The notes below the pieces were generated by a model. It saw only the letters and a program-made list of their open reading frames with translations. It did no database searches and was not told the origin of the DNA. Shown piece after piece: positions 1-64,000 of a DNA stretch of 64,000 nt (position 1 is the first letter of the stretch; each line of letters starts with the position of its first letter). A program made the translations under genes and the position numbers. This stretch comes from Polyangium jinanense (GTDB taxonomy: Bacteria > Myxococcota > Polyangia > Polyangiales > Polyangiaceae), in NCBI RefSeq assembly GCF_028435365.1, contig NZ_JAGTJJ010000056.1, forward strand, positions 1 to 64,000, written 5' to 3'.

Positions 1-781
1 AAAATAGGCGAGGAGCGCCCTGAGGTACAGGACGATGCATCCGAGGTGGACGAAGCCGAGGAAGTTCTCGGCGTAGCGCTCGTACCGTACCACCATGCGG
101 CGGAAGCTTTGGAGCCAGGCGAAGAGGCGCTCTACCTTCCAGCGGCGCTTGTATCGGCGGAGGGGGCGGAGGTCTTGGGTAAGGCGCTTGCGATTCGAGC
201 GATTGGGCGCGCGATCAGCTCGATCCCCCGCTCCTGCGCGAGCCGCGCGTCGAGCGCGTCGCTGTCGTAGGCCTTGTCGCCGATGAGGCGCTTGGGGAGC
301 TGGGCGAGGAAGCAGTTATCGAGGGTTCGCTCAACGAGCGTGACTTCATGCGGCGAAGCACTTTCGATGCAGACGGCGAGAGGAAGACCAGAGCCGTCTG
401 CAATGGCCATGATCTTGGTCCCCTTGCCACGCTTCGTTTTCCCGACGCAGCGCCCCCCTTTTTGGCGCTCACGAACGTGCCGTCGATGAACGCCTCGCTC
501 AAGTCGATCTGCCCTCGGTCACGTAAGTCCCCGGCCAAGGCGTAGAGGATCCGTTCGAGCGTGCCGTCCTTCGACCACTGCTGGAACCCCCGATGACACG
601 TCTGGTAGGGCGGATATCTCTCGGGCAAGTCGGCCCATCGGGCGCCGGTGCGCAAGATCCACAAAATGCCGTTGAGCACCTCGCGCGCATCCTTCCACGG
701 CCTGCCACGGCGATCGGCGCGCACGCGCGGAGCTGGGATAAGCGGCTCGAGGAGCGCCCACTGAGGGTCTGTCAGGTCCAT
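1..781 (-). pseudogene. IS5/IS427-type transposase, two-frame, with an extra frameshift (copy 1)
   Basis: DDE transposase of the IS5 family, which cuts and joins IS ends. The N-terminal part starts at ATG 781 ([16 protein letters not shown]) and has the usual DUF4096-like region followed by the first Asp ([15 protein letters not shown]). Reading then moves by -1 at a run A5G6 (minus strand, near 450-460), as in the programmed frameshift of IS427-type elements, and continues with [13 protein letters not shown] and DKAYDSD. A second shift is needed near 195-205, where gcgcgccc seems to hold two extra bases, to reach the conserved end [15 protein letters not shown]...RYERYAENF. The first shift may be functional; the second should kill the protein. 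The stop codon lies before the window. Confidence 0.8.
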
Positions 782-907
782 ACCCGCATATGTCGCCAGC
801 ACCAAAAATGTACCGACCGCTGGAGCGAGGTTCGTTCGATTGATCCTACAAAGTAGGAGGTTGGCGCTGATAGACCTACTGGACGGTTTGTGAGATGAGT
901 TCTAGTG
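1..907 (-). mobile_element. IS5-type insertion sequence, copy 1 (left end outside window)
   Basis: The sequence from base 1 to 907 is repeated without visible change 6401 bases further on, in the same orientation. The right end carries a terminal inverted repeat ending in gagatgagttctagtg; the matching left repeat of this copy lies just before the window. The encoded transposase is on the minus strand. Total length, judged from the complete second copy, is about 925 bp. Family assignment (IS5, probably the two-frame IS427-like type) rests on the transposase motifs only. Confidence 0.85.
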
Positions 908-1137
908 TCATTCAAAAGACGCGCAAGCGAGGACATCGCCATCCGTAGCGCGCCCGGAGAATACGCACCGCCACGCAGGGCGGGAAATGTGCATGGCGCA
1001 GGCGCAGCTCGGCGAACGACGCGGCAGCCGGGGTATTCCATCAGCCAGCGTGTACGAGAGCGGGTGGAGGAGACTGGGCAAAGACGGGAGGGCACTTCAG
1101 GAAGACGCGATTCCGGGGACTCTCCTGGCGGAGGGAG
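908..1137. other. intergenic, no gene seen
   Basis: Stretch between the first IS copy and the IstA remnant. No frame shows convincing codon bias or a recognisable product. It ends with a purine-rich gcggagggag just before the ATG of the IstA remnant, which could be the original ribosome site of that lost element. Confidence 0.4.
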
Positions 1138-1275
1138 ATGTGTCCTCGCCGGGTGGAGCCGGAGATCATCCGGCAGATCCGCGATCTGGCGGCCCGCGGC
1201 TTGGGCGCCGAGCGAATCGCGCGAGAGCTGAAGGTCGCCCGCAATACGGTGAGACGTTGCCTGCGGGGTGGCCAC
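1138..1275 (+). pseudogene. IS21-type IstA N-terminal remnant
   Basis: About 45 residues starting MCPRRVEPEIIRQIRDL and running through AARGLGAERIARELKVAR to NTVRRCLRGG match the N-terminal helix-turn-helix of IstA transposases, where a Q-I-R-x-L-x-x-x-G followed by I-A-x-x-L...T-V-R-R-x-L is typical. A ribosome site (ggaggg) sits directly upstream. After the HTH the frame continues with unrelated residues and no DDE domain, so this is a truncated relic of an older IS21-like insertion inside the IS5-flanked segment. It could be an isolated HTH protein, but the abrupt loss of similarity favours a remnant. Confidence 0.5.
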
Positions 1276-1408
1276 GCCCTGATTGACGGACGGAACCGGA
1301 AACCCAATGAAATGCATGACGCGAGTCTGTCGGCTCCGAAGACTGCGAACCATGATGGGTCCGCGGGAAGGGACACGACTGCGCGCGATACACGCAGGAG
1401 GGCAGGTC

Positions 1409-2143
1409 ATGGCAACAAAGCATTCGAAAAAAATCGAGTCCACGGCGGAACCGGCGCAGGAGTTCGTGACCGAGGTGCTCGAGCGGAGCGAGGTGGAGGG
1501 CCTCGAGCTCGTGCTGGAAACGCAGGTCGCCGACCTCGAGACGCTCATGCCTGGCAAAGCGGTGCCGAGCGAGACGTTGGTCAAGGCGATCTTCGCGCAT
1601 TGCGCGGAGCTCAACCAACTGGCTAAGGAGGCCGCCGCCCGCTCCGGGAGCCACTTGGCTGCCGCGGAGGCCGGCGAGGACGAAGATGAGGTGGCCCCTG
1701 ACTTTTCTTTCCCCACCTTCGAGGCTTTCCTCGCGAACGAGGCCGCCGCCACCGAGGCTGCCCAGGAGGGCGCAACGTCCGAGGCTGGGGCCCCGCCCAA
1801 GAGCCTGGTGACAACCGTGGCCGCGAAGCTCGTCTCCGCGCTCGGCATTGAACCGAGCATGATCACCGCAATCATCTTTGCGGTGCAGGTGGCGGACAAG
1901 AAGAGCTGGCAGGAGCTGATCGGTCACCTCAAGGCGAAGCGCTTCGCGAAAGCCAAGAAGCCCTTGAAGAAGGTCCTGAACGCGATGCGCTCGAGCAAGT
2001 TCCGGAAGGAACTCGCGAAGCGGGTCGGCGCCAAGGCTGCCGCGAAGACGGTGGCCAAGGTCGCCTCGAAAGCCGTCCCGTTCGTGGGGTGGGCTACCGT
2101 GATTGTCGGCCTCGTCTGGGCCTTCGCCAGGCAGATCCGCTGA
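1409..2143 (+). CDS. unknown 244-aa protein with Gly/Ala-rich hydrophobic C-terminal tail
   Basis: Not recognised. The start ATG 1409 is chosen because aggagg stands 8-9 bases before it; upstream in-frame codons look non-coding. The first half is acidic and helical, with a low-complexity Glu/Ala stretch (residues about 85-130). The second half turns basic, with repeated Lys-Ala motifs, and ends in a hydrophobic helix with small residues (VPFVGWATVIVGLVWAFA) capped by RQIR. There is no signal peptide. The acidic N-terminus plus cationic, glycine-containing membrane-seeking C-terminus resembles the general build of pore-forming or membrane-inserting effectors, but this is only a shape argument. 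It lies in the IS-flanked segment, convergent with the MBL-protease gene, and ends 37 bases before a very strong terminator. Confidence 0.7.
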   Translation: MATKHSKKIESTAEPAQEFVTEVLERSEVEGLELVLETQVADLETLMPGKAVPSETLVKAIFAHCAELNQLAKEAAARSGSHLAAAEAGEDEDEVAPDFSFPTFEAFLANEAAATEAAQEGATSEAGAPPKSLVTTVAAKLVSALGIEPSMITAIIFAVQVADKKSWQELIGHLKAKRFAKAKKPLKKVLNAMRSSKFRKELAKRVGAKAAAKTVAKVASKAVPFVGWATVIVGLVWAFARQIR

Positions 2144-2180
2144 GCCTGTAGCTGGCGCATCGACGAGAATGCGCCGTTTC

Positions 2181-2235
2181 GCGCACACGAAGGCGCGCCC
2201 CCCCGCGGGTACGGGGGGCGCGCCTTCGTGTGCGC
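2181..2235 (+). terminator. perfect 23-bp hairpin after the 1409-2143 gene
   Basis: Bases 2181-2203 pair perfectly with 2213-2235 around a 9-base loop. The stem is G+C rich (it contains aaggcgcgcccccc) and begins 37 bases after the stop of the upstream gene. There is no long U tract, as usual for myxobacterial terminators. It probably stops transcription from both sides, since a minus-strand gene converges on it. Confidence 0.75.
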
Positions 2236-2379
2236 GAGGCGATCGTGAAGTCTGACCGACCGCCGTCGCACCTACCGCATTCTCGCAGACGTCAAGCCCT
2301 CCAGCGCCAGCCCCCCGATTTCCGCGCCAGGGAGGGCAGACCATGTCCATCGGTGAATTCCTCGGTTCAGGCAGCAATG

Positions 2380-2426
2380 GACGTATCCGGGCCGGCTGCG
2401 CTCGGCACAGCCGGCCCGGATACGTC
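2380..2426 (-). terminator. perfect 19-bp hairpin after the MBL-protease gene
   Basis: Bases 2380-2398 (gacgtatccgggccggctg) pair with 2408-2426 around a 9-base loop. It lies 68 bases beyond the stop of the minus-strand gene that ends at 2495, so it is best read as that gene's terminator. With the 2181-2235 hairpin it forms a double barrier between convergent genes. Confidence 0.7.
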
Positions 2427-2494
2427 GCGCGGCGGCGCGTTCAGGGCGCTACGCATCGACAAAGGTGGGGCATGATGGCCTGGAGCTGCGCGAG

Positions 2495-5400
2495 CTATAC
2501 GCCGCCGCGCGTCGGGCGGCCGGGCTTCGGCGCTTGGGCCACCTTCGCGCCGAGCTTCGCGAAGGCCGCGCGCGTCTTCGGGCCGTAGGTGCCCGTGGCC
2601 TGCAAGCCGTGTTTGGCCTGGAACTTCTTCAGCGCCGCCTCGGTTTGCTCGCCGAACGTGCCCCGGTCCGCATTCACCTGGGCCTTCGTCATGTGGCCGA
2701 GCTTCACCAGCGCATTCTGGAGCTGCGTCACGGCCGCGCTCTTGACGCAGCGTTTCATGCCTGTCCCCGGGAGTGGCATCCCACGCAGCGGAAGTCTCGG
2801 CGGCGCCACCACGGTTTCGTTCGTCATGTCCTCTCTCTCCGAATCGAGCACGATGGTCGCGTCGCTCGGCTCGTCCCCCGCGACGGTGGTCGTGGTGGCG
2901 CCTCTGCCTCCCGCCGAAAATGCCTCCACCCCGTAACGCCCCGACCTCGTGATCGGCAGCGTGAAGGAGCCGTCCGCCGCCGAGATCGCGGCGACCTCGG
3001 GATAAGGCGCGTCGCCTGCGCTGATCGCGACGGTGGCGCCGGCGATGGGGCGTCGTTCACGGTCGATGACCCGGCCCCTGAGCATCGTCGCCGTACGCTC
3101 CCGCGGCCGTTCCCCTGCGCTCTCCGTCGCGGGCGCCTCTTCTCTGCGCGGCGCGCGTCGCCTCGGCCGCGGATTCGGCGCCTCCGCCCCCGCCTCCGCC
3201 GCCCATTTCGTCAGGTTGCGGAGCACCTCGGCGGTGATCCGCGTCCCCGAGTTGAACTTCACGCTGGGCGTGGTGCCGTTCGTGTGGATCGCCATCACGA
3301 TGCGCCTCCCATTCGGGAGCGTGACCCACACCGGGCTGCCGCTCTGACCGCCGAACGTATCGATGTCGTACTGGACCCGCCGCGTCCCGATGTTCTGGAG
3401 CTTTCGCGCGTGGAAGAAGAGGCGCCGGCCGAGCTCTCGATCCGAAGGGTACCCCGCGATGTTCGCGAGGACGCCCTCGAGCTCCGCGTTCGAGGCCGGC
3501 ATGGGCACGAAGAAGCCACTTTCGAGCCTGATGGGCTCGTCGAGCAGGATGACGCCGTAATCGTACTCCGACGACTTGTCCTTGATCCACCCCTCCGCGG
3601 CGCGGAACTTCTTCCCCACCACCGAGCCGAACGGCCTCGCGTCCGAATCGAGCGCCGGGGTGACCTCCACGGATTTCATGAAGCCTCCGAAGGCGTGGGA
3701 ATAGACGCAATGCCCCGCCGTGACGACGGTGCGCGGATTGATGAGCCAGCCCGTGCCGATGAACCGCTTTCCATCGGAGCTGGTCATGCGCAACGAGCAG
3801 ATCGCGCGCCAGGGCAGCGCCGTCGTCGGGGTGATGAGCCGCCGATCGTCGACGGTGCCGACGATGGTCTCGGTCGCCGTGATGGGGGCCAGGTAGGCTG
3901 GGTCGAACAGGGTCTCCGGCTCGGACGCGGCCTCGATCGCGAGCGTGGCTTCCACCCTCGTGGGCTTGGCGGGGCGCAGGACAGGGTCGGAGGGCGCAGC
4001 GCCCGTTTCGAGCTCATGCTGGAGCTCGGCGGCGACCCCGCCGGCGCGCCGATACCCAGGTACGAACTCCAGGACTCCCTCCAAGGGAGCGACGTTGGTC
4101 TCCTCCCCCCGCTCCCCGGCAAACCCGACGTTGGTCTCGTCCCCGTGCTCCGGGGCAGACCCGACGCACGGCCCGGAAGCGACCGGCTTTCCACGTGCGC
4201 GCGATTCTGTCTCCTCCATGTCCGCCTCGTCCATGTCCGCCTCGTCCATGTCCGCCTCGTCCATGTCCGCCTCGTCCATATCCGCCTCGTCCATGTCCGC
4301 CTCGTCCATATCCGCCTCGTCCATATCCGCCTCGTCCATGTCCGCCGTTTCCGATCGCCTTGAGCCTCTCGGCGGGCTCGCGTCGTTGATGTGACCGCAG
4401 GACACGTCCACGGCCGGCTCGCCCTCGTCGAAGCGGATCGTCGTGAGCCCGTTCTTGTCGGTCCGCGCCCAGCGCAGGTCGCGCTTGGCGCGTGTCCTCT
4501 TCATGAGATCGATCGTCCTCGCGTTCGGGTGCCGGCTGCTCTTTTCGCCGGCGCATATGCCGAGCAATCGGGGATTCCCCATGAGCTCGAGGAGCTCTGC
4601 GCTGATTCCGTTGTCGCTCCCGTGATGCGACAGCTTCACGAAGTCGTAGGGAGCGTCCTTCCGGATGGCCCCGAGGATCTTCTTCATCCCAGCGAGCACC
4701 GTGGGGTCCGTGGTTTGCGGATCCGCGAGCTGCATATCCCCGGTGAACAGGAACTTCTTGCCTTGATATGCGAAGACCAGCACCGAGCTCTGGAGGTTCA
4801 CGAACTTCGATACGCGGGGAATTCCCGCCTCCTCGACCCCCCCGGCCTCCTCGTCCTCGGAGGCGAAACGAGAGGCGAACCTGCGGTAAACCTCGAGCTC
4901 ACGCGCCTCTTTGGCCTCGTCGGCCTCCTCGTCGGGGCTCCCGGTGCTCTCGGCCGCGAGCACTTTCTCGATTTCGACGCTCAAAGTCTCCAGTCCCCCG
5001 GAGATGCCCTCCGCGCAGGCGGCGACGTGTTTTCGGGTCGGGCCGAGGAGCTTCAGGGAAACCCTGCGGCGCGAGAGCGCTTCCACGAGCGGCCGGACCG
5101 CGGGGTCGTCGCTCCCCAAAAACGGAATGACCCGCGTTCCTTTGCGGGCCAGCGTATTCAGCATCTCGCGGTACTCCTCGTCCATGCGCTGCGCCGCTTC
5201 GAGGAACGCGCTCTCCTCGCCGGCGTCGTCGAACTCCTGCGGCTCCTCGCGCAGGGCCGCCGCGATCCGGAGCGCGGAGGGCGATACCTCCGGCGCCGCG
5301 CGTTCCCTGCCCGCTTTGCCCCAGCCGAGCTCCGGATGCGCCACGAGCGCCCATTCGGCGACGAGGTGCCCGTCGCGCACGAGCCGCGGCAGGCACCCGA

Positions 5401-5692
5401 TGTGATCCTGATGCGCATGAGAGACGATGAGGAGGGTCACCACGGATGCGCGACCTCGCTGCGGCAGGAGCGGCTTGATTTGCTCCTGAATCGAGCGGTG
5501 TCCGTCTTTCCGCCGGTAATTAGCGGGGTGGGCCCCGTCGATCATGATAGAGATGTCGCCGAAGCGGCAGAGCACTGCATCGCCGTAGGGTTGTTCCCCT
5601 ACGTCGAGCAACGTGAGCGTGAACGGCGCCTCGGCGGAAAGGGCGGGGCGCGCCTCGGTCCCGCCCGCGTCCTCGGGTGTTTTACGGGCCAT
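2495..5692 (-). CDS. fusion: ComEC-type MBL hydrolase + acidic repeat + V8/trypsin-like protease + PG-binding domain
   Basis: A 1065-residue multidomain protein. Residues ~20-435 form a metallo-beta-lactamase fold of the ComEC/Rec2 C-terminal type: zinc motif SHAHQDHIG, then FTGDM and KLSHHGSDNG. Residues ~450-494 are nine tandem ADMDE-type pentapeptides. Residues ~600-840 are a chymotrypsin-fold protease of the V8/glutamyl-endopeptidase kind with an intact triad: TAGHC (His ~658), DYGV (Asp) and GGQSGSPVW (Ser ~784). Residues ~869-935 look like a carboxypeptidase-regulatory beta-sandwich and ~984-1055 like a PG_binding_1 domain. The second ATG (5692) is chosen because ggaggt lies 6 bases before it, but touches the first ATG (5698). 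No signal peptide is seen. MBL and trypsin-like proteins occur side by side in type 1 AVAST (Avs1) defence loci (from memory); no STAND gene is adjacent here. A role in defence or peptide toxin processing is inference. Confidence 0.88.
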   Translation of the reverse strand: MARKTPEDAGGTEARPALSAEAPFTLTLLDVGEQPYGDAVLCRFGDISIMIDGAHPANYRRKDGHRSIQEQIKPLLPQRGRASVVTLLIVSHAHQDHIGCLPRLVRDGHLVAEWALVAHPELGWGKAGRERAAPEVSPSALRIAAALREEPQEFDDAGEESAFLEAAQRMDEEYREMLNTLARKGTRVIPFLGSDDPAVRPLVEALSRRRVSLKLLGPTRKHVAACAEGISGGLETLSVEIEKVLAAESTGSPDEEADEAKEARELEVYRRFASRFASEDEEAGGVEEAGIPRVSKFVNLQSSVLVFAYQGKKFLFTGDMQLADPQTTDPTVLAGMKKILGAIRKDAPYDFVKLSHHGSDNGISAELLELMGNPRLLGICAGEKSSRHPNARTIDLMKRTRAKRDLRWARTDKNGLTTIRFDEGEPAVDVSCGHINDASPPRGSRRSETADMDEADMDEADMDEADMDEADMDEADMDEADMDEADMDEADMEETESRARGKPVASGPCVGSAPEHGDETNVGFAGERGEETNVAPLEGVLEFVPGYRRAGGVAAELQHELETGAAPSDPVLRPAKPTRVEATLAIEAASEPETLFDPAYLAPITATETIVGTVDDRRLITPTTALPWRAICSLRMTSSDGKRFIGTGWLINPRTVVTAGHCVYSHAFGGFMKSVEVTPALDSDARPFGSVVGKKFRAAEGWIKDKSSEYDYGVILLDEPIRLESGFFVPMPASNAELEGVLANIAGYPSDRELGRRLFFHARKLQNIGTRRVQYDIDTFGGQSGSPVWVTLPNGRRIVMAIHTNGTTPSVKFNSGTRITAEVLRNLTKWAAEAGAEAPNPRPRRRAPRREEAPATESAGERPRERTATMLRGRVIDRERRPIAGATVAISAGDAPYPEVAAISAADGSFTLPITRSGRYGVEAFSAGGRGATTTTVAGDEPSDATIVLDSEREDMTNETVVAPPRLPLRGMPLPGTGMKRCVKSAAVTQLQNALVKLGHMTKAQVNADRGTFGEQTEAALKKFQAKHGLQATGTYGPKTRAAFAKLGAKVAQAPKPGRPTRGGV
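4211..4345 (-). repeat. nine-unit 15-bp tandem repeat inside the MBL-protease gene
   Basis: The unit ctcgtccatgtccgc (plus strand) is repeated nine times in register with the codons, giving eight ADMDE pentapeptides and one variant ADMEE. Units differ by only one base (g/a in the fifth codon position and one c change), which points to recent slippage. It encodes a strongly acidic, Met-spaced linker between the MBL and protease halves; copy number may vary between strains. Confidence 0.95.
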
Positions 5693-6006
5693 GGTCATAC
5701 CTCCACGTGATGCACATCGGGCGTTCGTGTCGCCGCCGCGAAATGCTCCTCGCTCATTTCGTTGTAGAGCCTGCCCGACGCCGCAAGGTCCTGCCGCGTG
5801 GCGATCGTGTTCGTGCACCGATCCGTTGCCACGTGAAACCCAGACACCATATTGACAGAGGATCCGAGGTCGAGGCGGACGTCGACCCGAGCGGGAACCG
5901 GTGGCGGGCTGTTCGACGCGCCGCCACCAGCTCACTCGTCCATTAGCACGGAGAAGGCGAAGGAGAGCTGCGATGCCAGCTAGGAAGCGAATGAAGGAGG
6001 ACTCCG

Positions 6007-6408
6007 ATGGCTAACCCGAACCCCTCCGCGATCACCAATCCAATGTGGAACTTCTGGCTTGCGTTCAAGGCCCTGGAGCCCTCCGTAAGGATGGGCGGGA
6101 TCTACGCCAACAAGCCCGGGTACCACAACAAGCGCTCCAACCTCCCCAAAAGTGACTACTCCGTCCGGTTGGCTGCCGACAAGACCGGCCCGAACCATGC
6201 CGCTGCCATCGACCTCTCCCTTCCACCTGCGAAGATGAAGATCTACTCCAGCCGGCTGCTGAAGTCCGGCAAGGACATGAAAGACGAGCGAGGCAACTAC
6301 CTCCGGGAGTTCTACGGCACCATCAACGGCCGAAGCGTCGTGGGCTGGGACTTCCAGTCCGTCACCGCGGCAACCTCTGATACCACTCGAACTCATCTCA
6401 TAAAATAG
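6007..6408 (+). pseudogene. secreted M15/endolysin-like protein, 3' end removed by IS insertion
   Basis: The start ATG 6007 has a good ribosome site (aaggagg). The residues SDYSVRLAADKTGPNHAAAIDLSLP, then REFYGTINGRSVVGWDFQSVTAATSD, resemble a family of actinobacterial/phage peptidase-like proteins. In those, from memory, the TSD is followed by an S-H-L-W-H-x-H metal-site motif. Here the native frame stops at about residue 125 (base 6383), exactly where the second IS begins, and seven foreign codons follow before the stop. The expected His motif and the end are therefore missing, and the rest is not found after the IS, so a deletion went with the insertion. It is divergent from the MBL-protease gene with a roughly 310-base intergenic region. 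Family assignment is tentative. Confidence 0.6.
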
Positions 6409-7308
6409 GCGAGGAGCGCCCTGAGGTACAGGACGATGCATCCGAGGTGGACGAAGCCGAGGAAGTTCTCGGCGTAGCGCTCGTACCGTACCACCATGCG
6501 GCGGAAGCTTTGGAGCCAGGCGAAGAGGCGCTCTACCTTCCAGCGGCGCTTGTATCGGCGGAGGGGGCGGAGGTCTTGGGTAAGGCGCTTGCGATTCGAG
6601 CGATTGGGCGCGCGATCAGCTCGATCCCCCGCTCCTGCGCGAGCCGCGCGTCGAGCGCGTCGCTGTCGTAGGCCTTGTCGCCGATGAGGCGCTTGGGGAG
6701 CTGGGCGAGGAAGCAGTTATCGAGGGTTCGCTCAACGAGCGTGACTTCATGCGGCGAAGCACTTTCGATGCAGACGGCGAGAGGAAGACCAGAGCCGTCT
6801 GCAATGGCCATGATCTTGGTCCCCTTGCCACGCTTCGTTTTCCCGACGCAGCGCCCCCCTTTTTGGCGCTCACGAACGTGCCGTCGATGAACGCCTCGCT
6901 CAAGTCGATCTGCCCTCGGTCACGTAAGTCCCCGGCCAAGGCGTAGAGGATCCGTTCGAGCGTGCCGTCCTTCGACCACTGCTGGAACCCCCGATGACAC
7001 GTCTGGTAGGGCGGATATCTCTCGGGCAAGTCGGCCCATCGGGCGCCGGTGCGCAAGATCCACAAAATGCCGTTGAGCACCTCGCGCGCATCCTTCCACG
7101 GCCTGCCACGGCGATCGGCGCGCACGCGCGGAGCTGGGATAAGCGGCTCGAGGAGCGCCCACTGAGGGTCTGTCAGGTCCATACCCGCATATGTCGCCAG
7201 CACCAAAAATGTACCGACCGCTGGAGCGAGGTTCGTTCGATTGATCCTACAAAGTAGGAGGTTGGCGCTGATAGACCTACTGGACGGTTTGTGAGATGAG
7301 TTCTAGTG
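6384..7308 (-). mobile_element. IS5-type insertion sequence, copy 2 (complete)
   Basis: About 925 bp, identical to copy 1 wherever they overlap and in the same orientation. Terminal inverted repeats are cactcgaactcatctcataa at the left and, on the other strand, cactagaactcatctcacaa at the right, differing at two positions. No clear target duplication flanks it. The left neighbour (6007 gene) and the right neighbour (lipoprotein ending at 7303) are both truncated at its ends. This suggests that recombination or deletion between IS copies shaped the locus. Confidence 0.85.
6393..7182 (-). pseudogene. IS5/IS427-type transposase, two-frame with extra frameshift (copy 2)
   Basis: Identical to the transposase of copy 1 but complete. 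ATG 7182 begins [13 protein letters not shown]. The A5G6 run near 6850-6860 is the probable -1 frameshift site, followed by the frame with [13 protein letters not shown] and [20 protein letters not shown] two-base excess near 6596-6606 again breaks the frame before [12 protein letters not shown]. The last frame ends at a TGA inside the left terminal repeat. Because both copies carry the same lesion, the copy event either came after it using transposase supplied in trans, or the two copies were homogenised. Confidence 0.8.
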
Positions 7309-7764
7309 ATGCGTCGCGCCCGACGCGATGTACGACCGCTCGGTTCCGACGGCGCAGGTCGCGAACGCCTTGCAGTCGGCCGCCGCCTCGCAGGCGTCGC
7401 CCTGCTTGAGCAGCCGATCCAGCTGGTCGGCCGGCGTGCGGGTCGCCATCGCGTTGCACATCGCGTCGATCTTCGCGGGCTCCATGTCGCTCTCCCACTG
7501 GACGCGCGATTCCTTCAGGACCACGTCGCGCCCCTCGGTCTTGACGCGCTCGCCGATGCCCTTCGGCATGTCGAGCTCGATGCGGAGGTCGAGCACCGCG
7601 GACAGGTAGTCGTCGGTGCACGTGGCCTGTCGCGCGTAGTAGCGATGGCACATGGGCCCGAGATCAGCGATGGTACGCGTGTCGGACGTTGCAGGTGGCG
7701 GAGAGGAGGACCCGCCACACGCGGCGAGCAGGAGCACGAGGATGAAGCTGCGGCCATGCAACAT
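7303..7764 (-). CDS. lipoprotein, 3' end replaced by IS end
   Basis: A 153-residue outer-surface lipoprotein of unknown role. The signal peptide MLHGRSFILVLLLAAC ends in a lipobox (LAAC). Six Cys follow, including TCTDDY, DAMCNAM and a CEAAADCKAFATC cluster typical of small disulfide-rich myxobacterial lipoproteins. Its stop codon TAG comes from the ctag of the IS right end, so the native last residues are unknown. The next lipoprotein gene lies 56 bases upstream on the same strand and may be cotranscribed. Confidence 0.75.
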   Translation of the reverse strand: MLHGRSFILVLLLAACGGSSSPPPATSDTRTIADLGPMCHRYYARQATCTDDYLSAVLDLRIELDMPKGIGERVKTEGRDVVLKESRVQWESDMEPAKIDAMCNAMATRTPADQLDRLLKQGDACEAAADCKAFATCAVGTERSYIASGATHH

Positions 7765-7820
7765 GGCCGCGATGATACGTCACGGCGGCGCGCGGAGGAT
7801 AGTGTTCGCCGTGTGGAACG

Positions 7821-8273
7821 CTACTTCTTCACGAGCGTCGAGCAGATGGCGAGCGCTTCCTTCGCTTTCTCGAGCGTCGGCGGCGCCTCCGGCAGACGCG
7901 ACGAGCATAGCAGCCGCGTTTCGCCCTTCTGGTACACGCGCAGCACCGGGAACGTCTTGCTATCCTTCCCGTCGTCCTTGGAGATGAATCCGTCGGCCGT
8001 CTCGACGTGGAAGCCCTTCGACCCGAAATTTTCCTTCTCATCGGCCAGCGTGCCCTCGGTGGGGTGCACGTCGATGACGTAGCCGTCGAGCTTGATGCTG
8101 ACCTTGCCGAATTTTTCCGGGGGGGCAGTCACGCCAGGAGGCAGGCCGATCGACAGCCCCTCGAAACCATCGCCCCCCTGCAGCTCGACGAGAGGCATCT
8201 CGTCTTTTTTCGAGCAACCGGAGACGGCAATCGCGGTGATGAAGAGCAATCCGAGGCCGAATGTTCGCTTCAT
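7821..8273 (-). CDS. lipoprotein of unknown function
   Basis: A 150-residue protein starting at ATG 8273 with signal peptide MKRTFGLGLLFITAIAVSGC; SGC is the lipobox. The mature part contains a beta-rich region (KFGKVSIKLDGYVIDVHP; VLRVYQKGETRLLC) and a helical end. No family was recognised. It is followed on the same strand by the 7303-7764 lipoprotein. The 235 bases upstream, shared with the divergent esterase gene, hold no other gene. Confidence 0.75.
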   Translation of the reverse strand: MKRTFGLGLLFITAIAVSGCSKKDEMPLVELQGGDGFEGLSIGLPPGVTAPPEKFGKVSIKLDGYVIDVHPTEGTLADEKENFGSKGFHVETADGFISKDDGKDSKTFPVLRVYQKGETRLLCSSRLPEAPPTLEKAKEALAICSTLVKK

Positions 8274-8508
8274 GGGGGCGCGATTGTAGAGCCGAACCTC
8301 CGCCGTCGACGCGTCACCGTGTTCGCGTTTCCCCCTCCCGGTGAGGATGCCCGTTCGCTTCCCGATTTCCCCGGGGAAGATGCTCCGACGGCAGCGCTCG
8401 CGGGAGCTCGTCGCCGCGGTGCTCGAGGCCACCGTTCGCATCTCGAAGCGGGATCGATTCTGGCCGTGGGCGTTCCATCCGCTACAACTGGACGGATAAG
8501 GAGACTTC

Positions 8509-9510
8509 ATGAAGCGCCCTCTCGCGAATCCCCCGTTCGACCCCCAGATCGCGCCGATCCTCCCGGCCCTGGAGGGATATGTGCCGGTCGGTATGACGCC
8601 CGACCGCCTGGCTCATTTCCGGGCATTGAAGATGCCGACCATCGAGGAGATCATCGGCGACCGGCCCGTCCAGTGCGTCGACCACACGATCGCCGGTTAC
8701 GAAGGTGCCGAGATCGTCGTCTCGGTGATCTCCCGCAAGGACCACCAAAAGCCCGGCCCCGGGATCTACAACATCCACGGGGGCGGCATGGTCATGTGCA
8801 ATCGGTTCGCGGCGGTCAACCCGCTCGTGGACTGGGCCATGAAGCACGACGCGGTGGGCGTCACGGTCGAATACCGACTGGCCCCCGAGCACCCGGCCCC
8901 GATCCCCGTCGAGGATTGTTACGCCGGCCTCGCATGGATGGCGAAACATGCCGAGGAGCTCGGGTTCGACCCCGAATGCCTGGTCATCTTCGGCGGCAGC
9001 GGCGGCGGCGGGCTCGCGGCGGGCACGACGCTCCTTTCGCGCGACCGGAAGGGACCGAAACTGGCCGGACAATTGCTCCAGTGTCCGATGATCGACGACC
9101 GCAACGAGACGGTCTCGTCCCACCAGTACCAGGGCACCGGCATCTGGGATCGCACGAGCAACCTGACGGCCTGGACGGCCGTGCTCGGCGACAGGCGGGG
9201 CACCGAAACCGTATCCCCCTACTCCGCACCGGCGCGCGCCATCGACTTGGGTGGCCTGCCGCCGACGTTCATCGACGTGGGCGCCGCCGAGGTGTTCCGT
9301 GACGAGGACGTGGCTTACGCCAGCGCCATCTGGGCCGCCGGCGGCGATTGCGAGCTGCACGTATGGGGCGGCGCCTTCCACGGGTTTTACGACATCGCAC
9401 CCGAGTCGGAGATCGCCAAGGCCTGTCTCGCCGCGCGCGAGGCCTGGCTCGCCAGGCTGCTTTCCCGCTGGCGCGCGAAGCAAACGCCCGCCGGCGAAGA
9501 CCGTCGCTGA
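8509..9510 (+). CDS. alpha/beta-hydrolase, HSL-type carboxylesterase
   Basis: A 333-residue cytoplasmic esterase/lipase of the hormone-sensitive lipase family, hydrolysing short acyl or aryl esters. Motifs in order: oxyanion-hole HGGG (IHGGGMVM, ~residue 91), nucleophile elbow GGSGGGG (~165), acid DVGAAEVFRDED (~260) and catalytic His in WGGAFHGF (~290). The length is normal for the family. The start is supported by aaggag 6-7 bases upstream of ATG. The natural substrate cannot be told from sequence. It stands alone, followed directly by a palindromic repeat element. Confidence 0.9.
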   Translation: MKRPLANPPFDPQIAPILPALEGYVPVGMTPDRLAHFRALKMPTIEEIIGDRPVQCVDHTIAGYEGAEIVVSVISRKDHQKPGPGIYNIHGGGMVMCNRFAAVNPLVDWAMKHDAVGVTVEYRLAPEHPAPIPVEDCYAGLAWMAKHAEELGFDPECLVIFGGSGGGGLAAGTTLLSRDRKGPKLAGQLLQCPMIDDRNETVSSHQYQGTGIWDRTSNLTAWTAVLGDRRGTETVSPYSAPARAIDLGGLPPTFIDVGAAEVFRDEDVAYASAIWAAGGDCELHVWGGAFHGFYDIAPESEIAKACLAAREAWLARLLSRWRAKQTPAGEDRR

Positions 9511-9521
9511 TGTCTCTTCTT

Positions 9522-9850
9522 GGGGCCGCCGTGCCGGGGCGCTGCCCCGGGCCCCGCGGGGGCTGTTCGCCCCTCGACCCGAACCAGGGCAAGCCCTGGA
9601 CCTTTTGTGGAAGAACTGCGCGATGCGCAGTTCTTCCAACAGGCCGGTGGCAAGACCAGGAAGGGGCGTTGCCCGCTGGCGACGGGCAGGGGCGTCGTTG
9701 GTCTTGACCTGGCTGTTCGATGAACTGCGCGATGCGCAGTTCATCGACCCCGGGTCCAGCGCTTGCGCAGGCCCCGGGTCCAGGGGCGGATAGCCCCGGT
9801 GGGGCCTGGGGCAAAGCCCCAGCGCAGCGCCTCCCAGATGAGACCAATGC
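9522..9850. repeat. MITE-like palindromic element, copy 1
   Basis: About 330 bp. It starts with ggggccgccgtgccggggcg and ends with a partly complementary gtggggcctggggcaaagcc stretch, so the two ~85-bp ends form imperfect terminal inverted repeats. Inside are two perfect palindromes, 9609-9637 (ggaagaactgcgc core) and 9717-9747 (tcgatgaactgcgc core). The same layout recurs at 37788-38106 and half of it at 33660-33786. There is no coding capacity. Confidence 0.8.
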
Positions 9851-10046
9851 TCAGCCCCAGGCCGGCCCCAGTTGGGCGGACGATCGCTTTTTGATAGCTC
9901 CGCGATAAGAGCTTCAATCCCCCTGAATTACGAGCCAAGGAGGTCCCCTCCTAACGGTGCTCCGCGGACTCCTGTTCGTGTTCTGACATTCTCGGTTGAC
10001 AGGCGCAGGGGCCCCTATCTACGTTCAATCCCCGACGGGAGGTCCA

Positions 10047-11342
10047 ATGCGGGGTTCTCTTACACTTGGTGTGCTCCTTGTGCTTCTGGGTTGCAACAGC
10101 AGCGGCAACAACGGCGGTGAAGGAGGTGGGGCGGCCAGCACGTCCGTCGGTGGAGGGACGGCATCGAGCGGCAGCGGAGGGCAAGGCGGCACAGGGGGCA
10201 TGGGAATGGGCGGAGCCGGCGCCGGGGGCAGCGGCGGCATGGCCGGCACCGGGGGCGACGCGACCGGCGGACAGGGCGGCGTCGGCGGACAGGGCGGAGG
10301 CGGCACCGGCGGCTCGGGTGGCGGCGCCGGCGGCGGCGGCACCGGCGGCTCGGGTGGCGGCGCCGGCGGAGGCGGCACCGGCGGCTCGGGTGGCGGCGCC
10401 GGCGGAGGCGGAGGCTCGGGCGGAGGCGGCACCGGAGGCTCGGGTGGCGCCGGCGGCGGCGGAGGCTCGGGTGGCGCCGGCGGCGGCGGAGGCTCAGGCG
10501 GCGCGGGCGGCGGCGGAGGCTCGGGCGGCGGGACGCTGACGACGACGCTCTACAGCGTGGATTACGACGATGCCCAGATGGAGGAGCGTTTCGGCTACGT
10601 GACGCCCTCCACGGGGAAACTTCATACGATGAGCATCCTCCCCGGTGTCATGTCTGTCGGCGACCCGATGGTGCTCAATTCCGTGAAGGGTCGATTCTAC
10701 CTCCAGACGAACGTCGGCCAGCTCGCGATTGACGTGAAAACCGGCAACGTCGTGGATGTCTCCCCCGCGTGGGAGAGCTACACGGTGCGTGCCCACCCCA
10801 TCACCGGGGTCCTCTATGCCGTGAGGTGGGACGCCGCGGCCTCCGAGGAGCACTTCGGCACCATCAATCCGGAGACCGGGGTCTTTTCCACCATCAGCAC
10901 GCTCCCCGGCGTGCTGGGCCTATCGGACGCTCCCGGGATCGATCCGACCGGCAAGAGTTTCTACCTGAGGACGAACCTCGGTTGGCTGACGATCGATGTG
11001 AGCACAGGCCTCATCACCCACGTCGCGCCTGATGTGCAAGACGTGGCGGCCCACGAGCTCCATCCGATCACGGGCACGGTGTATGGCCTCCTCAAAGATC
11101 CCACCACGTGGGAATTCGCGTTCGGAACGCTGGATCTCCAGACGGGTGTATTTACCCCGATCAAGAGCCTCCCGACCATCACGGGGCACAACGCTCGCGG
11201 AGGCATCGACCCGGCGAAGAACGAATACTACGTTTTCGCCAACGTCGGTTATGTCACAATCGACATCACCACGGGAGACATCAAGAACGTCGCGCCGAAC
11301 CCAGACGACTTCAGCAACGCCTTCGAGTATTACAGCCAGTAA
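10047..11342 (+). CDS. Gly-rich lipoprotein with beta-propeller-like repeats
   Basis: A 431-residue exported lipoprotein. Start ATG 10047 has gggagg upstream. The signal peptide ends in the lipobox LLGC. A long Gly/Ser/Ala linker (residues ~20-165, units such as GGTGGSGGGAGG) tethers a C-terminal domain. That domain has three ~85-residue repeats of the type ITGVLYAVRWD...FGTINPETGVFSTI...LPGV...GWLTIDVSTG, resembling YncE/NHL-type propeller blades. No catalytic motif was seen. The DNA of the linker is itself a GC-rich repeat and may vary in length. It probably binds or scaffolds at the cell surface. Confidence 0.8.
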   Translation: MRGSLTLGVLLVLLGCNSSGNNGGEGGGAASTSVGGGTASSGSGGQGGTGGMGMGGAGAGGSGGMAGTGGDATGGQGGVGGQGGGGTGGSGGGAGGGGTGGSGGGAGGGGTGGSGGGAGGGGGSGGGGTGGSGGAGGGGGSGGAGGGGGSGGAGGGGGSGGGTLTTTLYSVDYDDAQMEERFGYVTPSTGKLHTMSILPGVMSVGDPMVLNSVKGRFYLQTNVGQLAIDVKTGNVVDVSPAWESYTVRAHPITGVLYAVRWDAAASEEHFGTINPETGVFSTISTLPGVLGLSDAPGIDPTGKSFYLRTNLGWLTIDVSTGLITHVAPDVQDVAAHELHPITGTVYGLLKDPTTWEFAFGTLDLQTGVFTPIKSLPTITGHNARGGIDPAKNEYYVFANVGYVTIDITTGDIKNVAPNPDDFSNAFEYYSQ

Positions 11343-11376
11343 ACGCGTCGCCACCCTGGCACGACGCGATTCTCCC

Positions 11377-14106
11377 TCACCGCTGCGAGAGCCACGCCAC
11401 GATCTCCGCCTTCGGCACCGCCCAGGCCTCGCCCCCGGCGGCATAGGCCGCCTGGGCCTCCTCCGCGAGCTTTTTCGCGCGGGCACGGTCGCTGCCCGCC
11501 GCAACGAGGGCGCGCGCCAGCAAGAATCGCGTCGACGCATCCTTGTACGGTCCCTCGGCCCCCGACGCCCGTAGCGAAAGCGCCCGTTCGAGCAGCGGGA
11601 TCGCCTCCGCCGGCGCGCCGGTTTCCAGATGCAGCTCGCCCAGCTTTTCCAGCGGCTCGGCGAGATAGACGTGCGTGGGCCCAACGGCCTTCTCGTAGAT
11701 GGCGACCACCCGCGTGAGGCGAGGACGGGCGTCGGCGAAGGCGCGCTCCTTCATCATCACCTCGGCCAGGTTGAGCAGCGTGGTGCCGAGCGCGGCGTGC
11801 TCGGGACCGAGCGCGCGCTCGCGAATGGATAAAGCCCGCTCGGCTGCAGCGCGCGCCGCCGGCAGATCGTTCAGCCGGACATGGACCTCCACGCTATTGT
11901 TCAGGACCGTCGCGCAGGCCGGGTGATCCGGGCCGAGCATCCCCTCGAACGTCGCGAGCGCGCCCTGGTAGTGGCCGCGCGCCTCGGCATAACGGCCGAG
12001 CGCCACCAGCGCGGCGCCCAGGTTGGTCTTCACCTTGGCGGTGTGGAGGTTCTCGTCGCCGTGCAGCCGCTGCTCGAGCGAAACGGCGCGCGAGGCGGCC
12101 TCGAGCGCCCGGTCGAGCTTGCCCTCCTCGAGATAGACGGTCGCCTCGTTGCCGGCCAGCGCCGCCTCGAACTCCGCGTCTCCGCCAAGCCGGGCGATCG
12201 CTCCCGCGGCAAGCTCCGCCCACCGGTGCGCGTCCGCGGGGCGGCCGAGCGGGTGGCCCGCCAAAAACACCAGCGAGGTCAGCCCATTCGCGGCTTGCCA
12301 ATCGTGGCGGCCCGCCTGCGCCGCCCGGATCGAAGCGAGGAAGGTCGCCTCGGCCTCCGCGTGCGCGCCCTGGGACTGCTGCACCTTTCCCAGGAGGTCG
12401 AGCGCGTCGGCGAGCAGCGGCTGGTGGGCGATCGCCTTGGCCTCCGTGACCACCTGGTCGGCGAGCGCGCGCGTGGGCGGGAATTTCGCGGCGTCGTACA
12501 GCGCCTTGCCACGCGCGAGCTCTCCGCGCGCGGTGTCGATGCGCGCGCGTAGCGCGGGATCGTCCGGCGGCGGCAGCGGCCCGGAGAGCGCCGCCACGTC
12601 GGCGCAGGCGCGCACCGGGGTCATCGCGTTCACGGCCTGCACAGCGCGGCTCACCGTGGCGCCGTCCGCCTCGGAGAAGATGTCGACCAGCGCCTTGAGC
12701 TCCTTGGCCCGCAGATCGAGGCAGGCCATGCGCAGCGCCAGCACCGACTCCGCCTGCTCGCCGCGCACCCGCGTCGCCTCGCAGGCATCGACATGGCCGG
12801 CGACCCAGGCCGCCGCCTGGGCGTCGAGCGCGCGCTCCACCTGCGTGAGCGCCACCGAGGCGAACGGCTGCTTGGAGGCAGTGAACGCGTCGCGAACAGC
12901 AGCTCGCCGCCCCTCATCCCACACGCCCGTGAGCTTCGCCTCCGCCCCGCGGCAGAGGCGCTGCTGCTGCCGCGCCATCCAGGCAGGGACGAAGAGGCCG
13001 GCGGCGACGAGGACGCCCGCGAGGAGGCCGACGGCGGCGCGGCGGCGGGTCCGTGCGGGGTCGGCCTCGAGCTTCTGGAGCAGCGCTTCCATGGAGGGAA
13101 AGCGCTCTTCCTGCTGCGGGCGCAAGGCGCGCAGCAGGGCGCGCCGGACGCGCGCAGGCTCCTCCCCGCCGCTGGGCGGCTCGGCGGGTCCTCGGGCCTT
13201 GCTTGCCGAGAGCTCCTCGAGCGTCTTGCCCTCGAAGGCCGAGCGCCGGTACAGCGCCTCGTACAGCGCGACCGCGAAGCTGAACTGGTCCGCGTGCGGG
13301 CCCGCCCGCTCGCCGCGGTGCTGCTCCGGGGCCATGTAGATCGGCGTTCCGAGGAGCGCGCCCGTTCGCGTGAGCGCTGGGCCCGCCGCCCCCTCGGCCG
13401 TGGCCTTGCCCGAGGCCTCCTCGCTCGTCCAGCCGGCGAGGCCGAAATCGCTGACGCGCACGCGCCCGTCCTTGCCGATGAGCACGTTCGCGGGCTTGAA
13501 ATCTCGGTGCACGAGGCCCGCGCCGTGGGCTGCCACGAGCCCCCGTCCTGCTTGCGTGAAGCGCTCCAGGATCTCGCGGGCGGGGTGAGGCCCCTCCTCC
13601 AGCCAGACGGAGAGCGGCTGCCCGTCGACGTACTCCATGGCGATGAAGATCTGGCCGCCGTGGCTGTCGACGTCGTAGATCGTCACCACGTTCGGGTGCG
13701 AAAGCCGCGCGGCGATGCGCGCCTCGCGGAGGAGCCGCGCCGACGCGATGTCGGCCCCGACGCGCGCGGTCACCTCGCCGCGCAGGACCTTGAGCGCCAC
13801 CTTGCGATCGAGCGTGGGATCGTGCGCAGCGTACACGATCCCCATGCCGCCCCTGCCGAGCACGTCGGAGATGGTGTAGCGGCCGAGCCGTGCGCCGCGC
13901 GAAAGCGGGGCCGCGTCATCGAGGGCGGGCGGAGGGGAGGCGCGATCCGCATCGCTTGCCGTGCCGAGCGACGCCCGGGCCGCCGCGATCACCAGCAAGC
14001 GGCAGGACTCGCATGCGTCGATGTGGTCATCGAGCTTGCAAGCCTCGGCCGCGGCGAGTCGCCCCTCGACGAACGCGAGGATGGTGTTCTCGGAAGGGTG
14101 CTCCAT
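11377..14106 (-). CDS. Ser/Thr protein kinase with N-terminal zinc finger, TM helix and TPR sensor
   Basis: A 909-residue membrane kinase of the myxobacterial PknB-like type. Residues 28-35 carry an anti-sigma-like zinc site H28-x3-C32-x2-C35 (DDHIDACESC). The kinase domain (~75-345) has a Gly loop LGRGGMG (~83-89), VALKVLRGE (Lys), catalytic HRDFKPAN and DFGLAG, all intact. A membrane helix (VGLLAGVLVAAGLFVPAW) lies at ~362-382, followed by a ~500-residue TPR-rich region. It is divergent, with a 31-base spacer, from a sigma factor gene. With an anti-sigma-type finger on the kinase, this suggests that the kinase may hold or phosphorylate the sigma factor. A paralogue with the same layout lies at 56844-60038. 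Confidence 0.93.
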   Translation of the reverse strand: MEHPSENTILAFVEGRLAAAEACKLDDHIDACESCRLLVIAAARASLGTASDADRASPPPALDDAAPLSRGARLGRYTISDVLGRGGMGIVYAAHDPTLDRKVALKVLRGEVTARVGADIASARLLREARIAARLSHPNVVTIYDVDSHGGQIFIAMEYVDGQPLSVWLEEGPHPAREILERFTQAGRGLVAAHGAGLVHRDFKPANVLIGKDGRVRVSDFGLAGWTSEEASGKATAEGAAGPALTRTGALLGTPIYMAPEQHRGERAGPHADQFSFAVALYEALYRRSAFEGKTLEELSASKARGPAEPPSGGEEPARVRRALLRALRPQQEERFPSMEALLQKLEADPARTRRRAAVGLLAGVLVAAGLFVPAWMARQQQRLCRGAEAKLTGVWDEGRRAAVRDAFTASKQPFASVALTQVERALDAQAAAWVAGHVDACEATRVRGEQAESVLALRMACLDLRAKELKALVDIFSEADGATVSRAVQAVNAMTPVRACADVAALSGPLPPPDDPALRARIDTARGELARGKALYDAAKFPPTRALADQVVTEAKAIAHQPLLADALDLLGKVQQSQGAHAEAEATFLASIRAAQAGRHDWQAANGLTSLVFLAGHPLGRPADAHRWAELAAGAIARLGGDAEFEAALAGNEATVYLEEGKLDRALEAASRAVSLEQRLHGDENLHTAKVKTNLGAALVALGRYAEARGHYQGALATFEGMLGPDHPACATVLNNSVEVHVRLNDLPAARAAAERALSIRERALGPEHAALGTTLLNLAEVMMKERAFADARPRLTRVVAIYEKAVGPTHVYLAEPLEKLGELHLETGAPAEAIPLLERALSLRASGAEGPYKDASTRFLLARALVAAGSDRARAKKLAEEAQAAYAAGGEAWAVPKAEIVAWLSQR

Positions 14107-14137
14107 CGTCGTTGCGGGGCTTGTGTATCATGGCCGC
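14107..14137. promoter_or_regulatory. 31-bp divergent promoter gap between kinase and sigma genes
   Basis: Only 31 bases separate the two start codons, and neither gene shows a clear Shine-Dalgarno sequence. A possible -10 (tatcat at 14126-14131) lies 6 bases before the sigma GTG. That would put the RNA start at or next to the start codon, as in a leaderless transcript. This is inference from spacing only. Confidence 0.35.
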
Positions 14138-15040
14138 GTGCATCCGTATCCGCTGCCCCCCCTGTCCCGCGCCTTCTGCGGGCGCCTCGCGCCCTCGCTT
14201 ACGGCAAGGCTCGGCGACGTCGACGCGCTGGAGCTCCGCTTGCAATCGCTGCTCGAGGAGGCGCGGCGCGCCTTTCCCGCCGTCACGGTGGACGAGGCGG
14301 CGTTCGTCGGCCATCTCGCGGAGCGCATCGCGGGCGAGGACGACCTCGAAGAGGCGCTCTCCAGCGTGCTCGCCGCCGATCTGCTGCTGGCCTTCGCGTG
14401 CCTTGCGGGCGACGCCACTGCGCTGCGGGAGCTCGGCCGGCGCATCGACGTCGAGGTCCATGCCGCGCTGCGGGGGATGGCAGCCGCATCCGAGCTCGTC
14501 GAGGAGGTGCGATCGGTGCTCGGCCAGAGGCTGCTCGTGGGCGACGGGGGGTCGCCGAAGCTCGCGACGTACGCCGGGCTCGGGCCGCTCCCGGCCTGGA
14601 TCCGCGTGGCCGCCCTGCGGACGGGGATCAGCTTGCGCAGGCGCGGTCGGCGCGAGGTGCGCGCGGACGAGCGTGCGCTCCTCGCGGCCATGGATCCGAG
14701 GCTGGATCCCGAGTCGAGGCTCTCGCGCGAGCGCCACACGGAGGAGCTGCGCGAGGCCCTGCGCGAGGCCATGTCGGCGCTCTCGAGCCGCGACCGCAAC
14801 CTCTTGCGCATGTACTACGCGGAGGGGATCAAGCTCGACAGGCTGGCGATCATGCACCGCGTGAACGCCTCGACGGTATCCCGCTGGATCGCGCGGGCGC
14901 GTGAGGAGGTGCTCGAGCGTACGCGCGGCGGGCTCAGCGCCCGCCTGAAGCTCTCCGCCTCGCAGGTCGAGAGCCTGCTTGGCCTGGCCCAGTCGCTGGA
15001 CGTGAGCCTGGAGAGTTTGCTCGGGAGATCGGCCGGCTGA
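14138..15040 (+). CDS. myxobacterial sigma-70-like factor
   Basis: A 300-residue sigma factor-like protein. The C-terminal part has the classic region 4: SALSSRDRNLLRMYYAEG (4.1), then LAIMHRVNASTVSRWIARAREEVL (HTH 4.2). The long N-terminal half is not a standard ECF region 2 and matches the layout of the myxobacteria-restricted sigma group I recall as Sig-70_gmx1 (TIGR03001). GTG 14138 is preferred over upstream starts, which would run through the divergent kinase gene. It is almost certainly coregulated with the kinase-zinc-finger protein across the 31-base gap. A second member of this family is at 51927-52829. Confidence 0.88.
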   Translation: MHPYPLPPLSRAFCGRLAPSLTARLGDVDALELRLQSLLEEARRAFPAVTVDEAAFVGHLAERIAGEDDLEEALSSVLAADLLLAFACLAGDATALRELGRRIDVEVHAALRGMAAASELVEEVRSVLGQRLLVGDGGSPKLATYAGLGPLPAWIRVAALRTGISLRRRGRREVRADERALLAAMDPRLDPESRLSRERHTEELREALREAMSALSSRDRNLLRMYYAEGIKLDRLAIMHRVNASTVSRWIARAREEVLERTRGGLSARLKLSASQVESLLGLAQSLDVSLESLLGRSAG

Positions 15041-15194
15041 GGCCGGGCGAAATTTATTTTCGAGCTTCCGTGCAAGAACCGCGAGCAGCTGGCGTCAGGT
15101 AGCGCGAAAGGCGAGCGGGGACCGCGTGCGGGCCGTGGGCGAGGTATGCGCCCGCGCGGGCTCGTGGTCCATCCGCCGATTCCAGGTGAAACCC

Positions 15195-15986
15195 ATGCGG
15201 TCGTTGATCGGTATTCTTGTGCCTTCGCTTCTCGTCGGGCTTCTCAGCGTCAGTGGTTGTTCCGGTGGCGGAGGCGGTGCGGACGGCGGAGGAGGCAATG
15301 CTGGCGAGGGAGGAGGCGGTGCGGGCGGGGCAGGAGGCGGGGGCCCGACCTGCAATTCGATGGAACAAGGCTTCGTTTCGTGCGGCCCCGAGGGGATTGC
15401 CGTCACGTGTCAGCCTGGGACCTACTGCTCGGATCCCACGACCTTGACGTGCTCGGAGGGTTGCGTATCGAACGCGAACTGCGGCTGCGGCGAGGTGTGC
15501 ACGGATGGCTCCTGTGTCGCCGGGAGTGTATGCGGGGACGATACGTGCACCGGTGACGAGAACTCCTCCACCTGCCCGGCCGACTGCTCGTCGAACCCCT
15601 GCGGCAACGGGGTATGCGATGCTGGGGAATCGTTCGAGATTTGCCCCGAGGATTGCGCGCCGCCAAACCCCTGCGGCAACGGGGTGTGCGATGCCGGCGA
15701 GTCGTCGCAGACCTGCCCGAACGACTGCCCGCCGAACCCCTGCGGCAATGGGGTGTGCGACGCCGGCGAGTCATCGCAGACCTGCCCTCAGGATTGCCCG
15801 GACCCGAAGCTCGAATGCCTCGACCATTGCGACGTGTACAACTTCTTCATGTGCTTCAACCCGGGAGGGCTCCAGATCTGCTACGACGCGTGCGAGGCTG
15901 CCACCGACGCGAATCTGAAGCAATTCAACGTCTGCGCCGCGACCGGCTCGACGTCCTGCGACCTCGGCTGCTTCGACTATCTGTGA
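15195..15986 (+). CDS. Cys-rich repeat lipoprotein
   Basis: A 263-residue surface lipoprotein. The signal peptide ends in the lipobox VSGC, followed by a Gly-rich spacer. The body holds four Cys-rich repeats of the form NPCGNGVCDAGES-x4-CP-x2-C, a disulfide-stabilised module common in myxobacterial exoproteins. The C-terminal domain has six more Cys (LDHCDVYNFFMCFNP; ICYDACEA; CDLGCFDYL). Function unknown; such proteins often act in adhesion or as structural surface modules. The repeated DNA (about 60-base units near 15595-15790) is nearly identical between units. Confidence 0.8.
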   Translation: MRSLIGILVPSLLVGLLSVSGCSGGGGGADGGGGNAGEGGGGAGGAGGGGPTCNSMEQGFVSCGPEGIAVTCQPGTYCSDPTTLTCSEGCVSNANCGCGEVCTDGSCVAGSVCGDDTCTGDENSSTCPADCSSNPCGNGVCDAGESFEICPEDCAPPNPCGNGVCDAGESSQTCPNDCPPNPCGNGVCDAGESSQTCPQDCPDPKLECLDHCDVYNFFMCFNPGGLQICYDACEAATDANLKQFNVCAATGSTSCDLGCFDYL

Positions 15987-16228
15987 TTGCGCCCGCCGAC
16001 GGGTGCCGGCTCCCCCCTTTCTCCGCTGGCTCCCAGACGTGAGGCGCCCCCAACGCCCGCTCGCCATTCGTGCACGACTGTGCCACGGTGTGCCGTGCGA
16101 GGCGGACATCGGTCGCGAATGATTCGCGGATTTCAGCCCCATCGACGCTTGGCACGAAACGCGCTAAGGCGGCCCCCCCGCGCGCAGTCTCCTGGATAAG
16201 AGGCGCGCAACGCGAGGGAAGAGCAATC

Positions 16229-16792
16229 ATGAAACGGCTTCTCATCATGGCGGCGCTGTGCGCCTTGGGGCAACTCGGCTGCAGCAGCGAGGCTGGCGAT
16301 AACTCCAGCAGCAATGACGATGGCTCTAGCAGCAATGATGATAGCTGTAGCGCCTCGGACCCTTGCACGAGCGGGACGTGCGTCTATCCCCCGGGCGATT
16401 GCTCGTCGAACGCGAAAGGATCGTGCGTCGAGATCCTCCAGTGCGACGGCCCTCCCCCAGGCCCCGCATGCCAATGCGATGGCACGGTGCTCGAGAATCC
16501 CGACGCGATGTGCTCGCCCTCTGGCCCGCGCCCGACGGCCGCTCTCTGCCAAACAGGCACCTTCGCCTGCGGCGATATCACGTGCAAGCGAAACCTCGAG
16601 GTCTGCGTGGCGACGAGCGGAGGCGCCATGCCCACCACGACCCATGCCTGCGTGGCCCTCGACGAGATCAACAACACATGCGTCAATGGTATCCCCGATT
16701 GCGCGTGTCTACAGCCCGCTGAATGCGGCGGGGCGCCGTGCTGCTCGGCCGACGCGGACCACCAAGAGACAATCACCCTCAACGCGCCCTGA
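16229..16792 (+). CDS. Cys-rich lipoprotein
   Basis: A 187-residue exported lipoprotein starting at ATG 16229, with MKRLLIMAALCALGQLGC as signal peptide (LGC lipobox) and a Ser/Asn/Asp spacer. The mature part has about 18 Cys, in pairs such as DPCTSGTC, CQCDG and CACLQPAECGGAPCC, so it should be a disulfide-rich secreted module. No enzyme motif was seen. It lies downstream of another Cys-rich lipoprotein (15195-15986) with 240 bases between, so it is probably a separate unit. Confidence 0.75.
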   Translation: MKRLLIMAALCALGQLGCSSEAGDNSSSNDDGSSSNDDSCSASDPCTSGTCVYPPGDCSSNAKGSCVEILQCDGPPPGPACQCDGTVLENPDAMCSPSGPRPTAALCQTGTFACGDITCKRNLEVCVATSGGAMPTTTHACVALDEINNTCVNGIPDCACLQPAECGGAPCCSADADHQETITLNAP

Positions 16793-16971
16793 CCTGATCG
16801 CGCGAACCATGCAATCGTTGGCAAGAGAGTCTGGGTGCCAACGAGCGATGGTCCACGTGGTTTTCCGCTTGCGCTGCACCAGGCGAGGCACATAAAACTC
16901 GCCGGCGCTTGCATCGTCACCTACTTCCTCGTGATGCTGGCACGGCCCCGTCCGTCGTGAATGCCCCAAGC

Positions 16972-17925
16972 ATGAACCACCGACAACCATTTGACGCCGA
17001 GAAGGTGAGCGAAGACCTCGCGCACGAGAACGCATCGCTGCGGCAGCGCGTTGCCGAGCTGGAAATCGCTGCACGGCGCTATCAGGCCCTGTTCGACGGG
17101 GGCGTCCTCAGCGTTCAGGTCTACGATCCCGAGAGCCGCACCAAGGAGGCGAACACTGGCTGGGAGCAACTCTGGCAGATACCTTTCGATCGGCTTGCCG
17201 ATTACAGGCTGCTGAAAGACTCCCAGGTCGTCGCCCAGGGGTTCATGCACCTCATCGAGCAGACGTTTCTGGAGGGTAAGACCGCACGGTTGCCCACCAT
17301 CCGGTACGATCCGCTCCAGAACGAAGCGGTTTGTCACGGGCGTGTCCGCTGGGTCGCCTCGGCGCTCCACCCGGTCAAGGATGCAAACGGTGAGGTGTGC
17401 GAGGTGGTGCAGGTCCATTTCGACGTCGGCGAGCTCAAGGACTCGGAGGAGGAGCTGCGGCAGAAGAAGGAGCAGCTCGAGGCCGCCGTTGCAATGCGAA
17501 CCGCGGAGCTTTCGGAGCAGCTTCGCTTCAGCGAGGAGCAGCAGCACGCGATCGCCGCGCTGTCCACGCCCGTGCTGCGGATCTGGAAGGGCATCCTCGC
17601 GCTGCCACTGATCGGACGCATCGATGCGGCAAGAGGCGCGCGCATCCTCGAAGTCCTGCTCCGGTCGATCGTGGAGACGAGCGCGGAGACGGTCATCCTC
17701 GACGTCACAGGCGTGCCCGTTCTCGATGCGGACGCGGCACGATATCTGCGCGACGCGGTGCGCGCCGCCGAATTGCTGGGCGCGCAGTGCATGATCGTAG
17801 GCATCTCCACGGAAACGGCGCGCACGCTGGTGGACAATGACCTCGGGTTCGAGAATGTACGCACATTTGCGAGCCTGCAGGAAGGTTTGCGTCGCTCGCT
17901 GATACGCCGCGACGTGAGGAGATGA
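16972..17925 (+). CDS. PAS-STAS protein, RsbR-like
   Basis: A 317-residue cytoplasmic regulator. A short coiled coil (residues ~8-30) leads into a PAS-like domain (~30-145: RYQALFDGGVLSVQVYDPES...). A second coiled coil follows (EEELRQKKEQLEAAVAMRTAEL), then a STAS domain (~190-310) with TVILDVTGVPVLDADAARYL and LGAQCMIVGISTETARTLV. The order sensor-coil-STAS is that of RsbR-type stressosome components. ATG 16972 is the best start; GTG 16957 is possible. No RsbS/RsbT partner is adjacent, so it may be an orphan sensor or act with partners elsewhere. Confidence 0.85.
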   Translation: MNHRQPFDAEKVSEDLAHENASLRQRVAELEIAARRYQALFDGGVLSVQVYDPESRTKEANTGWEQLWQIPFDRLADYRLLKDSQVVAQGFMHLIEQTFLEGKTARLPTIRYDPLQNEAVCHGRVRWVASALHPVKDANGEVCEVVQVHFDVGELKDSEEELRQKKEQLEAAVAMRTAELSEQLRFSEEQQHAIAALSTPVLRIWKGILALPLIGRIDAARGARILEVLLRSIVETSAETVILDVTGVPVLDADAARYLRDAVRAAELLGAQCMIVGISTETARTLVDNDLGFENVRTFASLQEGLRRSLIRRDVRR

Positions 17926-18011
17926 CGTCCACGGGAGCGGCCAATCCGTCGTGAGCCGCATGCTCGTCAGCCAAGTTGAGCGCGCAGGGCCACTTCGGTT
18001 AGCGTGCCGCC

Positions 18012-18748
18012 ATGCGTGACCGCTTCGGCAAGATCGTCTCGTTTGTCGGGGGGGCGGCGCTCGTCGCCGTCTTCGGCACGCTCGGTGCGGGCGCCTGGCG
18101 CGACTACCGCATGGCCGGCGCTGGGTGTCGGTCGAGGGCGCCGCGTGGCGTTGCGCGGATCTCCTGGGCCACGTGAGCGACGGCGCGGCATTTTTGCCCG
18201 CGCGCGCGGAGGACGGCTCGACGGTGGTCGCGCGCTTCGATCGCCCCATCCAATGCGACGCCGTCGCCGCGCATCCGCTGACCGGCATCATCGAGCCCAT
18301 GACGCCCGAGCGCGCGGCCGATCTGCGCGCGGCTGGTCTCGCGCTCGCGGACGGCGCGCAGCTGCGGACGCTGGACGTCTGCACGTCCTGCGGCAAGGAC
18401 AACGCGCGGCTCGGCGTCCTCGTGTGCACCTGCTTCGTGCTCCTGGGCCTCTTCCTCTACCCGCTGCGCCGCGCCTACCAATCGCTGCGGGGCCGAGCCG
18501 ACGCGTCGCTGCAGGCGGCGATCCAGGCAGCGCCGCAGGCGGCCCAGGCCGACCGGACGGTGCGGGCGTGGGGAGGCGCGGCGCTGGCGGTGGGAGCGCT
18601 GGCGTTCGCGCTGGGGGATGGATGGATGGCGTACGGGATCGTGCCGATGCGGTGGATCGGCGTGGTGGCGCTGCTGCTGGGCGGATGGATGATGGCGTTT
18701 CCGGCGCGGTACCGGGCGCTGGCCGCGCGGGCGAAGGGACGGGTCTGA
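18012..18748 (+). pseudogene. membrane protein split by a one-base deletion
   Basis: The first frame starts at ATG 18012 (MRDRFGKIVSFVGGAALVAVFG), giving a membrane helix, and runs to RDYRMAG. The second frame picks up with WVSVEGAAWRCADLLGHVSDGAAFLP and continues through two or three more membrane helices (LGVLVCTCFVLLGLFLYPL; WGGAALAVGALAFALG; WIGVVALLLGGWMMAF). One missing base near 18118-18121 (ggcgctggg where ggccgctggg is expected) would join them. It is a real disrupted gene or a sequencing error; the second part could start at GTG 18125. The build (extracytoplasmic loop between TM1 and TM2) resembles DUF3592-like proteins, which is only a guess. Confidence 0.6.
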
Positions 18749-18754
18749 CGCCGC

Positions 18755-19792
18755 TCAGCGCCCGCAGGCCAGCATCGGGAGGATGGCGTCCTCGATCAGG
18801 TGCGTCGTCTGCTGGTGCATGCCGCGCATGTTGTAGTTCGTGCGGGTCACGACCACCGCCGCGTCGAGCGCCGGGAACATCACCACCGCATTGCCGCCGT
18901 TGCCGCCCATGAACCAGCCCGTCTGCGCGCCGCACGGCGTCTGGTACACGCGCGTCCAGAACAGGTAGCCATAGTGCTGTTCGGGCATCGCCTCGCGGTG
19001 CACCGAAAGCGCCGCGTCGACGAAGGCCGCCGGCACGACCTGCGCCCCGCCCGCCCGGCCGTGCGCGAGCACGAGCCGCGCGAGCGCCGCGAGGTCACGC
19101 GTGCGCAGCCGCAGCCCCCCGCCCGTCATGATCTCGCCGGTCGGCGATTTCGAGAATTCCCAGCGCGTGATCCCGAGCGGCGCGAACAGGTGCTCCGCCA
19201 TGAAACGGTCGATCGGCTGGTGCGCTGCGCGCTGGACGATCTGGCCGAGCAGGAACACCCCCGCGGTGCAGTAGTGCCACGGCCCGCGCCCGCTTGCGTC
19301 ACGCTGGTAGTCCGCGCGCACCGGCACGTCGACCGCCCAGCGCGCCCATTCCTGCTTCGGGTACATCTTCTCTTCGTTGCCGGGCGATGCTTCGTCGTCG
19401 TCGTTGCAGTCGAGCGCCGACGACATCGTCAACAAGTCCTCGATCGTAATCGCCGCCTTGCCCGGCTCGTCGTGCGCGAACGGCCCGAGGTCCGAAAGGT
19501 ACGCGAACGCCGGCGCGTCGAGCCCCGGCAGCGCGTGGCGTTCGATTGCGATCCCGACCGCGAGCGCGGTCAACGATTTCGTCGCCGAGCGCGTGTCGTG
19601 CAGCGTCTCCGGCGTCGCGCCGGCGAAGTATTGCTCGTATTCGACCTGACCGCCGCGCGTGACGAGCACGCTTGTCGTCTTCGGCGCGTCGCCGCGCGCG
19701 AGCGCCCCGGCGATGCCGTCGTAGCGCGCCGGGCTGGCGCCACATCCCCACAGAAACAAGGCAATGAGCACGATCCACATGCCCCTGGCCAT
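18755..19792 (-). CDS. class C beta-lactamase-like serine hydrolase lipoprotein
   Basis: A 345-residue penicillin-binding/beta-lactamase-fold serine hydrolase, exported and lipid-anchored (MARGMWIVLIALFLWGC). Catalytic S-x-x-K is SATK in DTRSATKSLTALAVG; the second element is WHYCTAG (Tyr). The C-terminal conserved Gly motif appears near QTGWFMGGNGG. The family includes esterases, D-aminopeptidases and EstB-type enzymes, so real beta-lactamase activity cannot be assumed. The ATG is 50 bases after the AraC-type gene and 3' of TetR and AraC on the same strand, so the three probably form one operon. Confidence 0.87.
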   Translation of the reverse strand: MARGMWIVLIALFLWGCGASPARYDGIAGALARGDAPKTTSVLVTRGGQVEYEQYFAGATPETLHDTRSATKSLTALAVGIAIERHALPGLDAPAFAYLSDLGPFAHDEPGKAAITIEDLLTMSSALDCNDDDEASPGNEEKMYPKQEWARWAVDVPVRADYQRDASGRGPWHYCTAGVFLLGQIVQRAAHQPIDRFMAEHLFAPLGITRWEFSKSPTGEIMTGGGLRLRTRDLAALARLVLAHGRAGGAQVVPAAFVDAALSVHREAMPEQHYGYLFWTRVYQTPCGAQTGWFMGGNGGNAVVMFPALDAAVVVTRTNYNMRGMHQQTTHLIEDAILPMLACGR

Positions 19793-19842
19793 GTCATGTT
19801 GCGCCGTCCACGTCTTGTACGCGCGCAACCTCGTGGCCCGCC

Positions 19843-20715
19843 CTAGCCACGGTACTGCCGGCGGTACGCGCCCGGGCTCGTCGCGAACGTCCGCGCGAAC
19901 GTGCGCGTCAGGTGGCTCTGGTCGACGAAGCCGCACGCCGTCGCGATCTCCGCGAGCGGCCGCCCGGTCGTACGCACCAGAAGCGCCGCACGTTCGATCC
20001 GGCAGCGCCGCACGTACTCGCCCGGCGTGCAGCCAAAAAACCGCCGAAACATGCGCGCGAGGTAGACCGGGTGCACCCCCGCCGCCGCCGCGACCTCCGC
20101 CATCGTCAGCTCGTCGCGCGACCGATCGTGCAGCACCTCGCGCGCTCGGGCGAGCCAGCGCGGCGGCCGCCGTTCCACCGCGTGCGCGCGGCTGAACGTG
20201 CCAAAAAGCTCCAGGCAAAGCGCCTCGAGCGCCAGCGCGTCGCCCCCTTGCGCTGCGAACGCCGCGATCCGGTGCGCGATCGCGAGGGCGGCCGGCTCCC
20301 ACATGCGGATCGCCGCCTCGCTCGGCGCCGCCACCTCCGCCGCCTCCGCGAACCGCGCCGCCGACACCGACACGCCCGCAAATCGGCCGCAGTGCTCCGG
20401 GAACGTGTCCTCGTGCGTCGTCCCCGGCGGGTTGTAGATCAGCGCGGGCTCCGCGTGCAGGTGCCCCGCACCACGCGCCGACGACAGATAATGACCGTCG
20501 AGGAGCAAGATGAAGTGCGCGTCCTCGTGCGTGTGGCGCGCGACCGGCCGCGCTGGATCCGCCGCCGCGATCGAGAGCGAGAAGCCCGCGACGTCGCGAC
20601 GCACCTCGCGCGTGCCGAAGAACTCTCCGTGCTGCAGCATCGGCTGGGCCACCGATCGAGGATGCGACACCGAGCGTGCAGCGAATCCAAATGGGTCTGG
20701 AAAGTCAAGCCCCAT
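19843..20715 (-). CDS. AraC-family transcription regulator
   Basis: A 290-residue regulator with an N-terminal cupin-like sensor (HTHEDAHFILLLDGHYL; LIYNPPGTTHED) and two C-terminal HTH motifs (MAEVAAAAGVHPVYLARMFRRFFG; LAEIATACGFVDQSHLTRTF). The ATG at 20715 overlaps the end of the TetR gene by 11 bases, suggesting translational coupling. The His-rich cupin may bind a ligand or metal. Expected targets are its own operon, including the serine hydrolase downstream. Confidence 0.9.
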   Translation of the reverse strand: MGLDFPDPFGFAARSVSHPRSVAQPMLQHGEFFGTREVRRDVAGFSLSIAAADPARPVARHTHEDAHFILLLDGHYLSSARGAGHLHAEPALIYNPPGTTHEDTFPEHCGRFAGVSVSAARFAEAAEVAAPSEAAIRMWEPAALAIAHRIAAFAAQGGDALALEALCLELFGTFSRAHAVERRPPRWLARAREVLHDRSRDELTMAEVAAAAGVHPVYLARMFRRFFGCTPGEYVRRCRIERAALLVRTTGRPLAEIATACGFVDQSHLTRTFARTFATSPGAYRRQYRG

Positions 20716-21379
20716 GACGCGGGCCCTCGCACGCCGGCTCTGACGGCTCGTCTCTCGGCGCGGCTTCGAGGCCCGCGACAATGAGCTGGATCCCGTAGCG
20801 GAACCGCGCATCGAGGTCGGCGTCGAGCAAGTCTGTGGAAGCCTCTCCGAGGTGCGGGTACGCGCCGCGGGCGAGCGCCGCCCGGAGGTGTTCCGGATCG
20901 ACCTTGCCGCCCTCCGTACCGGGAGGCGGCGCCAGGGCTTGCTCCTCGAGGGTGAAGCCGATCGTGTAGTAGACCATCGTCCAGGTCCCCCACGCGGCGG
21001 CGCGCGGCGAAAGCCCTGCCTCGCGCAGCGCGCCGACCCACGTGTCCGCGAAGCGGAGCGTGTTCTCCTGCGTCACGTAGGTTCCCGCGAAGACCCGCGC
21101 TCCGTCGCGGTGCGCGAGCAGCGCCCGGCGGAGCCGCTCGGCCATGTGGGCCGCCCGGTCCATCCACGTGAGCCCCTCCGGGGCGCGGGCCACGCAGTCC
21201 GCCAGCATGGCTTCCGCCATGGCGTCGAGCAGCTCCTGCTTGTTCTTCACATGCCAGTAGAGCGTGGCCGCCTGCACGTTCAGCTCCTGCCCGAGCCGGC
21301 GCATCGTCAGCGCGTCGAGACCGACCTCGTCCAGGAGGTGCAGCGCCGTCGAAACCACCTGCTCGCGTCGTAGTCGCAT
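20705..21379 (-). CDS. TetR-family repressor (TetR_C type)
   Basis: A 224-residue repressor. The HTH is at residues ~22-45 (TMRRLGQELNVQAATLYWHVKNKQELL). The C-terminal half matches the TetR_C ligand-binding type (MDRAAHMAERLRRALLAHRDGARVFAG; WTMVYYTIGFTLEEQA). It is divergent from an FAD-dependent monooxygenase, and two near-identical palindromes sit over that promoter, the classic TetR/TetX-like arrangement. The ligand is probably the monooxygenase substrate or a related aromatic drug; this is inference. Confidence 0.9.
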   Translation of the reverse strand: MRLRREQVVSTALHLLDEVGLDALTMRRLGQELNVQAATLYWHVKNKQELLDAMAEAMLADCVARAPEGLTWMDRAAHMAERLRRALLAHRDGARVFAGTYVTQENTLRFADTWVGALREAGLSPRAAAWGTWTMVYYTIGFTLEEQALAPPPGTEGGKVDPEHLRAALARGAYPHLGEASTDLLDADLDARFRYGIQLIVAGLEAAPRDEPSEPACEGPRHGA

Positions 21380-21455
21380 CGCAGCTCCTCGTTCTTTCCT
21401 TCCTTCGTGCCGTTCTGCCCCGCCCGAGCCGGGAAGGCGAGCCCGCGCCGCCTCC

Positions 21456-21497
21456 TTGACTCTAACACTGTTCGAGTTACTCTAACGTTGTTAGAGT
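21456..21497 (+). promoter_or_regulatory. promoter with twin 19-bp TetR-type operators
   Basis: Operator 1 (21459-21477) is actctaacactgttcgagt and operator 2 (21479-21497) is actctaacgttgttagagt. Both have the form actctaac-N3-gttNgagt, with centres 20 bases apart, two helical turns. A -35 (ttgact, 21456-21461) and a -10 (tactct, 21478-21483) with a 16-base spacer are embedded in them, so binding would block RNA polymerase on the monooxygenase gene. Confidence 0.8.
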
Positions 21498-21516
21498 TAG
21501 AGACCTGGAGGGTTCC

Positions 21517-23013
21517 ATGGTGACGGACACGGACGTGGTGATCGTGGGGGCAGGCCCGGTCGGGCTGATGCTGGCGTGCGAGCTCGCGCTCGCGAGGGTC
21601 CGGGTACGCGTGCTGGAGCAGCGGACGGCGCGGATGGAGCAGTCGCGCGCGCTCACGCTGCACCCGCGCAGCCTCGAGATTCTCGACCAGCGCGGGATCG
21701 TGGGCCGCTTCCTGGAACGCGGAATCCCGATCCCCACGGGGCATTTCGCGATGCTCGACACCCGGCTCGACTTCTCGCGCCTCGACACGGGGCACCCCTA
21801 CACGCTGTTTTTGCCCCAGGCCCGCAGCGAGGAGCTCCTGGAGGCGCGGGCGCGGGAGCTGGGCGCCGAGATCCTGCGCGGCCACGCGGTCGTCGAGGTC
21901 ACGGAGCGGGAAGGAAGCGTCGCGCTGCGGGTCGAGGGCCCCGAGGGCCTGCGCGACGAACGCGCGAGTTACGCCGTGGGCTGCGACGGGGCGGCGAGCG
22001 TGGTGCGCCGCTCGGTCGGCATCGCCTTTCCGGGGAGCGAGACGACGCTGACGGCTTTCCTTGGCGACGTCGAGGTGGCGGAACACCCTGCCAGGCCGGG
22101 CTCCCGCGTGGGCCCGCATGGCGGCGTGATGGTGGTCCCTCTCGGCGACGGAGGTTACCGCTTCGTCGTATTCGATCCGCAGAGGATGCACGCGGACAGG
22201 TCCGAGCCGGTCACGCTGGACGAGCTGCGGAGCTCCGTGCAGCGGATCCTCGGCACGGACTTCGGAATGCGCGACCCTCGCTGGCTGTCGCGGTTCGGCA
22301 ACGCGACGCGGCTTTCGGAGCGATATCGCAGAGGGCGCGTCTTTCTCGCGGGCGACGCCGCGCACATCCATTTCCCCGCCGGCGGCCAGGGGCTCAACGT
22401 CGGTCTGCAGGACGCGATGAACCTCGGCTGGAAGCTCGCAGCCGCCGTGAAAGGCTGGGCGCCGCCCCACCTGCTCGACAGCTACCACGAAGAGCGACAC
22501 CCCGTCGGCCGCGCGCTTTCGCGCAACACGGAGGCCCAGACCAGGCTCATGGACGTCTCGGATCCCGGCCTGGCCCTCCGCGAGATCATGAACGACCTGC
22601 TCGGCATCGAAGCCGTGAACCGGCGCCTCGCCGGGCAGATCAGCGCGCTCGACATCGCTTATCCTCCTGCCGCGGGCGCCGCGGCGCACGCATGGGTCGG
22701 CAAGAGGGCACCCGACCGCGCGCTCGAGTCGGGGCGCGGCGCGACGCGCCTCTACGAGCTCTTGCACGCGGGTCGGTACGTGCTGCTCGATTTCGCCGAC
22801 GACGCAGAGCTCCAGACCACGAGCGAGGCGTGGAGGGATCGCGTCGACGTCATCCAGGCGAAGGTCGCGGCCCCGCAGACCGATCTATCTGCTATCGATG
22901 CGCTCCTGGTGAGGCCGGACGGGCACGTCGCCTGGGCGAGCGACGGCGAAAGGCGCGCGACACGCCTCGACGATCTCCGGGCTGCGCTCATGCACTGGTG
23001 CGGGCCCGCGTGA
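21517..23013 (+). CDS. FAD-dependent aromatic-ring monooxygenase (PHBH class)
   Basis: A 498-residue class A flavoprotein monooxygenase using NAD(P)H and O2 to hydroxylate an aromatic or polyketide-like substrate. Motifs: Rossmann GxGxxG at VIVGAGPVGLMLACELA (residues ~6-22), the DG motif (VGCDGAASVVRRSVG) and the FAD-binding GDAAHIHFPAGGQGLNVGLQDAMNL (~285-310). The C-terminal thioredoxin-like tail is present. The family includes tetracycline and rifampicin-inactivating enzymes (TetX, Rox) and catabolic hydroxylases; sequence alone does not decide. Ribosome site ggaggg lies before ATG 21517. Control is by the divergent TetR-type gene through the twin operators. Confidence 0.92.
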   Translation: MVTDTDVVIVGAGPVGLMLACELALARVRVRVLEQRTARMEQSRALTLHPRSLEILDQRGIVGRFLERGIPIPTGHFAMLDTRLDFSRLDTGHPYTLFLPQARSEELLEARARELGAEILRGHAVVEVTEREGSVALRVEGPEGLRDERASYAVGCDGAASVVRRSVGIAFPGSETTLTAFLGDVEVAEHPARPGSRVGPHGGVMVVPLGDGGYRFVVFDPQRMHADRSEPVTLDELRSSVQRILGTDFGMRDPRWLSRFGNATRLSERYRRGRVFLAGDAAHIHFPAGGQGLNVGLQDAMNLGWKLAAAVKGWAPPHLLDSYHEERHPVGRALSRNTEAQTRLMDVSDPGLALREIMNDLLGIEAVNRRLAGQISALDIAYPPAAGAAAHAWVGKRAPDRALESGRGATRLYELLHAGRYVLLDFADDAELQTTSEAWRDRVDVIQAKVAAPQTDLSAIDALLVRPDGHVAWASDGERRATRLDDLRAALMHWCGPA

Positions 23014-23051
23014 GATTGGCCGGTCGACGGGAATGATGCTGGGATGGACGC

Positions 23052-24071
23052 CTAGCCATCCGCGCGCAGCGGCCGTACCTCCGCGCCCTTGATCTCCAGC
23101 ACTTCGGGTTTGCCGCCGTAAAACTTCGACATCCCTACGTCGATACGAAAGACTTGCTCGTCGCACGCGGAGGTGATGCCGCCGCGCTGCACCGTGTGTC
23201 CGACGACCATACGCTTGGCTGGGATCATCGCCAGGGTCTCCTTCAGCACGCGACAGTCGTCCGGACCGGTCGTAGCCGAGTATCGCCGCAGCCAAACAGG
23301 GCCATCCTCCGCGGTGATGATCGCGGGCAAATCCTTCGCGGAGCCGTCCATCCACGCGCTCGCCTCGCGGTTCATGCGATCGATGCCGTAACGAACGTGC
23401 TTGGGTGAGATGCCCCCATGAACGAAGACCGTGTCGCCGACGACGGCGACGAGGTTGCGCTTCGCGAGCTTCTTCGCATACGGGCCTCCTGGAAGGAACG
23501 CGGCGGCGCGCGCCTTGCCCGGCGCAGGCACCCGCTCGAGGCGCGGATCCGTGGTCGTGACGCCCGAGATCCCCACGAAATCCTTGAATGCGTCGTCGGT
23601 CACGTAGCGGAGGTCGACCTGCACGTTCATCACCTCGTGATTGCCGTTGAGCGCGATCACGGCGCCGCCCGTGAGTTTGGCCTCGTCGGCGAGGCGCTCG
23701 AAGAGATCGACGATGTCCCGATCCTCGTCGCCACGATCGATCTCGTCCCCGGTCTGCACGACCATGAGATCCTTGCCAATCCAGCGATCCTTCTCATCGA
23801 TCGCCCCAGCCATCCGGAGCGCCACGCGTGTCGCCGCGAGGTCGCCGTGGAGGTCACCAATGGCGACGATCCTTGCCGGTGCGGGAATGCGCTGGACCGG
23901 CTCGGGTTGCGGCGTTGTGGCGGTCGCCGTGGGGGCGCTCGCGCCGGGGCCAGCCTTCGGTCCCATGGTGCTCGGGGGGACCGCGGGATTCGGCTCCGGG
24001 ATGCTTTTGTCGCAGCCGATGAGGGCGGAGGCGAGGATAACCAGGGAAAGGGAGCGGATCTGCGCGTGCAT
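23052..24071 (-). CDS. calcineurin-like metallophosphatase lipoprotein
   Basis: A 339-residue exported phosphatase. The signal peptide MHAQIRSLSLVILASALIGC has an IGC lipobox, followed by a Pro/Ala-rich spacer. Metal-site motifs are complete: GDLHGD, GDEIDRGD, GNHE, then VHGG and GHT near the C-terminus. The order is that of Shewanella-like protein phosphatases (Shelphs). ATG 24071 is chosen; an in-frame GTG at 24089 is less likely. It should act in the periplasm or at the surface on phospho-esters or phosphoproteins. It is convergent with the monooxygenase gene, with 38 bases between stops. Confidence 0.9.
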   Translation of the reverse strand: MHAQIRSLSLVILASALIGCDKSIPEPNPAVPPSTMGPKAGPGASAPTATATTPQPEPVQRIPAPARIVAIGDLHGDLAATRVALRMAGAIDEKDRWIGKDLMVVQTGDEIDRGDEDRDIVDLFERLADEAKLTGGAVIALNGNHEVMNVQVDLRYVTDDAFKDFVGISGVTTTDPRLERVPAPGKARAAAFLPGGPYAKKLAKRNLVAVVGDTVFVHGGISPKHVRYGIDRMNREASAWMDGSAKDLPAIITAEDGPVWLRRYSATTGPDDCRVLKETLAMIPAKRMVVGHTVQRGGITSACDEQVFRIDVGMSKFYGGKPEVLEIKGAEVRPLRADG

Positions 24072-24211
24072 CGTCCTCGGGTCTACCACACGGCCCGCAG
24101 CTTGAAGAGCGCCATCGTCATCTCGCCCAAACGGGCTGACAAGCCGAGCGGTCCTTCCCTCGACAAACTCCTCCTTCCCTCCCCGGACAAACGTGGTCTA
24201 CTTTGCGGCGC

Positions 24212-25036
24212 ATGTCCCGTAAAGCTGTTCTTCTCGACCGGGTGGATGCGCAGCTCGTCGACGACGTCGAGCGCGCGGTACGCGCTGCAAAGGCGCTGCC
24301 TTCCACACGCCTTTCGCAGACCAAGCTCACTCCGCACGCCAGCGCGGAGCTCGTGCGACAGCTCGTCGCCCGCGGTCTCGAGCGCAGTCCGAAGACGATA
24401 CGCGTTCCCCTCGCGGCGCAGATCGAGAGCCTCCTCCAGGGTGGCGCGCGCGTTCCGCTCAAGGACGTCGGAAAACGCGTCAAGGGAGGCACGAAGGCCG
24501 AGCTCGACGCCGCCCTCGCCAAGTTCATCCGCGAAGGACACGCGCGCGTCGTCGTACGAACCCAGGTGGAGGTGCTGGTCGGGCCCGCCGAGCGTGCGCT
24601 CGATCCAACCGAGATCGCACACCTCTCGAAGACGGCCGCGCAGGTCAGCAAGACGCTCAAGAAGGTCCAGGCCAAGGGCCTACCACGCTCGATCTTGCAG
24701 GAAGATCTCGCGGCTCTCTTCGCGCCTCTCCAGCCCTCGCTTCGTCTCGCCGCGACGACGCCCGACCAAGCACCATCCACGCTCGTCGACGAGGCCCTGC
24801 GCCGCCTCGAGGATCCGGCGCTCAAGCTCGTGCGCATCCCGGATCTCGTGCGCGCCTTGTCCAGCCGTCTCTCGCTGGACGCCATCCACCGCGCGCTCGC
24901 CGAGGGCGCGAAGGACGGGACGCTGGAGCTGCGGCCGGAGGCTGGTGCCGAGTTCCTGAAGCCCGAGGACGTCCCACTCTGCCCGCCTGGTCCCCGTGGC
25001 ACCGTCCTCTCCTACGCGAGGCGTGTTTCACCGTGA
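24212..25036 (+). CDS. basic tandem winged-helix-like protein, first gene of nuclease-FtsK operon
   Basis: A 274-residue Lys/Arg-rich cytoplasmic protein, not recognised as a named family. Two stretches look like winged helices: one around KGGTKAELDAALAKFIREG (residues ~90-110) and one near the C-terminus (VRIPDLVRALSSRLSLDAIH, ~205-225, followed by ALAEGAKDGTLELRPEA). Both show the helix-helix-strand pattern L-x3-G-x1-2-x-L. Its stop overlaps the ATG of the ATPase gene by one base (TGATG), so the two are cotranslated. The likely role is DNA binding or an adaptor for the ATPase and translocase; this is inference from context. Confidence 0.8.
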   Translation: MSRKAVLLDRVDAQLVDDVERAVRAAKALPSTRLSQTKLTPHASAELVRQLVARGLERSPKTIRVPLAAQIESLLQGGARVPLKDVGKRVKGGTKAELDAALAKFIREGHARVVVRTQVEVLVGPAERALDPTEIAHLSKTAAQVSKTLKKVQAKGLPRSILQEDLAALFAPLQPSLRLAATTPDQAPSTLVDEALRRLEDPALKLVRIPDLVRALSSRLSLDAIHRALAEGAKDGTLELRPEAGAEFLKPEDVPLCPPGPRGTVLSYARRVSP

Positions 25037-27075
25037 TGGAGAACCCGTTCCAGGCCATCCACGCGGATGCATGGGATCCCGCTCCCATCGACGTCTCCTC
25101 GATCAACGAGCGCGCGAGCTCCCTCGTTCGCGCGCACATCGAACAGCTCCGAGACGCCGGGGCTCGCGAGGGAACGGCCGCCCGCTCGACGTCGATCCTG
25201 CTGCTCGGCCCTGCCGGCATCGGCAAGACGCACCTGTTCACGCGGCTGCGAAAGCAGGTGGGTCCACGCGCCGTCTTCGTGCACACGCGGCCCGAGGTCG
25301 GCGTCGATCCGTCGCCCCGCCACGTGCTCTCTGCGACGCTGCGCTCGCTCAGGCAGCCGGTGATCCAGCAGCAACACCGGCAGATCGACGTGATCGTGGG
25401 GGCCATGCTGGCGACGCTCCAAGGGGGTCGTCCACGCTTCCCCTTGTCCTTCATCGACGACTGCTCGAGGCAGCCGCCCGACACGCAGCGCGAGATCCTC
25501 TCGCATGCCGTCGCGCAAACAGAGGATCGTTTCCCTGACACGTCGGCGCGGTATCTCGAACACCTCCTCGCCCTGCCCTTCGCGGACCGCATGCGCCAGC
25601 GGGCTCTCTTTGCGTGGCTCTCGGGTGACGAACCGAGCCAGTCGCAGCTCGACATGATCGGCGAGCGCGCTGCCCTGCGCGAGGACGACCTCATCCTCGC
25701 GCTGCGCACGCTCGGCGTGGTGGCGGCGTTCGGCGCGCCCATCGTGCTCGTGTTCGATCAGCTCGAGAACCTCGCGGAAGAGGAGGGCAAGACAGGCCGG
25801 ATCATCCGGCACGCCCGCCTCGTGAGCGAGCTGCGCGACACGGTGCGCGGGCTCGTGATCGTGCAGATGGCGCTCGACGCGGTCTGGATGCAGCGCATCC
25901 ATCCGGTGCTCCACGCCAGCATGCGGGATCGGCTCGAGGAGAAGATCGAGCACCTCGCGCTCCCGACCCCCGAGCAGCGGCGAGAGCTCATCGAACGCTG
26001 GAGGAGCGCGCTGCCCGAGGAGGAGAAAAGCAAGCCGTTTCCGTATCCATTCTCGACGAGACAAGTCGATGCATGGCTCGCCGCGCCGGGAATGACGCCG
26101 CGCATGCTGATGCAAAGCTGCGGTGAGGCGTATCTGCGTCGAACCCTGCCCGAAGCAGAGGAGGCAGAGCCCGTCGACACCTCGCCGGACGAACGCCTCG
26201 CCGTGGCCTGGCAGGAGCACCTCGGGCGAGCGCGCAAGCGCATCGACGAGGCCGCGGCGCAGGCCCAAGGCGTGGCAGCCGAGAGCATCCGCGCGGGGCT
26301 TCTCGCGGCGCTCACGGTCGCGCAGGTGAAGGCCGAGACGGGGGAGACGGAGGGGGCTCCTGCGCTGCGCATTCGCATGGCCGACGGTGGCTGCGAAATG
26401 CTTTTCGTGCAGCAAGCACACCATACCTCCCTCGCCCGGGTCCTGCGCGCAGCGATCGCGCTCGCGGACGAGCGCAAGGTTTTGCTGTTGCGCGAGCAAG
26501 CGTTCGCGATCCCGCCGACCTGGAAAGAGGTTCACAAGCTTCTCGCCGCGTTCACGGGGAAGGCTTATGCTTCGTTCTTGCCCATCGAACGCGAGGCCCT
26601 GGCACGGCTCCTCGCAGTCGAGCGCCTGCTCGGCGCGGCCCGTTCGCAGGATCTGAGCGACGACGCCGGCAAGATCATTCCGTACGACACGGTCATGGAT
26701 TGGGCCCGGCGCACGCTCGGCTGCAATGCATGGGGGCCGGTGGAAGCCCTGTTTGGAACAACAACAGCCCCCGTCTCCGTGCCTTCCGCGCCTCGGCCGC
26801 CCGAGCCACCGCCGACTCCTGCCGACCCGAATGCCGCCCCTCCCCGCCCGCGCGAAGAAGAAGCATCCCCTCGCGCGACAACAAAAACCCCTGCGGACGG
26901 TCCGGTGCTTCGAGAGCTGCGCAAACTCCGGGTTGCCTCGATTGATCGCCTCGTGCGAGAGGTGCGCGCGTGTGATCCCATGGCCACGCGGGCAAGCATC
27001 ATGGAGGAGCTCGCCAAGCTGCCGATCAAGCGCTTCGGCGGCGCGATCATCGCGCTGGAGGAGCCATGGCGCTGA
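25036..27075 (+). CDS. AAA/STAND-like ATPase, second gene of nuclease-FtsK operon
   Basis: A 679-residue P-loop ATPase. Walker A is GPAGIGKTHLF (~residues 58-68); Walker B is IVLVFDQLENL (~236-246), with Asp followed by Gln rather than Glu. The next region (RHARLVSELRDTVRGLVIVQMALD) fits an ORC/Cdc6- or STAND-type ATPase. A Pro-rich hinge (~575-615) leads to a C-terminal helical segment that may be another winged helix (VLRELRKLRVASIDRLVREV). It overlaps the neighbours on both sides (1 and 10 bases), so all three genes are one operon with likely fixed stoichiometry. Possible role: sensing or loading ATPase for the nuclease-translocase. No close named system was recognised. Confidence 0.85.
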   Translation: MENPFQAIHADAWDPAPIDVSSINERASSLVRAHIEQLRDAGAREGTAARSTSILLLGPAGIGKTHLFTRLRKQVGPRAVFVHTRPEVGVDPSPRHVLSATLRSLRQPVIQQQHRQIDVIVGAMLATLQGGRPRFPLSFIDDCSRQPPDTQREILSHAVAQTEDRFPDTSARYLEHLLALPFADRMRQRALFAWLSGDEPSQSQLDMIGERAALREDDLILALRTLGVVAAFGAPIVLVFDQLENLAEEEGKTGRIIRHARLVSELRDTVRGLVIVQMALDAVWMQRIHPVLHASMRDRLEEKIEHLALPTPEQRRELIERWRSALPEEEKSKPFPYPFSTRQVDAWLAAPGMTPRMLMQSCGEAYLRRTLPEAEEAEPVDTSPDERLAVAWQEHLGRARKRIDEAAAQAQGVAAESIRAGLLAALTVAQVKAETGETEGAPALRIRMADGGCEMLFVQQAHHTSLARVLRAAIALADERKVLLLREQAFAIPPTWKEVHKLLAAFTGKAYASFLPIEREALARLLAVERLLGAARSQDLSDDAGKIIPYDTVMDWARRTLGCNAWGPVEALFGTTTAPVSVPSAPRPPEPPPTPADPNAAPPRPREEEASPRATTKTPADGPVLRELRKLRVASIDRLVREVRACDPMATRASIMEELAKLPIKRFGGAIIALEEPWR

Positions 27076-29120
27076 GCCCCCAGCCGCTCCCTCTGTTGAC
27101 GCTTGGGGACGACGCCCGGACGAGCCGGGCTCTGCCGCCAAACCCCCGCCGCGGCGCCCGCGAGCTCTCCGTCACCGAGATCCGCAACGCCCTTCGTTGC
27201 CCGCGCGTCTTCGCGCTCGGGCGCGCGCGCGGTCAGGCCGTCGCTTTCCCGATCGGTGCATCGTCCCTCGGCGCGCTCTTCCACCGCATCGCCGAGCGTT
27301 TCGCGCGTGAGCTCGAGGCGCCTCCCGAACCCGTGCGCGCGCTCCTTCCGCATGCGCCGCGCGAGCGCGTGGCAGATGGCCTCTCGGCCTGGCTCCTCAG
27401 TCACCTCGTGGACGAGCTCGAAGCGAACCCCAGCGCAGCGAGCATGCCCGGCGAGATCGACGATCTGGCCGAGGCGCTGCGGGAGTTCGCGCGCTACCTG
27501 GCGAAACAAATCGAAGGGACGGGGCACCGGCCGGCAGAGGCATTGCGCTCGTTCCTTCAGCACGCCGAGCTCGCGGTCGACGCCGTGCTCGATGCGTCCG
27601 GCGGGGTGCCGGTGCGTGTCTCGGGCCGGATCGATGCTCTGTATTGCAGGGCGAAAGGCGCAGTCGATATCGTCGAATACAAGCTCACGGACGAGGCCAA
27701 CCAGGAGCTCGACCAGGCACAGGTGGCGCTCTATCGTTACCTCTTGCGCTCCGCGCTCGATCTCGACGCGGAGCCGCTCATCCTGCGCTTCAAACCGGGG
27801 CTCATCGAGACGAAGCTCTCGGCGGTGGCTGCCGATGGCATCGTGGAGCGGACCCTCTTGCCCCTGCTCGGCAGGATGGTGAGCTGGTCGGAGCGCCCCG
27901 AAACGGCGCCGGCGACCTCGCGCCGGGATCTCTGCCCAACGTGCCCCGTACGACCGGCGTGTGTCGAGACATACATAGATGCGCTCGAACCTCGTGATCA
28001 ACCGCCTGCGGGCGCAGCTCGCCCCATGCCTGATCCGGCTGGACGGCTCACCTTGTCCCCTCCGCGCGAGCCCATAGGTGCTCTGCCGGACGACACCGAG
28101 GGCATGGCGGAGGCCGAGTCCCTCGCCGCGCAGATCGTGGCGCAGCTGAAACGACAAGGGGTCATTGCGAGCCTTGGCCGCAAGACAGTTGGACCGCGGC
28201 TCCTGCGTATCGAGGTCACGAGCCCGCGACAGCGTGTGGCGCAGCTCGATCGCGCAGCGCAGGACGTGGAGCATCACCTCGCCGGGTACAACGTGCGGTT
28301 CGAGCGGGAGGAGGCGCGGCGATATTTCACGGCGCCGCGGAGGGTGCCGCGCAAGGTCGACCTCGAAACATTGCTCGCGCGCAAAGCCGCATTCTTGCGG
28401 GAGCGGCCGGGGCGTTTCGTGCTCGGGGAGGGGCTCGATGGCGAGGTAATCGCCGGGGACCTCGCCGACGGAAGCTCGTGCCACCTGCTCGTGGCCGGCC
28501 AGACGGGGAGCGGCAAATCGGTTTTCTTGCGTGCCCTCGTCGTCGGGCTTTGTCACTTTCATCCGCCGGCGGCCATACGGTTCACGCTGGTGGATCCCAA
28601 GCGCGTGACGTTCGGCGGGCTCACCGCGGGGATCGGCGCCCACCTGGCAGGGCCGATCGTGCACGACGTGGAGGCGCTTCTCGCGGAGCTCGACGCGCTC
28701 GTGGCCGAAATGGAGGAGCGATACACGCTCTTCGAGCACCGGAAGGTGCAGAGCATCGACGACTACAATGATACCGCGCCTGCACCGCTGCCGCGGCGGG
28801 TGGTCGTGGTGGACGAATTTCAGGACTTGATTGCGTCGAGGGCAACGCGGCAGCCATTCCTGGATGCGGTGAAGCGGCTCGGGTCGATGGCTCGCGCAGC
28901 CGGGATTCACCTCGTACTGGCGACGCAGCGGCCCGACCGCACGACGGTGCCTGGAGAGATCAAGGCGAACCTGGGCGGGAGAATCGCGCTGCGGGTGCAG
29001 GAGCTCGTCAATTCGAGGATCATTCTGGACCAGGGAGGGGCCGAGGAGCTTCTGGGGAAGGGCGACTTCTACGCCGATCTCGGGCATGGGCTCGTGCGGG
29101 GACAAGCGCCAATGGCGTGA
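27066..29120 (+). CDS. Cas4/AddB-like Fe-S PD-(D/E)XK nuclease fused to FtsK/HerA-type DNA translocase
   Basis: A 684-residue fusion. The N-terminal nuclease has the RecB-family set: C45 (RNALRCPRVF), H73 (GALFHRI), D190 (GRIDAL), E204-x-K206 (VEYKL), then C290-x2-C293-x5-C299. The four Cys should hold a 4Fe-4S cluster as in Cas4, AddB and Dna2, and all catalytic residues are present. The C-terminal half is FtsK/SpoIIIE-like: Walker A AGQTGSGKS (~477-485), Walker B VVVVDEFQD (~578-586), then LVLATQRPD and RIALRVQELVNSRIILDQGGAEELLGKGDF. There are no membrane helices and no gamma domain. One protein can thus pump and cut DNA. It overlaps the ATPase gene by 10 bases. There is no CRISPR array or AddA nearby. 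Confidence 0.92.
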   Translation: MALSPQPLPLLTLGDDARTSRALPPNPRRGARELSVTEIRNALRCPRVFALGRARGQAVAFPIGASSLGALFHRIAERFARELEAPPEPVRALLPHAPRERVADGLSAWLLSHLVDELEANPSAASMPGEIDDLAEALREFARYLAKQIEGTGHRPAEALRSFLQHAELAVDAVLDASGGVPVRVSGRIDALYCRAKGAVDIVEYKLTDEANQELDQAQVALYRYLLRSALDLDAEPLILRFKPGLIETKLSAVAADGIVERTLLPLLGRMVSWSERPETAPATSRRDLCPTCPVRPACVETYIDALEPRDQPPAGAARPMPDPAGRLTLSPPREPIGALPDDTEGMAEAESLAAQIVAQLKRQGVIASLGRKTVGPRLLRIEVTSPRQRVAQLDRAAQDVEHHLAGYNVRFEREEARRYFTAPRRVPRKVDLETLLARKAAFLRERPGRFVLGEGLDGEVIAGDLADGSSCHLLVAGQTGSGKSVFLRALVVGLCHFHPPAAIRFTLVDPKRVTFGGLTAGIGAHLAGPIVHDVEALLAELDALVAEMEERYTLFEHRKVQSIDDYNDTAPAPLPRRVVVVDEFQDLIASRATRQPFLDAVKRLGSMARAAGIHLVLATQRPDRTTVPGEIKANLGGRIALRVQELVNSRIILDQGGAEELLGKGDFYADLGHGLVRGQAPMA

Positions 29121-29179
29121 GGGCGTTTTCGGAACATGCGCTGCACACGGGGCAACTCCGCTATGCCCCGTGTGTAGAG

Positions 29180-30109
29180 CTACGTCCGCGGAGGCGGCTT
29201 GGGCAGGCAGCCAGGCCACACCTCGAGGAAGTCGCGCAGCGCCGCGACGAACGTGCTCAGGCGCGTGGGCACGTGCTGGCTGCGGGGATACACCGCGTAC
29301 ATCTGCTCCGCGGGCATCACGTACGCGGCGAGCACCTCCTCGACCTTGCCCTCGGAGATCGCGGGCGCGGCGAGGTAGTCCGGCAAGCAGCAGATCCCGC
29401 AGCCAGCGACGGTGAGGTCACGCAGCAGCGCCCAGCTGTTCGCGGTCGCGTGGCGGTGCACGATCGACAGCTTCGTGCCGCCGCGGGTGAAGCGCCACGT
29501 TGCCGCCTCGCGCCGGGTGCCCATCACCAGGCACGTGTGCCGCGAAAGCTCGCGCGGGTGCGCTGGGACGCCGTGACGCGCGAGGTAATCCGCGCTGGCA
29601 ACGAGGCGACGCCGCGAGGGCGCGCCGAGCTTGCGCGCCACGAGCGACGCGCTGTCGCACGGCTCGACCTCGATCACGACATCGAAGCCGTCGCGCACCG
29701 GATCGACACGCTCGGAGACGAGCTCGACCTCGACAGCGACGCCCGGGCACTCCTTCGCGTAGCGCCCGAGTACGCGCCCGAACACCGCCTGCCCGAACTC
29801 GACCGGCGCGGCGACCCGCAGGCGCCCGCGGGCCTCGCTGCCGCGTGACGACACCACGCGCTCCGCCTCGGTGAGCGCGTCGAGCCCGGCGCGCACCTTC
29901 TCGAGGTACTCACGCCCCTCCTCGGTCAGGCGAACCCGCCGTGTCGTGCGTTCGAGCAGCCGGGCGCCGAGGCGCCGCTCGAGACGACTGACCTGCACGC
30001 TGACGGTCGACACCGGCGCGGACAGAGCGAGGGCGGCGGCGCGGAAGCTGCCCGTCTCGGCGACGCGAGCGAAGGCTTCGATGGCGGCGAAGTCGGGACG
30101 GCTGTTCAT
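29180..30109 (-). CDS. LysR-family transcription regulator
   Basis: A 309-residue regulator. The N-terminal HTH (FAAIEAFARVAETGSFRAAA and the following VSTVSVQVSRLERRLGARLL) is the standard LysR domain, followed by a periplasmic-binding-protein-like effector domain (RGRLRVAAPVEFGQAVFGRV...). It is divergent from a glutathione S-transferase gene across 66 bases and probably controls it and itself. The gap contains ttgttcaa and tgatca, possible half-sites, but no clear T-N11-A box was fixed. The effector is unknown. Confidence 0.9.
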   Translation of the reverse strand: MNSRPDFAAIEAFARVAETGSFRAAALALSAPVSTVSVQVSRLERRLGARLLERTTRRVRLTEEGREYLEKVRAGLDALTEAERVVSSRGSEARGRLRVAAPVEFGQAVFGRVLGRYAKECPGVAVEVELVSERVDPVRDGFDVVIEVEPCDSASLVARKLGAPSRRRLVASADYLARHGVPAHPRELSRHTCLVMGTRREAATWRFTRGGTKLSIVHRHATANSWALLRDLTVAGCGICCLPDYLAAPAISEGKVEEVLAAYVMPAEQMYAVYPRSQHVPTRLSTFVAALRDFLEVWPGCLPKPPPRT

Positions 30110-30175
30110 GGCGCTGGACAGAGTGATCAATCTGCCCTCATTGTTCAAGCTGCCGCGGCTGCCTAGACTGCGGGC

Positions 30176-30793
30176 ATGACCGAGACGATGAAGCTTTTCT
30201 ACACGCCAGGGGTCTGCTCGCTCGCGCCGCACATCGCGCTTCGCGAGGCCGGCGCCACGTTCGAGCTCGCCCGCGTCGACTTGAGGAGCAAGAAGACCGC
30301 GGACGGCGACGACTTCGCGCGCTTGAACCCCAAGGGTTACGTGCCCGCGCTGCTGCTTCCGGACGGCACCTTGCTGACCGAGACAGCGGTCTTGCTGAAC
30401 TACATCGCCGACACCTGGCCGGAGGCCAATCTTGCCCCACCGCGCGGCAATCTCGTGCGCGTTCGCTTCGACGAATGGCTGCAGTTCATCGCCACCGAGC
30501 TGCACAAGGGCTTCGCACCGTTCACCCTGATGCCGAATGTGAGCGAGGAGTCGAAGCACTGGGCCGCGCAGCGCCTCGCTAGCCGCGTCACCCTGCTCGC
30601 CGAGGCGCTCGCCGATCGCCCGTTCCTCCATGGCGACGCGTTCACCATCCTCGACGCTTACGCGTACTTCGCGCTGCGAACGTATCGACATCTGCTGCGG
30701 GTCGATCTGCCCGGCGCGCTTGGCTCCTACCTCGAGCGGCTCTCCGCGCGCCCGGCCATCCGCGCGGCGCTCACGGCCGAAGGCTTTCACTGA
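30176..30793 (+). CDS. glutathione S-transferase
   Basis: A 205-residue enzyme of normal GST length. The N-terminal thioredoxin-like domain (KLFYTPGVCSLAPHIALREAG) has the conserved NPKGYVPALLL cis-Pro motif and TETAVLLNYIAD, the glutathione contact. The C-terminal all-helical domain includes FTILDAYAYFALR (N-capping box). The active residue near the N-terminus could be Cys (GVCS), as in beta-class GstA enzymes. It conjugates glutathione to electrophiles or reduces disulfides. It is divergent from the LysR gene, the expected regulator. Confidence 0.92.
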   Translation: MTETMKLFYTPGVCSLAPHIALREAGATFELARVDLRSKKTADGDDFARLNPKGYVPALLLPDGTLLTETAVLLNYIADTWPEANLAPPRGNLVRVRFDEWLQFIATELHKGFAPFTLMPNVSEESKHWAAQRLASRVTLLAEALADRPFLHGDAFTILDAYAYFALRTYRHLLRVDLPGALGSYLERLSARPAIRAALTAEGFH

Positions 30794-30993
30794 GCCTGCG
30801 GCGCGGGTGAAGCCGAAGCATCATGCTCTCAGGGCCCCGCAGTACATGCAGTGGCACCATGCGCGCAGTGCCGCGCGCGGGCCGGGTGGGTGCTTTGGAG
30901 GATGAGCCGGGTTCACCAAGTGCGCCGCTCGGGTCGCAGGGCCGCTCGCCTGCTGGGCGGCCCGGAGGTCTCGAAGAGGAGCTCGCTCCGCAG

Positions 30994-32346
<1,353 letters not shown>

Positions 32347-32379
32347 TCGATGCTCCCTTGAAAGATGCGGCTCCGCGGC

Positions 32380-32937
32380 TCACTTGGCCGCAAGGGTCTC
32401 GCAGGGCTTGAGGTTCTTCTCCGCGACCTCGGCCGAGGGAACCCCGTCCATGCCGGTCGTCTTGCAGACGTACTTCTTGCCGCCGATCTCTTTCAGCATG
32501 AAGCCGATATACCCCGTCTTGCCCGCGTTCTCGAACTGGACGATGGCCATGTTCGGGCCCTCCTTCGCCCACTTCTTGAAGGGAAAGAGCACGGTATCGC
32601 CCTCGAAGCCCTTCTTCAGGGCCGCGAAATCGTCCTTGGCCTCGCTGACGTTGAGCGAGGCCCCGTCGCCGATGTCCACGGTGGCGCTCTTGTGCTGATC
32701 GTCGAGGCTCATGTCCATGGCGCCCATGCCGCCCGGCCGAACCTTGATCTTGAGGGGCAGCGGGGTGAGCTCCACGTCCACGAGCTCGCCCTTGGCCTCG
32801 CCACCCTTCGGCGCCTCGGCCGCGCCCTTCGCCGCCGGCGCGCCCGAGCCGGCCGGCTTGGCGGCGGCCTCCTCGCCCTTGTTCGAATTGCAGCCGGCCA
32901 CCGCCAGCAGTGCCATGACAACCACGATCTTGCGCAT
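32380..32937 (-). CDS. lipoprotein of unknown function
   Basis: A 185-residue lipoprotein; ATG 32937 has gaggag 9-10 bases upstream. The signal peptide is MRKIVVVMALLAVAGC (AGC lipobox), followed by an Ala/Lys/Glu-rich spacer. The mature domain has a beta-rich pattern (LPLKIKVRPGGMGAMDMSLD; TVLFPFKKWAKEGPNMAIVQFE) and one Cys pair (KYVCKTTGMD; KPCETL). No family was recognised. It is 33 bases upstream of the GH5 gene on the same strand and may be cotranscribed. Confidence 0.75.
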   Translation of the reverse strand: MRKIVVVMALLAVAGCNSNKGEEAAAKPAGSGAPAAKGAAEAPKGGEAKGELVDVELTPLPLKIKVRPGGMGAMDMSLDDQHKSATVDIGDGASLNVSEAKDDFAALKKGFEGDTVLFPFKKWAKEGPNMAIVQFENAGKTGYIGFMLKEIGGKKYVCKTTGMDGVPSAEVAEKNLKPCETLAAK

Positions 32938-33178
32938 CCCTGTTCTCCTCACGGTGTCGCCGGGACCATCGGGCCGCCGGCGCTCGCCCTAGAGACGGGG
33001 AGGGAGGGGCGCTTTTGCGTTTTTTGTTCGGTGCGACGGACCACAAGCACGAGCGCCCCAGCAGCCTTCCGATACGACGTCTTCCCGGACGTCGCCCCCG
33101 GGCTGCAAGCCCCGAGTATGCAATCGTGCTTGAGGAGCCGACGATTCGCGCGTAGGAGCTTTCCCAAGGAGAATCTTC

Positions 33179-33610
33179 ATGCGTGTCCTGTTTTCTGCGG
33201 CCCTGATGGCCGGTCTGTTCGCCACGTCGTGCGGTGGAAGCAGCCCCCCTCCTGCATCGACGGTCGAGGTTCCCCCGTCGGAAGCGGGAGCGACGGGCGC
33301 CCCGGCGGCTTCGTCCCCCGCCGAGGCTTCGGCGCCTGCCGAGGCCAAGCCGTCCTACAAATCGGACCTCGAGGCCTGGTGCAATGCGCCCTCGCGCGCG
33401 CCGGGGGCCGCAACGGCTTCGGCGGAGGACAGACCGCGGATCCTGGCCGAGTGGATCTCGGCGCAGCTTCAGACCGATCAGGCGAAGGATCTGGCGAAGC
33501 AAATGAGCGTGCTCGACCCTGGCAGTCGACCCGGCGCATTTCGCAAAGAAGTCGAAGCTCAGGGCATCAAGACTTGCCCGTTCGCCGACGAAATGTCCAA
33601 GCCCCGATGA
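33179..33610 (+). CDS. small lipoprotein
   Basis: A 143-residue protein with signal peptide MRVLFSAALMAGLFATSC, Pro/Ala/Glu-rich spacer and a helical C-terminal domain with two Cys (LEAWCNAPSR; IKTCPFADEM). Ribosome site aaggag lies 6-7 bases before ATG. Function unknown. The pattern LEAWC-N-A...RILAEWISAQL...CPFAD recurs, from memory, in small exported myxobacterial proteins. A half copy of the palindromic repeat follows 50 bases after its stop. Confidence 0.75.
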   Translation: MRVLFSAALMAGLFATSCGGSSPPPASTVEVPPSEAGATGAPAASSPAEASAPAEAKPSYKSDLEAWCNAPSRAPGAATASAEDRPRILAEWISAQLQTDQAKDLAKQMSVLDPGSRPGAFRKEVEAQGIKTCPFADEMSKPR

Positions 33611-33659
33611 GGCGCACGGGCTCGTGAGGGGCGGTCTGTCGAGCTCGTCGACGATCTTC

Positions 33660-33786
33660 TCGGGGCCGCCGCGCCGGGGCGCCGCCCCGGACCCCGCGGG
33701 GGCTATTCGCCCCTCGACCCGAACCAGCGCAAGCGCTGGACCCAGGGTCGATGAACTGCGCGATGCGCAGTTCATCGAACAGGTTG
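33660..33786. repeat. MITE-like palindromic element, half copy
   Basis: The left ~85 bases (ggggccgccgcgccggggcg through cctcgacccgaaccagcgca) match the left ends of the other two copies, and a perfect 31-base palindrome at 33748-33778 (tcgatgaactgcgc core) closes it. The right half is missing. This gives a solo-end form of the element. Confidence 0.75.
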
Positions 33787-33995
33787 GGGTGAGGGACTTT
33801 CAGCCGCGCAGGATCACAGCTCCCATTCCAACGCCCCTCGCCCCATTCGCGGCGGATCGTGGGTTCTCCGCCGACGAACCAATCCGCTCTTTTCCAATTG
33901 CCTCCGGCCGCAATCCATGAGACAAAGCAAGCGACGCCAGCCGGCGCTAGCAACACCGACCGGCGTCTCCCCACAACCCCGAATCACCCGGAGTC

Positions 33996-34544
33996 ATGAG
34001 TATGGTCACGATACCGCTCCATCCGCCGCCGGCAAACTTTACGGCGGCGCACGCCCTGCTTGGGCGCCTTTACCTCGAACACCGCGATTTCCTGCGCCGC
34101 CTTCTTCTTGGACAGGCCATCCCTCCCCGCGACGTGGACGACGTCGTGCAGGAGGTCTTCCTCACGGCCTGGCGACGCCTCGAATGTCTCGTCACGCCGG
34201 AGCAGGCGCGCCCGTGGCTCCTGATGATCGGCCTCAACCGTGCGCGCAATCATCGAAAGCTGGCGCGTTGCGAACGGGAGGTCCTCGCGGGCCTTTCGGA
34301 TGACTTTCCCGAGCGGGAAGACGAAGCGGAGTCGACGGAGGCGCTCGTGCTGGCGACGTACGGGCTCTTCCGGCTCAAGCGATTCCTCTTGAGGATTGGC
34401 CCGCGCATCCGGGCGGTGGTCGTGCCGTACCTGGAAGGCCGTTCGATCCGGGAGATCGCCGAAGCGCTCGGCATCAAGACCAAGACCGCCTACGCCCGCC
34501 TGCAGCTCGCCCGGGAGCACCTGAAGACGCTCGCGCTCGCCTGA
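33996..34544 (+). CDS. ECF sigma factor
   Basis: A 182-residue sigma factor with region 2 (LYLEHRDFLRRLLLGQAIPP, then DVDDVVQEVFLTAWRRLE) and region 4 (VVVPYLEGRSIREIAEALGI, then KTKTAYARLQLAREHL). An anti-sigma gene is not adjacent, so control is unknown. The start could be ATG 33996 or 34002; no clear ribosome site is seen. It follows the half palindromic element by about 200 bases and is convergent with the next gene. Confidence 0.88.
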   Translation: MSMVTIPLHPPPANFTAAHALLGRLYLEHRDFLRRLLLGQAIPPRDVDDVVQEVFLTAWRRLECLVTPEQARPWLLMIGLNRARNHRKLARCEREVLAGLSDDFPEREDEAESTEALVLATYGLFRLKRFLLRIGPRIRAVVVPYLEGRSIREIAEALGIKTKTAYARLQLAREHLKTLALA

Positions 34545-34658
34545 ATTTGCTTGCTTCCGCCTCCGCCTCCGCCTCCGCTTTGCGACGACGTAGATTGATC
34601 GGTAGGAGCTTGCGCCTTCATTTGGGGAGACGAGTCCCCCCAAAAAGGGGTTGGCTCG

Positions 34659-35462
34659 TCATGTCGGCTCCTCGGGGATCTCGGGCGAGCCGGGCCAGGT
34701 GATGCCGACCTTTTGAAGCCTGTACTGGGCGCCATGCACGCGCTTCGGGTCGGGCGTGGGGAGAAGGAGCGTCTCGAGCTCGGCAGGCGTGAACTCCGTG
34801 GGGCCTTTCAGCCTCCGATCGACCACCGCGTCGATGACCGCGTGGGCGGGAGCGTCTTGCGGGCGGTCGTGGTACGTCACGATCCACCCGGGGCGTGGAT
34901 AATACGACTCACAAGACAGCGGCAAGAGCCGCCCGTCGTGGAGCAAGCCCCACGCGGCCAGCCGGCGGGCGCCGTTGGCCCGTCTCGGATCGTGTACGGC
35001 GAGGAGCGTGCCTCCGACGCGATCGCCGTGAAGCCAGAAGCCCACGCCCGCCCGCCTCTCCCCATGCTCGTCCCCCACGTAGAGCCAACCGACGGCCATC
35101 ACGAACGCGGGCTCGAGCTCGGCGGGCAGCCCTGGCACGGCCCCGCGCACATCGTCCGGGCCGCCGGTCACCGCGTCGACCGAGAGGCCGAGCTGCTCGA
35201 TCGGACCCCACCCGAGCTCGTACGCGAGACCGACGACGCCTGCCTCGTTCCACGCCACGACCTCGTAGTTTCCTTCTCCGTCGTCGTTGTAGATGGCGCC
35301 CCGCTTGGGGTCGCCCGTCCACTCCATGCCGTCGGAGGCTGGATACCAAAAGCGCGCGATCCGCTTGAGGTAGGTCTCGACGTACGCGCGCAGCGCGGCG
35401 CGGACGATGGCGTCTCGGTCGAAGACGAGGCGTCCGAAGTGGCGGGTGACCCGTTCGATCAT
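34659..35462 (-). CDS. unknown 267-aa protein
   Basis: Not recognised. No signal peptide or membrane helix. The protein is rich in Trp/Tyr/Gly with repeated beta-type stretches (RGAIYNDDGEGNYEVVAWNE; GVVGLAYELGWGPIE; AGVGFWLHGDRVGG), suggesting a compact globular cytoplasmic domain. It lies 65 bases downstream of, and on the same strand as, a lipoprotein with an HNH-like end. An immunity role for it is conceivable but not supported by any motif. Confidence 0.7.
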   Translation of the reverse strand: MIERVTRHFGRLVFDRDAIVRAALRAYVETYLKRIARFWYPASDGMEWTGDPKRGAIYNDDGEGNYEVVAWNEAGVVGLAYELGWGPIEQLGLSVDAVTGGPDDVRGAVPGLPAELEPAFVMAVGWLYVGDEHGERRAGVGFWLHGDRVGGTLLAVHDPRRANGARRLAAWGLLHDGRLLPLSCESYYPRPGWIVTYHDRPQDAPAHAVIDAVVDRRLKGPTEFTPAELETLLLPTPDPKRVHGAQYRLQKVGITWPGSPEIPEEPT

Positions 35463-35527
35463 CGGCTTCGCCTAGACCCGGTTTGTCTCGGCGTCAACGG
35501 TCGCGCCGCCTGCGTCCGCCGGCCACG

Positions 35528-36502
35528 TCACGGCGTGTAGGGCGGAACGTTGTTGATCAGCGTCACCTCTTTGATCGGCGGGACCTTGTTCTTGAGATGT
35601 TGGTTGAGCCTCCGCGAGATGACGGCCGCGTTCTTGTACGCGTTCGTGCCCCACGGGCAACCGCGCAGATCCTTCATGGGCACCACGTGGTGCACCTCCG
35701 CGCGATCGGAGTCGTATCGAGGCGTCTTTTCATCATCCGGATCCAGGAGGACGAGGTTCTCCGTGCACATCGTCGGTTTGCAGTTCTCATCCTTGCAAGG
35801 CCACGTGAAGCCCGCGAGATCGGAGTGAATCTTGCCGCCGTGCGCCTTGCGGTTGACCTGGAGGATCCACTTCCGCTGGCTCATGGTCATGCCGTCGGCG
35901 CCGACCTGGCCGCTCGAGCAGTTGAAGTCTTTCTCCGGCTTGATGGTCGTGACCTCGACCAAGTTCCGGTACGGACCACTCACCTCCGTCGGGACGCTCT
36001 TGATCTCGATGAGCGACGTCTGTAGCGGCGCGGCCTGATGGTTGATCGTGATCTTGTTCGCGACATCCGAGCCGACCTGCAGCGTGTAGTCACCGTTGCC
36101 GACGGGCTGACACTTGTAGTCCTTGGCGTACGGCGCATTTCCCGACACCTCGCCGATCTTCACGGCATCGGCACACGCGTCCTCCCACTCCTGGTAGAAG
36201 CAGTCGAACGTATCGGCCACGGACATGTAGCAAGCGCTGCCGAACGCAGCGATGTACTTGCTGCGCAGCGCGACGTCCGTGCTCGGGTTTCCCACGAGCG
36301 GGATGCGGTAAAGCATGCACGGCTTGGGCATCGGCTCCGCACATTCGGTCGACGTGTCGGTCGGGGTATCGGCTGGAGTCGGGCACGAATCGACAGGCCC
36401 CGGATCGAGAGGCGACCCGCACGCCCCCGTCAGACCTGCCCCACCAAATCCCAACACCAGCACGCCCACCATTGCCCAGCGGCGTCTCCTCCGTGCTTGC
36501 AT
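35528..36502 (-). CDS. exported lipoprotein with C-terminal HNH-like nuclease motif
   Basis: A 324-residue protein. ATG 36502 gives a basic start and hydrophobic helix (MVGVLVLGFGGAGLTGAC) ending in a lipobox; upstream in-frame ATGs would add a non-signal-like leader. The middle is Cys-containing and globular. The C-terminus reads RAEVHHVVPMKDLRGCPWGT, then NAYKNAAVISRRLNQHLKNK, with the H-H...N...N spacing of HNH/beta-beta-alpha-metal nucleases (compare DHIVP...N.L..C..CH/N). If active it would be a secreted DNase or RNase, for nutrition or killing. Zinc Cys pairs of classic HNH domains are not obvious. Moderate certainty on the domain. Confidence 0.7.
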   Translation of the reverse strand: MQARRRRRWAMVGVLVLGFGGAGLTGACGSPLDPGPVDSCPTPADTPTDTSTECAEPMPKPCMLYRIPLVGNPSTDVALRSKYIAAFGSACYMSVADTFDCFYQEWEDACADAVKIGEVSGNAPYAKDYKCQPVGNGDYTLQVGSDVANKITINHQAAPLQTSLIEIKSVPTEVSGPYRNLVEVTTIKPEKDFNCSSGQVGADGMTMSQRKWILQVNRKAHGGKIHSDLAGFTWPCKDENCKPTMCTENLVLLDPDDEKTPRYDSDRAEVHHVVPMKDLRGCPWGTNAYKNAAVISRRLNQHLKNKVPPIKEVTLINNVPPYTP

Positions 36503-36639
36503 GGAGGACCGAATCGCACGTGGCTCGGCTGGCGGCAATGCCACACGAACCAGGGGGCTCACGATGCGCCCGGGAACCGAGCGTCCCATGACGGTGACCG
36601 GGGCGGCGGGATCCGGCGGGACCGCGGGAGCGATACACA

Positions 36640-37060
36640 ATCAGAGTTCACTTGCCGCCTCCGCCTCCGCTTTCCCCACCCCACAGCGCCCCGAAACCGC
36701 TTTCCCTCCCGGCCACCGCCATCCCACACCGCCCCGAACTCGCTTTCCCCCTCGCCTCCACCCCTTCCCCGTCCCCGTGAACCGCATTTCCTCGCCTCCC
36801 GCCTCCACTTCACGCCGCCGTGACTCGCCCGCGGCCCTCTCCCCTGCCCGATCCACCCCGCCGTGGATCGCCGATCCCACCCTCGGAACCCCGATCCACA
36901 GCGCCGTGGATCCCTTCCCCCCATCTCCCTTTGCCGCTTCACGGCGCCCCGAATCGCCGTACCGAGCCCGCCTTTCCGATCTCACCCCGCCGTGACCCCC
37001 GCTCCGGGCACACTTCCGCCGTTTTCGGCCTTTCCCCTGTCCGCCCAACTGCTATAGCGT
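36640..37060. repeat. non-coding, pyrimidine-rich degenerate repeat array
   Basis: About 420 bases between divergent genes, strongly C-rich on the plus strand. It carries a loose repeat every 40-60 bases with cores such as cagcgccccgaa, caccgccccgaa, ccccgccgtggatcg and ggcgccccgaatcgcc, alternating with ctttccc/ccttcccc runs. No frame shows convincing coding features. Function unknown. Confidence 0.55.
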
Positions 37061-37111
37061 CACCGCTTCGGTGGGTGGGGGCACTTCACAAGACCAGATA
37101 AGGGAGGACCC

Positions 37112-37783
37112 ATGGGTGAGATCGTCCGGCGGGATGCCGCCGCGGGCAACATTCTCGGGGATGCGAAGGACACGCTGACGAATGCGAGGGCGCGCGGTGG
37201 GCGGTGGCAGGAGCTCGCCGAACAGCGCCTCGGCGCCTCGCTCGCGCTCGTGGCCAATGTCGAGGCCAAGCACAAGGCCGCAGAGGAGGTGCACGCGCCG
37301 CTCGCCGCGCAGATCGACGCGCGCAACCTGTCGGCCGACGCCGCGCTCGGCAAGAACTACGATATCATCTGGAACGAGGTCGGCCGTCCCGCCTCCGACG
37401 CCGCCCTGTCCGTCCTCTTCCCCGACGGCACCGCCTATTACGCGGAAGGCGACACGGACGGCCAGCCGGACCGAATGGAGATCCTGGTGGAGCTCCTGCA
37501 AGCGGGGATTCACCCGAAGCTTTCAAAAGCGACGGCCGCGAGCGCCGCGGCGGAGATCCAGGCGGAGGGCGAGGCCCTGCGCGTCGCCGTCGAAGCCGCC
37601 CGAAAGCCGGCCGCGCAGGTCAAGATCCTCGGCCGCGTGCGCACGGCGCTCGCCAAGGTCGTCCACGCGGATCTCGCCAATCTGAAGCGGCTCTACAAGA
37701 TCGAGGGATATAGCGAGGTCGAGATCCATACCGTGATCCCCGACCGCCCGAGCAAGCCCAAGAAGTCCGGCCCCACCGAATAG
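37112..37783 (+). CDS. helical protein of unknown function
   Basis: A 223-residue cytoplasmic protein with a clean ribosome site (gggagg) 4-5 bases before ATG. It is mostly alpha-helical and Ala-rich, with likely coiled-coil stretches (LGASLALVANVEAKHKAAEE; LSKATAASAAAEIQAEGEAL) around a short beta part (ALSVLFPDGTAYYAEGDTDG). It resembles proteins seen repeatedly in myxobacterial genomes without assigned role. No signal peptide. It stands alone, ending just before the third palindromic element. Confidence 0.75.
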   Translation: MGEIVRRDAAAGNILGDAKDTLTNARARGGRWQELAEQRLGASLALVANVEAKHKAAEEVHAPLAAQIDARNLSADAALGKNYDIIWNEVGRPASDAALSVLFPDGTAYYAEGDTDGQPDRMEILVELLQAGIHPKLSKATAASAAAEIQAEGEALRVAVEAARKPAAQVKILGRVRTALAKVVHADLANLKRLYKIEGYSEVEIHTVIPDRPSKPKKSGPTE

Positions 37784-37787
37784 AAGC

Positions 37788-38106
37788 GCGCCGGGGCGCC
37801 GCCCCGGACCCCGCGGGGGCTATTCGCCCCTCGACCCGAACCAGCGCAAGCGCTGGACTCGTGGTGGAAGAACTGCGCGGTGCGCAGTTCTTCCAACGGG
37901 CCAGTGACAAGACCAAGGACGACGTTGCCCATCGAAATGGCAGCGCGGCTGTCTCGATTGGCAACGTCGTCTGTTCGATGAACTGCGCATCGCGCAGTTC
38001 ATCGACCCTGGGTCCAGCGCTTGCGCTGGTCCGGGTCCAGGGGTGGACAACCCCTGGTGGGGCCTGGGGCAACGCCCCAGCTCATCGCCCCCAGATGAGA
38101 CCCATG
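37788..38106. repeat. MITE-like palindromic element, copy 3
   Basis: A full-length copy of the element seen at 9522-9850. The left end is gcgccggggcgccgccccgg; palindromes lie at 37866-37894 (ggaagaactgcgc core) and 37975-38005 (tcgatgaactgcgc core, with one compensated change). The right end finishes in cccagatgagacc, shared with copy 1. An inner inverted repeat (gacgacgttgccc/ggcaacgtcgtc) strengthens the fold. Confidence 0.8.
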
Positions 38107-38143
38107 CGCAGCGTCCTCGACGACGCCTGTGGAAGCAGCGTGC

Positions 38144-38659
38144 TCATCGAGGTCGTTGCGGATCTCGCTTGCAGATGTCGAGGAGCGACAAGGCGTCTTG
38201 GTTGGTCGGATCCAGCGCGAGGGCGCGGGCAAGGGTTTCCTCGGCGTCCACGTATCGGCGTTCTCCGAGGAGACTGTTTGCGAGTCTCACCTGCAGGGCC
38301 ACCGACGTTGGCGCCGCCAGGACGGCTGTTTCGAGGAAGCGCAGGGGGTCCTTGATCTCGACCATGCCCTCGAGGGCCGACGCGATGGCCTCCAAGCGCC
38401 ATGCGAGGGCACTGAGATTGACCTTACGCTCGACCTGCGCATGAAGCTCGTCTACGAACGCCTCGAAGAGAGTTCGGGTGTCCGCGCTGCGCACGCTGTC
38501 GTCGTATATCGTTGGTGATAGGGCTGCGGAGACTTTGCCTGCCAGAGCGTCCAGATCGCCCGGCTGGGTATCTGGATCGACAATGCCTTTTTTGACGAGG
38601 CTCTCCCATCGACGTTCGGCGGTCCACGGCTTCTTGCCCACATGCGCATCTTGCCACAT
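38144..38659 (-). CDS. TPR-type protein
   Basis: A 171-residue cytoplasmic protein. The C-terminal third forms at least two TPR-like helix pairs (FLETAVLAAPTSVALQVRLA; LLGERRYVDAEETLARALALDP). The N-terminal part is helical (WESLVKKGIVDPDTQPGDLDALAGKV cannot be placed). TPRs mediate protein contacts. It lies 49 bases downstream of a small S21-like gene on the same strand. Confidence 0.72.
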   Translation of the reverse strand: MWQDAHVGKKPWTAERRWESLVKKGIVDPDTQPGDLDALAGKVSAALSPTIYDDSVRSADTRTLFEAFVDELHAQVERKVNLSALAWRLEAIASALEGMVEIKDPLRFLETAVLAAPTSVALQVRLANSLLGERRYVDAEETLARALALDPTNQDALSLLDICKRDPQRPR

Positions 38660-38708
38660 GCTCGGTCCGCGGGACGGTCCGATCAGCGAGCGAACCCGCG
38701 CCGTCGGC

Positions 38709-39026
38709 TCAGGCCCTTGTTCGGCGGCGGTTGGACGAAGCGCTCATCGCTGAGAGCGCAGCTCTCCTCGTGAACATCTCCTGATCTCGTCGAGCGCGCT
38801 CAAGCTCGTCCTCGGCCCGGGCAAGCCTCCAGCGCCAGCCCGAGAACCGGTTCACGAAGTAGCGTTTGTTTCGTCGCTTCTCGCTCGGCTTCGGTCCGTC
38901 CCGTCGCCGTTTGCGGAGTTCGCGGAGCGTGTCTCCACTGCACTTCCGCAGCTCACGAAGCGCTTCTTCCAGCTTTCCGTCCACCACCAAGACATCGACT
39001 CGACACCGAACCGCATCCGTCGGCAT
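38709..39026 (-). CDS. S21-like ribosomal protein with C-terminal extension
   Basis: A 105-residue, very basic protein. Residues ~8-60 (VLVVDGKLEEALRELRKCSG, then TLRELRKRRRDGPKPSEKRR) resemble bacterial ribosomal protein S21, which has the pattern (E/D)xxxxALRxFKRxxxxxGxxxExRRRxxYEKPsxxRK. It is longer than normal S21 (about 65-70), with an added Arg/Glu-rich helix. It could be a paralogue used under special conditions or an unrelated basic protein. It sits in front of a TPR gene and not in a ribosomal operon. ATG 39026 is the first good start after a weak upstream region. Confidence 0.55.
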   Translation of the reverse strand: MPTDAVRCRVDVLVVDGKLEEALRELRKCSGDTLRELRKRRRDGPKPSEKRRNKRYFVNRFSGWRWRLARAEDELERARRDQEMFTRRAALSAMSASSNRRRTRA

Positions 39027-39136
39027 GTCGCTCTCGAGCGCCTGCTCTTGGGCGAGGCGCGTCGGGCAAGGAAGAGTGTACCGTCGGCGATGAACGCCCT
39101 GCAAGCGAAATCGCGGCTTGGCGGGAACGAAAAACT

Positions 39137-40546
39137 TCAATGCGCGAGCAGCCACTGCGCGAGCGGCGCCCACGCGAGCGCGGGCGCATCCTCCGCGTAA
39201 AGCAGATCCGCATGGCCGAAGTCCTCGATCTCGCTCGAGGCCGGGAGGCGACGCACCACATGCGTGGTCACGTCCGTGGAGGCTACCAGCGTGGTCGTGT
39301 AAAGGCCGTGATCGCCAAAGCCGCCCGCGGCGCCGAGGTAGAAGAGCGGCACCGAGATGTCGGCGAGGTGATCCGCGAGCGGCAGGGTCCCGGTCCCGCA
39401 CCACATGGCATCCCGGTCGGCGGTCTCCACCAGCGACTCGTGCGGCGGCGAATGCGCGAGCCAATCGCTGACGAGCGCCTCCGACGAATAGCGCAACGTG
39501 GTGGGAAACCCATTCTTGTACATGCCGGCCACCAGGTGATACAGGGGCTTGGGCTCATAAAGCAGGAACGTCGCCGACACGAACCCGAGCATCGCCTCCC
39601 GGTTGGTGTAGCCCTCGAAGATCGGCGAATCGCCCCAGGGTGCGGAAGCCGCGAGCGCGCCCAGCGGCTGGGCGAACGTGCTGTTGTCGCTGTCCACGAA
39701 CCCCTGCGCGACCCAATCATACTCGTCGGCCGCATTGGCGCAGGCGTAGAGCCTCAGCGACTCGTCCGCCGGGGAGAGCTTGCCATAGATGTCGATGGGC
39801 ACGATGCCCTTTACCTGCCTCTGCGAAAGCGGCTTCTGGCTCTCCTCGGCCGCATACAGGTACGTGAGCTGCGCGCCGCTGCTGAACCCGCCCAGGAACA
39901 GGCGATCCTGGCCCCCGCCCGTCAAGGTGCGGATCGTGCGCGCGAAGGACAGCGCGAGGCCCGTATCCGAGACGGCCTGCGCCACCCCCATGCCGGCGAA
40001 ATCCGAGAAATCGGTCCCCTCCGCGGGCGCCGTCGTCCACCGTCGATCGACGCCCCACACGTCGATCCCGCGCTTGGCCAGGTACACGGCCAGATCGCGA
40101 TCGGGCTTCGCGGCAGGGCTGATCTGCGACGGCACGAAGTTCGTGGTGAAGGTCGCGAAATCGCCGTGCATGAGCAGAATGGCCCGCGACGTCGGATGCG
40201 GGACGTTCGGCGAATCCTCGCGCACGACCCGGTGCACGCGGATGCGCGCATTGGGCGTGTTCCCCACCTTCAGCAGGAAGCTGTAATGGTACACGTCGCC
40301 GACGATCTGCTGGCGCTCCACCGCGCCCACCAGCGTTGCCGACAGGGCCGCGGAAGCCTCGGCGGTGGCCTGCAAAACCTCGCTGTCGTCGGCCGGGGCC
40401 GTCTCCATCGTGCATCCGGCGGCGGCGGCGGCCAGAAGGCCCAGCACGACCGGCATCATGGCGAGGCGCTTCGCCCTTGTTCGCGCGTGCGAGGGGGCGA
40501 GGGTCGCGACACCGGACGGCACGACGAAAGCAATCTTCTTCATCAT
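39137..40546 (-). CDS. alpha/beta-hydrolase lipoprotein
   Basis: A 469-residue exported hydrolase. An n-region with Arg/Lys leads to the hydrophobic core MMPVVLGLLAAAAAGC, with a lipobox at about residue 45. The hydrolase fold shows MHGDFATFTTNFVPS, GIDVWGVDRRW, a nucleophile elbow GGFSSGAQ, and a late acid and His (FYLGAAGGFGDHG; EIEDFGHADLLY). It is similar to large secreted esterases of unknown substrate. The start is one of two adjacent ATGs after aaggag. No neighbour suggests a pathway. Confidence 0.8.
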   Translation of the reverse strand: MMKKIAFVVPSGVATLAPSHARTRAKRLAMMPVVLGLLAAAAAGCTMETAPADDSEVLQATAEASAALSATLVGAVERQQIVGDVYHYSFLLKVGNTPNARIRVHRVVREDSPNVPHPTSRAILLMHGDFATFTTNFVPSQISPAAKPDRDLAVYLAKRGIDVWGVDRRWTTAPAEGTDFSDFAGMGVAQAVSDTGLALSFARTIRTLTGGGQDRLFLGGFSSGAQLTYLYAAEESQKPLSQRQVKGIVPIDIYGKLSPADESLRLYACANAADEYDWVAQGFVDSDNSTFAQPLGALAASAPWGDSPIFEGYTNREAMLGFVSATFLLYEPKPLYHLVAGMYKNGFPTTLRYSSEALVSDWLAHSPPHESLVETADRDAMWCGTGTLPLADHLADISVPLFYLGAAGGFGDHGLYTTTLVASTDVTTHVVRRLPASSEIEDFGHADLLYAEDAPALAWAPLAQWLLAH

Positions 40547-40906
40547 CAATCTCCTTGGCCGATGCGCTCAGCACATTGCATGCCGCGCTCGTTCGGGGGC
40601 CAGGAGAGGGAATGGCGGGTCTATTGCGGGGGGCGGATTGCGCAATGCTGCGCGAACTGCGCAAGCGTGCTCGATTTGTGCATTGCGGCGCGTGTGGAGC
40701 GACCGCGTGCACGCTTGCTCAATGCGTCCACTGCATGATGTGGAACAGGACGCTTTGCGGCGATTTGAGCATCACGAAGTGCCCGACCGCGGAAATTTTT
40801 CCCATGGGTATACACAGGTTCGCGCCGAGCTCCACGCCGAGCCGGCGTGCTCGACGCCAGGCGGTACTCGTGGTCAGGAAGAGAGAATCGTCGTACGATC
40901 ACCCCG
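40547..40906. other. intergenic, no convincing gene
   Basis: About 360 bases between divergent genes. Local G+C drops, and gcgcaatgctgcgcgaactg includes imperfect inverted repeats of tgcgcaa near 40635-40665. Open frames here lack GC3 bias. It should contain the promoters of the hydrolase and HEAT genes, but no boxes could be fixed. Confidence 0.4.
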
Positions 40907-42211
40907 GTGCTTGTGCTCCAACCGCCGCCCTCTCCGTGCGCACAGAAATGGCTCGCGTTCCTCGAGAGTATCAGACCCGACGACGACGACATCTTGATTT
41001 CGCCGGTGGTCACGCTGGTGAACGGGTTGCGTGCGTGCCCGGACGGGCTCTCCGTGCTGCTGGGGGCGGCAGCCCAATATGCGCGCGGGCCTCACGCAAA
41101 CGACGAGCGGCTGGCGACCGTGGTCGAAGCGCTGCGCGAGTGGGGCTCGGACGCCGACCGGATCGTCCCCGTGCTGGTCGACTTGCTGGACCACACCGCG
41201 GTGCGCGCCTACGCCGCCGATGTACTGGGAACGATCGGCCCCGCGGCGTCGGCTGCCGTGCCCGCGCTCCGCCGGGCGGCCGTCGCGACCGACGGGACGC
41301 TCGCGGCCCGCGCGCTTTTGGCGCTGCAGGCGATCGATACCGCGCGCACAGCGCGTTACGTGCGCCTCCTCCTCCGACGCGCCAAGGACCGGCCTCCGCA
41401 CGACACGGCGTCGCAGCTCGCGGCTGTCAAGGCCCTCGGGAACCTCGGCGCATGGCCGGACCGCGTCGTGCCGGTGCTCGCCACGCACCTCGCACGGCAC
41501 GATGTCCGCAGCGATATGATCTATGCCGTGCTCCACGCGCTCGAGCCGTTCGGCGCCGATGCCGCGCCCGCCGTGCCGGTGCTACTCGCATTGCTGCAAC
41601 GTTGCAAGGCCGCCGAAGCGTACCCGTTCAGCGCCGTCGCTCGCGCCCTGGGCTGCATCGGTCAGGGCGCCGAGGCGGCGGTGCCGGCGCTGATCGAAGC
41701 CGTGACCGAAGCCGACGCTTTCACGGAGGCGGAAAAGCGCACCGAGGCCGCCATTTGGGCGCTGGGCAAGATCGGCGAACCGGCGGCCTTGCCGGTGCTC
41801 ATGAAGACGATCCGGCAGCGCCAGAAGCGACGCGCCCCGTACGATTTCGTCTTCCCGATGGCCGTTCTGGCGCTCGGCGGCCTCGGCATTGGCTCGCGCG
41901 AGGTGGTCGCGGTGCTGCTCGACGAACTCGGCGATCGCCGAAATGGCCGCGCCCGCTGGCAGGCCGCGGAAGCGCTGGGCAAACTCACCCCTCTCGGCCA
42001 GGCGACCCTCGGCGCGCTGATCGCCGCGCTCGACGACGTTGATCCCAACGTGCAGTGCGCAGCCGCGCTGGCGCTCCAGCAGCACGGAGCGGCGGCGGCG
42101 CTGCCTGCGCTGAGCCGCCTCGCCCACGGCGCGCGTGACGCCCACGTCCGCGCGTGCATGGCCGAGGTGGTGGCCGCGATGGAAATCAAGCAGCGGGGGC
42201 CATACCGCTGA
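40907..42211 (+). CDS. HEAT-repeat protein
   Basis: A 434-residue cytoplasmic protein built of about ten HEAT/PBS-lyase-like repeats, e.g. VVEALREWGSDADRIVPVLV, ALGCIGQGAEAAVPALIEAV and AALALQQHGAAAALPALSRL. Such proteins are scaffolds or regulators of larger assemblies. GTG 40907 is favoured since upstream codons lose the GC3 bias, though an ATG at 40847 is possible. It is convergent with the FG-GAP protein. No partner is clear. Confidence 0.78.
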   Translation: MLVLQPPPSPCAQKWLAFLESIRPDDDDILISPVVTLVNGLRACPDGLSVLLGAAAQYARGPHANDERLATVVEALREWGSDADRIVPVLVDLLDHTAVRAYAADVLGTIGPAASAAVPALRRAAVATDGTLAARALLALQAIDTARTARYVRLLLRRAKDRPPHDTASQLAAVKALGNLGAWPDRVVPVLATHLARHDVRSDMIYAVLHALEPFGADAAPAVPVLLALLQRCKAAEAYPFSAVARALGCIGQGAEAAVPALIEAVTEADAFTEAEKRTEAAIWALGKIGEPAALPVLMKTIRQRQKRRAPYDFVFPMAVLALGGLGIGSREVVAVLLDELGDRRNGRARWQAAEALGKLTPLGQATLGALIAALDDVDPNVQCAAALALQQHGAAAALPALSRLAHGARDAHVRACMAEVVAAMEIKQRGPYR

Positions 42212-42245
42212 CCGCGTACACACGCGGCGCGCCGTGCTCGGCCGC

Positions 42246-44702
42246 TCACGGGATGCAGGTGTCGAGAAGCACGCTCACGTCGGCGCCGTGGGCATTGAGA
42301 ACGACGACGTCCGGCTTGCCATCGTCGTTCATGTCCGCGACCGCGAGAGCGCCGGGCGCGATGCCTGCGCCGTACGTGACGGGAGGGGCGAAGCCACCGC
42401 TGCCATCGTTGACGAGCACGCCGACGCCTACGTCTTGGGTATAGATCAGCTCGGGCATGCCGTCGCCATTCAGATCCCCTGCGGCGAGCGAGAGCGCCAT
42501 CGCGTCCGCCGCGTATTCGGCGGCGGGGGCAAAGGATCCGTTCCCCTCGTTGAAGAGCACGCTCGCGATGGCCAAGCTGTAGTTCAAGACCGCGAGATCG
42601 AGCTTGCCGTCGCCATTCAGATCCGCGAGGACCACCGAGACCGGGTCCCCTCCCGCGGCGTGGTGGACAGGAGGGTGGAACGTGCCGTCGCCCTGGTTGA
42701 AGAACACGCTCACGTCGCCGACCGCATTCGCGACCGCGAGGTCGGGTTTGCCGTCGCCGTTCACGTCCGCCGCCGCGACCGAGACCGGGACCATGCCCGT
42801 GTCGTGGTCGACGGCAGCGGCGAAGGCACCGTTCCCCTGGTTGTGGAGCACGCTCACCTTCCCGCTGAACTGGCTGGCGACGACGAGATCGCGCTTGCCG
42901 TCGCCGTCGAGGTCCGCGGCGACGATCGATCTCACCCCCTCGCCCGCCGCGTGGTTTATCGGGGGCACAAAGGCGCCATTCCCGTCGTTCAGCAGCACGT
43001 CGACGCCGCCGGCGCCATAGCTCCCGACAGCGAGATCGGGCGCGCCGTCGTCGTTCAGGTCCGCCGCGACGATGGCGTGAGGGTCTTCGATCGTGGCGTA
43101 ATCGACGGGCTCGGCGTAACTCCCGTCGGCCTGATGAAACAGGACGCCGACGCCGCTGCCGGTGGCGCGCGCGACGGCGAGATCGGGCAGGGCATCCCCA
43201 TTCAGGTCCGCCACCGCGATCGCGGATGGAAGGTTGCCCACGGGGTACTGCCGGCCGAACACACCACTTCCCTGGTTCAGCAGCACGCTCACGCTGTCGC
43301 TATGGGCGCTCGCGACGGCGAGATCGGGCTTGCCATCGCCGTCGAGGTCCCCGACCGCGAGCGCTTCCGGGTCCCTGCCCGTGCCGTAGGGGACGGGTAC
43401 GGCGAAGGTGCCGTTGCCCTGGTTCATGAACACGCCCGCGCTGGTGCCTCCGCTCGCAGCGGCGAGATCGATCTTGCCGTCGCCGTCGAGGTCCACCGCT
43501 GCCACCTCGAAGACAGGATGGAGCGTGAGGTACACGGTCGGCGAGGCGAAGTTGCCGTTGCCTTCGTTCTCGAGCACGGTCAGGTTGCCGCTCCAGTCGT
43601 CGGAGGCGGTGCCGACGGCGAGGTCGGGCCGGCCGTCGTCGTCGAGGTCCGCGGCGACGACCGACGCAGGCCCGACGCCCGCGTATTGCTCGACCGCCGC
43701 GCCGAAGGAGCCATCGCCCTGGTTGCGGAGCACGCTCACGTTGCCGCCCACGAGGACGTAGCGCGACCCGACGGCGAGATCGGGTTTGCCGTCGCTGTCG
43801 AGATCTGCAATCGCGACCGAGCTCGGGGACCCCATCACGCTGTACGCCATCATGGGTGCGAAGGCGCCGCCGCCCAGATTGAAGAGGACGCCCACGCTGC
43901 TGCTGCCGCTGTTTGCGACGGCGAGATCGGGCATGCCGTCGCCGTCGAGGTCCCCCACGGCGACCCCGCTCGGACCCAGGCCCGCGGCGTGCGTGAACGG
44001 CGGGGCGAAGGCGCCGCCCCCGAGGTTTTCGAGCACGCTCACGGCGTTGCCGTCGCGGTTTGTCACGACGAGGTCGGGTTTGCCGTCGCCGTCCAGATCG
44101 GCCGCGACGACCGCGGAGGGGCTCGGTCCGATCGGGAGGTTGACGGAGGGGGCGAATTTGCCGTTTCCGAGGTTCTCGAGCACGCTCACGGTACCGTCGC
44201 CCGTGTTTGCGACGATGAGGTCCAATCGCCCGTCGCCATCGAGATCTGCCGCCGCAATGGCCGATGGAAAGTCGCCTACCGGGATGTAGGGCATGCCTGG
44301 GAGCCCGATCGTCCCGGCGCACGGGGGACCGACGCAGGCGCCGGCGACGCACGTCTTGCCCATGTCGCAGACGATCGGGCTGCCCCCCATGCAGGTACCC
44401 GCCTGGCAGGTGCTGCCGACGATACAGCCGTCGGCGACGACGCACGCGGCGCCGTCGGCCTTCGGCGGGTGCACGGGGCCGCTTCTATCGCAGAGGTCAT
44501 CGGTGCACGCGTCGTGATCGTCGACGGGGATGCATGGCGCGCCTCCACTGCCGCCGCTGCCACCGGCGCCGCTGCTTGCACTGGCGGACGCGTTCGAGCT
44601 GGTGGAGGACGACGTGGGAGGCTCCGCGTCGACCTCGGAGCACGCGTACGCACCGGCGCACACCCAGACCAACGCCATCCGAACGGCAGAAGCTCTCCTC
44701 AC
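42246..44702 (-). CDS. FG-GAP/VCBS-repeat lipoprotein
   Basis: An 818-residue exported protein. GTG 44702 is preferred because ggaggg stands 5 bases before it; this gives n-region VRRASAVR and core MALVWVCAGAYAC with an AYAC lipobox. A Ser/Gly spacer and a Cys-rich DDHDACTDDLC module (residues ~50-125) follow. The remainder is about fourteen FG-GAP-type repeats of ~48 residues with a calcium-loop-like core DLDGDGKPDLAVA and strands VSVLLNQGDGTFA. It should form one or two beta-propellers, probably Ca2+-bound, at the cell surface, with a role in adhesion or binding. Confidence 0.9.
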   Translation of the reverse strand: MRRASAVRMALVWVCAGAYACSEVDAEPPTSSSTSSNASASASSGAGGSGGSGGAPCIPVDDHDACTDDLCDRSGPVHPPKADGAACVVADGCIVGSTCQAGTCMGGSPIVCDMGKTCVAGACVGPPCAGTIGLPGMPYIPVGDFPSAIAAADLDGDGRLDLIVANTGDGTVSVLENLGNGKFAPSVNLPIGPSPSAVVAADLDGDGKPDLVVTNRDGNAVSVLENLGGGAFAPPFTHAAGLGPSGVAVGDLDGDGMPDLAVANSGSSSVGVLFNLGGGAFAPMMAYSVMGSPSSVAIADLDSDGKPDLAVGSRYVLVGGNVSVLRNQGDGSFGAAVEQYAGVGPASVVAADLDDDGRPDLAVGTASDDWSGNLTVLENEGNGNFASPTVYLTLHPVFEVAAVDLDGDGKIDLAAASGGTSAGVFMNQGNGTFAVPVPYGTGRDPEALAVGDLDGDGKPDLAVASAHSDSVSVLLNQGSGVFGRQYPVGNLPSAIAVADLNGDALPDLAVARATGSGVGVLFHQADGSYAEPVDYATIEDPHAIVAADLNDDGAPDLAVGSYGAGGVDVLLNDGNGAFVPPINHAAGEGVRSIVAADLDGDGKRDLVVASQFSGKVSVLHNQGNGAFAAAVDHDTGMVPVSVAAADVNGDGKPDLAVANAVGDVSVFFNQGDGTFHPPVHHAAGGDPVSVVLADLNGDGKLDLAVLNYSLAIASVLFNEGNGSFAPAAEYAADAMALSLAAGDLNGDGMPELIYTQDVGVGVLVNDGSGGFAPPVTYGAGIAPGALAVADMNDDGKPDVVVLNAHGADVSVLLDTCIP

Positions 44703-45225
44703 GATCTCCCTCCGAAGCAAGCGTCCGGGGAGCCTATCAGAACGCCGCGTGGAGTGACCGAACTATCTGCGAGAGCTCGTCCGCCCTGATATCCGGCATG
44801 GCGTCGCGCGGCTTCCCGTCGATGTCCGTGCGCGGCGCGGAGGCTGTCGTGTTGCGCAAGGCGAGCCTGTGGCATTGGAGAGCATGCCGTTCGCCCGAGG
44901 TACATCGACACCGAATGGGCAGATGCCCGCCTCCTCGGCGGCGATCGCTGGTGAGGCATCGGCTGAATCTCCCGCCGTGCTTGCCTAACGATCCGCGGTG
45001 CTGGCTGCCACGATGCCACGCCGAACACCACGGCCGGCCCCACGCAGATCGACCGGCGGATGGCACAGTTCCAGACAAACAGTACGTGCCAGAGCACCGG
45101 CCGACCCGTTTTGGGGCCGAAATCCAGGCGTTACACGACAAGGGCCTCATGACGACGCTCGACGTGGCCAAGGAGCTGCGCCTACAACAGAAGGCCGTTC
45201 ATCGGACACCCATTGGGGATTGAAG
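44703..45225. other. intergenic with possible recombinase-like scrap
   Basis: No complete gene was seen. Near 45105-45195 one frame reads RFGAEIQALHDKGLMTTLDV and then AKELRLQQKAVHR, resembling a helix-turn-helix of a recombinase or transposase, without the rest. The stretch may be a relic. Codon bias elsewhere is weak. Confidence 0.35.
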
Positions 45226-45402
45226 ATGGCGATGGCCCGGGTCGTCGCGAAGTCCGCCCCGGCGATCTGCGCCGTGGTCGACATGCAGAGCTGCCGGACC
45301 GAGCTCGAGTCCGTCGTGCAGGAGTACTGCCCGGAGCAGAGGAACGCGGATCCTCGCTTCGACGAATATGTCGAACACACATGCCCGCTCTGGCAGCGCT
45401 AG
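45226..45402 (+). CDS. small protein of 58 aa, unknown
   Basis: A short frame MAMARVVAKSAPAICAVVDM, then QSCRTELESVVQEYCPEQRN, ending HTCPLWQR. GC3 is very high and four Cys are spaced like those of small exported domains, so it may be a real small gene or the 3' end of a truncated one. There is no signal peptide in this form. An extended in-frame start at 44998 is not supported by composition. Confidence 0.35.
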   Translation: MAMARVVAKSAPAICAVVDMQSCRTELESVVQEYCPEQRNADPRFDEYVEHTCPLWQR

Positions 45403-45433
45403 CGCCTTCGACGCATCCTCCCCCCACCTCTCG

Positions 45434-45660
45434 TCACGTTTCCACGCGCTCGTTCGGCGTCACGAATGCGAGCTTGTACCCTTCCGGATCCGTCACCACG
45501 AGCTCGCGCGTGAACCACGGCTGATTCCGCGGCCCGTCGACCGCGGCGCCACGTGCCTCGGCCCGCGCGCGCAGCTCGTCGAGCGACACCTCTTCTCCCA
45601 TCCCTGGTACGCCGAGTCCACGCGCATAAGCTCGAGCAGGAGCATCTCCCCTCGCCACTT
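45434..45660 (-). pseudogene. VOC/glyoxalase-family remnant
   Basis: One frame ends with GMGEEVSLDELRARAEARGA, then PWFTRELVVTDPEGYKLAFV, the typical last beta-alpha-beta units of a vicinal-oxygen-chelate protein with its final metal Glu region (DPEGYKLAF). Just upstream another frame gives WRGEMLLLELMRVDSA, the EMLLLEL-like strand before it. A frameshift near 45590-45605 separates them, and the N-terminal module is missing. So this is a decayed glyoxalase/bleomycin-resistance-type gene. Confidence 0.6.
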
Positions 45661-45706
45661 GCTGACCGTTTGCCGCGAGACGCCTCTGTCCGGCACTCGC
45701 GTTGTG

Positions 45707-46129
45707 TCACGAGATCACGGCGGAGATCGTCACGCTGGCGCCGAAGCGCGCCTGCCAGATGGTGAAGCTCACGAGGACAGGACGCACGGAGGTCGATGCC
45801 AGCACCGAGTTCATTGCATTCATCAAGCTGCCCACGCAGCTAATCGGGATGCCGTTGACCGCCGTGATCATGTCGCCGAGTTCGGGTGTGAACGTGCCGC
45901 CGCTCGGAATCCGAGCAGGCAGGAACGGGCTGGGGGGATTGATGCTTTCAATCACAGCACCGGACGTGGAACCGACCGGAGGGTCACCGAAGGCAATGCC
46001 GCGGAGGCCTGCAACCGAAGCGCCGTGCACCCCGCCGCATGTGATGGGTTGAGCAGATACTATGGGCGAAATGAAGCAGGGGCCCGCAGCCAGCACGCCA
46101 ATGATCATGAGTCGCGTCAGATTCTTCAT
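45707..46129 (-). CDS. secreted single-PDZ-domain protein
   Basis: A 140-residue exported protein. The signal peptide MKNLTRLMIIGVLAAGPCFISPIVSA should be cut after VSA. The rest is one PDZ-like domain: GLRGIAFGDPPVGSTSGAVI, then LGDMITAVNGIPISCVGSLM, where the L-G-D-x-I-x-x-V-N-G signature is clear. gagga lies 8 bases before ATG. Base composition is lower in G+C than the neighbours, suggesting acquisition. Without a protease domain it could act as an adaptor or inhibitor. It stands between two gene remnants. Confidence 0.75.
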   Translation of the reverse strand: MKNLTRLMIIGVLAAGPCFISPIVSAQPITCGGVHGASVAGLRGIAFGDPPVGSTSGAVIESINPPSPFLPARIPSGGTFTPELGDMITAVNGIPISCVGSLMNAMNSVLASTSVRPVLVSFTIWQARFGASVTISAVIS

Positions 46130-46812
46130 GATGGGATCCTCGCTATCGGTGTCTCGAGTGGTTCATTGAGCAGCATCGCACGCGTGTCCATCGCCTGCGC
46201 CTGCCTGCTCCGGTACGGGCCTGGAGGAGAGTCTCGCAAAGAACGCAAGTGTCACCCGGCAAGGCCGGTCTGGAAGGAGTGAGCAAACGGTGGCTTCACG
46301 AAACCTTGCTCGTTGTCCAGCGGCTGGGGCAGCTTCGCACCTTGATCGCCGCACAGCCTTCGGGGCCGCCCCGGAGTGAACCCCTAGGCCTTCGGGTACC
46401 CGCGTGGCTACGTGGCCGCGGTCCTCGACGGCAAGCGCGTTGCGACGCCAACCTGCGCCGTAACGTGGACAAACCTGAAACGCACGAAGTCCTTACCGAC
46501 CACCGTCATGACACCGATGGCGTGCTCCTTCGACGCTGATGCCTCGAAGCACCGGATGCGGAACCATCAGCCAGCGGCAGTGCGGACATCGAGCAGGAAC
46601 CTGTAGGCCGCGGGGCCGAGGAGCGGGCGGCCCCTGCACGTCCCTGGGCGCCCGTCCAGACGCGCCTGAGCAGGTGTTACCCTGGCCCCTCCTCTACATC
46701 CCTCTTGACGTGCGTCCCAGCACAGTCTTTGATGTTTCGACCGAACGCAAGGACTGGCATGGCCTAATCAGACAGTTGTCCCGCATCCTCCGACTCAAGG
46801 AGCGCCACGAGC
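46130..46812. other. intergenic, no gene supported
   Basis: About 680 bases of mixed, comparatively A+T-richer sequence between the PDZ gene and the AlkD-like gene. Short frames exist on both strands, but none has a recognisable product, signal or codon bias. It may be the decayed flank of the acquired 45.4-47.5 kb segment. Confidence 0.4.
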
Positions 46813-47484
46813 ATGACAATGACTCTCAAGGATGCCCTCGCGCAGCTAAAATCTCTCGGTCATGAGAAGGTCCGTGCGCAAAACAAGAAACATGGCGCAG
46901 GGGACAATCAGTTCGGCGTCCGTCTTGGTGACATACGGAAGCTTGCCGCGAAGGTCAAGACCGACCACCCGTTGGCCATCGCTCTCTGGGACACCGGGAA
47001 CATCGATGCCCGGCTCCTGGCAATCCTTCTGCTCAAGCCCGAAAACCTGTCTCGCGACGAGATGGATCGGATGGTGCGATCTGTCGACTTTGCGCAAGTT
47101 GCGGACTGGCTGAATTCCAATGTCGTCAAGAACCATCCTGACAAGGAGTCTCTTCGCCAATCATGGATGCAAGATGATGACCCCTGGGCCGCCCGCGCCG
47201 GCTGGAGCCTGACGTCGGAGCGCATCGCGAAACGTCCGGACGGACTCGATCTGCCAGCACTTCTGGACCGTATCGAGTCTGAAATGGGGAACGCTGCCTC
47301 GGAAGTGCAATGGACGATGAATTTCTGCCTTGCGGGGATCGGCATTCACTTCCCCAAGCATCGCAAGCGAGCCATTGCCATTGGCGAAAAACTGGGAATC
47401 TATCGCGATTATCCGGTTTCCAAGGGCTGCACCTCTCCGTTTGCTCCCATCTGGATCAACGAAATGGTGCGTCGGCAAAGTTGA
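46813..47484 (+). CDS. AlkD-like DNA alkylation repair protein
   Basis: A 223-residue HEAT-like-repeat DNA glycosylase relative (DNA_alkylation_repair family). Features: FGVRLGDIRKLAAKVKTDHP near the N-terminus, then DWLNSNVVKNHP, DPWAARAGWSLTSER and EVQWTMNFCLAGIGIHFPKH. AlkD enzymes remove N3/N7-alkylated purines without base flipping; whether this relative has full activity needs the Trp/Asp/Arg site checked. Two ATGs compete (46813, 46819), with aaggag 11 and 17 bases upstream. Codon use is clearly less GC3-biased than the surroundings, pointing to transfer. Confidence 0.82.
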   Translation: MTMTLKDALAQLKSLGHEKVRAQNKKHGAGDNQFGVRLGDIRKLAAKVKTDHPLAIALWDTGNIDARLLAILLLKPENLSRDEMDRMVRSVDFAQVADWLNSNVVKNHPDKESLRQSWMQDDDPWAARAGWSLTSERIAKRPDGLDLPALLDRIESEMGNAASEVQWTMNFCLAGIGIHFPKHRKRAIAIGEKLGIYRDYPVSKGCTSPFAPIWINEMVRRQS

Positions 47485-47638
47485 CCTCACGGTTGCGATC
47501 GTCCTGCCCCCCGCACGCGCCGAGGCCTGAGCATGCGCGTCGACTACGTTCCGCGTCCACCAGCGGCCCTGAGCGCCTTCCCGCCCCCCCCGCGCAGATC
47601 GGTTGTAACCTGCGGGCTCCTCCGGCCACAGTGGCAGC

Positions 47639-48262
47639 GTGACCTCGATCCCGGACGCCTCCCTCATCGCACCGGCGCGCGCGCTCGCGGCGGCGGACGC
47701 CCCCCCCGCCGAGGGCCCGCGCGCGGGGAGCCCCGAGGTGACACGTTCGACACTGGAGGCGCTCTACGCCGCCCACGCCCACCAAATCCATCGCTTCCTG
47801 TGCGACCTCCTCGGCGATCCCGTGGCCGCGCGCGACGCGACACAGGAGACGTTCGTGCGGGCCTTCCAGCGGCTGCACACCCTCGAGGCCGAAGGGCGCC
47901 CCGTGCCCTGGCTCTTCGGGATCGCCCGGCACGTATCGATGGAGGTCAAACGCGCACGCCGGCGGCGCCGGCAGGTGCTCACCGACCACCCTCCCGAGGC
48001 CTGGGAGGAGCGCCCCGCGGACGCCTCCTCCGGCTCGCCCGAGGAGGACGTCCTCGGCCGCGAGGCGCTCGGCCTCGTGCAGGGCGCGCTCGGCAAGCTG
48101 TCCGAGGATCGCCGCACGGTGCTCTTGCTGCGGCTCGATCACGATCTCTGTTATGAGGATATCGCGCGCACCATGGGGTGGAGCGTGCCCAAGGTGAAGA
48201 TCGAGATCCACCGCGCCCGGCAGATCCTGCGCGCGGAGCTCGGGGAAGGAGGTGCGCGATGA
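47639..48262 (+). CDS. ECF sigma factor (RpoE-like)
   Basis: A 207-residue sigma factor. Region 2: LEALYAAHAHQIHRFLCDLL, then ARDATQETFVRAFQRLH and WLFGIARHV; region 4: LGKLSEDRRTVLLLRLDHDL, then CYEDIARTMGWSVPKVKIEIHRARQIL. The start is GTG 47639, with the N-terminus low-complexity. Its TGA overlaps the ATG of the next gene (ATGA), an H-C-C-finger membrane anti-sigma factor, so the pair is coupled. A DsbA-like protein follows. Confidence 0.92.
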   Translation: MTSIPDASLIAPARALAAADAPPAEGPRAGSPEVTRSTLEALYAAHAHQIHRFLCDLLGDPVAARDATQETFVRAFQRLHTLEAEGRPVPWLFGIARHVSMEVKRARRRRRQVLTDHPPEAWEERPADASSGSPEEDVLGREALGLVQGALGKLSEDRRTVLLLRLDHDLCYEDIARTMGWSVPKVKIEIHRARQILRAELGEGGAR

Positions 48263-48807
48263 GCGATTGCCATGCCGAGGCGGTCGAGGCGTTCTTCCGG
48301 GGCGAGCTCGACCCGGAGGAGTCCGCGCGCGTGGCCGCGCATGTCGAAGTTTGTCGGAGTTGCAAGGAGGAGATGGCCTGGCTCGAGCGCGAGAAGCGCG
48401 TCTTTTCGGCCCGCGGGGCGGCCTTTCCACCGCCTCCCCCGTTCGAGGCGGTGCTGGCTCGGGCACGCGCGTCCGAAAAGGTCCGCCCGATTGCGAAGGC
48501 GCCTCGTTCACGAGCGAAGGCGCGAGGCAGGCAGCACCCCGTTTTCAAATGGGCGGGGCCGGGGTTCGTCCTCGCGGCCGCTGCGGCGCTCCTCGTCCTG
48601 CTCGCGTGGCCCCGGGAGGAGGCGCCTCCGCTCACGGCCGAGCCCTCCGCGCCAGCCCACGAAGACGCCCGCGCCGGGGAAACCTGCTATGCGTGCGCGT
48701 CCGCGATCGTCCCGAGCGCCGAGCCCGAGCCCGAGTCCGAGGAGCCTTATGGGTGCATGAGCCGATCTTGTGTAACTTGCTCCGAGGACGGGCCACAGGA
48801 GGAATGA
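48259..48807 (+). CDS. zinc-finger anti-sigma factor (membrane)
   Basis: A 182-residue partner of the upstream ECF sigma. The N-terminal zf-HC2-type site H28-x3-C32-x2-C35 (AAHVEVCRSC) binds zinc and region 2/4 of sigma. One membrane helix follows at ~97-113 (FVLAAAAALLVLLAW). The outer tail holds five Cys (CYACAS; CMSRSCVTC), which suggests redox or metal sensing outside, or a disulfide. The DsbA-like protein encoded next fits an envelope thiol-stress role. ATG overlaps the sigma stop by 4 bases; gaaggaggt is the ribosome site. Confidence 0.88.
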   Translation: MSDCHAEAVEAFFRGELDPEESARVAAHVEVCRSCKEEMAWLEREKRVFSARGAAFPPPPPFEAVLARARASEKVRPIAKAPRSRAKARGRQHPVFKWAGPGFVLAAAAALLVLLAWPREEAPPLTAEPSAPAHEDARAGETCYACASAIVPSAEPEPESEEPYGCMSRSCVTCSEDGPQEE

Positions 48808-48872
48808 GGCCGGACGAGGGATCCGGTGGCACGCGCCGCCTCCCGCATTTCCCCGGCCCAGGAGCCCTTGCC

Positions 48873-49631
48873 ATGTCACGCGCGATCCGCTCGCCGTTCG
48901 TTTCTCTCAATCGTTCCATGGCCCTCGTCGCCGTCGCGCTCGCCGCGGCATGCAGCCAGGCGCCCGAGAGCATCGGTCCGACCGACGAAACCCCGATACG
49001 GCCCGCCGCCGCGCCGGCGGCGCAGGAAGCTGCGCCCGAGGCGGAGGGGTGCCACGGGGACAAACCCGATTGCGACTGCAAGCATGCGGAGGCCGAGGCG
49101 CCGTCCGACGTCGTCGAAGAGGTCTCGCTGGGCAAAGCGCCCGTGCGGGGGCCGGAGAGCGCGCCCGTGACGCTCGTGATGTTCGCCGATTTCGAGTGCC
49201 CCTTCTGCGCTCGCGCGGAGAAGACGCTGCGCGACCTCGAGCAGGAGTACCCGGGCAAACTGCGCATCGCCTTCAAGCACCACCCGCTCAAGTTCCACGC
49301 GCACGCCGCGGACGCGGCCCGCGCCGCGATCGCGGCGCAGGCGCAGGGCAAATTCTGGCCCCTGCACGACGCGCTGCTCGGCGCCCAGGGGACGCTCGAT
49401 CAGGAGGGAATCGAGCGCGCCGCCGAGACCGCCGGCCTGGACGTCGCGAGGCTGCGCCGCGACATGCGATCGGCGGAGACCGACGCCCAGCTCGCCGCCG
49501 ACAAGGCGGAGGCTGCGCGGCTCGAGATCAAGGGCACGCCGACGTTCTTCGTCAACGGTCGCCGCATCCCGGGCGCCCTGCCCGTGCAGGACTTCCGCGC
49601 GGCCATCGACCGCGCGCTCGTCGGGCGCTGA
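48873..49631 (+). CDS. DsbA/thioredoxin-like lipoprotein (thiol-disulfide oxidoreductase)
   Basis: A 252-residue envelope protein. The signal peptide ends at LAAAC (Cys27), followed by a spacer with its own Cys cluster (GCHGDKPDCDCKH). The thioredoxin fold (~80-250) shows APVTLVMFADFECPFCARAE, with the CPFC active site as in DsbA/DsbG-like proteins, and cis-Pro at KGTPTFFVNGR. It belongs to the Thioredoxin_4 group that oxidises or isomerises disulfides. aggag stands 9 bases before ATG. It is third in the sigma/anti-sigma cluster, probably under that sigma. Confidence 0.9.
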   Translation: MSRAIRSPFVSLNRSMALVAVALAAACSQAPESIGPTDETPIRPAAAPAAQEAAPEAEGCHGDKPDCDCKHAEAEAPSDVVEEVSLGKAPVRGPESAPVTLVMFADFECPFCARAEKTLRDLEQEYPGKLRIAFKHHPLKFHAHAADAARAAIAAQAQGKFWPLHDALLGAQGTLDQEGIERAAETAGLDVARLRRDMRSAETDAQLAADKAEAARLEIKGTPTFFVNGRRIPGALPVQDFRAAIDRALVGR

Positions 49632-49774
49632 GCTGAGCCGAACTTCGCGTCCGGATCGACTCGAGGGTGACCTGCTGCTCGCTGTGGCGGGCCGGGGTAC
49701 CGGCGTCTGGCAAAAGGAAATGGCCCGCTGCCGGTCCCGCGCCGCGGAATCTGGGTCGCTGGTCGACGCCGGTC

Positions 49775-49906
49775 CTAGCGGATGTCCGCCACCGCCACCC
49801 CGAGCCGCTCGGCGTAGAGGCCAAGCGTGCGCTCCCAAGCCGGACGCGCCAGGGCGCGGTCGTAGTAGGCCCTGACCCACGGATAGGGCTCGAGCAGCTC
49901 GGTCCT
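49775..49906 (-). pseudogene. GST C-terminal remnant
   Basis: About 43 codons read RRTELLEPYPWVRAYYDRAL, then ARPAWERTLGLYAERLGV, which is the final helical piece of a glutathione S-transferase (P-W-V-x-x-Y-x-x-R-x-L-x-R-P-A-W). The thioredoxin half and most of the helical domain are absent and upstream sequence is unrelated, so this is a truncated relic. The rest of the 49632-50125 stretch holds no other gene. Confidence 0.6.
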
Positions 49907-50125
49907 GCGCACCTCGCGAATCCACGTGCAGCTGAGGTTCACCACCCGGGAAGCTGCCCGAGGAGCGCGCTCGTCGCCGGGTCCGCCCTGTCGCCCCTCC
50001 CCCACCACGTACGAAGTAGCGAGACCGATGAACGTTTCACCGCGACCGGGAACAGATGGCAAGCGTCCTCTCGGGCAACAATTCTTCGCGATCCGCGAGA
50101 CCACCGGTCACTCACACGGACAGCC

Positions 50126-51355
50126 ATGAATCTTCGCAACTTCTTATTCAAGACCGCCATCCCGTCCCTCACCCTCGCCCTGCCGGCCCTCGTGGGCTGT
50201 GGCGGCTCGGAGCCCGCGGAACCCGGGCAGCCTGGGCAGGAGCTGCTCGCGCCCCCGGAAGCGGGCAAGGGCGTGCAGTTCAAGATGGTCACGAAGCTCG
50301 ACCCCGGCACCGAGGCCGAGCATTGCATGTTCGTGAAGGCACCCGCGGAGGGGCTTTTCGTCAACCGTGACGAGGTGCGCTACTCGAAGGGGAGCCACCA
50401 CTTCCTGCTCTTCCAGACGAGCTACGACGACATCCCGACCCAGAAAGAGGACGGGACGGTCGTCGACACGAGCGGCGTATTCGACTGTTCCGACGGTGCG
50501 ACCGATGGCTGGGAGGTGGAGAAGCTCGTCGCCGGCTCGCAGAACGCCGACGGCGACTCCATGCTGCGCTTCCCCCAGGGCGTGGCCATGAAGGTGCGCC
50601 CGGGCGCGGTGCTCCTCATGAACGCGCATTACATCAACGCCTCGATGAACGTCATCGAGCCCGAGGTCCGGGTGAACCTCTACACGATCCCCGAGGCCGA
50701 GGTGAAGACGGAGGGCGACATCCTCTTCATCTACAACCCCTTCATCTACGTCGGGGCGCAGGCCGAGGGCCGCGCGCGCATGCGGTGCCCGGTGCACACG
50801 GACATCACGATCGCGAACGTGCAATCGCACATGCACGCGCGCGGCGTTGGTTATGCCGCGTCGATCGTCGGGCAGGCGGATCCGTTCTATACGAGCACCC
50901 AATGGGAGAACGTGACCGTCAAGGATTTCGGCGAAGGCCTCCAGGTCAAGGCAGGCGAGTGGTTCGATTACTGGTGTGACTACTCGAACGCGGAGACGAG
51001 GGACGTCTTCGAGGGCCCGCGCTCGACGGACGAGATGTGCATGCTCCTCGGCTCGTATTACCCGGCCGATTCGGCGACGGCGCACTGCCGCGCCGAGCCC
51101 GACGTCCCCGGCCAGCCGAACTTCATCGGTGCCGAGTGGGTGGGCAATGGCAAGGCGACGTGCGCCGAGTCGTTCGCCTGCGTGCAGCAGGCCATCAGCG
51201 CGAGCCAGGAGATAACGCCCTGCGTGACGAGCTCGGACGCCGCGGTCTCGCGGGAGTTCTCCGACGCCTTGCGTTGCTTCCTCAAGAAAGCCGGCCCGGA
51301 CCAAGATCCGGCGATCGTCTGCAAGACCGAGCTCGACGCCTGTCTCGCGAAATGA
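50126..51355 (+). CDS. copper type II ascorbate-dependent monooxygenase-like (PHM/DBM) lipoprotein
   Basis: A 409-residue lipoprotein (lipobox VGC, Cys25). It has the ligand pattern of peptidylglycine/dopamine monooxygenases. CuH site: His91-His92 (GSHHFLLF) and His168 (MNAHYIN). CuM site: His235-x-His237 (SHMHARG) and a Met at 304 or 306 (DEMCMLL), 67-69 residues later; known PHM has 70. Many Cys could make disulfides. Such proteins hydroxylate C-H bonds using two coppers, but bacterial substrates are unknown. It stands alone. It may be inactive in the last step since acidic or Tyr partners were not checked. Confidence 0.85.
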   Translation: MNLRNFLFKTAIPSLTLALPALVGCGGSEPAEPGQPGQELLAPPEAGKGVQFKMVTKLDPGTEAEHCMFVKAPAEGLFVNRDEVRYSKGSHHFLLFQTSYDDIPTQKEDGTVVDTSGVFDCSDGATDGWEVEKLVAGSQNADGDSMLRFPQGVAMKVRPGAVLLMNAHYINASMNVIEPEVRVNLYTIPEAEVKTEGDILFIYNPFIYVGAQAEGRARMRCPVHTDITIANVQSHMHARGVGYAASIVGQADPFYTSTQWENVTVKDFGEGLQVKAGEWFDYWCDYSNAETRDVFEGPRSTDEMCMLLGSYYPADSATAHCRAEPDVPGQPNFIGAEWVGNGKATCAESFACVQQAISASQEITPCVTSSDAAVSREFSDALRCFLKKAGPDQDPAIVCKTELDACLAK

Positions 51356-51482
51356 CCCTCCCCCGCCGGATCACGCTCGCCCGAGCGTGATCCGGCCCCT
51401 TCCCTCAATCGAGCGACTTTCAATGATTCGCAACTTCCGCGCGGTCACGTCCGAACGCTAGCGAGCACCTTGCGGCGACCGA

Positions 51483-51842
51483 TCACCGCGCCTTCTCGGC
51501 GTCCGCGAGCGCCTTCCATGCGGGCTCGGCCGCGCCTACCGCCGAGCGCGCCCCGGAGCGCACGATGGGCGTGCGGAGCAGCAGTGGATCCTCCAAGAGC
51601 AGCTCGGCGAGGCGTGCCTCCGTCGGGGCGCTGTACTGGAGCCCGCGCTCCTTCACGCGTGGACTCTCCGCATCGTAGAGCGCGCGCATGCCGCCCACGG
51701 CCCGCGCGACGCTGGCGAGCTCTCCCTTGGAGAGGCCTTTTTCGCGCAGGTCGACGCTCTGCACCTTGATGCCGCGCTCTGCGAAGAACCGCTGCGCCGC
51801 ACGCGTCGCTTTGCATTTCGTCGTACCGAAAATCTGGATCAC
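51483..51842 (-). CDS. ArsC/Spx-family protein
   Basis: A 119-residue thioredoxin-fold protein. The N-terminal MIQIFGTTKCKATRAAQRFF has the single redox Cys with C-K-A-T-R, and GIKVQSVDLREKGLSKGELA is typical of YffB/ArsC-like proteins. The late Pro (LRTPIVRSG) is the usual cis-Pro. Arsenate reduction is not certain, since no ars genes are nearby; the group includes Spx-like and unknown thiol enzymes. It is divergent from a sigma factor with about 85 bases between. Confidence 0.83.
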   Translation of the reverse strand: MIQIFGTTKCKATRAAQRFFAERGIKVQSVDLREKGLSKGELASVARAVGGMRALYDAESPRVKERGLQYSAPTEARLAELLLEDPLLLRTPIVRSGARSAVGAAEPAWKALADAEKAR

Positions 51843-51926
51843 AGCAGGGCCACCCTAGCACGGGCGCGCCCGGGACGATCCCGTCGCTTGATGAAGGGTC
51901 GACCTCCTGGTAAGGTTTGGTAATTC

Positions 51927-52829
51927 ATGGCACCATCCCCCTCGCTCGCAGCCGTTTTCCTCGAGGTGCTTGGTGGCGCGTCCACACGGACCGAAGCTGC
52001 AGCACCAGGGCTCGAAGCGAAGCTCTGCGCGATCCTCGATGCGGCGCATACAGCGCATCCCGACATTCATGTGGCAGGTGAAACCTTCGCCCGCCACCTG
52101 GGGGGGCGCCTCTCCTCGACACACGAACCACTCGAGGTCCTCGGAACCCTGAACATCAGTGATCTCTACCTCGCTTGCGCGGCCGCGCACGGCAACGGGG
52201 CCGCCATCGCAGCGATCGAGCGCGGCTATTTTTCGTGGCTCCATGCAGCGATGGCGCGCGTCGCCGGGGACAACGACAGTAGCGATCTCATCCAGCTCCT
52301 ACGTCAGAAGCTGTTTGCTGCAGAGCCCGACGAGCTGCCGAAAATCGGCGAGTATGCCGGAATCGGGTCGCTGGGCGCCTGGCTCCGGGTCACCGCCATG
52401 CGCATGGCGCTCAACGCGCGGCGGGGGCGCAAGCGAGAGACCGCACGCGTCAACGCAGACGACCACCTCGAGGAGCTCGCGACCCACGCGTCCCCCGAGA
52501 TGGACTATCTCAAGTCACGCTACAGGAATGAGTTCAAGTATGCCTTTGAAACGGCGGTCGCAGCGTTGTCAGCGCGCGATCGGAACCTGCTACGTCTCCA
52601 TTTCATCGATGGCTTGAACATCGATCAGATCGGGGCCATCCACCGGGTCCACCGTTCGACGGTCGCACGGTGGATTGCGCAGGCGCGGGAGTCCATCCTC
52701 CTCGAGACACAACGCCTTCTCCGCGAGCGGCTGGGGCTCGACAACGCGGATTTCAACAGTCTGCTCGCCTTGGTCAAGAGTGAGCTCAACCTGAGCATCC
52801 ACCGGTATCTGACAGACGCCGCGGAGTGA
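51927..52829 (+). CDS. myxobacterial sigma-70-like factor, second member
   Basis: A 300-residue paralogue of the sigma factor at 14138-15040, with the same length and layout: IGEYAGIGSLGAWLRVTAMR corresponds to the LATYAGLGPLPAWIRVAALR of the first. It ends with region 4 (ALSARDRNLLRLHFIDGLNI, IGAIHRVHRSTVARWIAQAR). It is not directly next to a kinase; the related kinase gene starts 4 kb downstream after three lipoprotein-type genes. It probably controls some of these surface proteins. Ribosome site unclear (tggtaaggtttggtaattc upstream). Confidence 0.87.
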   Translation: MAPSPSLAAVFLEVLGGASTRTEAAAPGLEAKLCAILDAAHTAHPDIHVAGETFARHLGGRLSSTHEPLEVLGTLNISDLYLACAAAHGNGAAIAAIERGYFSWLHAAMARVAGDNDSSDLIQLLRQKLFAAEPDELPKIGEYAGIGSLGAWLRVTAMRMALNARRGRKRETARVNADDHLEELATHASPEMDYLKSRYRNEFKYAFETAVAALSARDRNLLRLHFIDGLNIDQIGAIHRVHRSTVARWIAQARESILLETQRLLRERLGLDNADFNSLLALVKSELNLSIHRYLTDAAE

Positions 52830-52856
52830 TCTCGTCAGGGCTTCGGGCCAGTCGGC

Positions 52857-53933
52857 TCATGGACACGGGGTCCACCGCGTCTCCAAGGTGTAACTGTCGA
52901 GGAAAATCTTGCCGAATTTCGTCTCCGGGCTGCCCTCTGCATTGCGCGCGGCGACGACGCCTCTCACGCGACATCGCGCGGGGAACTTGTCCCCGGTTTT
53001 GCGAAAAATCACGTCGACGTTCATGATGGCCCTGACGACCTCGCGGCCCTCGTACTCTTTTCTCCACTTGTCGAGGACGTAGGAGACCCGCACGATCCGA
53101 AGGTCACGAAACCAGGAATGAGCCCGCACGAGCTTGTCGATCTCGCGCAAGGTCGCGGGGTCTCCGCTCTCCGATGTCTCGACGTTCGCCGAAAGCTCGG
53201 CCTTGAACGCAGCCTCGCTCGGAACCTTGATGGTCACCGTCCCCTCGGCAAAGATCTCGGTGCGTTTCTCGTCCGCGAGCGTGAGCTTCAGCGTGTTGTC
53301 GCCCACGTGCAGCATGGGGATGATGCGCTTGTGGAACTCCTCCCAGGTCCGCGCCCAGGGTCGATCGCTCTTCAGGTTGTTCGCCCAGACCCCCGCATAG
53401 ACGCTCGCCGGCATGCCCATGTGCGTATCGAACGCTTGCGGACCAACCCCGCCTTGAACCGGCGTGATCGAGTCGCCGTGAAGCTCGACACGGCCGAGCG
53501 CCCCGAAATCCGCACCCTGGATGATCTCATTGTCGGCACAGGCGGCGGGCTCGCCGTTGACCTCTGCGTACAACACGACGTATTTCGGGGCCTCCTCCCC
53601 GTAGGGCCCCCCATAGGCATGGATATACAGCGGGTCTCCAAGCGTCCACGTGTCGATCGCGATCGAGGCGTTGCTGGCGTCCGCCTTCAGCGACTTGTTC
53701 GCGAAGAGGATCCGGCGCTGATACGGCGCCGCGACGACAGGAAAGCTCGACTCTTTGGGCTTTTTCGGCTCTTTCGCGGCAGCGGCGGGCTCGGGTTTCG
53801 CCGGGTCCTCCTCCGGGGCATTCGCCTCTCGAATGAGCTCAGCGCCACCACGAATGAGGTCAAGGCAACCCGGTAGGCACCCGAGGCTGACAGCGAGGAG
53901 AGCGCGCGGCAGGAAACGCGAAAGGGAACGCAT
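52857..53933 (-). CDS. lipoprotein of unknown function
   Basis: A 358-residue lipoprotein from ATG 53933. The signal peptide MRSLSRFLPRALLAVSLGC runs on to LPGC, giving two possible lipobox Cys. A Pro/Lys/Glu spacer follows, then a beta-rich domain (VVLYAEVNGEPAACADNEII; DNTLKLTLADEKRTEIFAEG) and a C-terminal domain (IVRVSYVLDKWRKEYEGREV; FPARCRVRGVVAARN). No family was recognised. Its reading frame is continuous with the upstream RCC1 gene with no stop between, but its own start and signal peptide argue for a separate gene. Confidence 0.72.
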   Translation of the reverse strand: MRSLSRFLPRALLAVSLGCLPGCLDLIRGGAELIREANAPEEDPAKPEPAAAAKEPKKPKESSFPVVAAPYQRRILFANKSLKADASNASIAIDTWTLGDPLYIHAYGGPYGEEAPKYVVLYAEVNGEPAACADNEIIQGADFGALGRVELHGDSITPVQGGVGPQAFDTHMGMPASVYAGVWANNLKSDRPWARTWEEFHKRIIPMLHVGDNTLKLTLADEKRTEIFAEGTVTIKVPSEAAFKAELSANVETSESGDPATLREIDKLVRAHSWFRDLRIVRVSYVLDKWRKEYEGREVVRAIMNVDVIFRKTGDKFPARCRVRGVVAARNAEGSPETKFGKIFLDSYTLETRWTPCP

Positions 53934-55835
53934 CGCCGCCACGGTAGCGGAGCGCTGGCGAAACGCTAGGCTCTTCCGCTTCCGCCGCAGCACGAGCAAG
54001 AGCCCAAGGCCGATCCAAGGGGCCCCGTTCGCCGATCCGCTACCGACGACGCAGGCGCCACAGCCACTCTCGCTGGAGGGGTTTTCCCCGGTGTCTCCGC
54101 CGGCGCCCGTGGTCGAGCTCGTCTCCATCATCCCGCCGGTCCCGGTCGAGCTGCTACCGCCGCCGCCGCCGCCGGTTCCGGTCGAGCTGCCGCCGCCGCC
54201 GCCGCCGCCGCCGCCGGTTCCGGTCGAGCTGCTACCGCCGCCACCGCCGCCGGTTCCGGTCGCGCTCGTGCTCGACGTCGTTGCCTCGATCTCGCATACG
54301 CCGGCAAGGCAAACCCCGCTTGCGCAAGGCGTGTCGTCCGGCTTGGGGACCGCCGAGCACACCCCATTGGCCGCATTGCAGAGCCCCACTTCGCACTCGC
54401 CCACCGGCGGGCAGACGAGCTCGTTGCCTCCGACGCACATCCCCCCCTCGCACGTGTCCGTTTGCGTGCAGGCATTGCCGTCGTCGCACGCCGTCCCGTT
54501 CGGCCCGGGCACGGCAGCGCACAGGCCCGTGCCCGCGTTACAGGCAGCCATTGCGCCGCACTCCGGGGAGAGATTGAGTCCGCTCGTTTGCACGGGCGTG
54601 AGTTTATCGAGGATCGTGCCGTCCCCGAGCTCGCCTTCGTTGTTCCACCCCCAGGCCCAGACCGTGCCGTCCGACTTCAGCGCCACCGTGTGCCTGGGGC
54701 CCGCTGCCACCGCGGCGAAACCGGTCGGCGCCACCAGTTGCAGTGGCGTAGATCGATTGTTGGTCGTGCCGTCCCCGAGTTGACCGGAATCGTTTCTCCC
54801 CCAGGTCCATACCGTGCCGTTCGACCTCACCGCCACGGTATGGTCTTCGCCCCCCACCACGGCGGTCACGTTGTTCAGCCCGATCACTTGCACGGGCGTG
54901 TGACGCTCGATGCTCGTGCCGTCGCCGAGCTGGCCGGGACCGTTCCACCCCCAGGCCCAGAGCGTGCCGTCCGACTTCAGCGCGACGCTGTGGAAGACAC
55001 CGGCCGCCACGGCGGTGACACCGCTCAGCCCGATCACTTGCACGGGTTTGTCTCGGTAGGTGGTCGTGCCGTCGCCGAGACCACCGTGGCTGTTCTCCCC
55101 CCAGGCCCAAACCGTGCCGTCCGACTTCAGCGCAACGGTATGGTACCCTCCGCCGACCACTGCGGTCACGTCAATCAGCCCGCCCACTTGCCCGGGCGTG
55201 AGTTTATCGATGTTCGTGCCATCGCCGAGCTGGCCGTAGCTGTTCCACCCCCAGGCCCAGACCGTGCCGTCCGACTTCAGCGCAACGGTATGTTGCCGGC
55301 CTGTCGCCACCGCGGCGACGCCGCCAAGGCCGCTCACTTGCACGGGTGTGTGACGCTCGGTGGTCGTGCCGTCCCCGAGCTGGCCGAATTGGTTGAACCC
55401 CCAGGCCCAGACCGTGCCGTCCGACTTCAGCGCAACGGTGTAAGAGGCGCCCGCCGCCACCGCGATGACGCCGCCAAGGCCGCTCACTTGCACGGCTGTG
55501 TGTCGCTCGAGGGTCGTGCCGTCCCCGAGCTGGCCGTTGCCGTTCCACCCCCAGGCCCAGACCGTGCCGTCCGACTTCAGCGCCACCGTGTGATCGAAGC
55601 CCACGGCAACGTTCACCGCCGCGCAGCGCGCCGGGTTTCCGTCGCAGGTACCCAGGCTGCCCGCGCCCGCCGTCAATGCCGCCTGCGCCTCGGCCGTTCC
55701 CTCCGACGACGGACGCGCGGCCTGCCCGCCCCCGTCGCCTCCTGCGCCCATTCCCGAGGAATCGGCGCCACAGGCCCCCGCGAGCAAAACGAGCGGCCCG
55801 AGCCATAGCGCTACATTGAATCGATGATTCTTCAC
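53934..55835 (-). CDS. RCC1-repeat lipoprotein with MYXO-CTERM-like anchor, stop codon lost
   Basis: GTG 55835 starts VKNHRFNVALWLGPLVLLAG, ending in the lipobox GAC. Seven RCC1-type repeats of ~52 residues follow (HTVALKSDGTVWAWGWN, GQLGDGTTLERHTAVQVSGL), forming a seven-blade propeller. A Cys-rich module and Ser/Gly linker come next, then SESGCGACVVG, a hydrophobic helix (APWIGLGLLLVL) and RRKRK, as in MYXO-CTERM anchors. A stop (TAG, plus-strand cta 53966-53968) is missed by one base: an extra A in cggaagagc puts it out of frame. The frame then runs into the next lipoprotein. Either a sequencing or indel artefact, or a real fusion. Confidence 0.8.
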
Positions 55836-55903
55836 GTGAGGTCCTTCTTGGGAGCTGGCCGCCTTTGCGGCATCGTCGGTTTGTCCACGGAAGCGGGGGA
55901 AGA

Positions 55904-56575
55904 TCACTTGCCCGCGATCGTGAGCGAGTTGATCGTCAGCTCGTCGGCCCGGCAGACGCACACCTCCGGCGAACCGGCCGGCGCGACCACCTTGCAGTCG
56001 CCGAGCAGCGAGGGAGTGATGCAGTCGGTCGAGGTGTCGAAGGTGCCCTGGGGCGTCGAGATCACGAGACCGTTCTGCTCGAGCGGCCCGAGGGTGTCGG
56101 CGTTGGAGGGTTCGAGCTCGCAGCAATGGTCCTCGCAGCAGCCCGCGGCGCCGCAATCGGCGTCCATCGGCTGGTAGGAGCACGCACCGTCCGCGCACGT
56201 GCCTATCGATGAATAGGTGCGGAGCGAACCATCGGCATTGCAGGCGGGCGGAGGTGGGGCATCACAGGTCGTCGTCGTCGAGGGGTACTTGCACGCGCCC
56301 TCCCAGCAGATGCCCTGGCTCTCGTAGTTGAGCACGGAAACCTCATCGGCGCACCCGGGGGGCGGAGGCTCATTGCAGTTCGCCATATCGCATCCGCCAC
56401 CGGCACCACCGGCTCCTGCCACTCCGCCGCCGAAGCCTCCCGCTCCCGCCGCTCCGCCGCCGGCGCCTCCCGCTCCCGCGGTCCCCCCCGAAGCAAAAAG
56501 ACCATCGTTGCTCCCACAGCCGATCACCGGGACGGCCAAGGCCGCTGCAAGGTAAAACCAACGCGAATCGTTCAT
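55904..56575 (-). CDS. Cys-rich Gly-linker lipoprotein
   Basis: A 223-residue surface lipoprotein. The signal peptide MNDSRWFYLAAALAVPVIGC has lipobox IGC and is followed by a Gly/Ala spacer. The body has two similar Cys modules, PPPPGCADEVSVLNYESQGIC and PPPPACNADGSLRTYSSIGTC, each followed by a C-x-Y-x-P motif, then CCEDHCCELEP. The C-terminal part holds further paired Cys. Function unknown. It is 68 bases upstream of the RCC1 gene on the same strand, so possibly cotranscribed. Confidence 0.77.
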   Translation of the reverse strand: MNDSRWFYLAAALAVPVIGCGSNDGLFASGGTAGAGGAGGGAAGAGGFGGGVAGAGGAGGGCDMANCNEPPPPGCADEVSVLNYESQGICWEGACKYPSTTTTCDAPPPPACNADGSLRTYSSIGTCADGACSYQPMDADCGAAGCCEDHCCELEPSNADTLGPLEQNGLVISTPQGTFDTSTDCITPSLLGDCKVVAPAGSPEVCVCRADELTINSLTIAGK

Positions 56576-56843
56576 CGTTCGTTCTCTTTCTCCAGGCGCA
56601 AGGACACGCACGCAGCGTCCGGCCCGCATGAGCGCGCGCCATACCCACACCACCCGCACGCAGTGTTTCACGTCGGGAGCGCCACTCCAGATCTGGACAG
56701 TCGATGCCTCTCGCGCTGATGGACACCGACCTCGGCAACCTGTCGCAAGAAAATCTCCATCTTCCGTCACCTCCGGCCACGCAGGCAGAGAGATGGCAAT
56801 TGTTGCGACACCCACCGCGCTGTAGACTCGTCGACGGCTCCCC

Positions 56844-59800
56844 ATGGATTGTATCGACGCAAACACTGTCCTCAAATTCGTTCGAGGTGTGCTCTCCGAG
56901 CAGGAAGCAACACGAGTCGAAGGGCACATCGATCGATGTGCAGAATGCCGGCGCGCTCTGGTGGAGTTCGCGCGCTCGTCTCTGCTCGCGGACGAGGTCG
57001 GAACGGCTCCCACCACCGCTCCCCTCTGCACGCTGGACAGCCATCATGCACCGATACCGGCTGCACTCCTACCGCGCGGTACGCTCGTCGGACGTTATCT
57101 TCTCCTCGATTGCCTCGGCATGGGCGGGATGGGCGTGGTCCACGCGGCCTACGACCCCGAGCTCGACCGCAAAGTGGCGCTCAAGATCTTGCGTCCCGAG
57201 GTCATCGAGCAGCTCGGCGTCGAGGGCTCCAGGGTGCGCATCCTCCGGGAGGCTCAGGCCATGGCTCGCCTATCGCACCCGAACGTCATCACCGTTCATG
57301 ACTGCGGCACGGTGGGCGAGCACGTATTCATCGCCATGGAGCTGCTCGACGGACAGACGCTCACCCAATGGATCCGCGAGCGCCCCCGCAAGACGCGCGA
57401 GGTGCTCAATCGCTTCGTGCTCGCAGGGCGTGGTCTCGCCGCGGCCCACGCGGCTGGACTGATTCACCGTGATTTCAAGCCCGACAACGTACTTTGTGGG
57501 CATGACGGACGCGTTTGCGTGACCGACTTTGGACTGGCGCGCGCCACGCTGGGTACGACCCCAGGTCACCAAGAGGAGAGGGACGAGGAAGTTTTCCCTG
57601 CTTTGGATGGCGTGCAACCCACGCGTCTGCTCGCCGCCAACCTGACGCGCAGCGGAGCATTGGTGGGAACACCGGCGTACATGGCGCCCGAACAAGTCGA
57701 GGGCGACTCGGTCGACGCACGCAGCGATCAGTTCAGCTTCTGCGTAGCGCTGTACGAGGCACTTTACGGCGAGCGCCCTTTCACGGGCGATACGTACAAG
57801 AGCCTGCTCGCGTCCATTTCGCGTGGCCTTCCACGCGCGGCCCCGAAGAGCCGGCGCATTCCGAAGCGCATTCACCAAGCCCTCTTGCGTGGGTTATCCG
57901 CGGAGCCAGCCGAGCGTTTTCCGTCGATGGACGAGCTGCTCTCGGCGCTCACCCACGATTCTCGCGCGCGCTCTCGCCGCATCGCGCTTTTTGCGGTTAC
58001 GGCCCTGGCGCTCGGCACCAGCGTTTTCTTCGCGCTCAAGAAGCCGGCGGCGACGCCCCCCCGCTTGTGCCAGGGCGCTGAACAAGACCTCGCCGGTGTC
58101 TGGGATCAGGCACAAAAACAAGCGGTGCGAGACGCCCTCCTCGCCACGGGTGTGTCCTTTGCCAGCGACGCATGGCAGGGCGTGGAGCGCACGTTCGACG
58201 CCTATACATCGAAGTGGGTCGCGATGCACACGGACGCTTGCGAGGCGACACACATGCGCGGTGAGCAATCCGAGTCCCTGCTCGACCTGCGGATGCAGTG
58301 CTTGAAGGACCGGCTCCAGGAGGTCAAAGCGCTCACCACCGAGTTCCAGCGCGCGAACGCGAAGACGGTGGAGAAGGCCGTGGAGGCCGCGGGGAACGTG
58401 GCGCCCGTCGAGCTGTGTGCACGCACGGACCTGCTCACAATGCCTGTTCGGCCGCCCAGCGACCCGACGGCGCGCGCCAAGGTGGACGAGCTGCGCGGCC
58501 GTCTCGCCGAGGCCAAGGCGCTCACCCGCACAGGCCAGTACAAAGAGAGCCTTGCGCTCACCCGACAAATCACCGAAGAAGCGCGTCTGCTGGGATACCG
58601 ACCCCTCGAGGCCGAGGCGCTTCTCGAACGCGGCATTCTCGAGCAGGACGTCGAGGTGAAGGCATCCGCGCAAACGTTGACCGAGGCCGCCCTGGCCGCG
58701 GAAGCAGGCCGACATGACCGGGTGGCTGCGCGTGCCCAGATGGAGCTGTTCTATGTCATCGGAGGCCAGCAAGCGCGTTTCGATGAGGCGATGGGCATCC
58801 ATCGCGCCGCGCGGGCAGCGCTGGAGCGAATCGGTGGAGATAAGGCGTTCGAGACGGATCTGCTCATGTACGAAGGATATACCTTCAGGCAGCAGGGCGA
58901 CATGATGCAGGCCGTTGACAGGTACAAGCGTGTCCTCGAGCTACGGCTCGAGTTGCTCGGACCAGACAACATCAACGTGGCCAGGGGGCATGCAGAGTTG
59001 GCCACGACGTATCTGAACCAGGGGATACGGTTCGATGAGGCCCACCTTGCCCTTCAACGGGCACTCGATATTTATATCAAGGACCTCGGCCCGACGCACC
59101 CCCGGACCGCAGGGATGCGGCGTCGGATCGCGGTAGCACTCTTTGGGAAGTGTCGATACGCGGAGGCCATCACATTACTTCAAAACGCGCTTCCGCTCAT
59201 CGATCAGTCATACGGGCAATACAACCGCGATACTGCCCAAACCCTGTACGTCATCGGACTTGCACTCTTCGAGCAAGGAAAGGCAGAGGAGTCGATTTCT
59301 TACGTGAATCGTGCCCTGGACATCTGGCGGAAGACGCACGATGACCATAGCACAGCGATCGCGGACGCCACCGAGGTTCTTGGTCATGCGCACGTTTATA
59401 CAGGCCAACTGGAAAAAGCGCGGGGATATTGCCAGAGGGCCCACTCGATCATGGAAGCGAAAATGGGTAAGGAGAGCGCTCGGCTGGCCTTGGCGACACT
59501 TTGTCTGGCCAAAGTCGATACAGAGGAGAAGCTGTATACGTCCGCGGCTGCTCGCTTCGAACGTTCCATCCAGCTGTATAAGAAAGCATCCGCGGTCGAA
59601 TCTCAGAACGACGCCATCGTTCGCCTCGACTGGGGAGACATGCTGCTCCGCGCCGACAAGCCTTTGCAAGCGCTCCCGCATTTCCAGCGTGCGCTCGGCA
59701 TTATGGAGAAAGTCGGTGGTCCTGGACACTCATCCCTTGCCGAGGTGCTCACTCCGATAGGGAAAGCCCTCCTCGCGCTGCACCGCCCCAAAGAGGCACT

Positions 59801-60038
59801 TGCGCCGCTCGAACGCGCGCTCGCTCTCTGCGAGGCGCCGACCTGGGAAGGTCGTCCCGAGGTTCTCGCCAGCGCGCGTTTTTTTCTTGCGCGGGCCTTG
59901 TGGGAGGGCAACGGCGATCGCGATCGCGCCCTCACGCTCGCGAACGCGGCGAAGGAGGCCTTCGCCCGCTCCACGAAAGCAAACATCCCCGAAGCTGCCG
60001 AGCTCAATCGATGGCTCGCGACGCGACCGAGGCATTGA
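56844..60038 (+). CDS. Ser/Thr protein kinase with zinc finger, TM helix and TPR sensor, second member
   Basis: A 1064-residue paralogue of the kinase at 11377-14106. The zinc site H28-x3-C32-x2-C35 (GHIDRCAEC) has the same numbering. Kinase motifs: LGMGGMGVVHAAYD (Gly loop), VALKILRPE, HRDFKPDNV, DFGLAR and GTPAYMAPEQ, all intact. A membrane helix is at ~376-394 (IALFAVTALALGTSVFFAL). The ~600-residue outer or C-terminal region has many TPRs (YAEAITLLQNALPLIDQSYG; GKAEESISYVNRALDIWRKT). Probable signal-transduction kinase; its sigma partner may be the one at 51927. A decayed integrase starts right after its stop. Confidence 0.93.
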   Translation: MDCIDANTVLKFVRGVLSEQEATRVEGHIDRCAECRRALVEFARSSLLADEVGTAPTTAPLCTLDSHHAPIPAALLPRGTLVGRYLLLDCLGMGGMGVVHAAYDPELDRKVALKILRPEVIEQLGVEGSRVRILREAQAMARLSHPNVITVHDCGTVGEHVFIAMELLDGQTLTQWIRERPRKTREVLNRFVLAGRGLAAAHAAGLIHRDFKPDNVLCGHDGRVCVTDFGLARATLGTTPGHQEERDEEVFPALDGVQPTRLLAANLTRSGALVGTPAYMAPEQVEGDSVDARSDQFSFCVALYEALYGERPFTGDTYKSLLASISRGLPRAAPKSRRIPKRIHQALLRGLSAEPAERFPSMDELLSALTHDSRARSRRIALFAVTALALGTSVFFALKKPAATPPRLCQGAEQDLAGVWDQAQKQAVRDALLATGVSFASDAWQGVERTFDAYTSKWVAMHTDACEATHMRGEQSESLLDLRMQCLKDRLQEVKALTTEFQRANAKTVEKAVEAAGNVAPVELCARTDLLTMPVRPPSDPTARAKVDELRGRLAEAKALTRTGQYKESLALTRQITEEARLLGYRPLEAEALLERGILEQDVEVKASAQTLTEAALAAEAGRHDRVAARAQMELFYVIGGQQARFDEAMGIHRAARAALERIGGDKAFETDLLMYEGYTFRQQGDMMQAVDRYKRVLELRLELLGPDNINVARGHAELATTYLNQGIRFDEAHLALQRALDIYIKDLGPTHPRTAGMRRRIAVALFGKCRYAEAITLLQNALPLIDQSYGQYNRDTAQTLYVIGLALFEQGKAEESISYVNRALDIWRKTHDDHSTAIADATEVLGHAHVYTGQLEKARGYCQRAHSIMEAKMGKESARLALATLCLAKVDTEEKLYTSAAARFERSIQLYKKASAVESQNDAIVRLDWGDMLLRADKPLQALPHFQRALGIMEKVGGPGHSSLAEVLTPIGKALLALHRPKEALAPLERALALCEAPTWEGRPEVLASARFFLARALWEGNGDRDRALTLANAAKEAFARSTKANIPEAAELNRWLATRPRH

Positions 60039-60070
60039 AGTGGCTGGGATGATCGGAAGGGAGTCTGACC

Positions 60071-60736
60071 ATGGCAGTCCGCAAAGTAGAACGATACGGG
60101 GAAACCCGTCTGTCAAGAGCTTCGCGGAGCTCGTCGCCGAGTGCCGCGAGACCTTCATGGTGGCCGAGCTGAAGGTCACGAGTCGAAGGGGCTACGAGTC
60201 GGTCCTCCGGAACACCTTGCTCCCGAGTTCGGCGAGCTCCCCCTGGACAAGGTCGATGGGAAGGCCGCTGCGGATCTGGACCTCGACCTGTCCCGGCAGA
60301 AATTGACCCGCTCGACGCGCAACAACACGCAGATCGTCCTCCGGCCGGTGCTCCGATTCGCCAAGAGCCGCGGATACGTGGAGGATCGGCCGGTGAACCT
60401 GCCGAAGCTCGAGCCCATCGGGCAGAGCATCCTCGAGATCCCCTCGGACGATCAGGTCCCATCGTGAGGAAGGGACCGCGGGAGGCGCACGTCGCTCTGA
60501 ACGACCACGGCAAGCCGTGGGGCCAGTTCGGGATCGATCAGGCGTTCGAGCGCGTCTGCCGTCGGGCGGGCCTAAACGGGTGGTCGGTGTACTGTCTCCG
60601 ACACCACGCGTTCACCTCGTGGCTCCGCGTAGGCATCCCTGTCCACGTTGTCCAGCGGATGGCAGGTCACAAGCACCTGGCGACCACCCAGAGGTACGTG
60701 CACTTCATCCACAGTGAGGCCACGGCGAGGCCATGA
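60071..60736 (+). pseudogene. tyrosine recombinase (phage-type integrase), decayed copy 1
   Basis: Fragments of an integrase in at least three frames. The N-terminal SAM-like part is SFAELVAECRETFMVAELKV; the core-binding end is LTRSTRNNTQIVLRPVLRFA followed by KSRGYVEDRPVNLP. The catalytic C-terminus (frame opening at 60464) contains VCRRAGLNGWSVYCLRH and GHKHLATTQRYVHF. Box II lacks the His of HxLR (YCLR here) and keeps Arg; the final His and Tyr remain. The DNA between the second and third parts seems deleted. Its last ~260 bases recur at 62541-62790. Confidence 0.75.
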
Positions 60737-60856
60737 GGAGGCTGGGCAGTTTGCCCAAAAGATCGATGCTGGGGGTCACACAATTCTATTTGTGCCGCAC
60801 GTTCCGCAGCCTCGCTCGCACGCTCCCGATGGTGGCGACCATAAGAAACCCTACAT

Positions 60857-61315
60857 TCACCAGCTCTGAGCGCCCGCGACCTGCCGTGTCGTGACATTCA
60901 CGCGGTTGAACATGTTGATGAGCCCGATGTAGAGGACGAGCTGGGCCAACGCTTGTTCGTCGAAGTGGCGGGCGGCCTCGTTCCAGACGTCGTCGGGGAC
61001 GGCGTCGGCGCGGTCGGCGAGGCGGGTCTCGGCTTCGGCCAGCGCGAGTGCCGCGCGCTCGGCTTCCGTGAAATAGGGGGCATCCCGCCAGCCGGCGAGC
61101 ACGAGTAGGCGATCGTCCGGCTCGGCCCCCTTCTTCTCCTGACGGGCATGCATGTCGAGGCACACGGCGCAGCCGTTGATCTGGCTGATGCGCGCGTGGA
61201 CCAGGCCGAGTGTTCGCGGCGGTATCTTGCCGTTCTGCAGACTTTTCACGAGCGTCATGATGGGCTGCATCGCCTCCGGAACGAGCGTCGCCGGGTTCTT
61301 CAGTCGTGCTTGCAT
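60857..61315 (-). CDS. AhpD/carboxymuconolactone decarboxylase-family protein
   Basis: A 152-residue protein of the AhpD-like fold with the signature C-x-x-C-x3-H (INGCAVCLDMHARQ), where the Cys pair and His give peroxidase or thiol-related activity. The length is normal. It is divergent from an ECF sigma of the SigJ/ECF41 type, whose family genes are typically beside carboxymuconolactone decarboxylase, oxidoreductase or epimerase (COE) genes (from memory). Thus it is probably the main target of that sigma. The start is ATG 61315 with ggagag upstream. Confidence 0.88.
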   Translation of the reverse strand: MQARLKNPATLVPEAMQPIMTLVKSLQNGKIPPRTLGLVHARISQINGCAVCLDMHARQEKKGAEPDDRLLVLAGWRDAPYFTEAERAALALAEAETRLADRADAVPDDVWNEAARHFDEQALAQLVLYIGLINMFNRVNVTTRQVAGAQSW

Positions 61316-61333
61316 GACAAATCTCTCCTTCTG

Positions 61334-61360
61334 GTCACATCCGGGCCCGCTCGCCCGTCA
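61334..61360 (+). promoter_or_regulatory. ECF41-like promoter before the sigma gene
   Basis: A -35-like ggtcaca (61334-61340) and a -10-like cgtc (61357-61360) are separated by 16 bases. This agrees with the consensus TGTCACA-N16/17-CGTC that I recall for ECF41 targets. It is oriented toward the sigma gene, so autoregulation is likely. A cgtcaca also occurs on the minus strand (61366-61372) facing the AhpD gene, but without a fitting cgtc. Confidence 0.5.
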
Positions 61361-61388
61361 CTGATGTGACGAATCGCAGAACGAGGAC

Positions 61389-62255
61389 GTGACGGTGACG
61401 AACGAAAAAAATCTCATCGGCCTTTTCGAGGAGAGCCGGTCGCATCTCCGCGCGGTGGCGTATCGCATGCTGGGATCGCGGAGCGAGGCCGATGACGCGG
61501 TTCAGGAGACGTGGCTTCGGCTGTCACGAGCAGAGACAAGCGAGGTCGAAAACCTTCGCGGTTGGCTTACGACCGTCGTCGCGCGGGTGTGTCTCGACAT
61601 GTTGCGCTCGCGGAAGGCCCGGGCGGAAGATGGCGACGTCGTGCCGGAGGAGGCGACCTCGAATGCGGAGGATGAGGCCGTGCTGGCCGATTCGGTCAGC
61701 ATCGCCTTGCTCGTGGTCCTCGAGACGCTCGAGCCCGTGGAGCGGCTCGCGTTCGTGCTTCACGATTTGTTCGGCGTGTCGTTCGAGCAGATCGCGCCGA
61801 TCGTCGGACGTTCGGAGGTCGCCGCGAGGCAGCTCGCGAGCCGGGCGCGGCGGCGCGTGCGTGGCGCGCCCGAACGCGATGAGGCCGAGCTTGCGCGACA
61901 GCACGATATCGTCAAGGCGCTTCTTGGCGCGCTTCGAGCGGGCGACGTCGAGGCCGTCGTCGCCGTTCTCGATCCGAACGTCGTCGTCCACGGGGGCGGT
62001 GCGGGCGGTCGGGCGCGCGAGATCCGAAGCGTGCGAAACTTGGCCAGGTCGGCTATCGGGTTCGCGAGGACGGCGCATGCATTCGACACCGCCGAACCCG
62101 CGCTCGTCGACGGCACCGTCGGCGCAATCTACGCGCCCGGCGGCCGGCTGTCACGCGCGCTTCGGTTGACGTTCGGCGAGGGGGTCATCACGCGCATCGA
62201 CGTCATCGACGACGAAGACGGGCTGAAAACGCTCGAGATCACGACACTCGGCTGA
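61389..62255 (+). CDS. ECF41-type sigma factor (SigJ-like) with SnoaL-like C-terminal domain
   Basis: A 288-residue sigma factor, longer than usual ECFs. Region 2 is SHLRAVAYRMLGSRSEADDA, then VQETWLRLSR and LRGWLTTVVARVCLDMLRSR; region 4 is LEPVERLAFVLHDLFGVSFE, then QIAPIVGRSEVAARQLASRARRRV. After ~residue 175 a NTF2/SnoaL-like domain begins (DIVKALLGALRAGDVEAVVA). This tail replaces an anti-sigma factor in ECF41 proteins. A second GTG (61395) has better distance from gagg and may be the true start. It lies between two integrase remnants, divergent from the AhpD-like gene. Confidence 0.9.
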   Translation: MTVTNEKNLIGLFEESRSHLRAVAYRMLGSRSEADDAVQETWLRLSRAETSEVENLRGWLTTVVARVCLDMLRSRKARAEDGDVVPEEATSNAEDEAVLADSVSIALLVVLETLEPVERLAFVLHDLFGVSFEQIAPIVGRSEVAARQLASRARRRVRGAPERDEAELARQHDIVKALLGALRAGDVEAVVAVLDPNVVVHGGGAGGRAREIRSVRNLARSAIGFARTAHAFDTAEPALVDGTVGAIYAPGGRLSRALRLTFGEGVITRIDVIDDEDGLKTLEITTLG

Positions 62256-62534
62256 CGCGGCTGTCGCGGACGTGATCTCGTCCGCCCCTCCCCCTCAAAT
62301 CCGTTACGAGCCCTCTGCAAGATCTCCGAACCAGGCTCCGCTGACTGCCCACCCGATGGGACACCCCGGCGCGGCGAAACTCGCGCTCTCTCGTAGCGTT
62401 TCCGAACGTGTTGGTGCGGGCTGCCTCGATGTAGCCGACGAGCGGCTCAAGACCTGGGGTCAAGCACTCGCGGAGGAGCGGGTCTTGCGGAGATCCCGAT
62501 CGCCAGGGAGCTCGCCCGGCTCCTCGCCCCCATC

Positions 62535-62816
62535 GTGAAGAAGGGACCGCGGGAGGCGCACGTCGCCCTGAACGACCACGGCAAGCCGTGGGGCCAGTTC
62601 GGGATCGACCAAGCGTTCGAGCACGTCTGCCGTCGGGCGGGCCTAAGCGGGTGGTCGGTGTACTGTATCCGACACGACGCGATCACCTCGTGGCTCTGCG
62701 CTTGCAGCCCTGTCCACGTTGTCCAGCGGATGGCAGGTCACAAGCACCTGGCGACCACCCAGAAGTACGTGCACTTCCCTGGCAGTCTGACGGGCGCTCA
62801 ACCTCGCGGTGTGTAA
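62535..62816 (+). pseudogene. tyrosine recombinase C-terminal fragment, copy 2
   Basis: Reads KKGPREAHVALNDHGKPWGQ, FGIDQAFEHVCRRAGLSGWS, VYCIRHDAITSWL and GHKHLATTQKYVHF, nearly the same as copy 1 over about 260 bases. Only the catalytic C-terminal end is present; the N-terminus and core are absent. It is a direct repeat of the copy at 60472-60735, bracketing the ECF41/AhpD pair. Confidence 0.75.
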
Positions 62817-62842
62817 CCACGCGGAATCAAACAATAAACGCC

Positions 62843-62880
62843 TGGATCCGCCTTCGAGATTCGAACGCGAGACCTACGAT
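62843..62880 (-). other. tRNA-like T-arm/acceptor fragment (possible att relic)
   Basis: On the minus strand, ctcgcgttcgaatctcgaag and the adjoining gcggatcca read like the 3' end of a tRNA gene: TTCGAAT loop, a 4/5-paired T stem, a 7-base acceptor strand and a terminal CCA. No anticodon or D arm fits upstream, so it is not a whole tRNA. Lying 26 bases after an integrase end, it may be a leftover attachment site. Confidence 0.35.
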
Positions 62881-63071
62881 GTACGAAACCCTTTCCCGCG
62901 GTCTCGAGGGCCCCTCGCGAAGTCACGAGAACGACTGCAAAATGAGCGTCGTTCCGGGCACTCTCGCGCATGCGAGGGGGTTCTTGGAGGTGGACAGGAG
63001 AGACAGGATGAGACAGGGCGGGAACGAGTTCGTGGTAACGCTCTGGTAACGGGGGGGGGGCGCGCCCGGTG

Positions 63072-63470
63072 TCACGGCTGCACGATGGACTGCTCGAACG
63101 CGGCCGTGTCGCTCTCGTGCTGCCACTGGATTCGCGCCTTGTCGTTCGCCCCGAGGAAGGCCTCGCACCCGGCGGACGGAGTCATCCACGGGACGTCGGC
63201 CGCGCATTCATCATCGCGCGTGGTGAAGTCGTCGCGCGTCTTCCAGAGGCTCTTGCCCGCGCGCACGTACTCGTCGGTGATCTCGATCCGAAGGATGCCC
63301 TGGTCGTCGGTCGACGGCGCCACGGGCACGTTCTTCAGCACGTCGCGCGTGCGAATGAGAGGGCCCACGCGTGCTCGCCCGGAACGTCCATGCTTTCGCG
63401 CTCGACGCAGCGGTCGTAGCATCGGTCCTTGGCATCGAAAGTGACGAGAGGACGCGTTCGCTCATCGCTG
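63072..63470 (-). pseudogene. unknown gene, frameshifted
   Basis: The last ~95 codons (LIRTRDVLKNVPVAPSTDDQ, ILRIEITDEYVRAGKSLWKT, ending AAFEQSIVQP) have strong GC3 bias and protein-like composition. Upstream in another frame is VTFDAKDRCYDRCVERESMD followed by VPGEHAW, also coding-like. A missing G near 63367 (tgggccctc instead of tggggccctc) would join them. The N-terminus was not found before the divergent ATPase gene. The family is not recognised; several Cys and an acidic C-terminus suggest an exported or small regulatory protein. It may also be a sequencing error. Confidence 0.45.
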
Positions 63471-63563
63471 CGGCTCCGCCCGCAGCCCGGCTTGGACCCA
63501 AAAGGGCGTCGTACGAAGGATGGGCAGCACGCGCCCGTCGAGGCGACGGCGGCGGCTGCTGCG

Positions 63564-64000
63564 ATGTCGATCCGCTCGCATCCCCCTTCCCACGCGGACG
63601 CCTCCAGTGCGCCCGTGATGGGCGCTCCCAAGCAAGAACGCGCTCTCCGAGGCCGGCCGCGTCTGGGCGAACGCGGGTTCGTCGGCCGAGGCGCCGATCT
63701 CGCCCGCGTCGGGCAGCTCATCGCCGAAGGGGCGCCGCTCGTCACGCTCACCGGCACCGCGGGGATCGGCAAGACCGCGCTCGCGGCGCGTCTGGCTGCC
63801 ATGCTCGAGGACCCCTCGCAGGACGAGCCGCTGCGGGTCGGCTTCTGCGACCTCGAAGGTGCGCGCGGGGCCGCCGGAATCCGTGCCGCCGTCGCGCGCG
63901 CGATCGGCGTGCCCGACCCCGAAGGGGCTTTCGAGCACGAATGGATGGAGCGGATGGTCCGCTCGCTTGCGGCGTTCGGGCCTGCGCTCCTGGTGCTCGA
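63564..64000 (+). CDS. STAND-type ATPase, N-terminal part (cut by window end)
   Basis: An open frame runs from ATG 63564 to the end of the window with no stop: about 145 residues. After a short polar leader and RGFVGRGADLARVGQLIAEG it has Walker A TGTAGIGKTALA (residues ~70-81), the F-V-G-R-x3-L lead-in and hydrophobic spacing typical of AfsR/MalT/GuaA-type STAND regulators, and reaches AFGPALLVLE near a Walker B. These are signal-transduction ATPases, often with TPR or guanylate-cyclase/kinase fusions and also seen in defence. The C-terminal domains lie outside the window. Confidence 0.75.
   Translation, partial: MSIRSHPPSHADASSAPVMGAPKQERALRGRPRLGERGFVGRGADLARVGQLIAEGAPLVTLTGTAGIGKTALAARLAAMLEDPSQDEPLRVGFCDLEGARGAAGIRAAVARAIGVPDPEGAFEHEWMERMVRSLAAFGPALLVL

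Follow-up and report, generated by a model that had tools for sequence, protein, structure and literature searches.

A conserved three-gene unit of Polyangium jinanense joining an Orc/TnsC-like ATPase to a predicted Fe-S nuclease-FtsK fusion, a candidate variant of the HerA/FtsK capture class

In Polyangium jinanense, three overlapping ORFs on the + strand (positions 24212–29120 of the window, which is the whole stretch of 64,000 nucleotides analyzed here) raise the question of whether they form one functional unit, and whether this unit would degrade invader DNA or process DNA ends. The TGA of gene 1 (25034–25036) and the ATG of gene 2 (25036–25038) share one base, while genes 2 and 3 overlap by 10 bases (27066–27075). 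The original prediction took these overlaps as the mark of one unit, and this agrees with the order 1-2-3, kept on one strand in all the 16 loci with the three genes readable, out of 22 examined; four of these 16 are from Polyangium (one with a deletion), and gene 3 of another (L064) is cut by the contig end. The loci were located via gene 2 or gene 3, so that the count shows the companions of these genes and not the frequency of a lone gene 1. The unit is a real, conserved and accessory three-gene machine. We propose, with a probability of about 0.6, that it is a three-subunit, ATP-driven, DNA-translocating nuclease directed against invading DNA and a variant of the predicted capture class compared below.

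Table 1. Features of the three-gene unit (positions in the window)
Feature	Residues	Position (nt)	Strand	Basis
Gene 1, basic 274-aa protein containing two or more winged helices, proposed DNA-contacting subunit		24212–25036	+	
Gene 1, first winged helix	65–127	24404–24592	+	
Gene 1, second winged helix	about 187–272	24770–25027	+	
Gene 2, Orc/Cdc6/TnsC-type AAA+ ATPase		25036–27075	+	
Gene 2, AAA+ module	about 26–370	25108–26142	+	
Gene 2, REase-like middle domain	416–537	26278–26643	+	Helix/strand order in model, conservation
Gene 2, C-terminal winged-helix-like domain	624–675	26902–27057	+	Secondary structure of model only
Gene 3, Fe-S PD-(D/E)XK nuclease, FtsK alpha-like domain and FtsK motor fusion		27066–29120	+	Pfam, motifs
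Gene 3, nuclease domain	33–299	27162–27962	+	PDDEXK_1, 3.1e-22 (Pfam)
Gene 3, FtsK alpha-like domain	346–413	28101–28304	+	PF17854, E 0.02, below cut-off
Gene 3, FtsK motor	442–684 (Walker A 478–485)	28389–29117	+	PF01580, 7.5e-35

The basic winged-helix character first assigned to the product of gene 1 is borne out (Table 1). With 99% identity to a P. jinanense protein, this product also places the source in Polyangium. In Pfam the gene 1 product had no match above the cut-off, and no match above the NCBIfam cut-offs was found for any of the three genes. Gene 2 had been described as encoding an ORC/STAND-like ATPase, and its product is a DNA-handling AAA+ ATPase: the Pfam match (AAA_16) is sub-threshold and the sequence search against solved chains gave nothing convincing, but the predicted structure (pLDDT 88.4) has its best matches in Cdc6, TnsC and ORC. 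The protein belongs to the Orc/Cdc6 clade of AAA+ ATPases, which is a feature of the capture class. In Foldseek, the whole-chain matches of both structure models were weak. Between the AAA+ module and the C-terminal winged-helix-like part, a middle domain presents a REase-like order of strands and helices, which comes from the secondary structure of the whole-protein model and not from a fold match. No conserved D..ExK was present in the alignment of this domain, hhalign gave no match to the nuclease core of gene 3, and the domain is perhaps an inactive nuclease fold. A GTG start is possible for gene 2 at 25033, from which its residues are numbered.

The product of gene 3 was predicted to join a complete Fe-S nuclease to a soluble FtsK/HerA-type pump, with which the PDDEXK_1 and FtsK_SpoIIIE matches and the residue table agree. 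The nuclease carries C45, H73, D190, E204-x-K206, Q219-x3-Y223, C290, C293 and C299, a set that we take to be the Fe-S RecB/Cas4/AddB pattern of four cysteines and an H-D-ExK-QxxxY core; Cas4 models gave weak matches. The motor has Walker A and Walker B, and its closest solved chains by sequence are FtsK translocases (1.2e-38). The FtsK alpha domain is above the cut-off in the cyanobacterial relative L233 (PF17854, E 4.2e-8). Gamma and membrane domains are not among the 19 Pfam matches, and the frame stops after the motor. A chromosome-segregation (housekeeping) FtsK is ruled out by the domains, the distribution and the motor tree.

The search with gene 3 retrieved 562 proteins at E up to 1e-20, of which the best 120 were listed. 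An alignment of 38 rows includes 36 of the Fe-S type (the window, 23 database proteins and 12 loci, partly non-independent, as some loci may be represented again among the database proteins), and 35 of these 36 keep all the Fe-S and catalytic residues, the sole exception being one D190E. From this motif set, an active REase-fold nuclease is predicted. In two loci of a distant variant (L047 of genome G006 and L048 of G037) the H, D, E, K, Q and Y are kept and the cysteines are missing. There, a gene of gene-1-like size precedes genes 2 and 3, with weak kinship to gene 1 (E 0.18 and 0.0043, respectively, in a 12-sequence search). Genes 1 and 2 occur without gene 3 in L051, and loci L090 and L063 are truncated where their contigs end.

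Matches to gene 3 at E up to 1e-60 were found in 15 of the 108 Polyangiaceae genomes (9 of the 61 of good quality), counting the copy with a deletion in G005 and one in G111 that is divided between two contigs. Of 377 genomes sampled evenly across the phylum, 29 passed 1e-35 and 11 had the full type; the remaining 18, which include the SspH-like L065 and L066 and one G006 variant, match only from residue 282 on, and up to three candidates were scored per genome, so that misses are possible in these counts. Among 59 relatives, nine had a match at 1e-30 and six the full type. Such a patchy presence indicates that the unit is not housekeeping, and the conserved single-copy distribution named in the original prediction as the contrary outcome was absent from the Polyangiaceae. 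Comparing the window with three Polyangium relatives, dN/dS was 0.24–0.25 for gene 1, 0.19–0.22 for gene 2 and 0.11–0.15 for gene 3. As judged from these ratios the unit evolves under purifying selection in Polyangium, with the DNA-contact genes diverging faster than the motor-nuclease gene. Together with the domains, the catalytic residues and the gene order, this selection is evidence at the level of sequence. The unit can also be lost, as indicated by the frame-breaking deletion of G005, which begins at residue 422 of gene 2, reaches residue 171 of gene 3 and had appeared as a fusion of these genes.

Homology to the window in four Polyangium relatives begins at 24130–24359 and ends at 29120–29141. 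No other match to the window was found within 15–20 kb in G002, G004 and G005, except for a short piece resembling a tyrosine integrase, which in G004 lies upstream of the unit at a distance of about 250 bp. The phosphatase gene that adjoins the unit in the window is found about 3.6 kb off in G001, where the phosphatase, LysR/GST and endoglucanase genes of the window flanks are on the contig of the unit. Mobility deduced from these sharp edges was rejected as proof, because ordinary neighbors are equally scattered: in the four Polyangium genomes that have both, the FAD/TetR block is on another contig than the phosphatase, its neighbor in the window, or megabases away from it, and the adjacent LysR/GST and endoglucanase blocks are similarly separated in four of five genomes. 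Amid these reshuffled surroundings, the three genes hold together.

Four homologues (P0162, P0180, P0193 and P0203) present the gene 2 ATPase joined to the FtsK motor with the nuclease absent, which suggests that genes 2 and 3 act jointly and that the nuclease may be exchangeable. In the motor tree, the two fusions placed (P0162 and P0193) group with the window and L058 (support 99/96), so that the nuclease was probably lost in them. The 12 system rows form one group apart from the SspH rows, with modest support (66/93). Locus L055, where a gene 2 relative is fused to a HerA-like motor, was left out of the tree, as this motor had no match to the profile. A fusion of genes 1 and 2 (wH-ATPase) in P0209 is doubtful: it occurs on one contig, and the stretch before the junction is without the conserved C-terminal motif of gene 1, as expected from a frameshift.

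The neighborhood was compared with control regions. A PADLOC scan of 51 neighbors (10 loci) against 49 control genes, drawn randomly from 710 in the control regions, with genes above 1,300 aa excluded from both lists and no statistics, gave no clear defense-island signal, and the enrichment that the original prediction had proposed as a test was thus not clearly seen. Among the first 25 families listed for each set, PD-T4-6 models, presumably for a kinase, were the commonest (four proteins, versus one of the 49 controls); DpdE/ZorD models are matched by two SNF2 genes that had been included manually among the neighbors, and the control genes include a type I methyltransferase. A divergently oriented SNF2 gene recurs in 3 of the 18 Fe-S-type loci with upstream sequence (the window, L049, L050, L053, L054, L056–L062, L064, L088, L089, L091, L092 and L233). 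It is the neighbor in L050, in L059 with a SWIM-like motif (Pfam E 0.0031, below the cut-off), and on a cyanobacterial plasmid together with a SWIM protein. SNF2 genes are near the unit in 2 of 13 loci versus 2 of 59 control regions (p 0.15), and the count of 3 of 18 has no matched control.

Genes for DNA-end processing are also found nearby. In G150, two genes separate the unit from recB and recD (above the NCBIfam cut-offs) and a partial recC, which are about 3 kb away; AddAB-like genes (below the cut-offs) are about 1 kb upstream in G447; and SbcD (above the cut-off) with an SbcC-like gene (below) follows gene 3 by about 140 bases in G035. By tblastn, 3 of 13 loci (208 kb in 15 stretches) have such genes, versus 1 of 59 control regions taken from seven of the genomes (1,022 kb; p 0.017); the count is 3 of 18 (p 0.038) when the Polyangium loci (L053, L054, L056 and L057) and 20 kb around the unit of the window, all without such a match, are added. 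As the queries were drawn from the tested loci themselves and the category was picked post hoc, this signal is only a lead. It nevertheless favors the main rival explanation, an accessory processing of double-strand-break ends in which the FtsK ring would feed the AddB-like Fe-S nuclease, as HerA-NurA in principle, beside RecBCD, AddAB and SbcCD or as their backup; the cooperation of HerA-NurA with MRE11/RAD50 (PMC4641729) fits it as well. We consider this explanation rather unlikely, given the 15 of 18 loci without such genes, the patchy distribution and the relative on a plasmid. A further idea, to which we give a low probability, is a DNA-end-degrading machine standing beside RecBCD, AddAB and AdnAB, built of an FtsK ring (not an SF1 helicase) with an AddB-type Fe-S nuclease, an Orc/TnsC-type ring loader and sometimes an SNF2 (SWIM) remodeller, which would be a portable reserve, acting on foreign DNA once the resident end-processing enzymes are blocked.

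The plasmid in question, pPSE7367.01 of Pseudanabaena sp. PCC 7367, is typed as conjugative and carries the trio in the same order (266, 680 and 688 aa). Its gene 3 is complete for the Fe-S and catalytic residues and has 30% identity to the query, of which 96% is covered. In a 12-sequence search, the profile match is at 1.7e-26 for gene 2 and weak, at 3.1e-6, for gene 1. A relative of the unit can therefore reside on mobile DNA, and the trio could serve a plasmid or integrated element in transfer, segregation or exclusion of rivals, being a remnant in chromosomes. The integrase-like piece in G004 points the same way, and motors of the HerA/FtsK class also serve transfer and segregation (PMC10853773). 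On the other hand, among 72,556 plasmid records pPSE7367.01 alone matches at least 80% of gene 3 (458 match partially), none of 50,697 phage records reaches this coverage, and the selection in Polyangium also argues against such a function, which we regard as improbable. Of 106 loci in viral contigs, 80 were kept; these align solely with the part of gene 3 from residue 273 onward. A diverged DndFGH or SspFGH restriction module dependent on phosphorothioate marks is less probable still. In its favor, gene 3 has its top PADLOC match in the SspH C-terminus (6e-59; the last 216–260 positions of the two best SspH models), and SspFGH is likewise a three-gene set that includes a Walker ATPase and an FtsK-like motor (PMC8092258). 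However, the PADLOC matches of genes 1 and 2 up to E 1 are limited to SngA (0.11) and Avs2 (0.0018), with no SspF or SspG; gene 3 has 684 aa versus 1,674–1,810 aa in the SspH-like genes of L065, L066 and L236; and the motors group apart in the tree, with modest support. Among the families listed for the 51 neighbors (25 of 69), no phosphorothioate modification genes were found.

We favor the action against invading DNA. This reading is supported by the constant gene order, the mostly differing surroundings, the conserved residues, the patchiness and the plasmid relative, as well as by the anti-invader role predicted for the class (PMC10853773) and the analogy with the DndFGH motor (PMC11662687); it is weakened by the lack of a clear defense-island signal and by the end-processing genes near 3 of 18 loci, which fit repair. 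The original prediction allowed for either invader degradation or end processing, and both are retained here, with defense as the best. The winged-helix protein and the Orc/TnsC-like ATPase would bind double-stranded DNA, perhaps as a ring, pick the target and load the FtsK ring; the FtsK motor would then pump duplex DNA into the fused nuclease, which would cut it on its way through. For the REase-like middle domain of the ATPase, a contact role without catalysis is probable. Since no DNA-modification enzyme is among the three conserved genes, the cue for self and non-self may be the state of the DNA (ends, transfer or replication intermediates, supercoiling) and not a mark. The compact three-gene form is small enough for cloning and purification, and could reveal whether FtsK-type pumps feed nucleases in immunity and how self is discriminated from non-self without a modification enzyme.

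Compared with known systems, the unit shares with DndFGH, a nickase and translocase (PMC11662687), and with SspFGH the three genes, a nucleotide-binding ATPase with an FtsK/HerA motor and, as predicted for the unit, DNA damage as the output; it differs in the absence of SspF/SspG matches, the short motor-nuclease and the absence of a modification gene among the three. HerA-NurA also combines a ring translocase with a nuclease, and one unit locus adjoins SbcCD as HerA-NurA pairs with Mre11-Rad50, but the unit has an FtsK motor (FtsK_SpoIIIE 7.5e-35 versus DUF87 0.0096), PDDEXK_1 in place of NurA, which is absent from the 19 Pfam matches, and an Orc-type partner. With the AddB/Cas4 nucleases, the unit shares the four cysteines and the catalytic core, but its nuclease is fused to FtsK, and no cas gene or SF1 helicase is among the three genes.

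No named system had all its genes matched in PADLOC-DB 2.0.0 of 2023, so the original statement that the set belongs to no named system holds for that database; a near-identical make-up, however, was already predicted by Kaur et al. 2024 (PMC10853773). For the wordings tried, no experimental test of the class was found in the literature, which does not prove its absence. A related composite class, the BREX-Related Capture systems, is described in PMC12839542 and has in common with the unit an Orc/Cdc6 ATPase, HerA/FtsK and a DNA-binding protein, but no PglZ, GNAT or TGT is among the three conserved genes here. The mobile HerA/FtsK capture neighborhoods of Kaur et al. comprise an Orc/Cdc6 ATPase, active and inactive REases and HerA/FtsK, some FtsK with the FtsK alpha domain, and proteins of two to four wHTH domains, and are proposed, as a prediction, to intercept invader DNA (PMC10853773). 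The unit has the Orc/Cdc6-clade ATPase, the REase-fold nuclease and the HerA/FtsK motor of this class, and also shares with it the FtsK alpha domain, varied fusions and occurrence on mobile DNA (PMC10853773); the REase-like insert and the multi-winged-helix protein may be further counterparts. It differs in the divergent SNF2 helicase recurring in 3 of 18 loci and in the nuclease, which is Fe-S RecB/Cas4/AddB-like and N-terminal to FtsK; the main text of PMC10853773, whose figures or supplement may hold this form, does not contain the words Cas4, RecB or Fe-S. We place the three-gene unit in the predicted Orc/Cdc6-coupled HerA/FtsK capture class as a candidate variant, distinguished by a predicted Fe-S nuclease of the Cas4/AddB-like kind.

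A distant variant of the unit occurs at two loci, and its nuclease keeps the catalytic residues and lacks the four Fe-S cysteines. In the G005 genome copy, a deletion spans the junction of genes 2 and 3 and the frame is broken. A WYL-domain regulator lies downstream of the unit in genome G150, and a short HTH gene lies upstream of it.

Two 92-aa ORFs of the window, identical over residues 1–80 (the stretch compared), look transposase-like by eye and are apparently copies of a single insertion element. Repeated pieces in the window and a further one at L057 read, from their motifs, like putative C-terminal parts of a tyrosine integrase; one of these copies sits ~250 bp upstream of the unit's gene 1 in Polyangium fumosum (G004).

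Relatives of the gene 2 ATPase were found in other settings. At L055, one is fused to a HerA-like motor (PADLOC mad8/HerA) and preceded by a 339-aa gene, with no match to gene 3 at this locus. On a cyanobacterial plasmid, a related ATPase has an exonuclease match at its N-terminus and is followed by TIR and macro-domain genes, which together possibly represent a separate defence operon.

Coordinates of the features
Feature	Locus	Position
92-aa ORFs	window	132-410; 6533-6811
Integrase-like pieces	window	60561-60740; 62632-62777
Integrase-like piece (one site)	L057 = L001	6928-7035 = 8825-8932
Distant variant	L047	7567-12293
Distant variant	L048	8273-13755
Damaged copy	L054	8004-10813
WYL regulator	L062	8378-9406
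HTH gene	L062	14364-14636
Gene 2 relative-HerA fusion	L055	10247-14443
Gene 2-related ATPase	L234	7389-11355
Rhizobium plasmid cluster	L235	3063-10648

Annotations in the Rhizobium plasmid cluster include DndE family, FtsK and methyltransferase associated with phosphorothioation.
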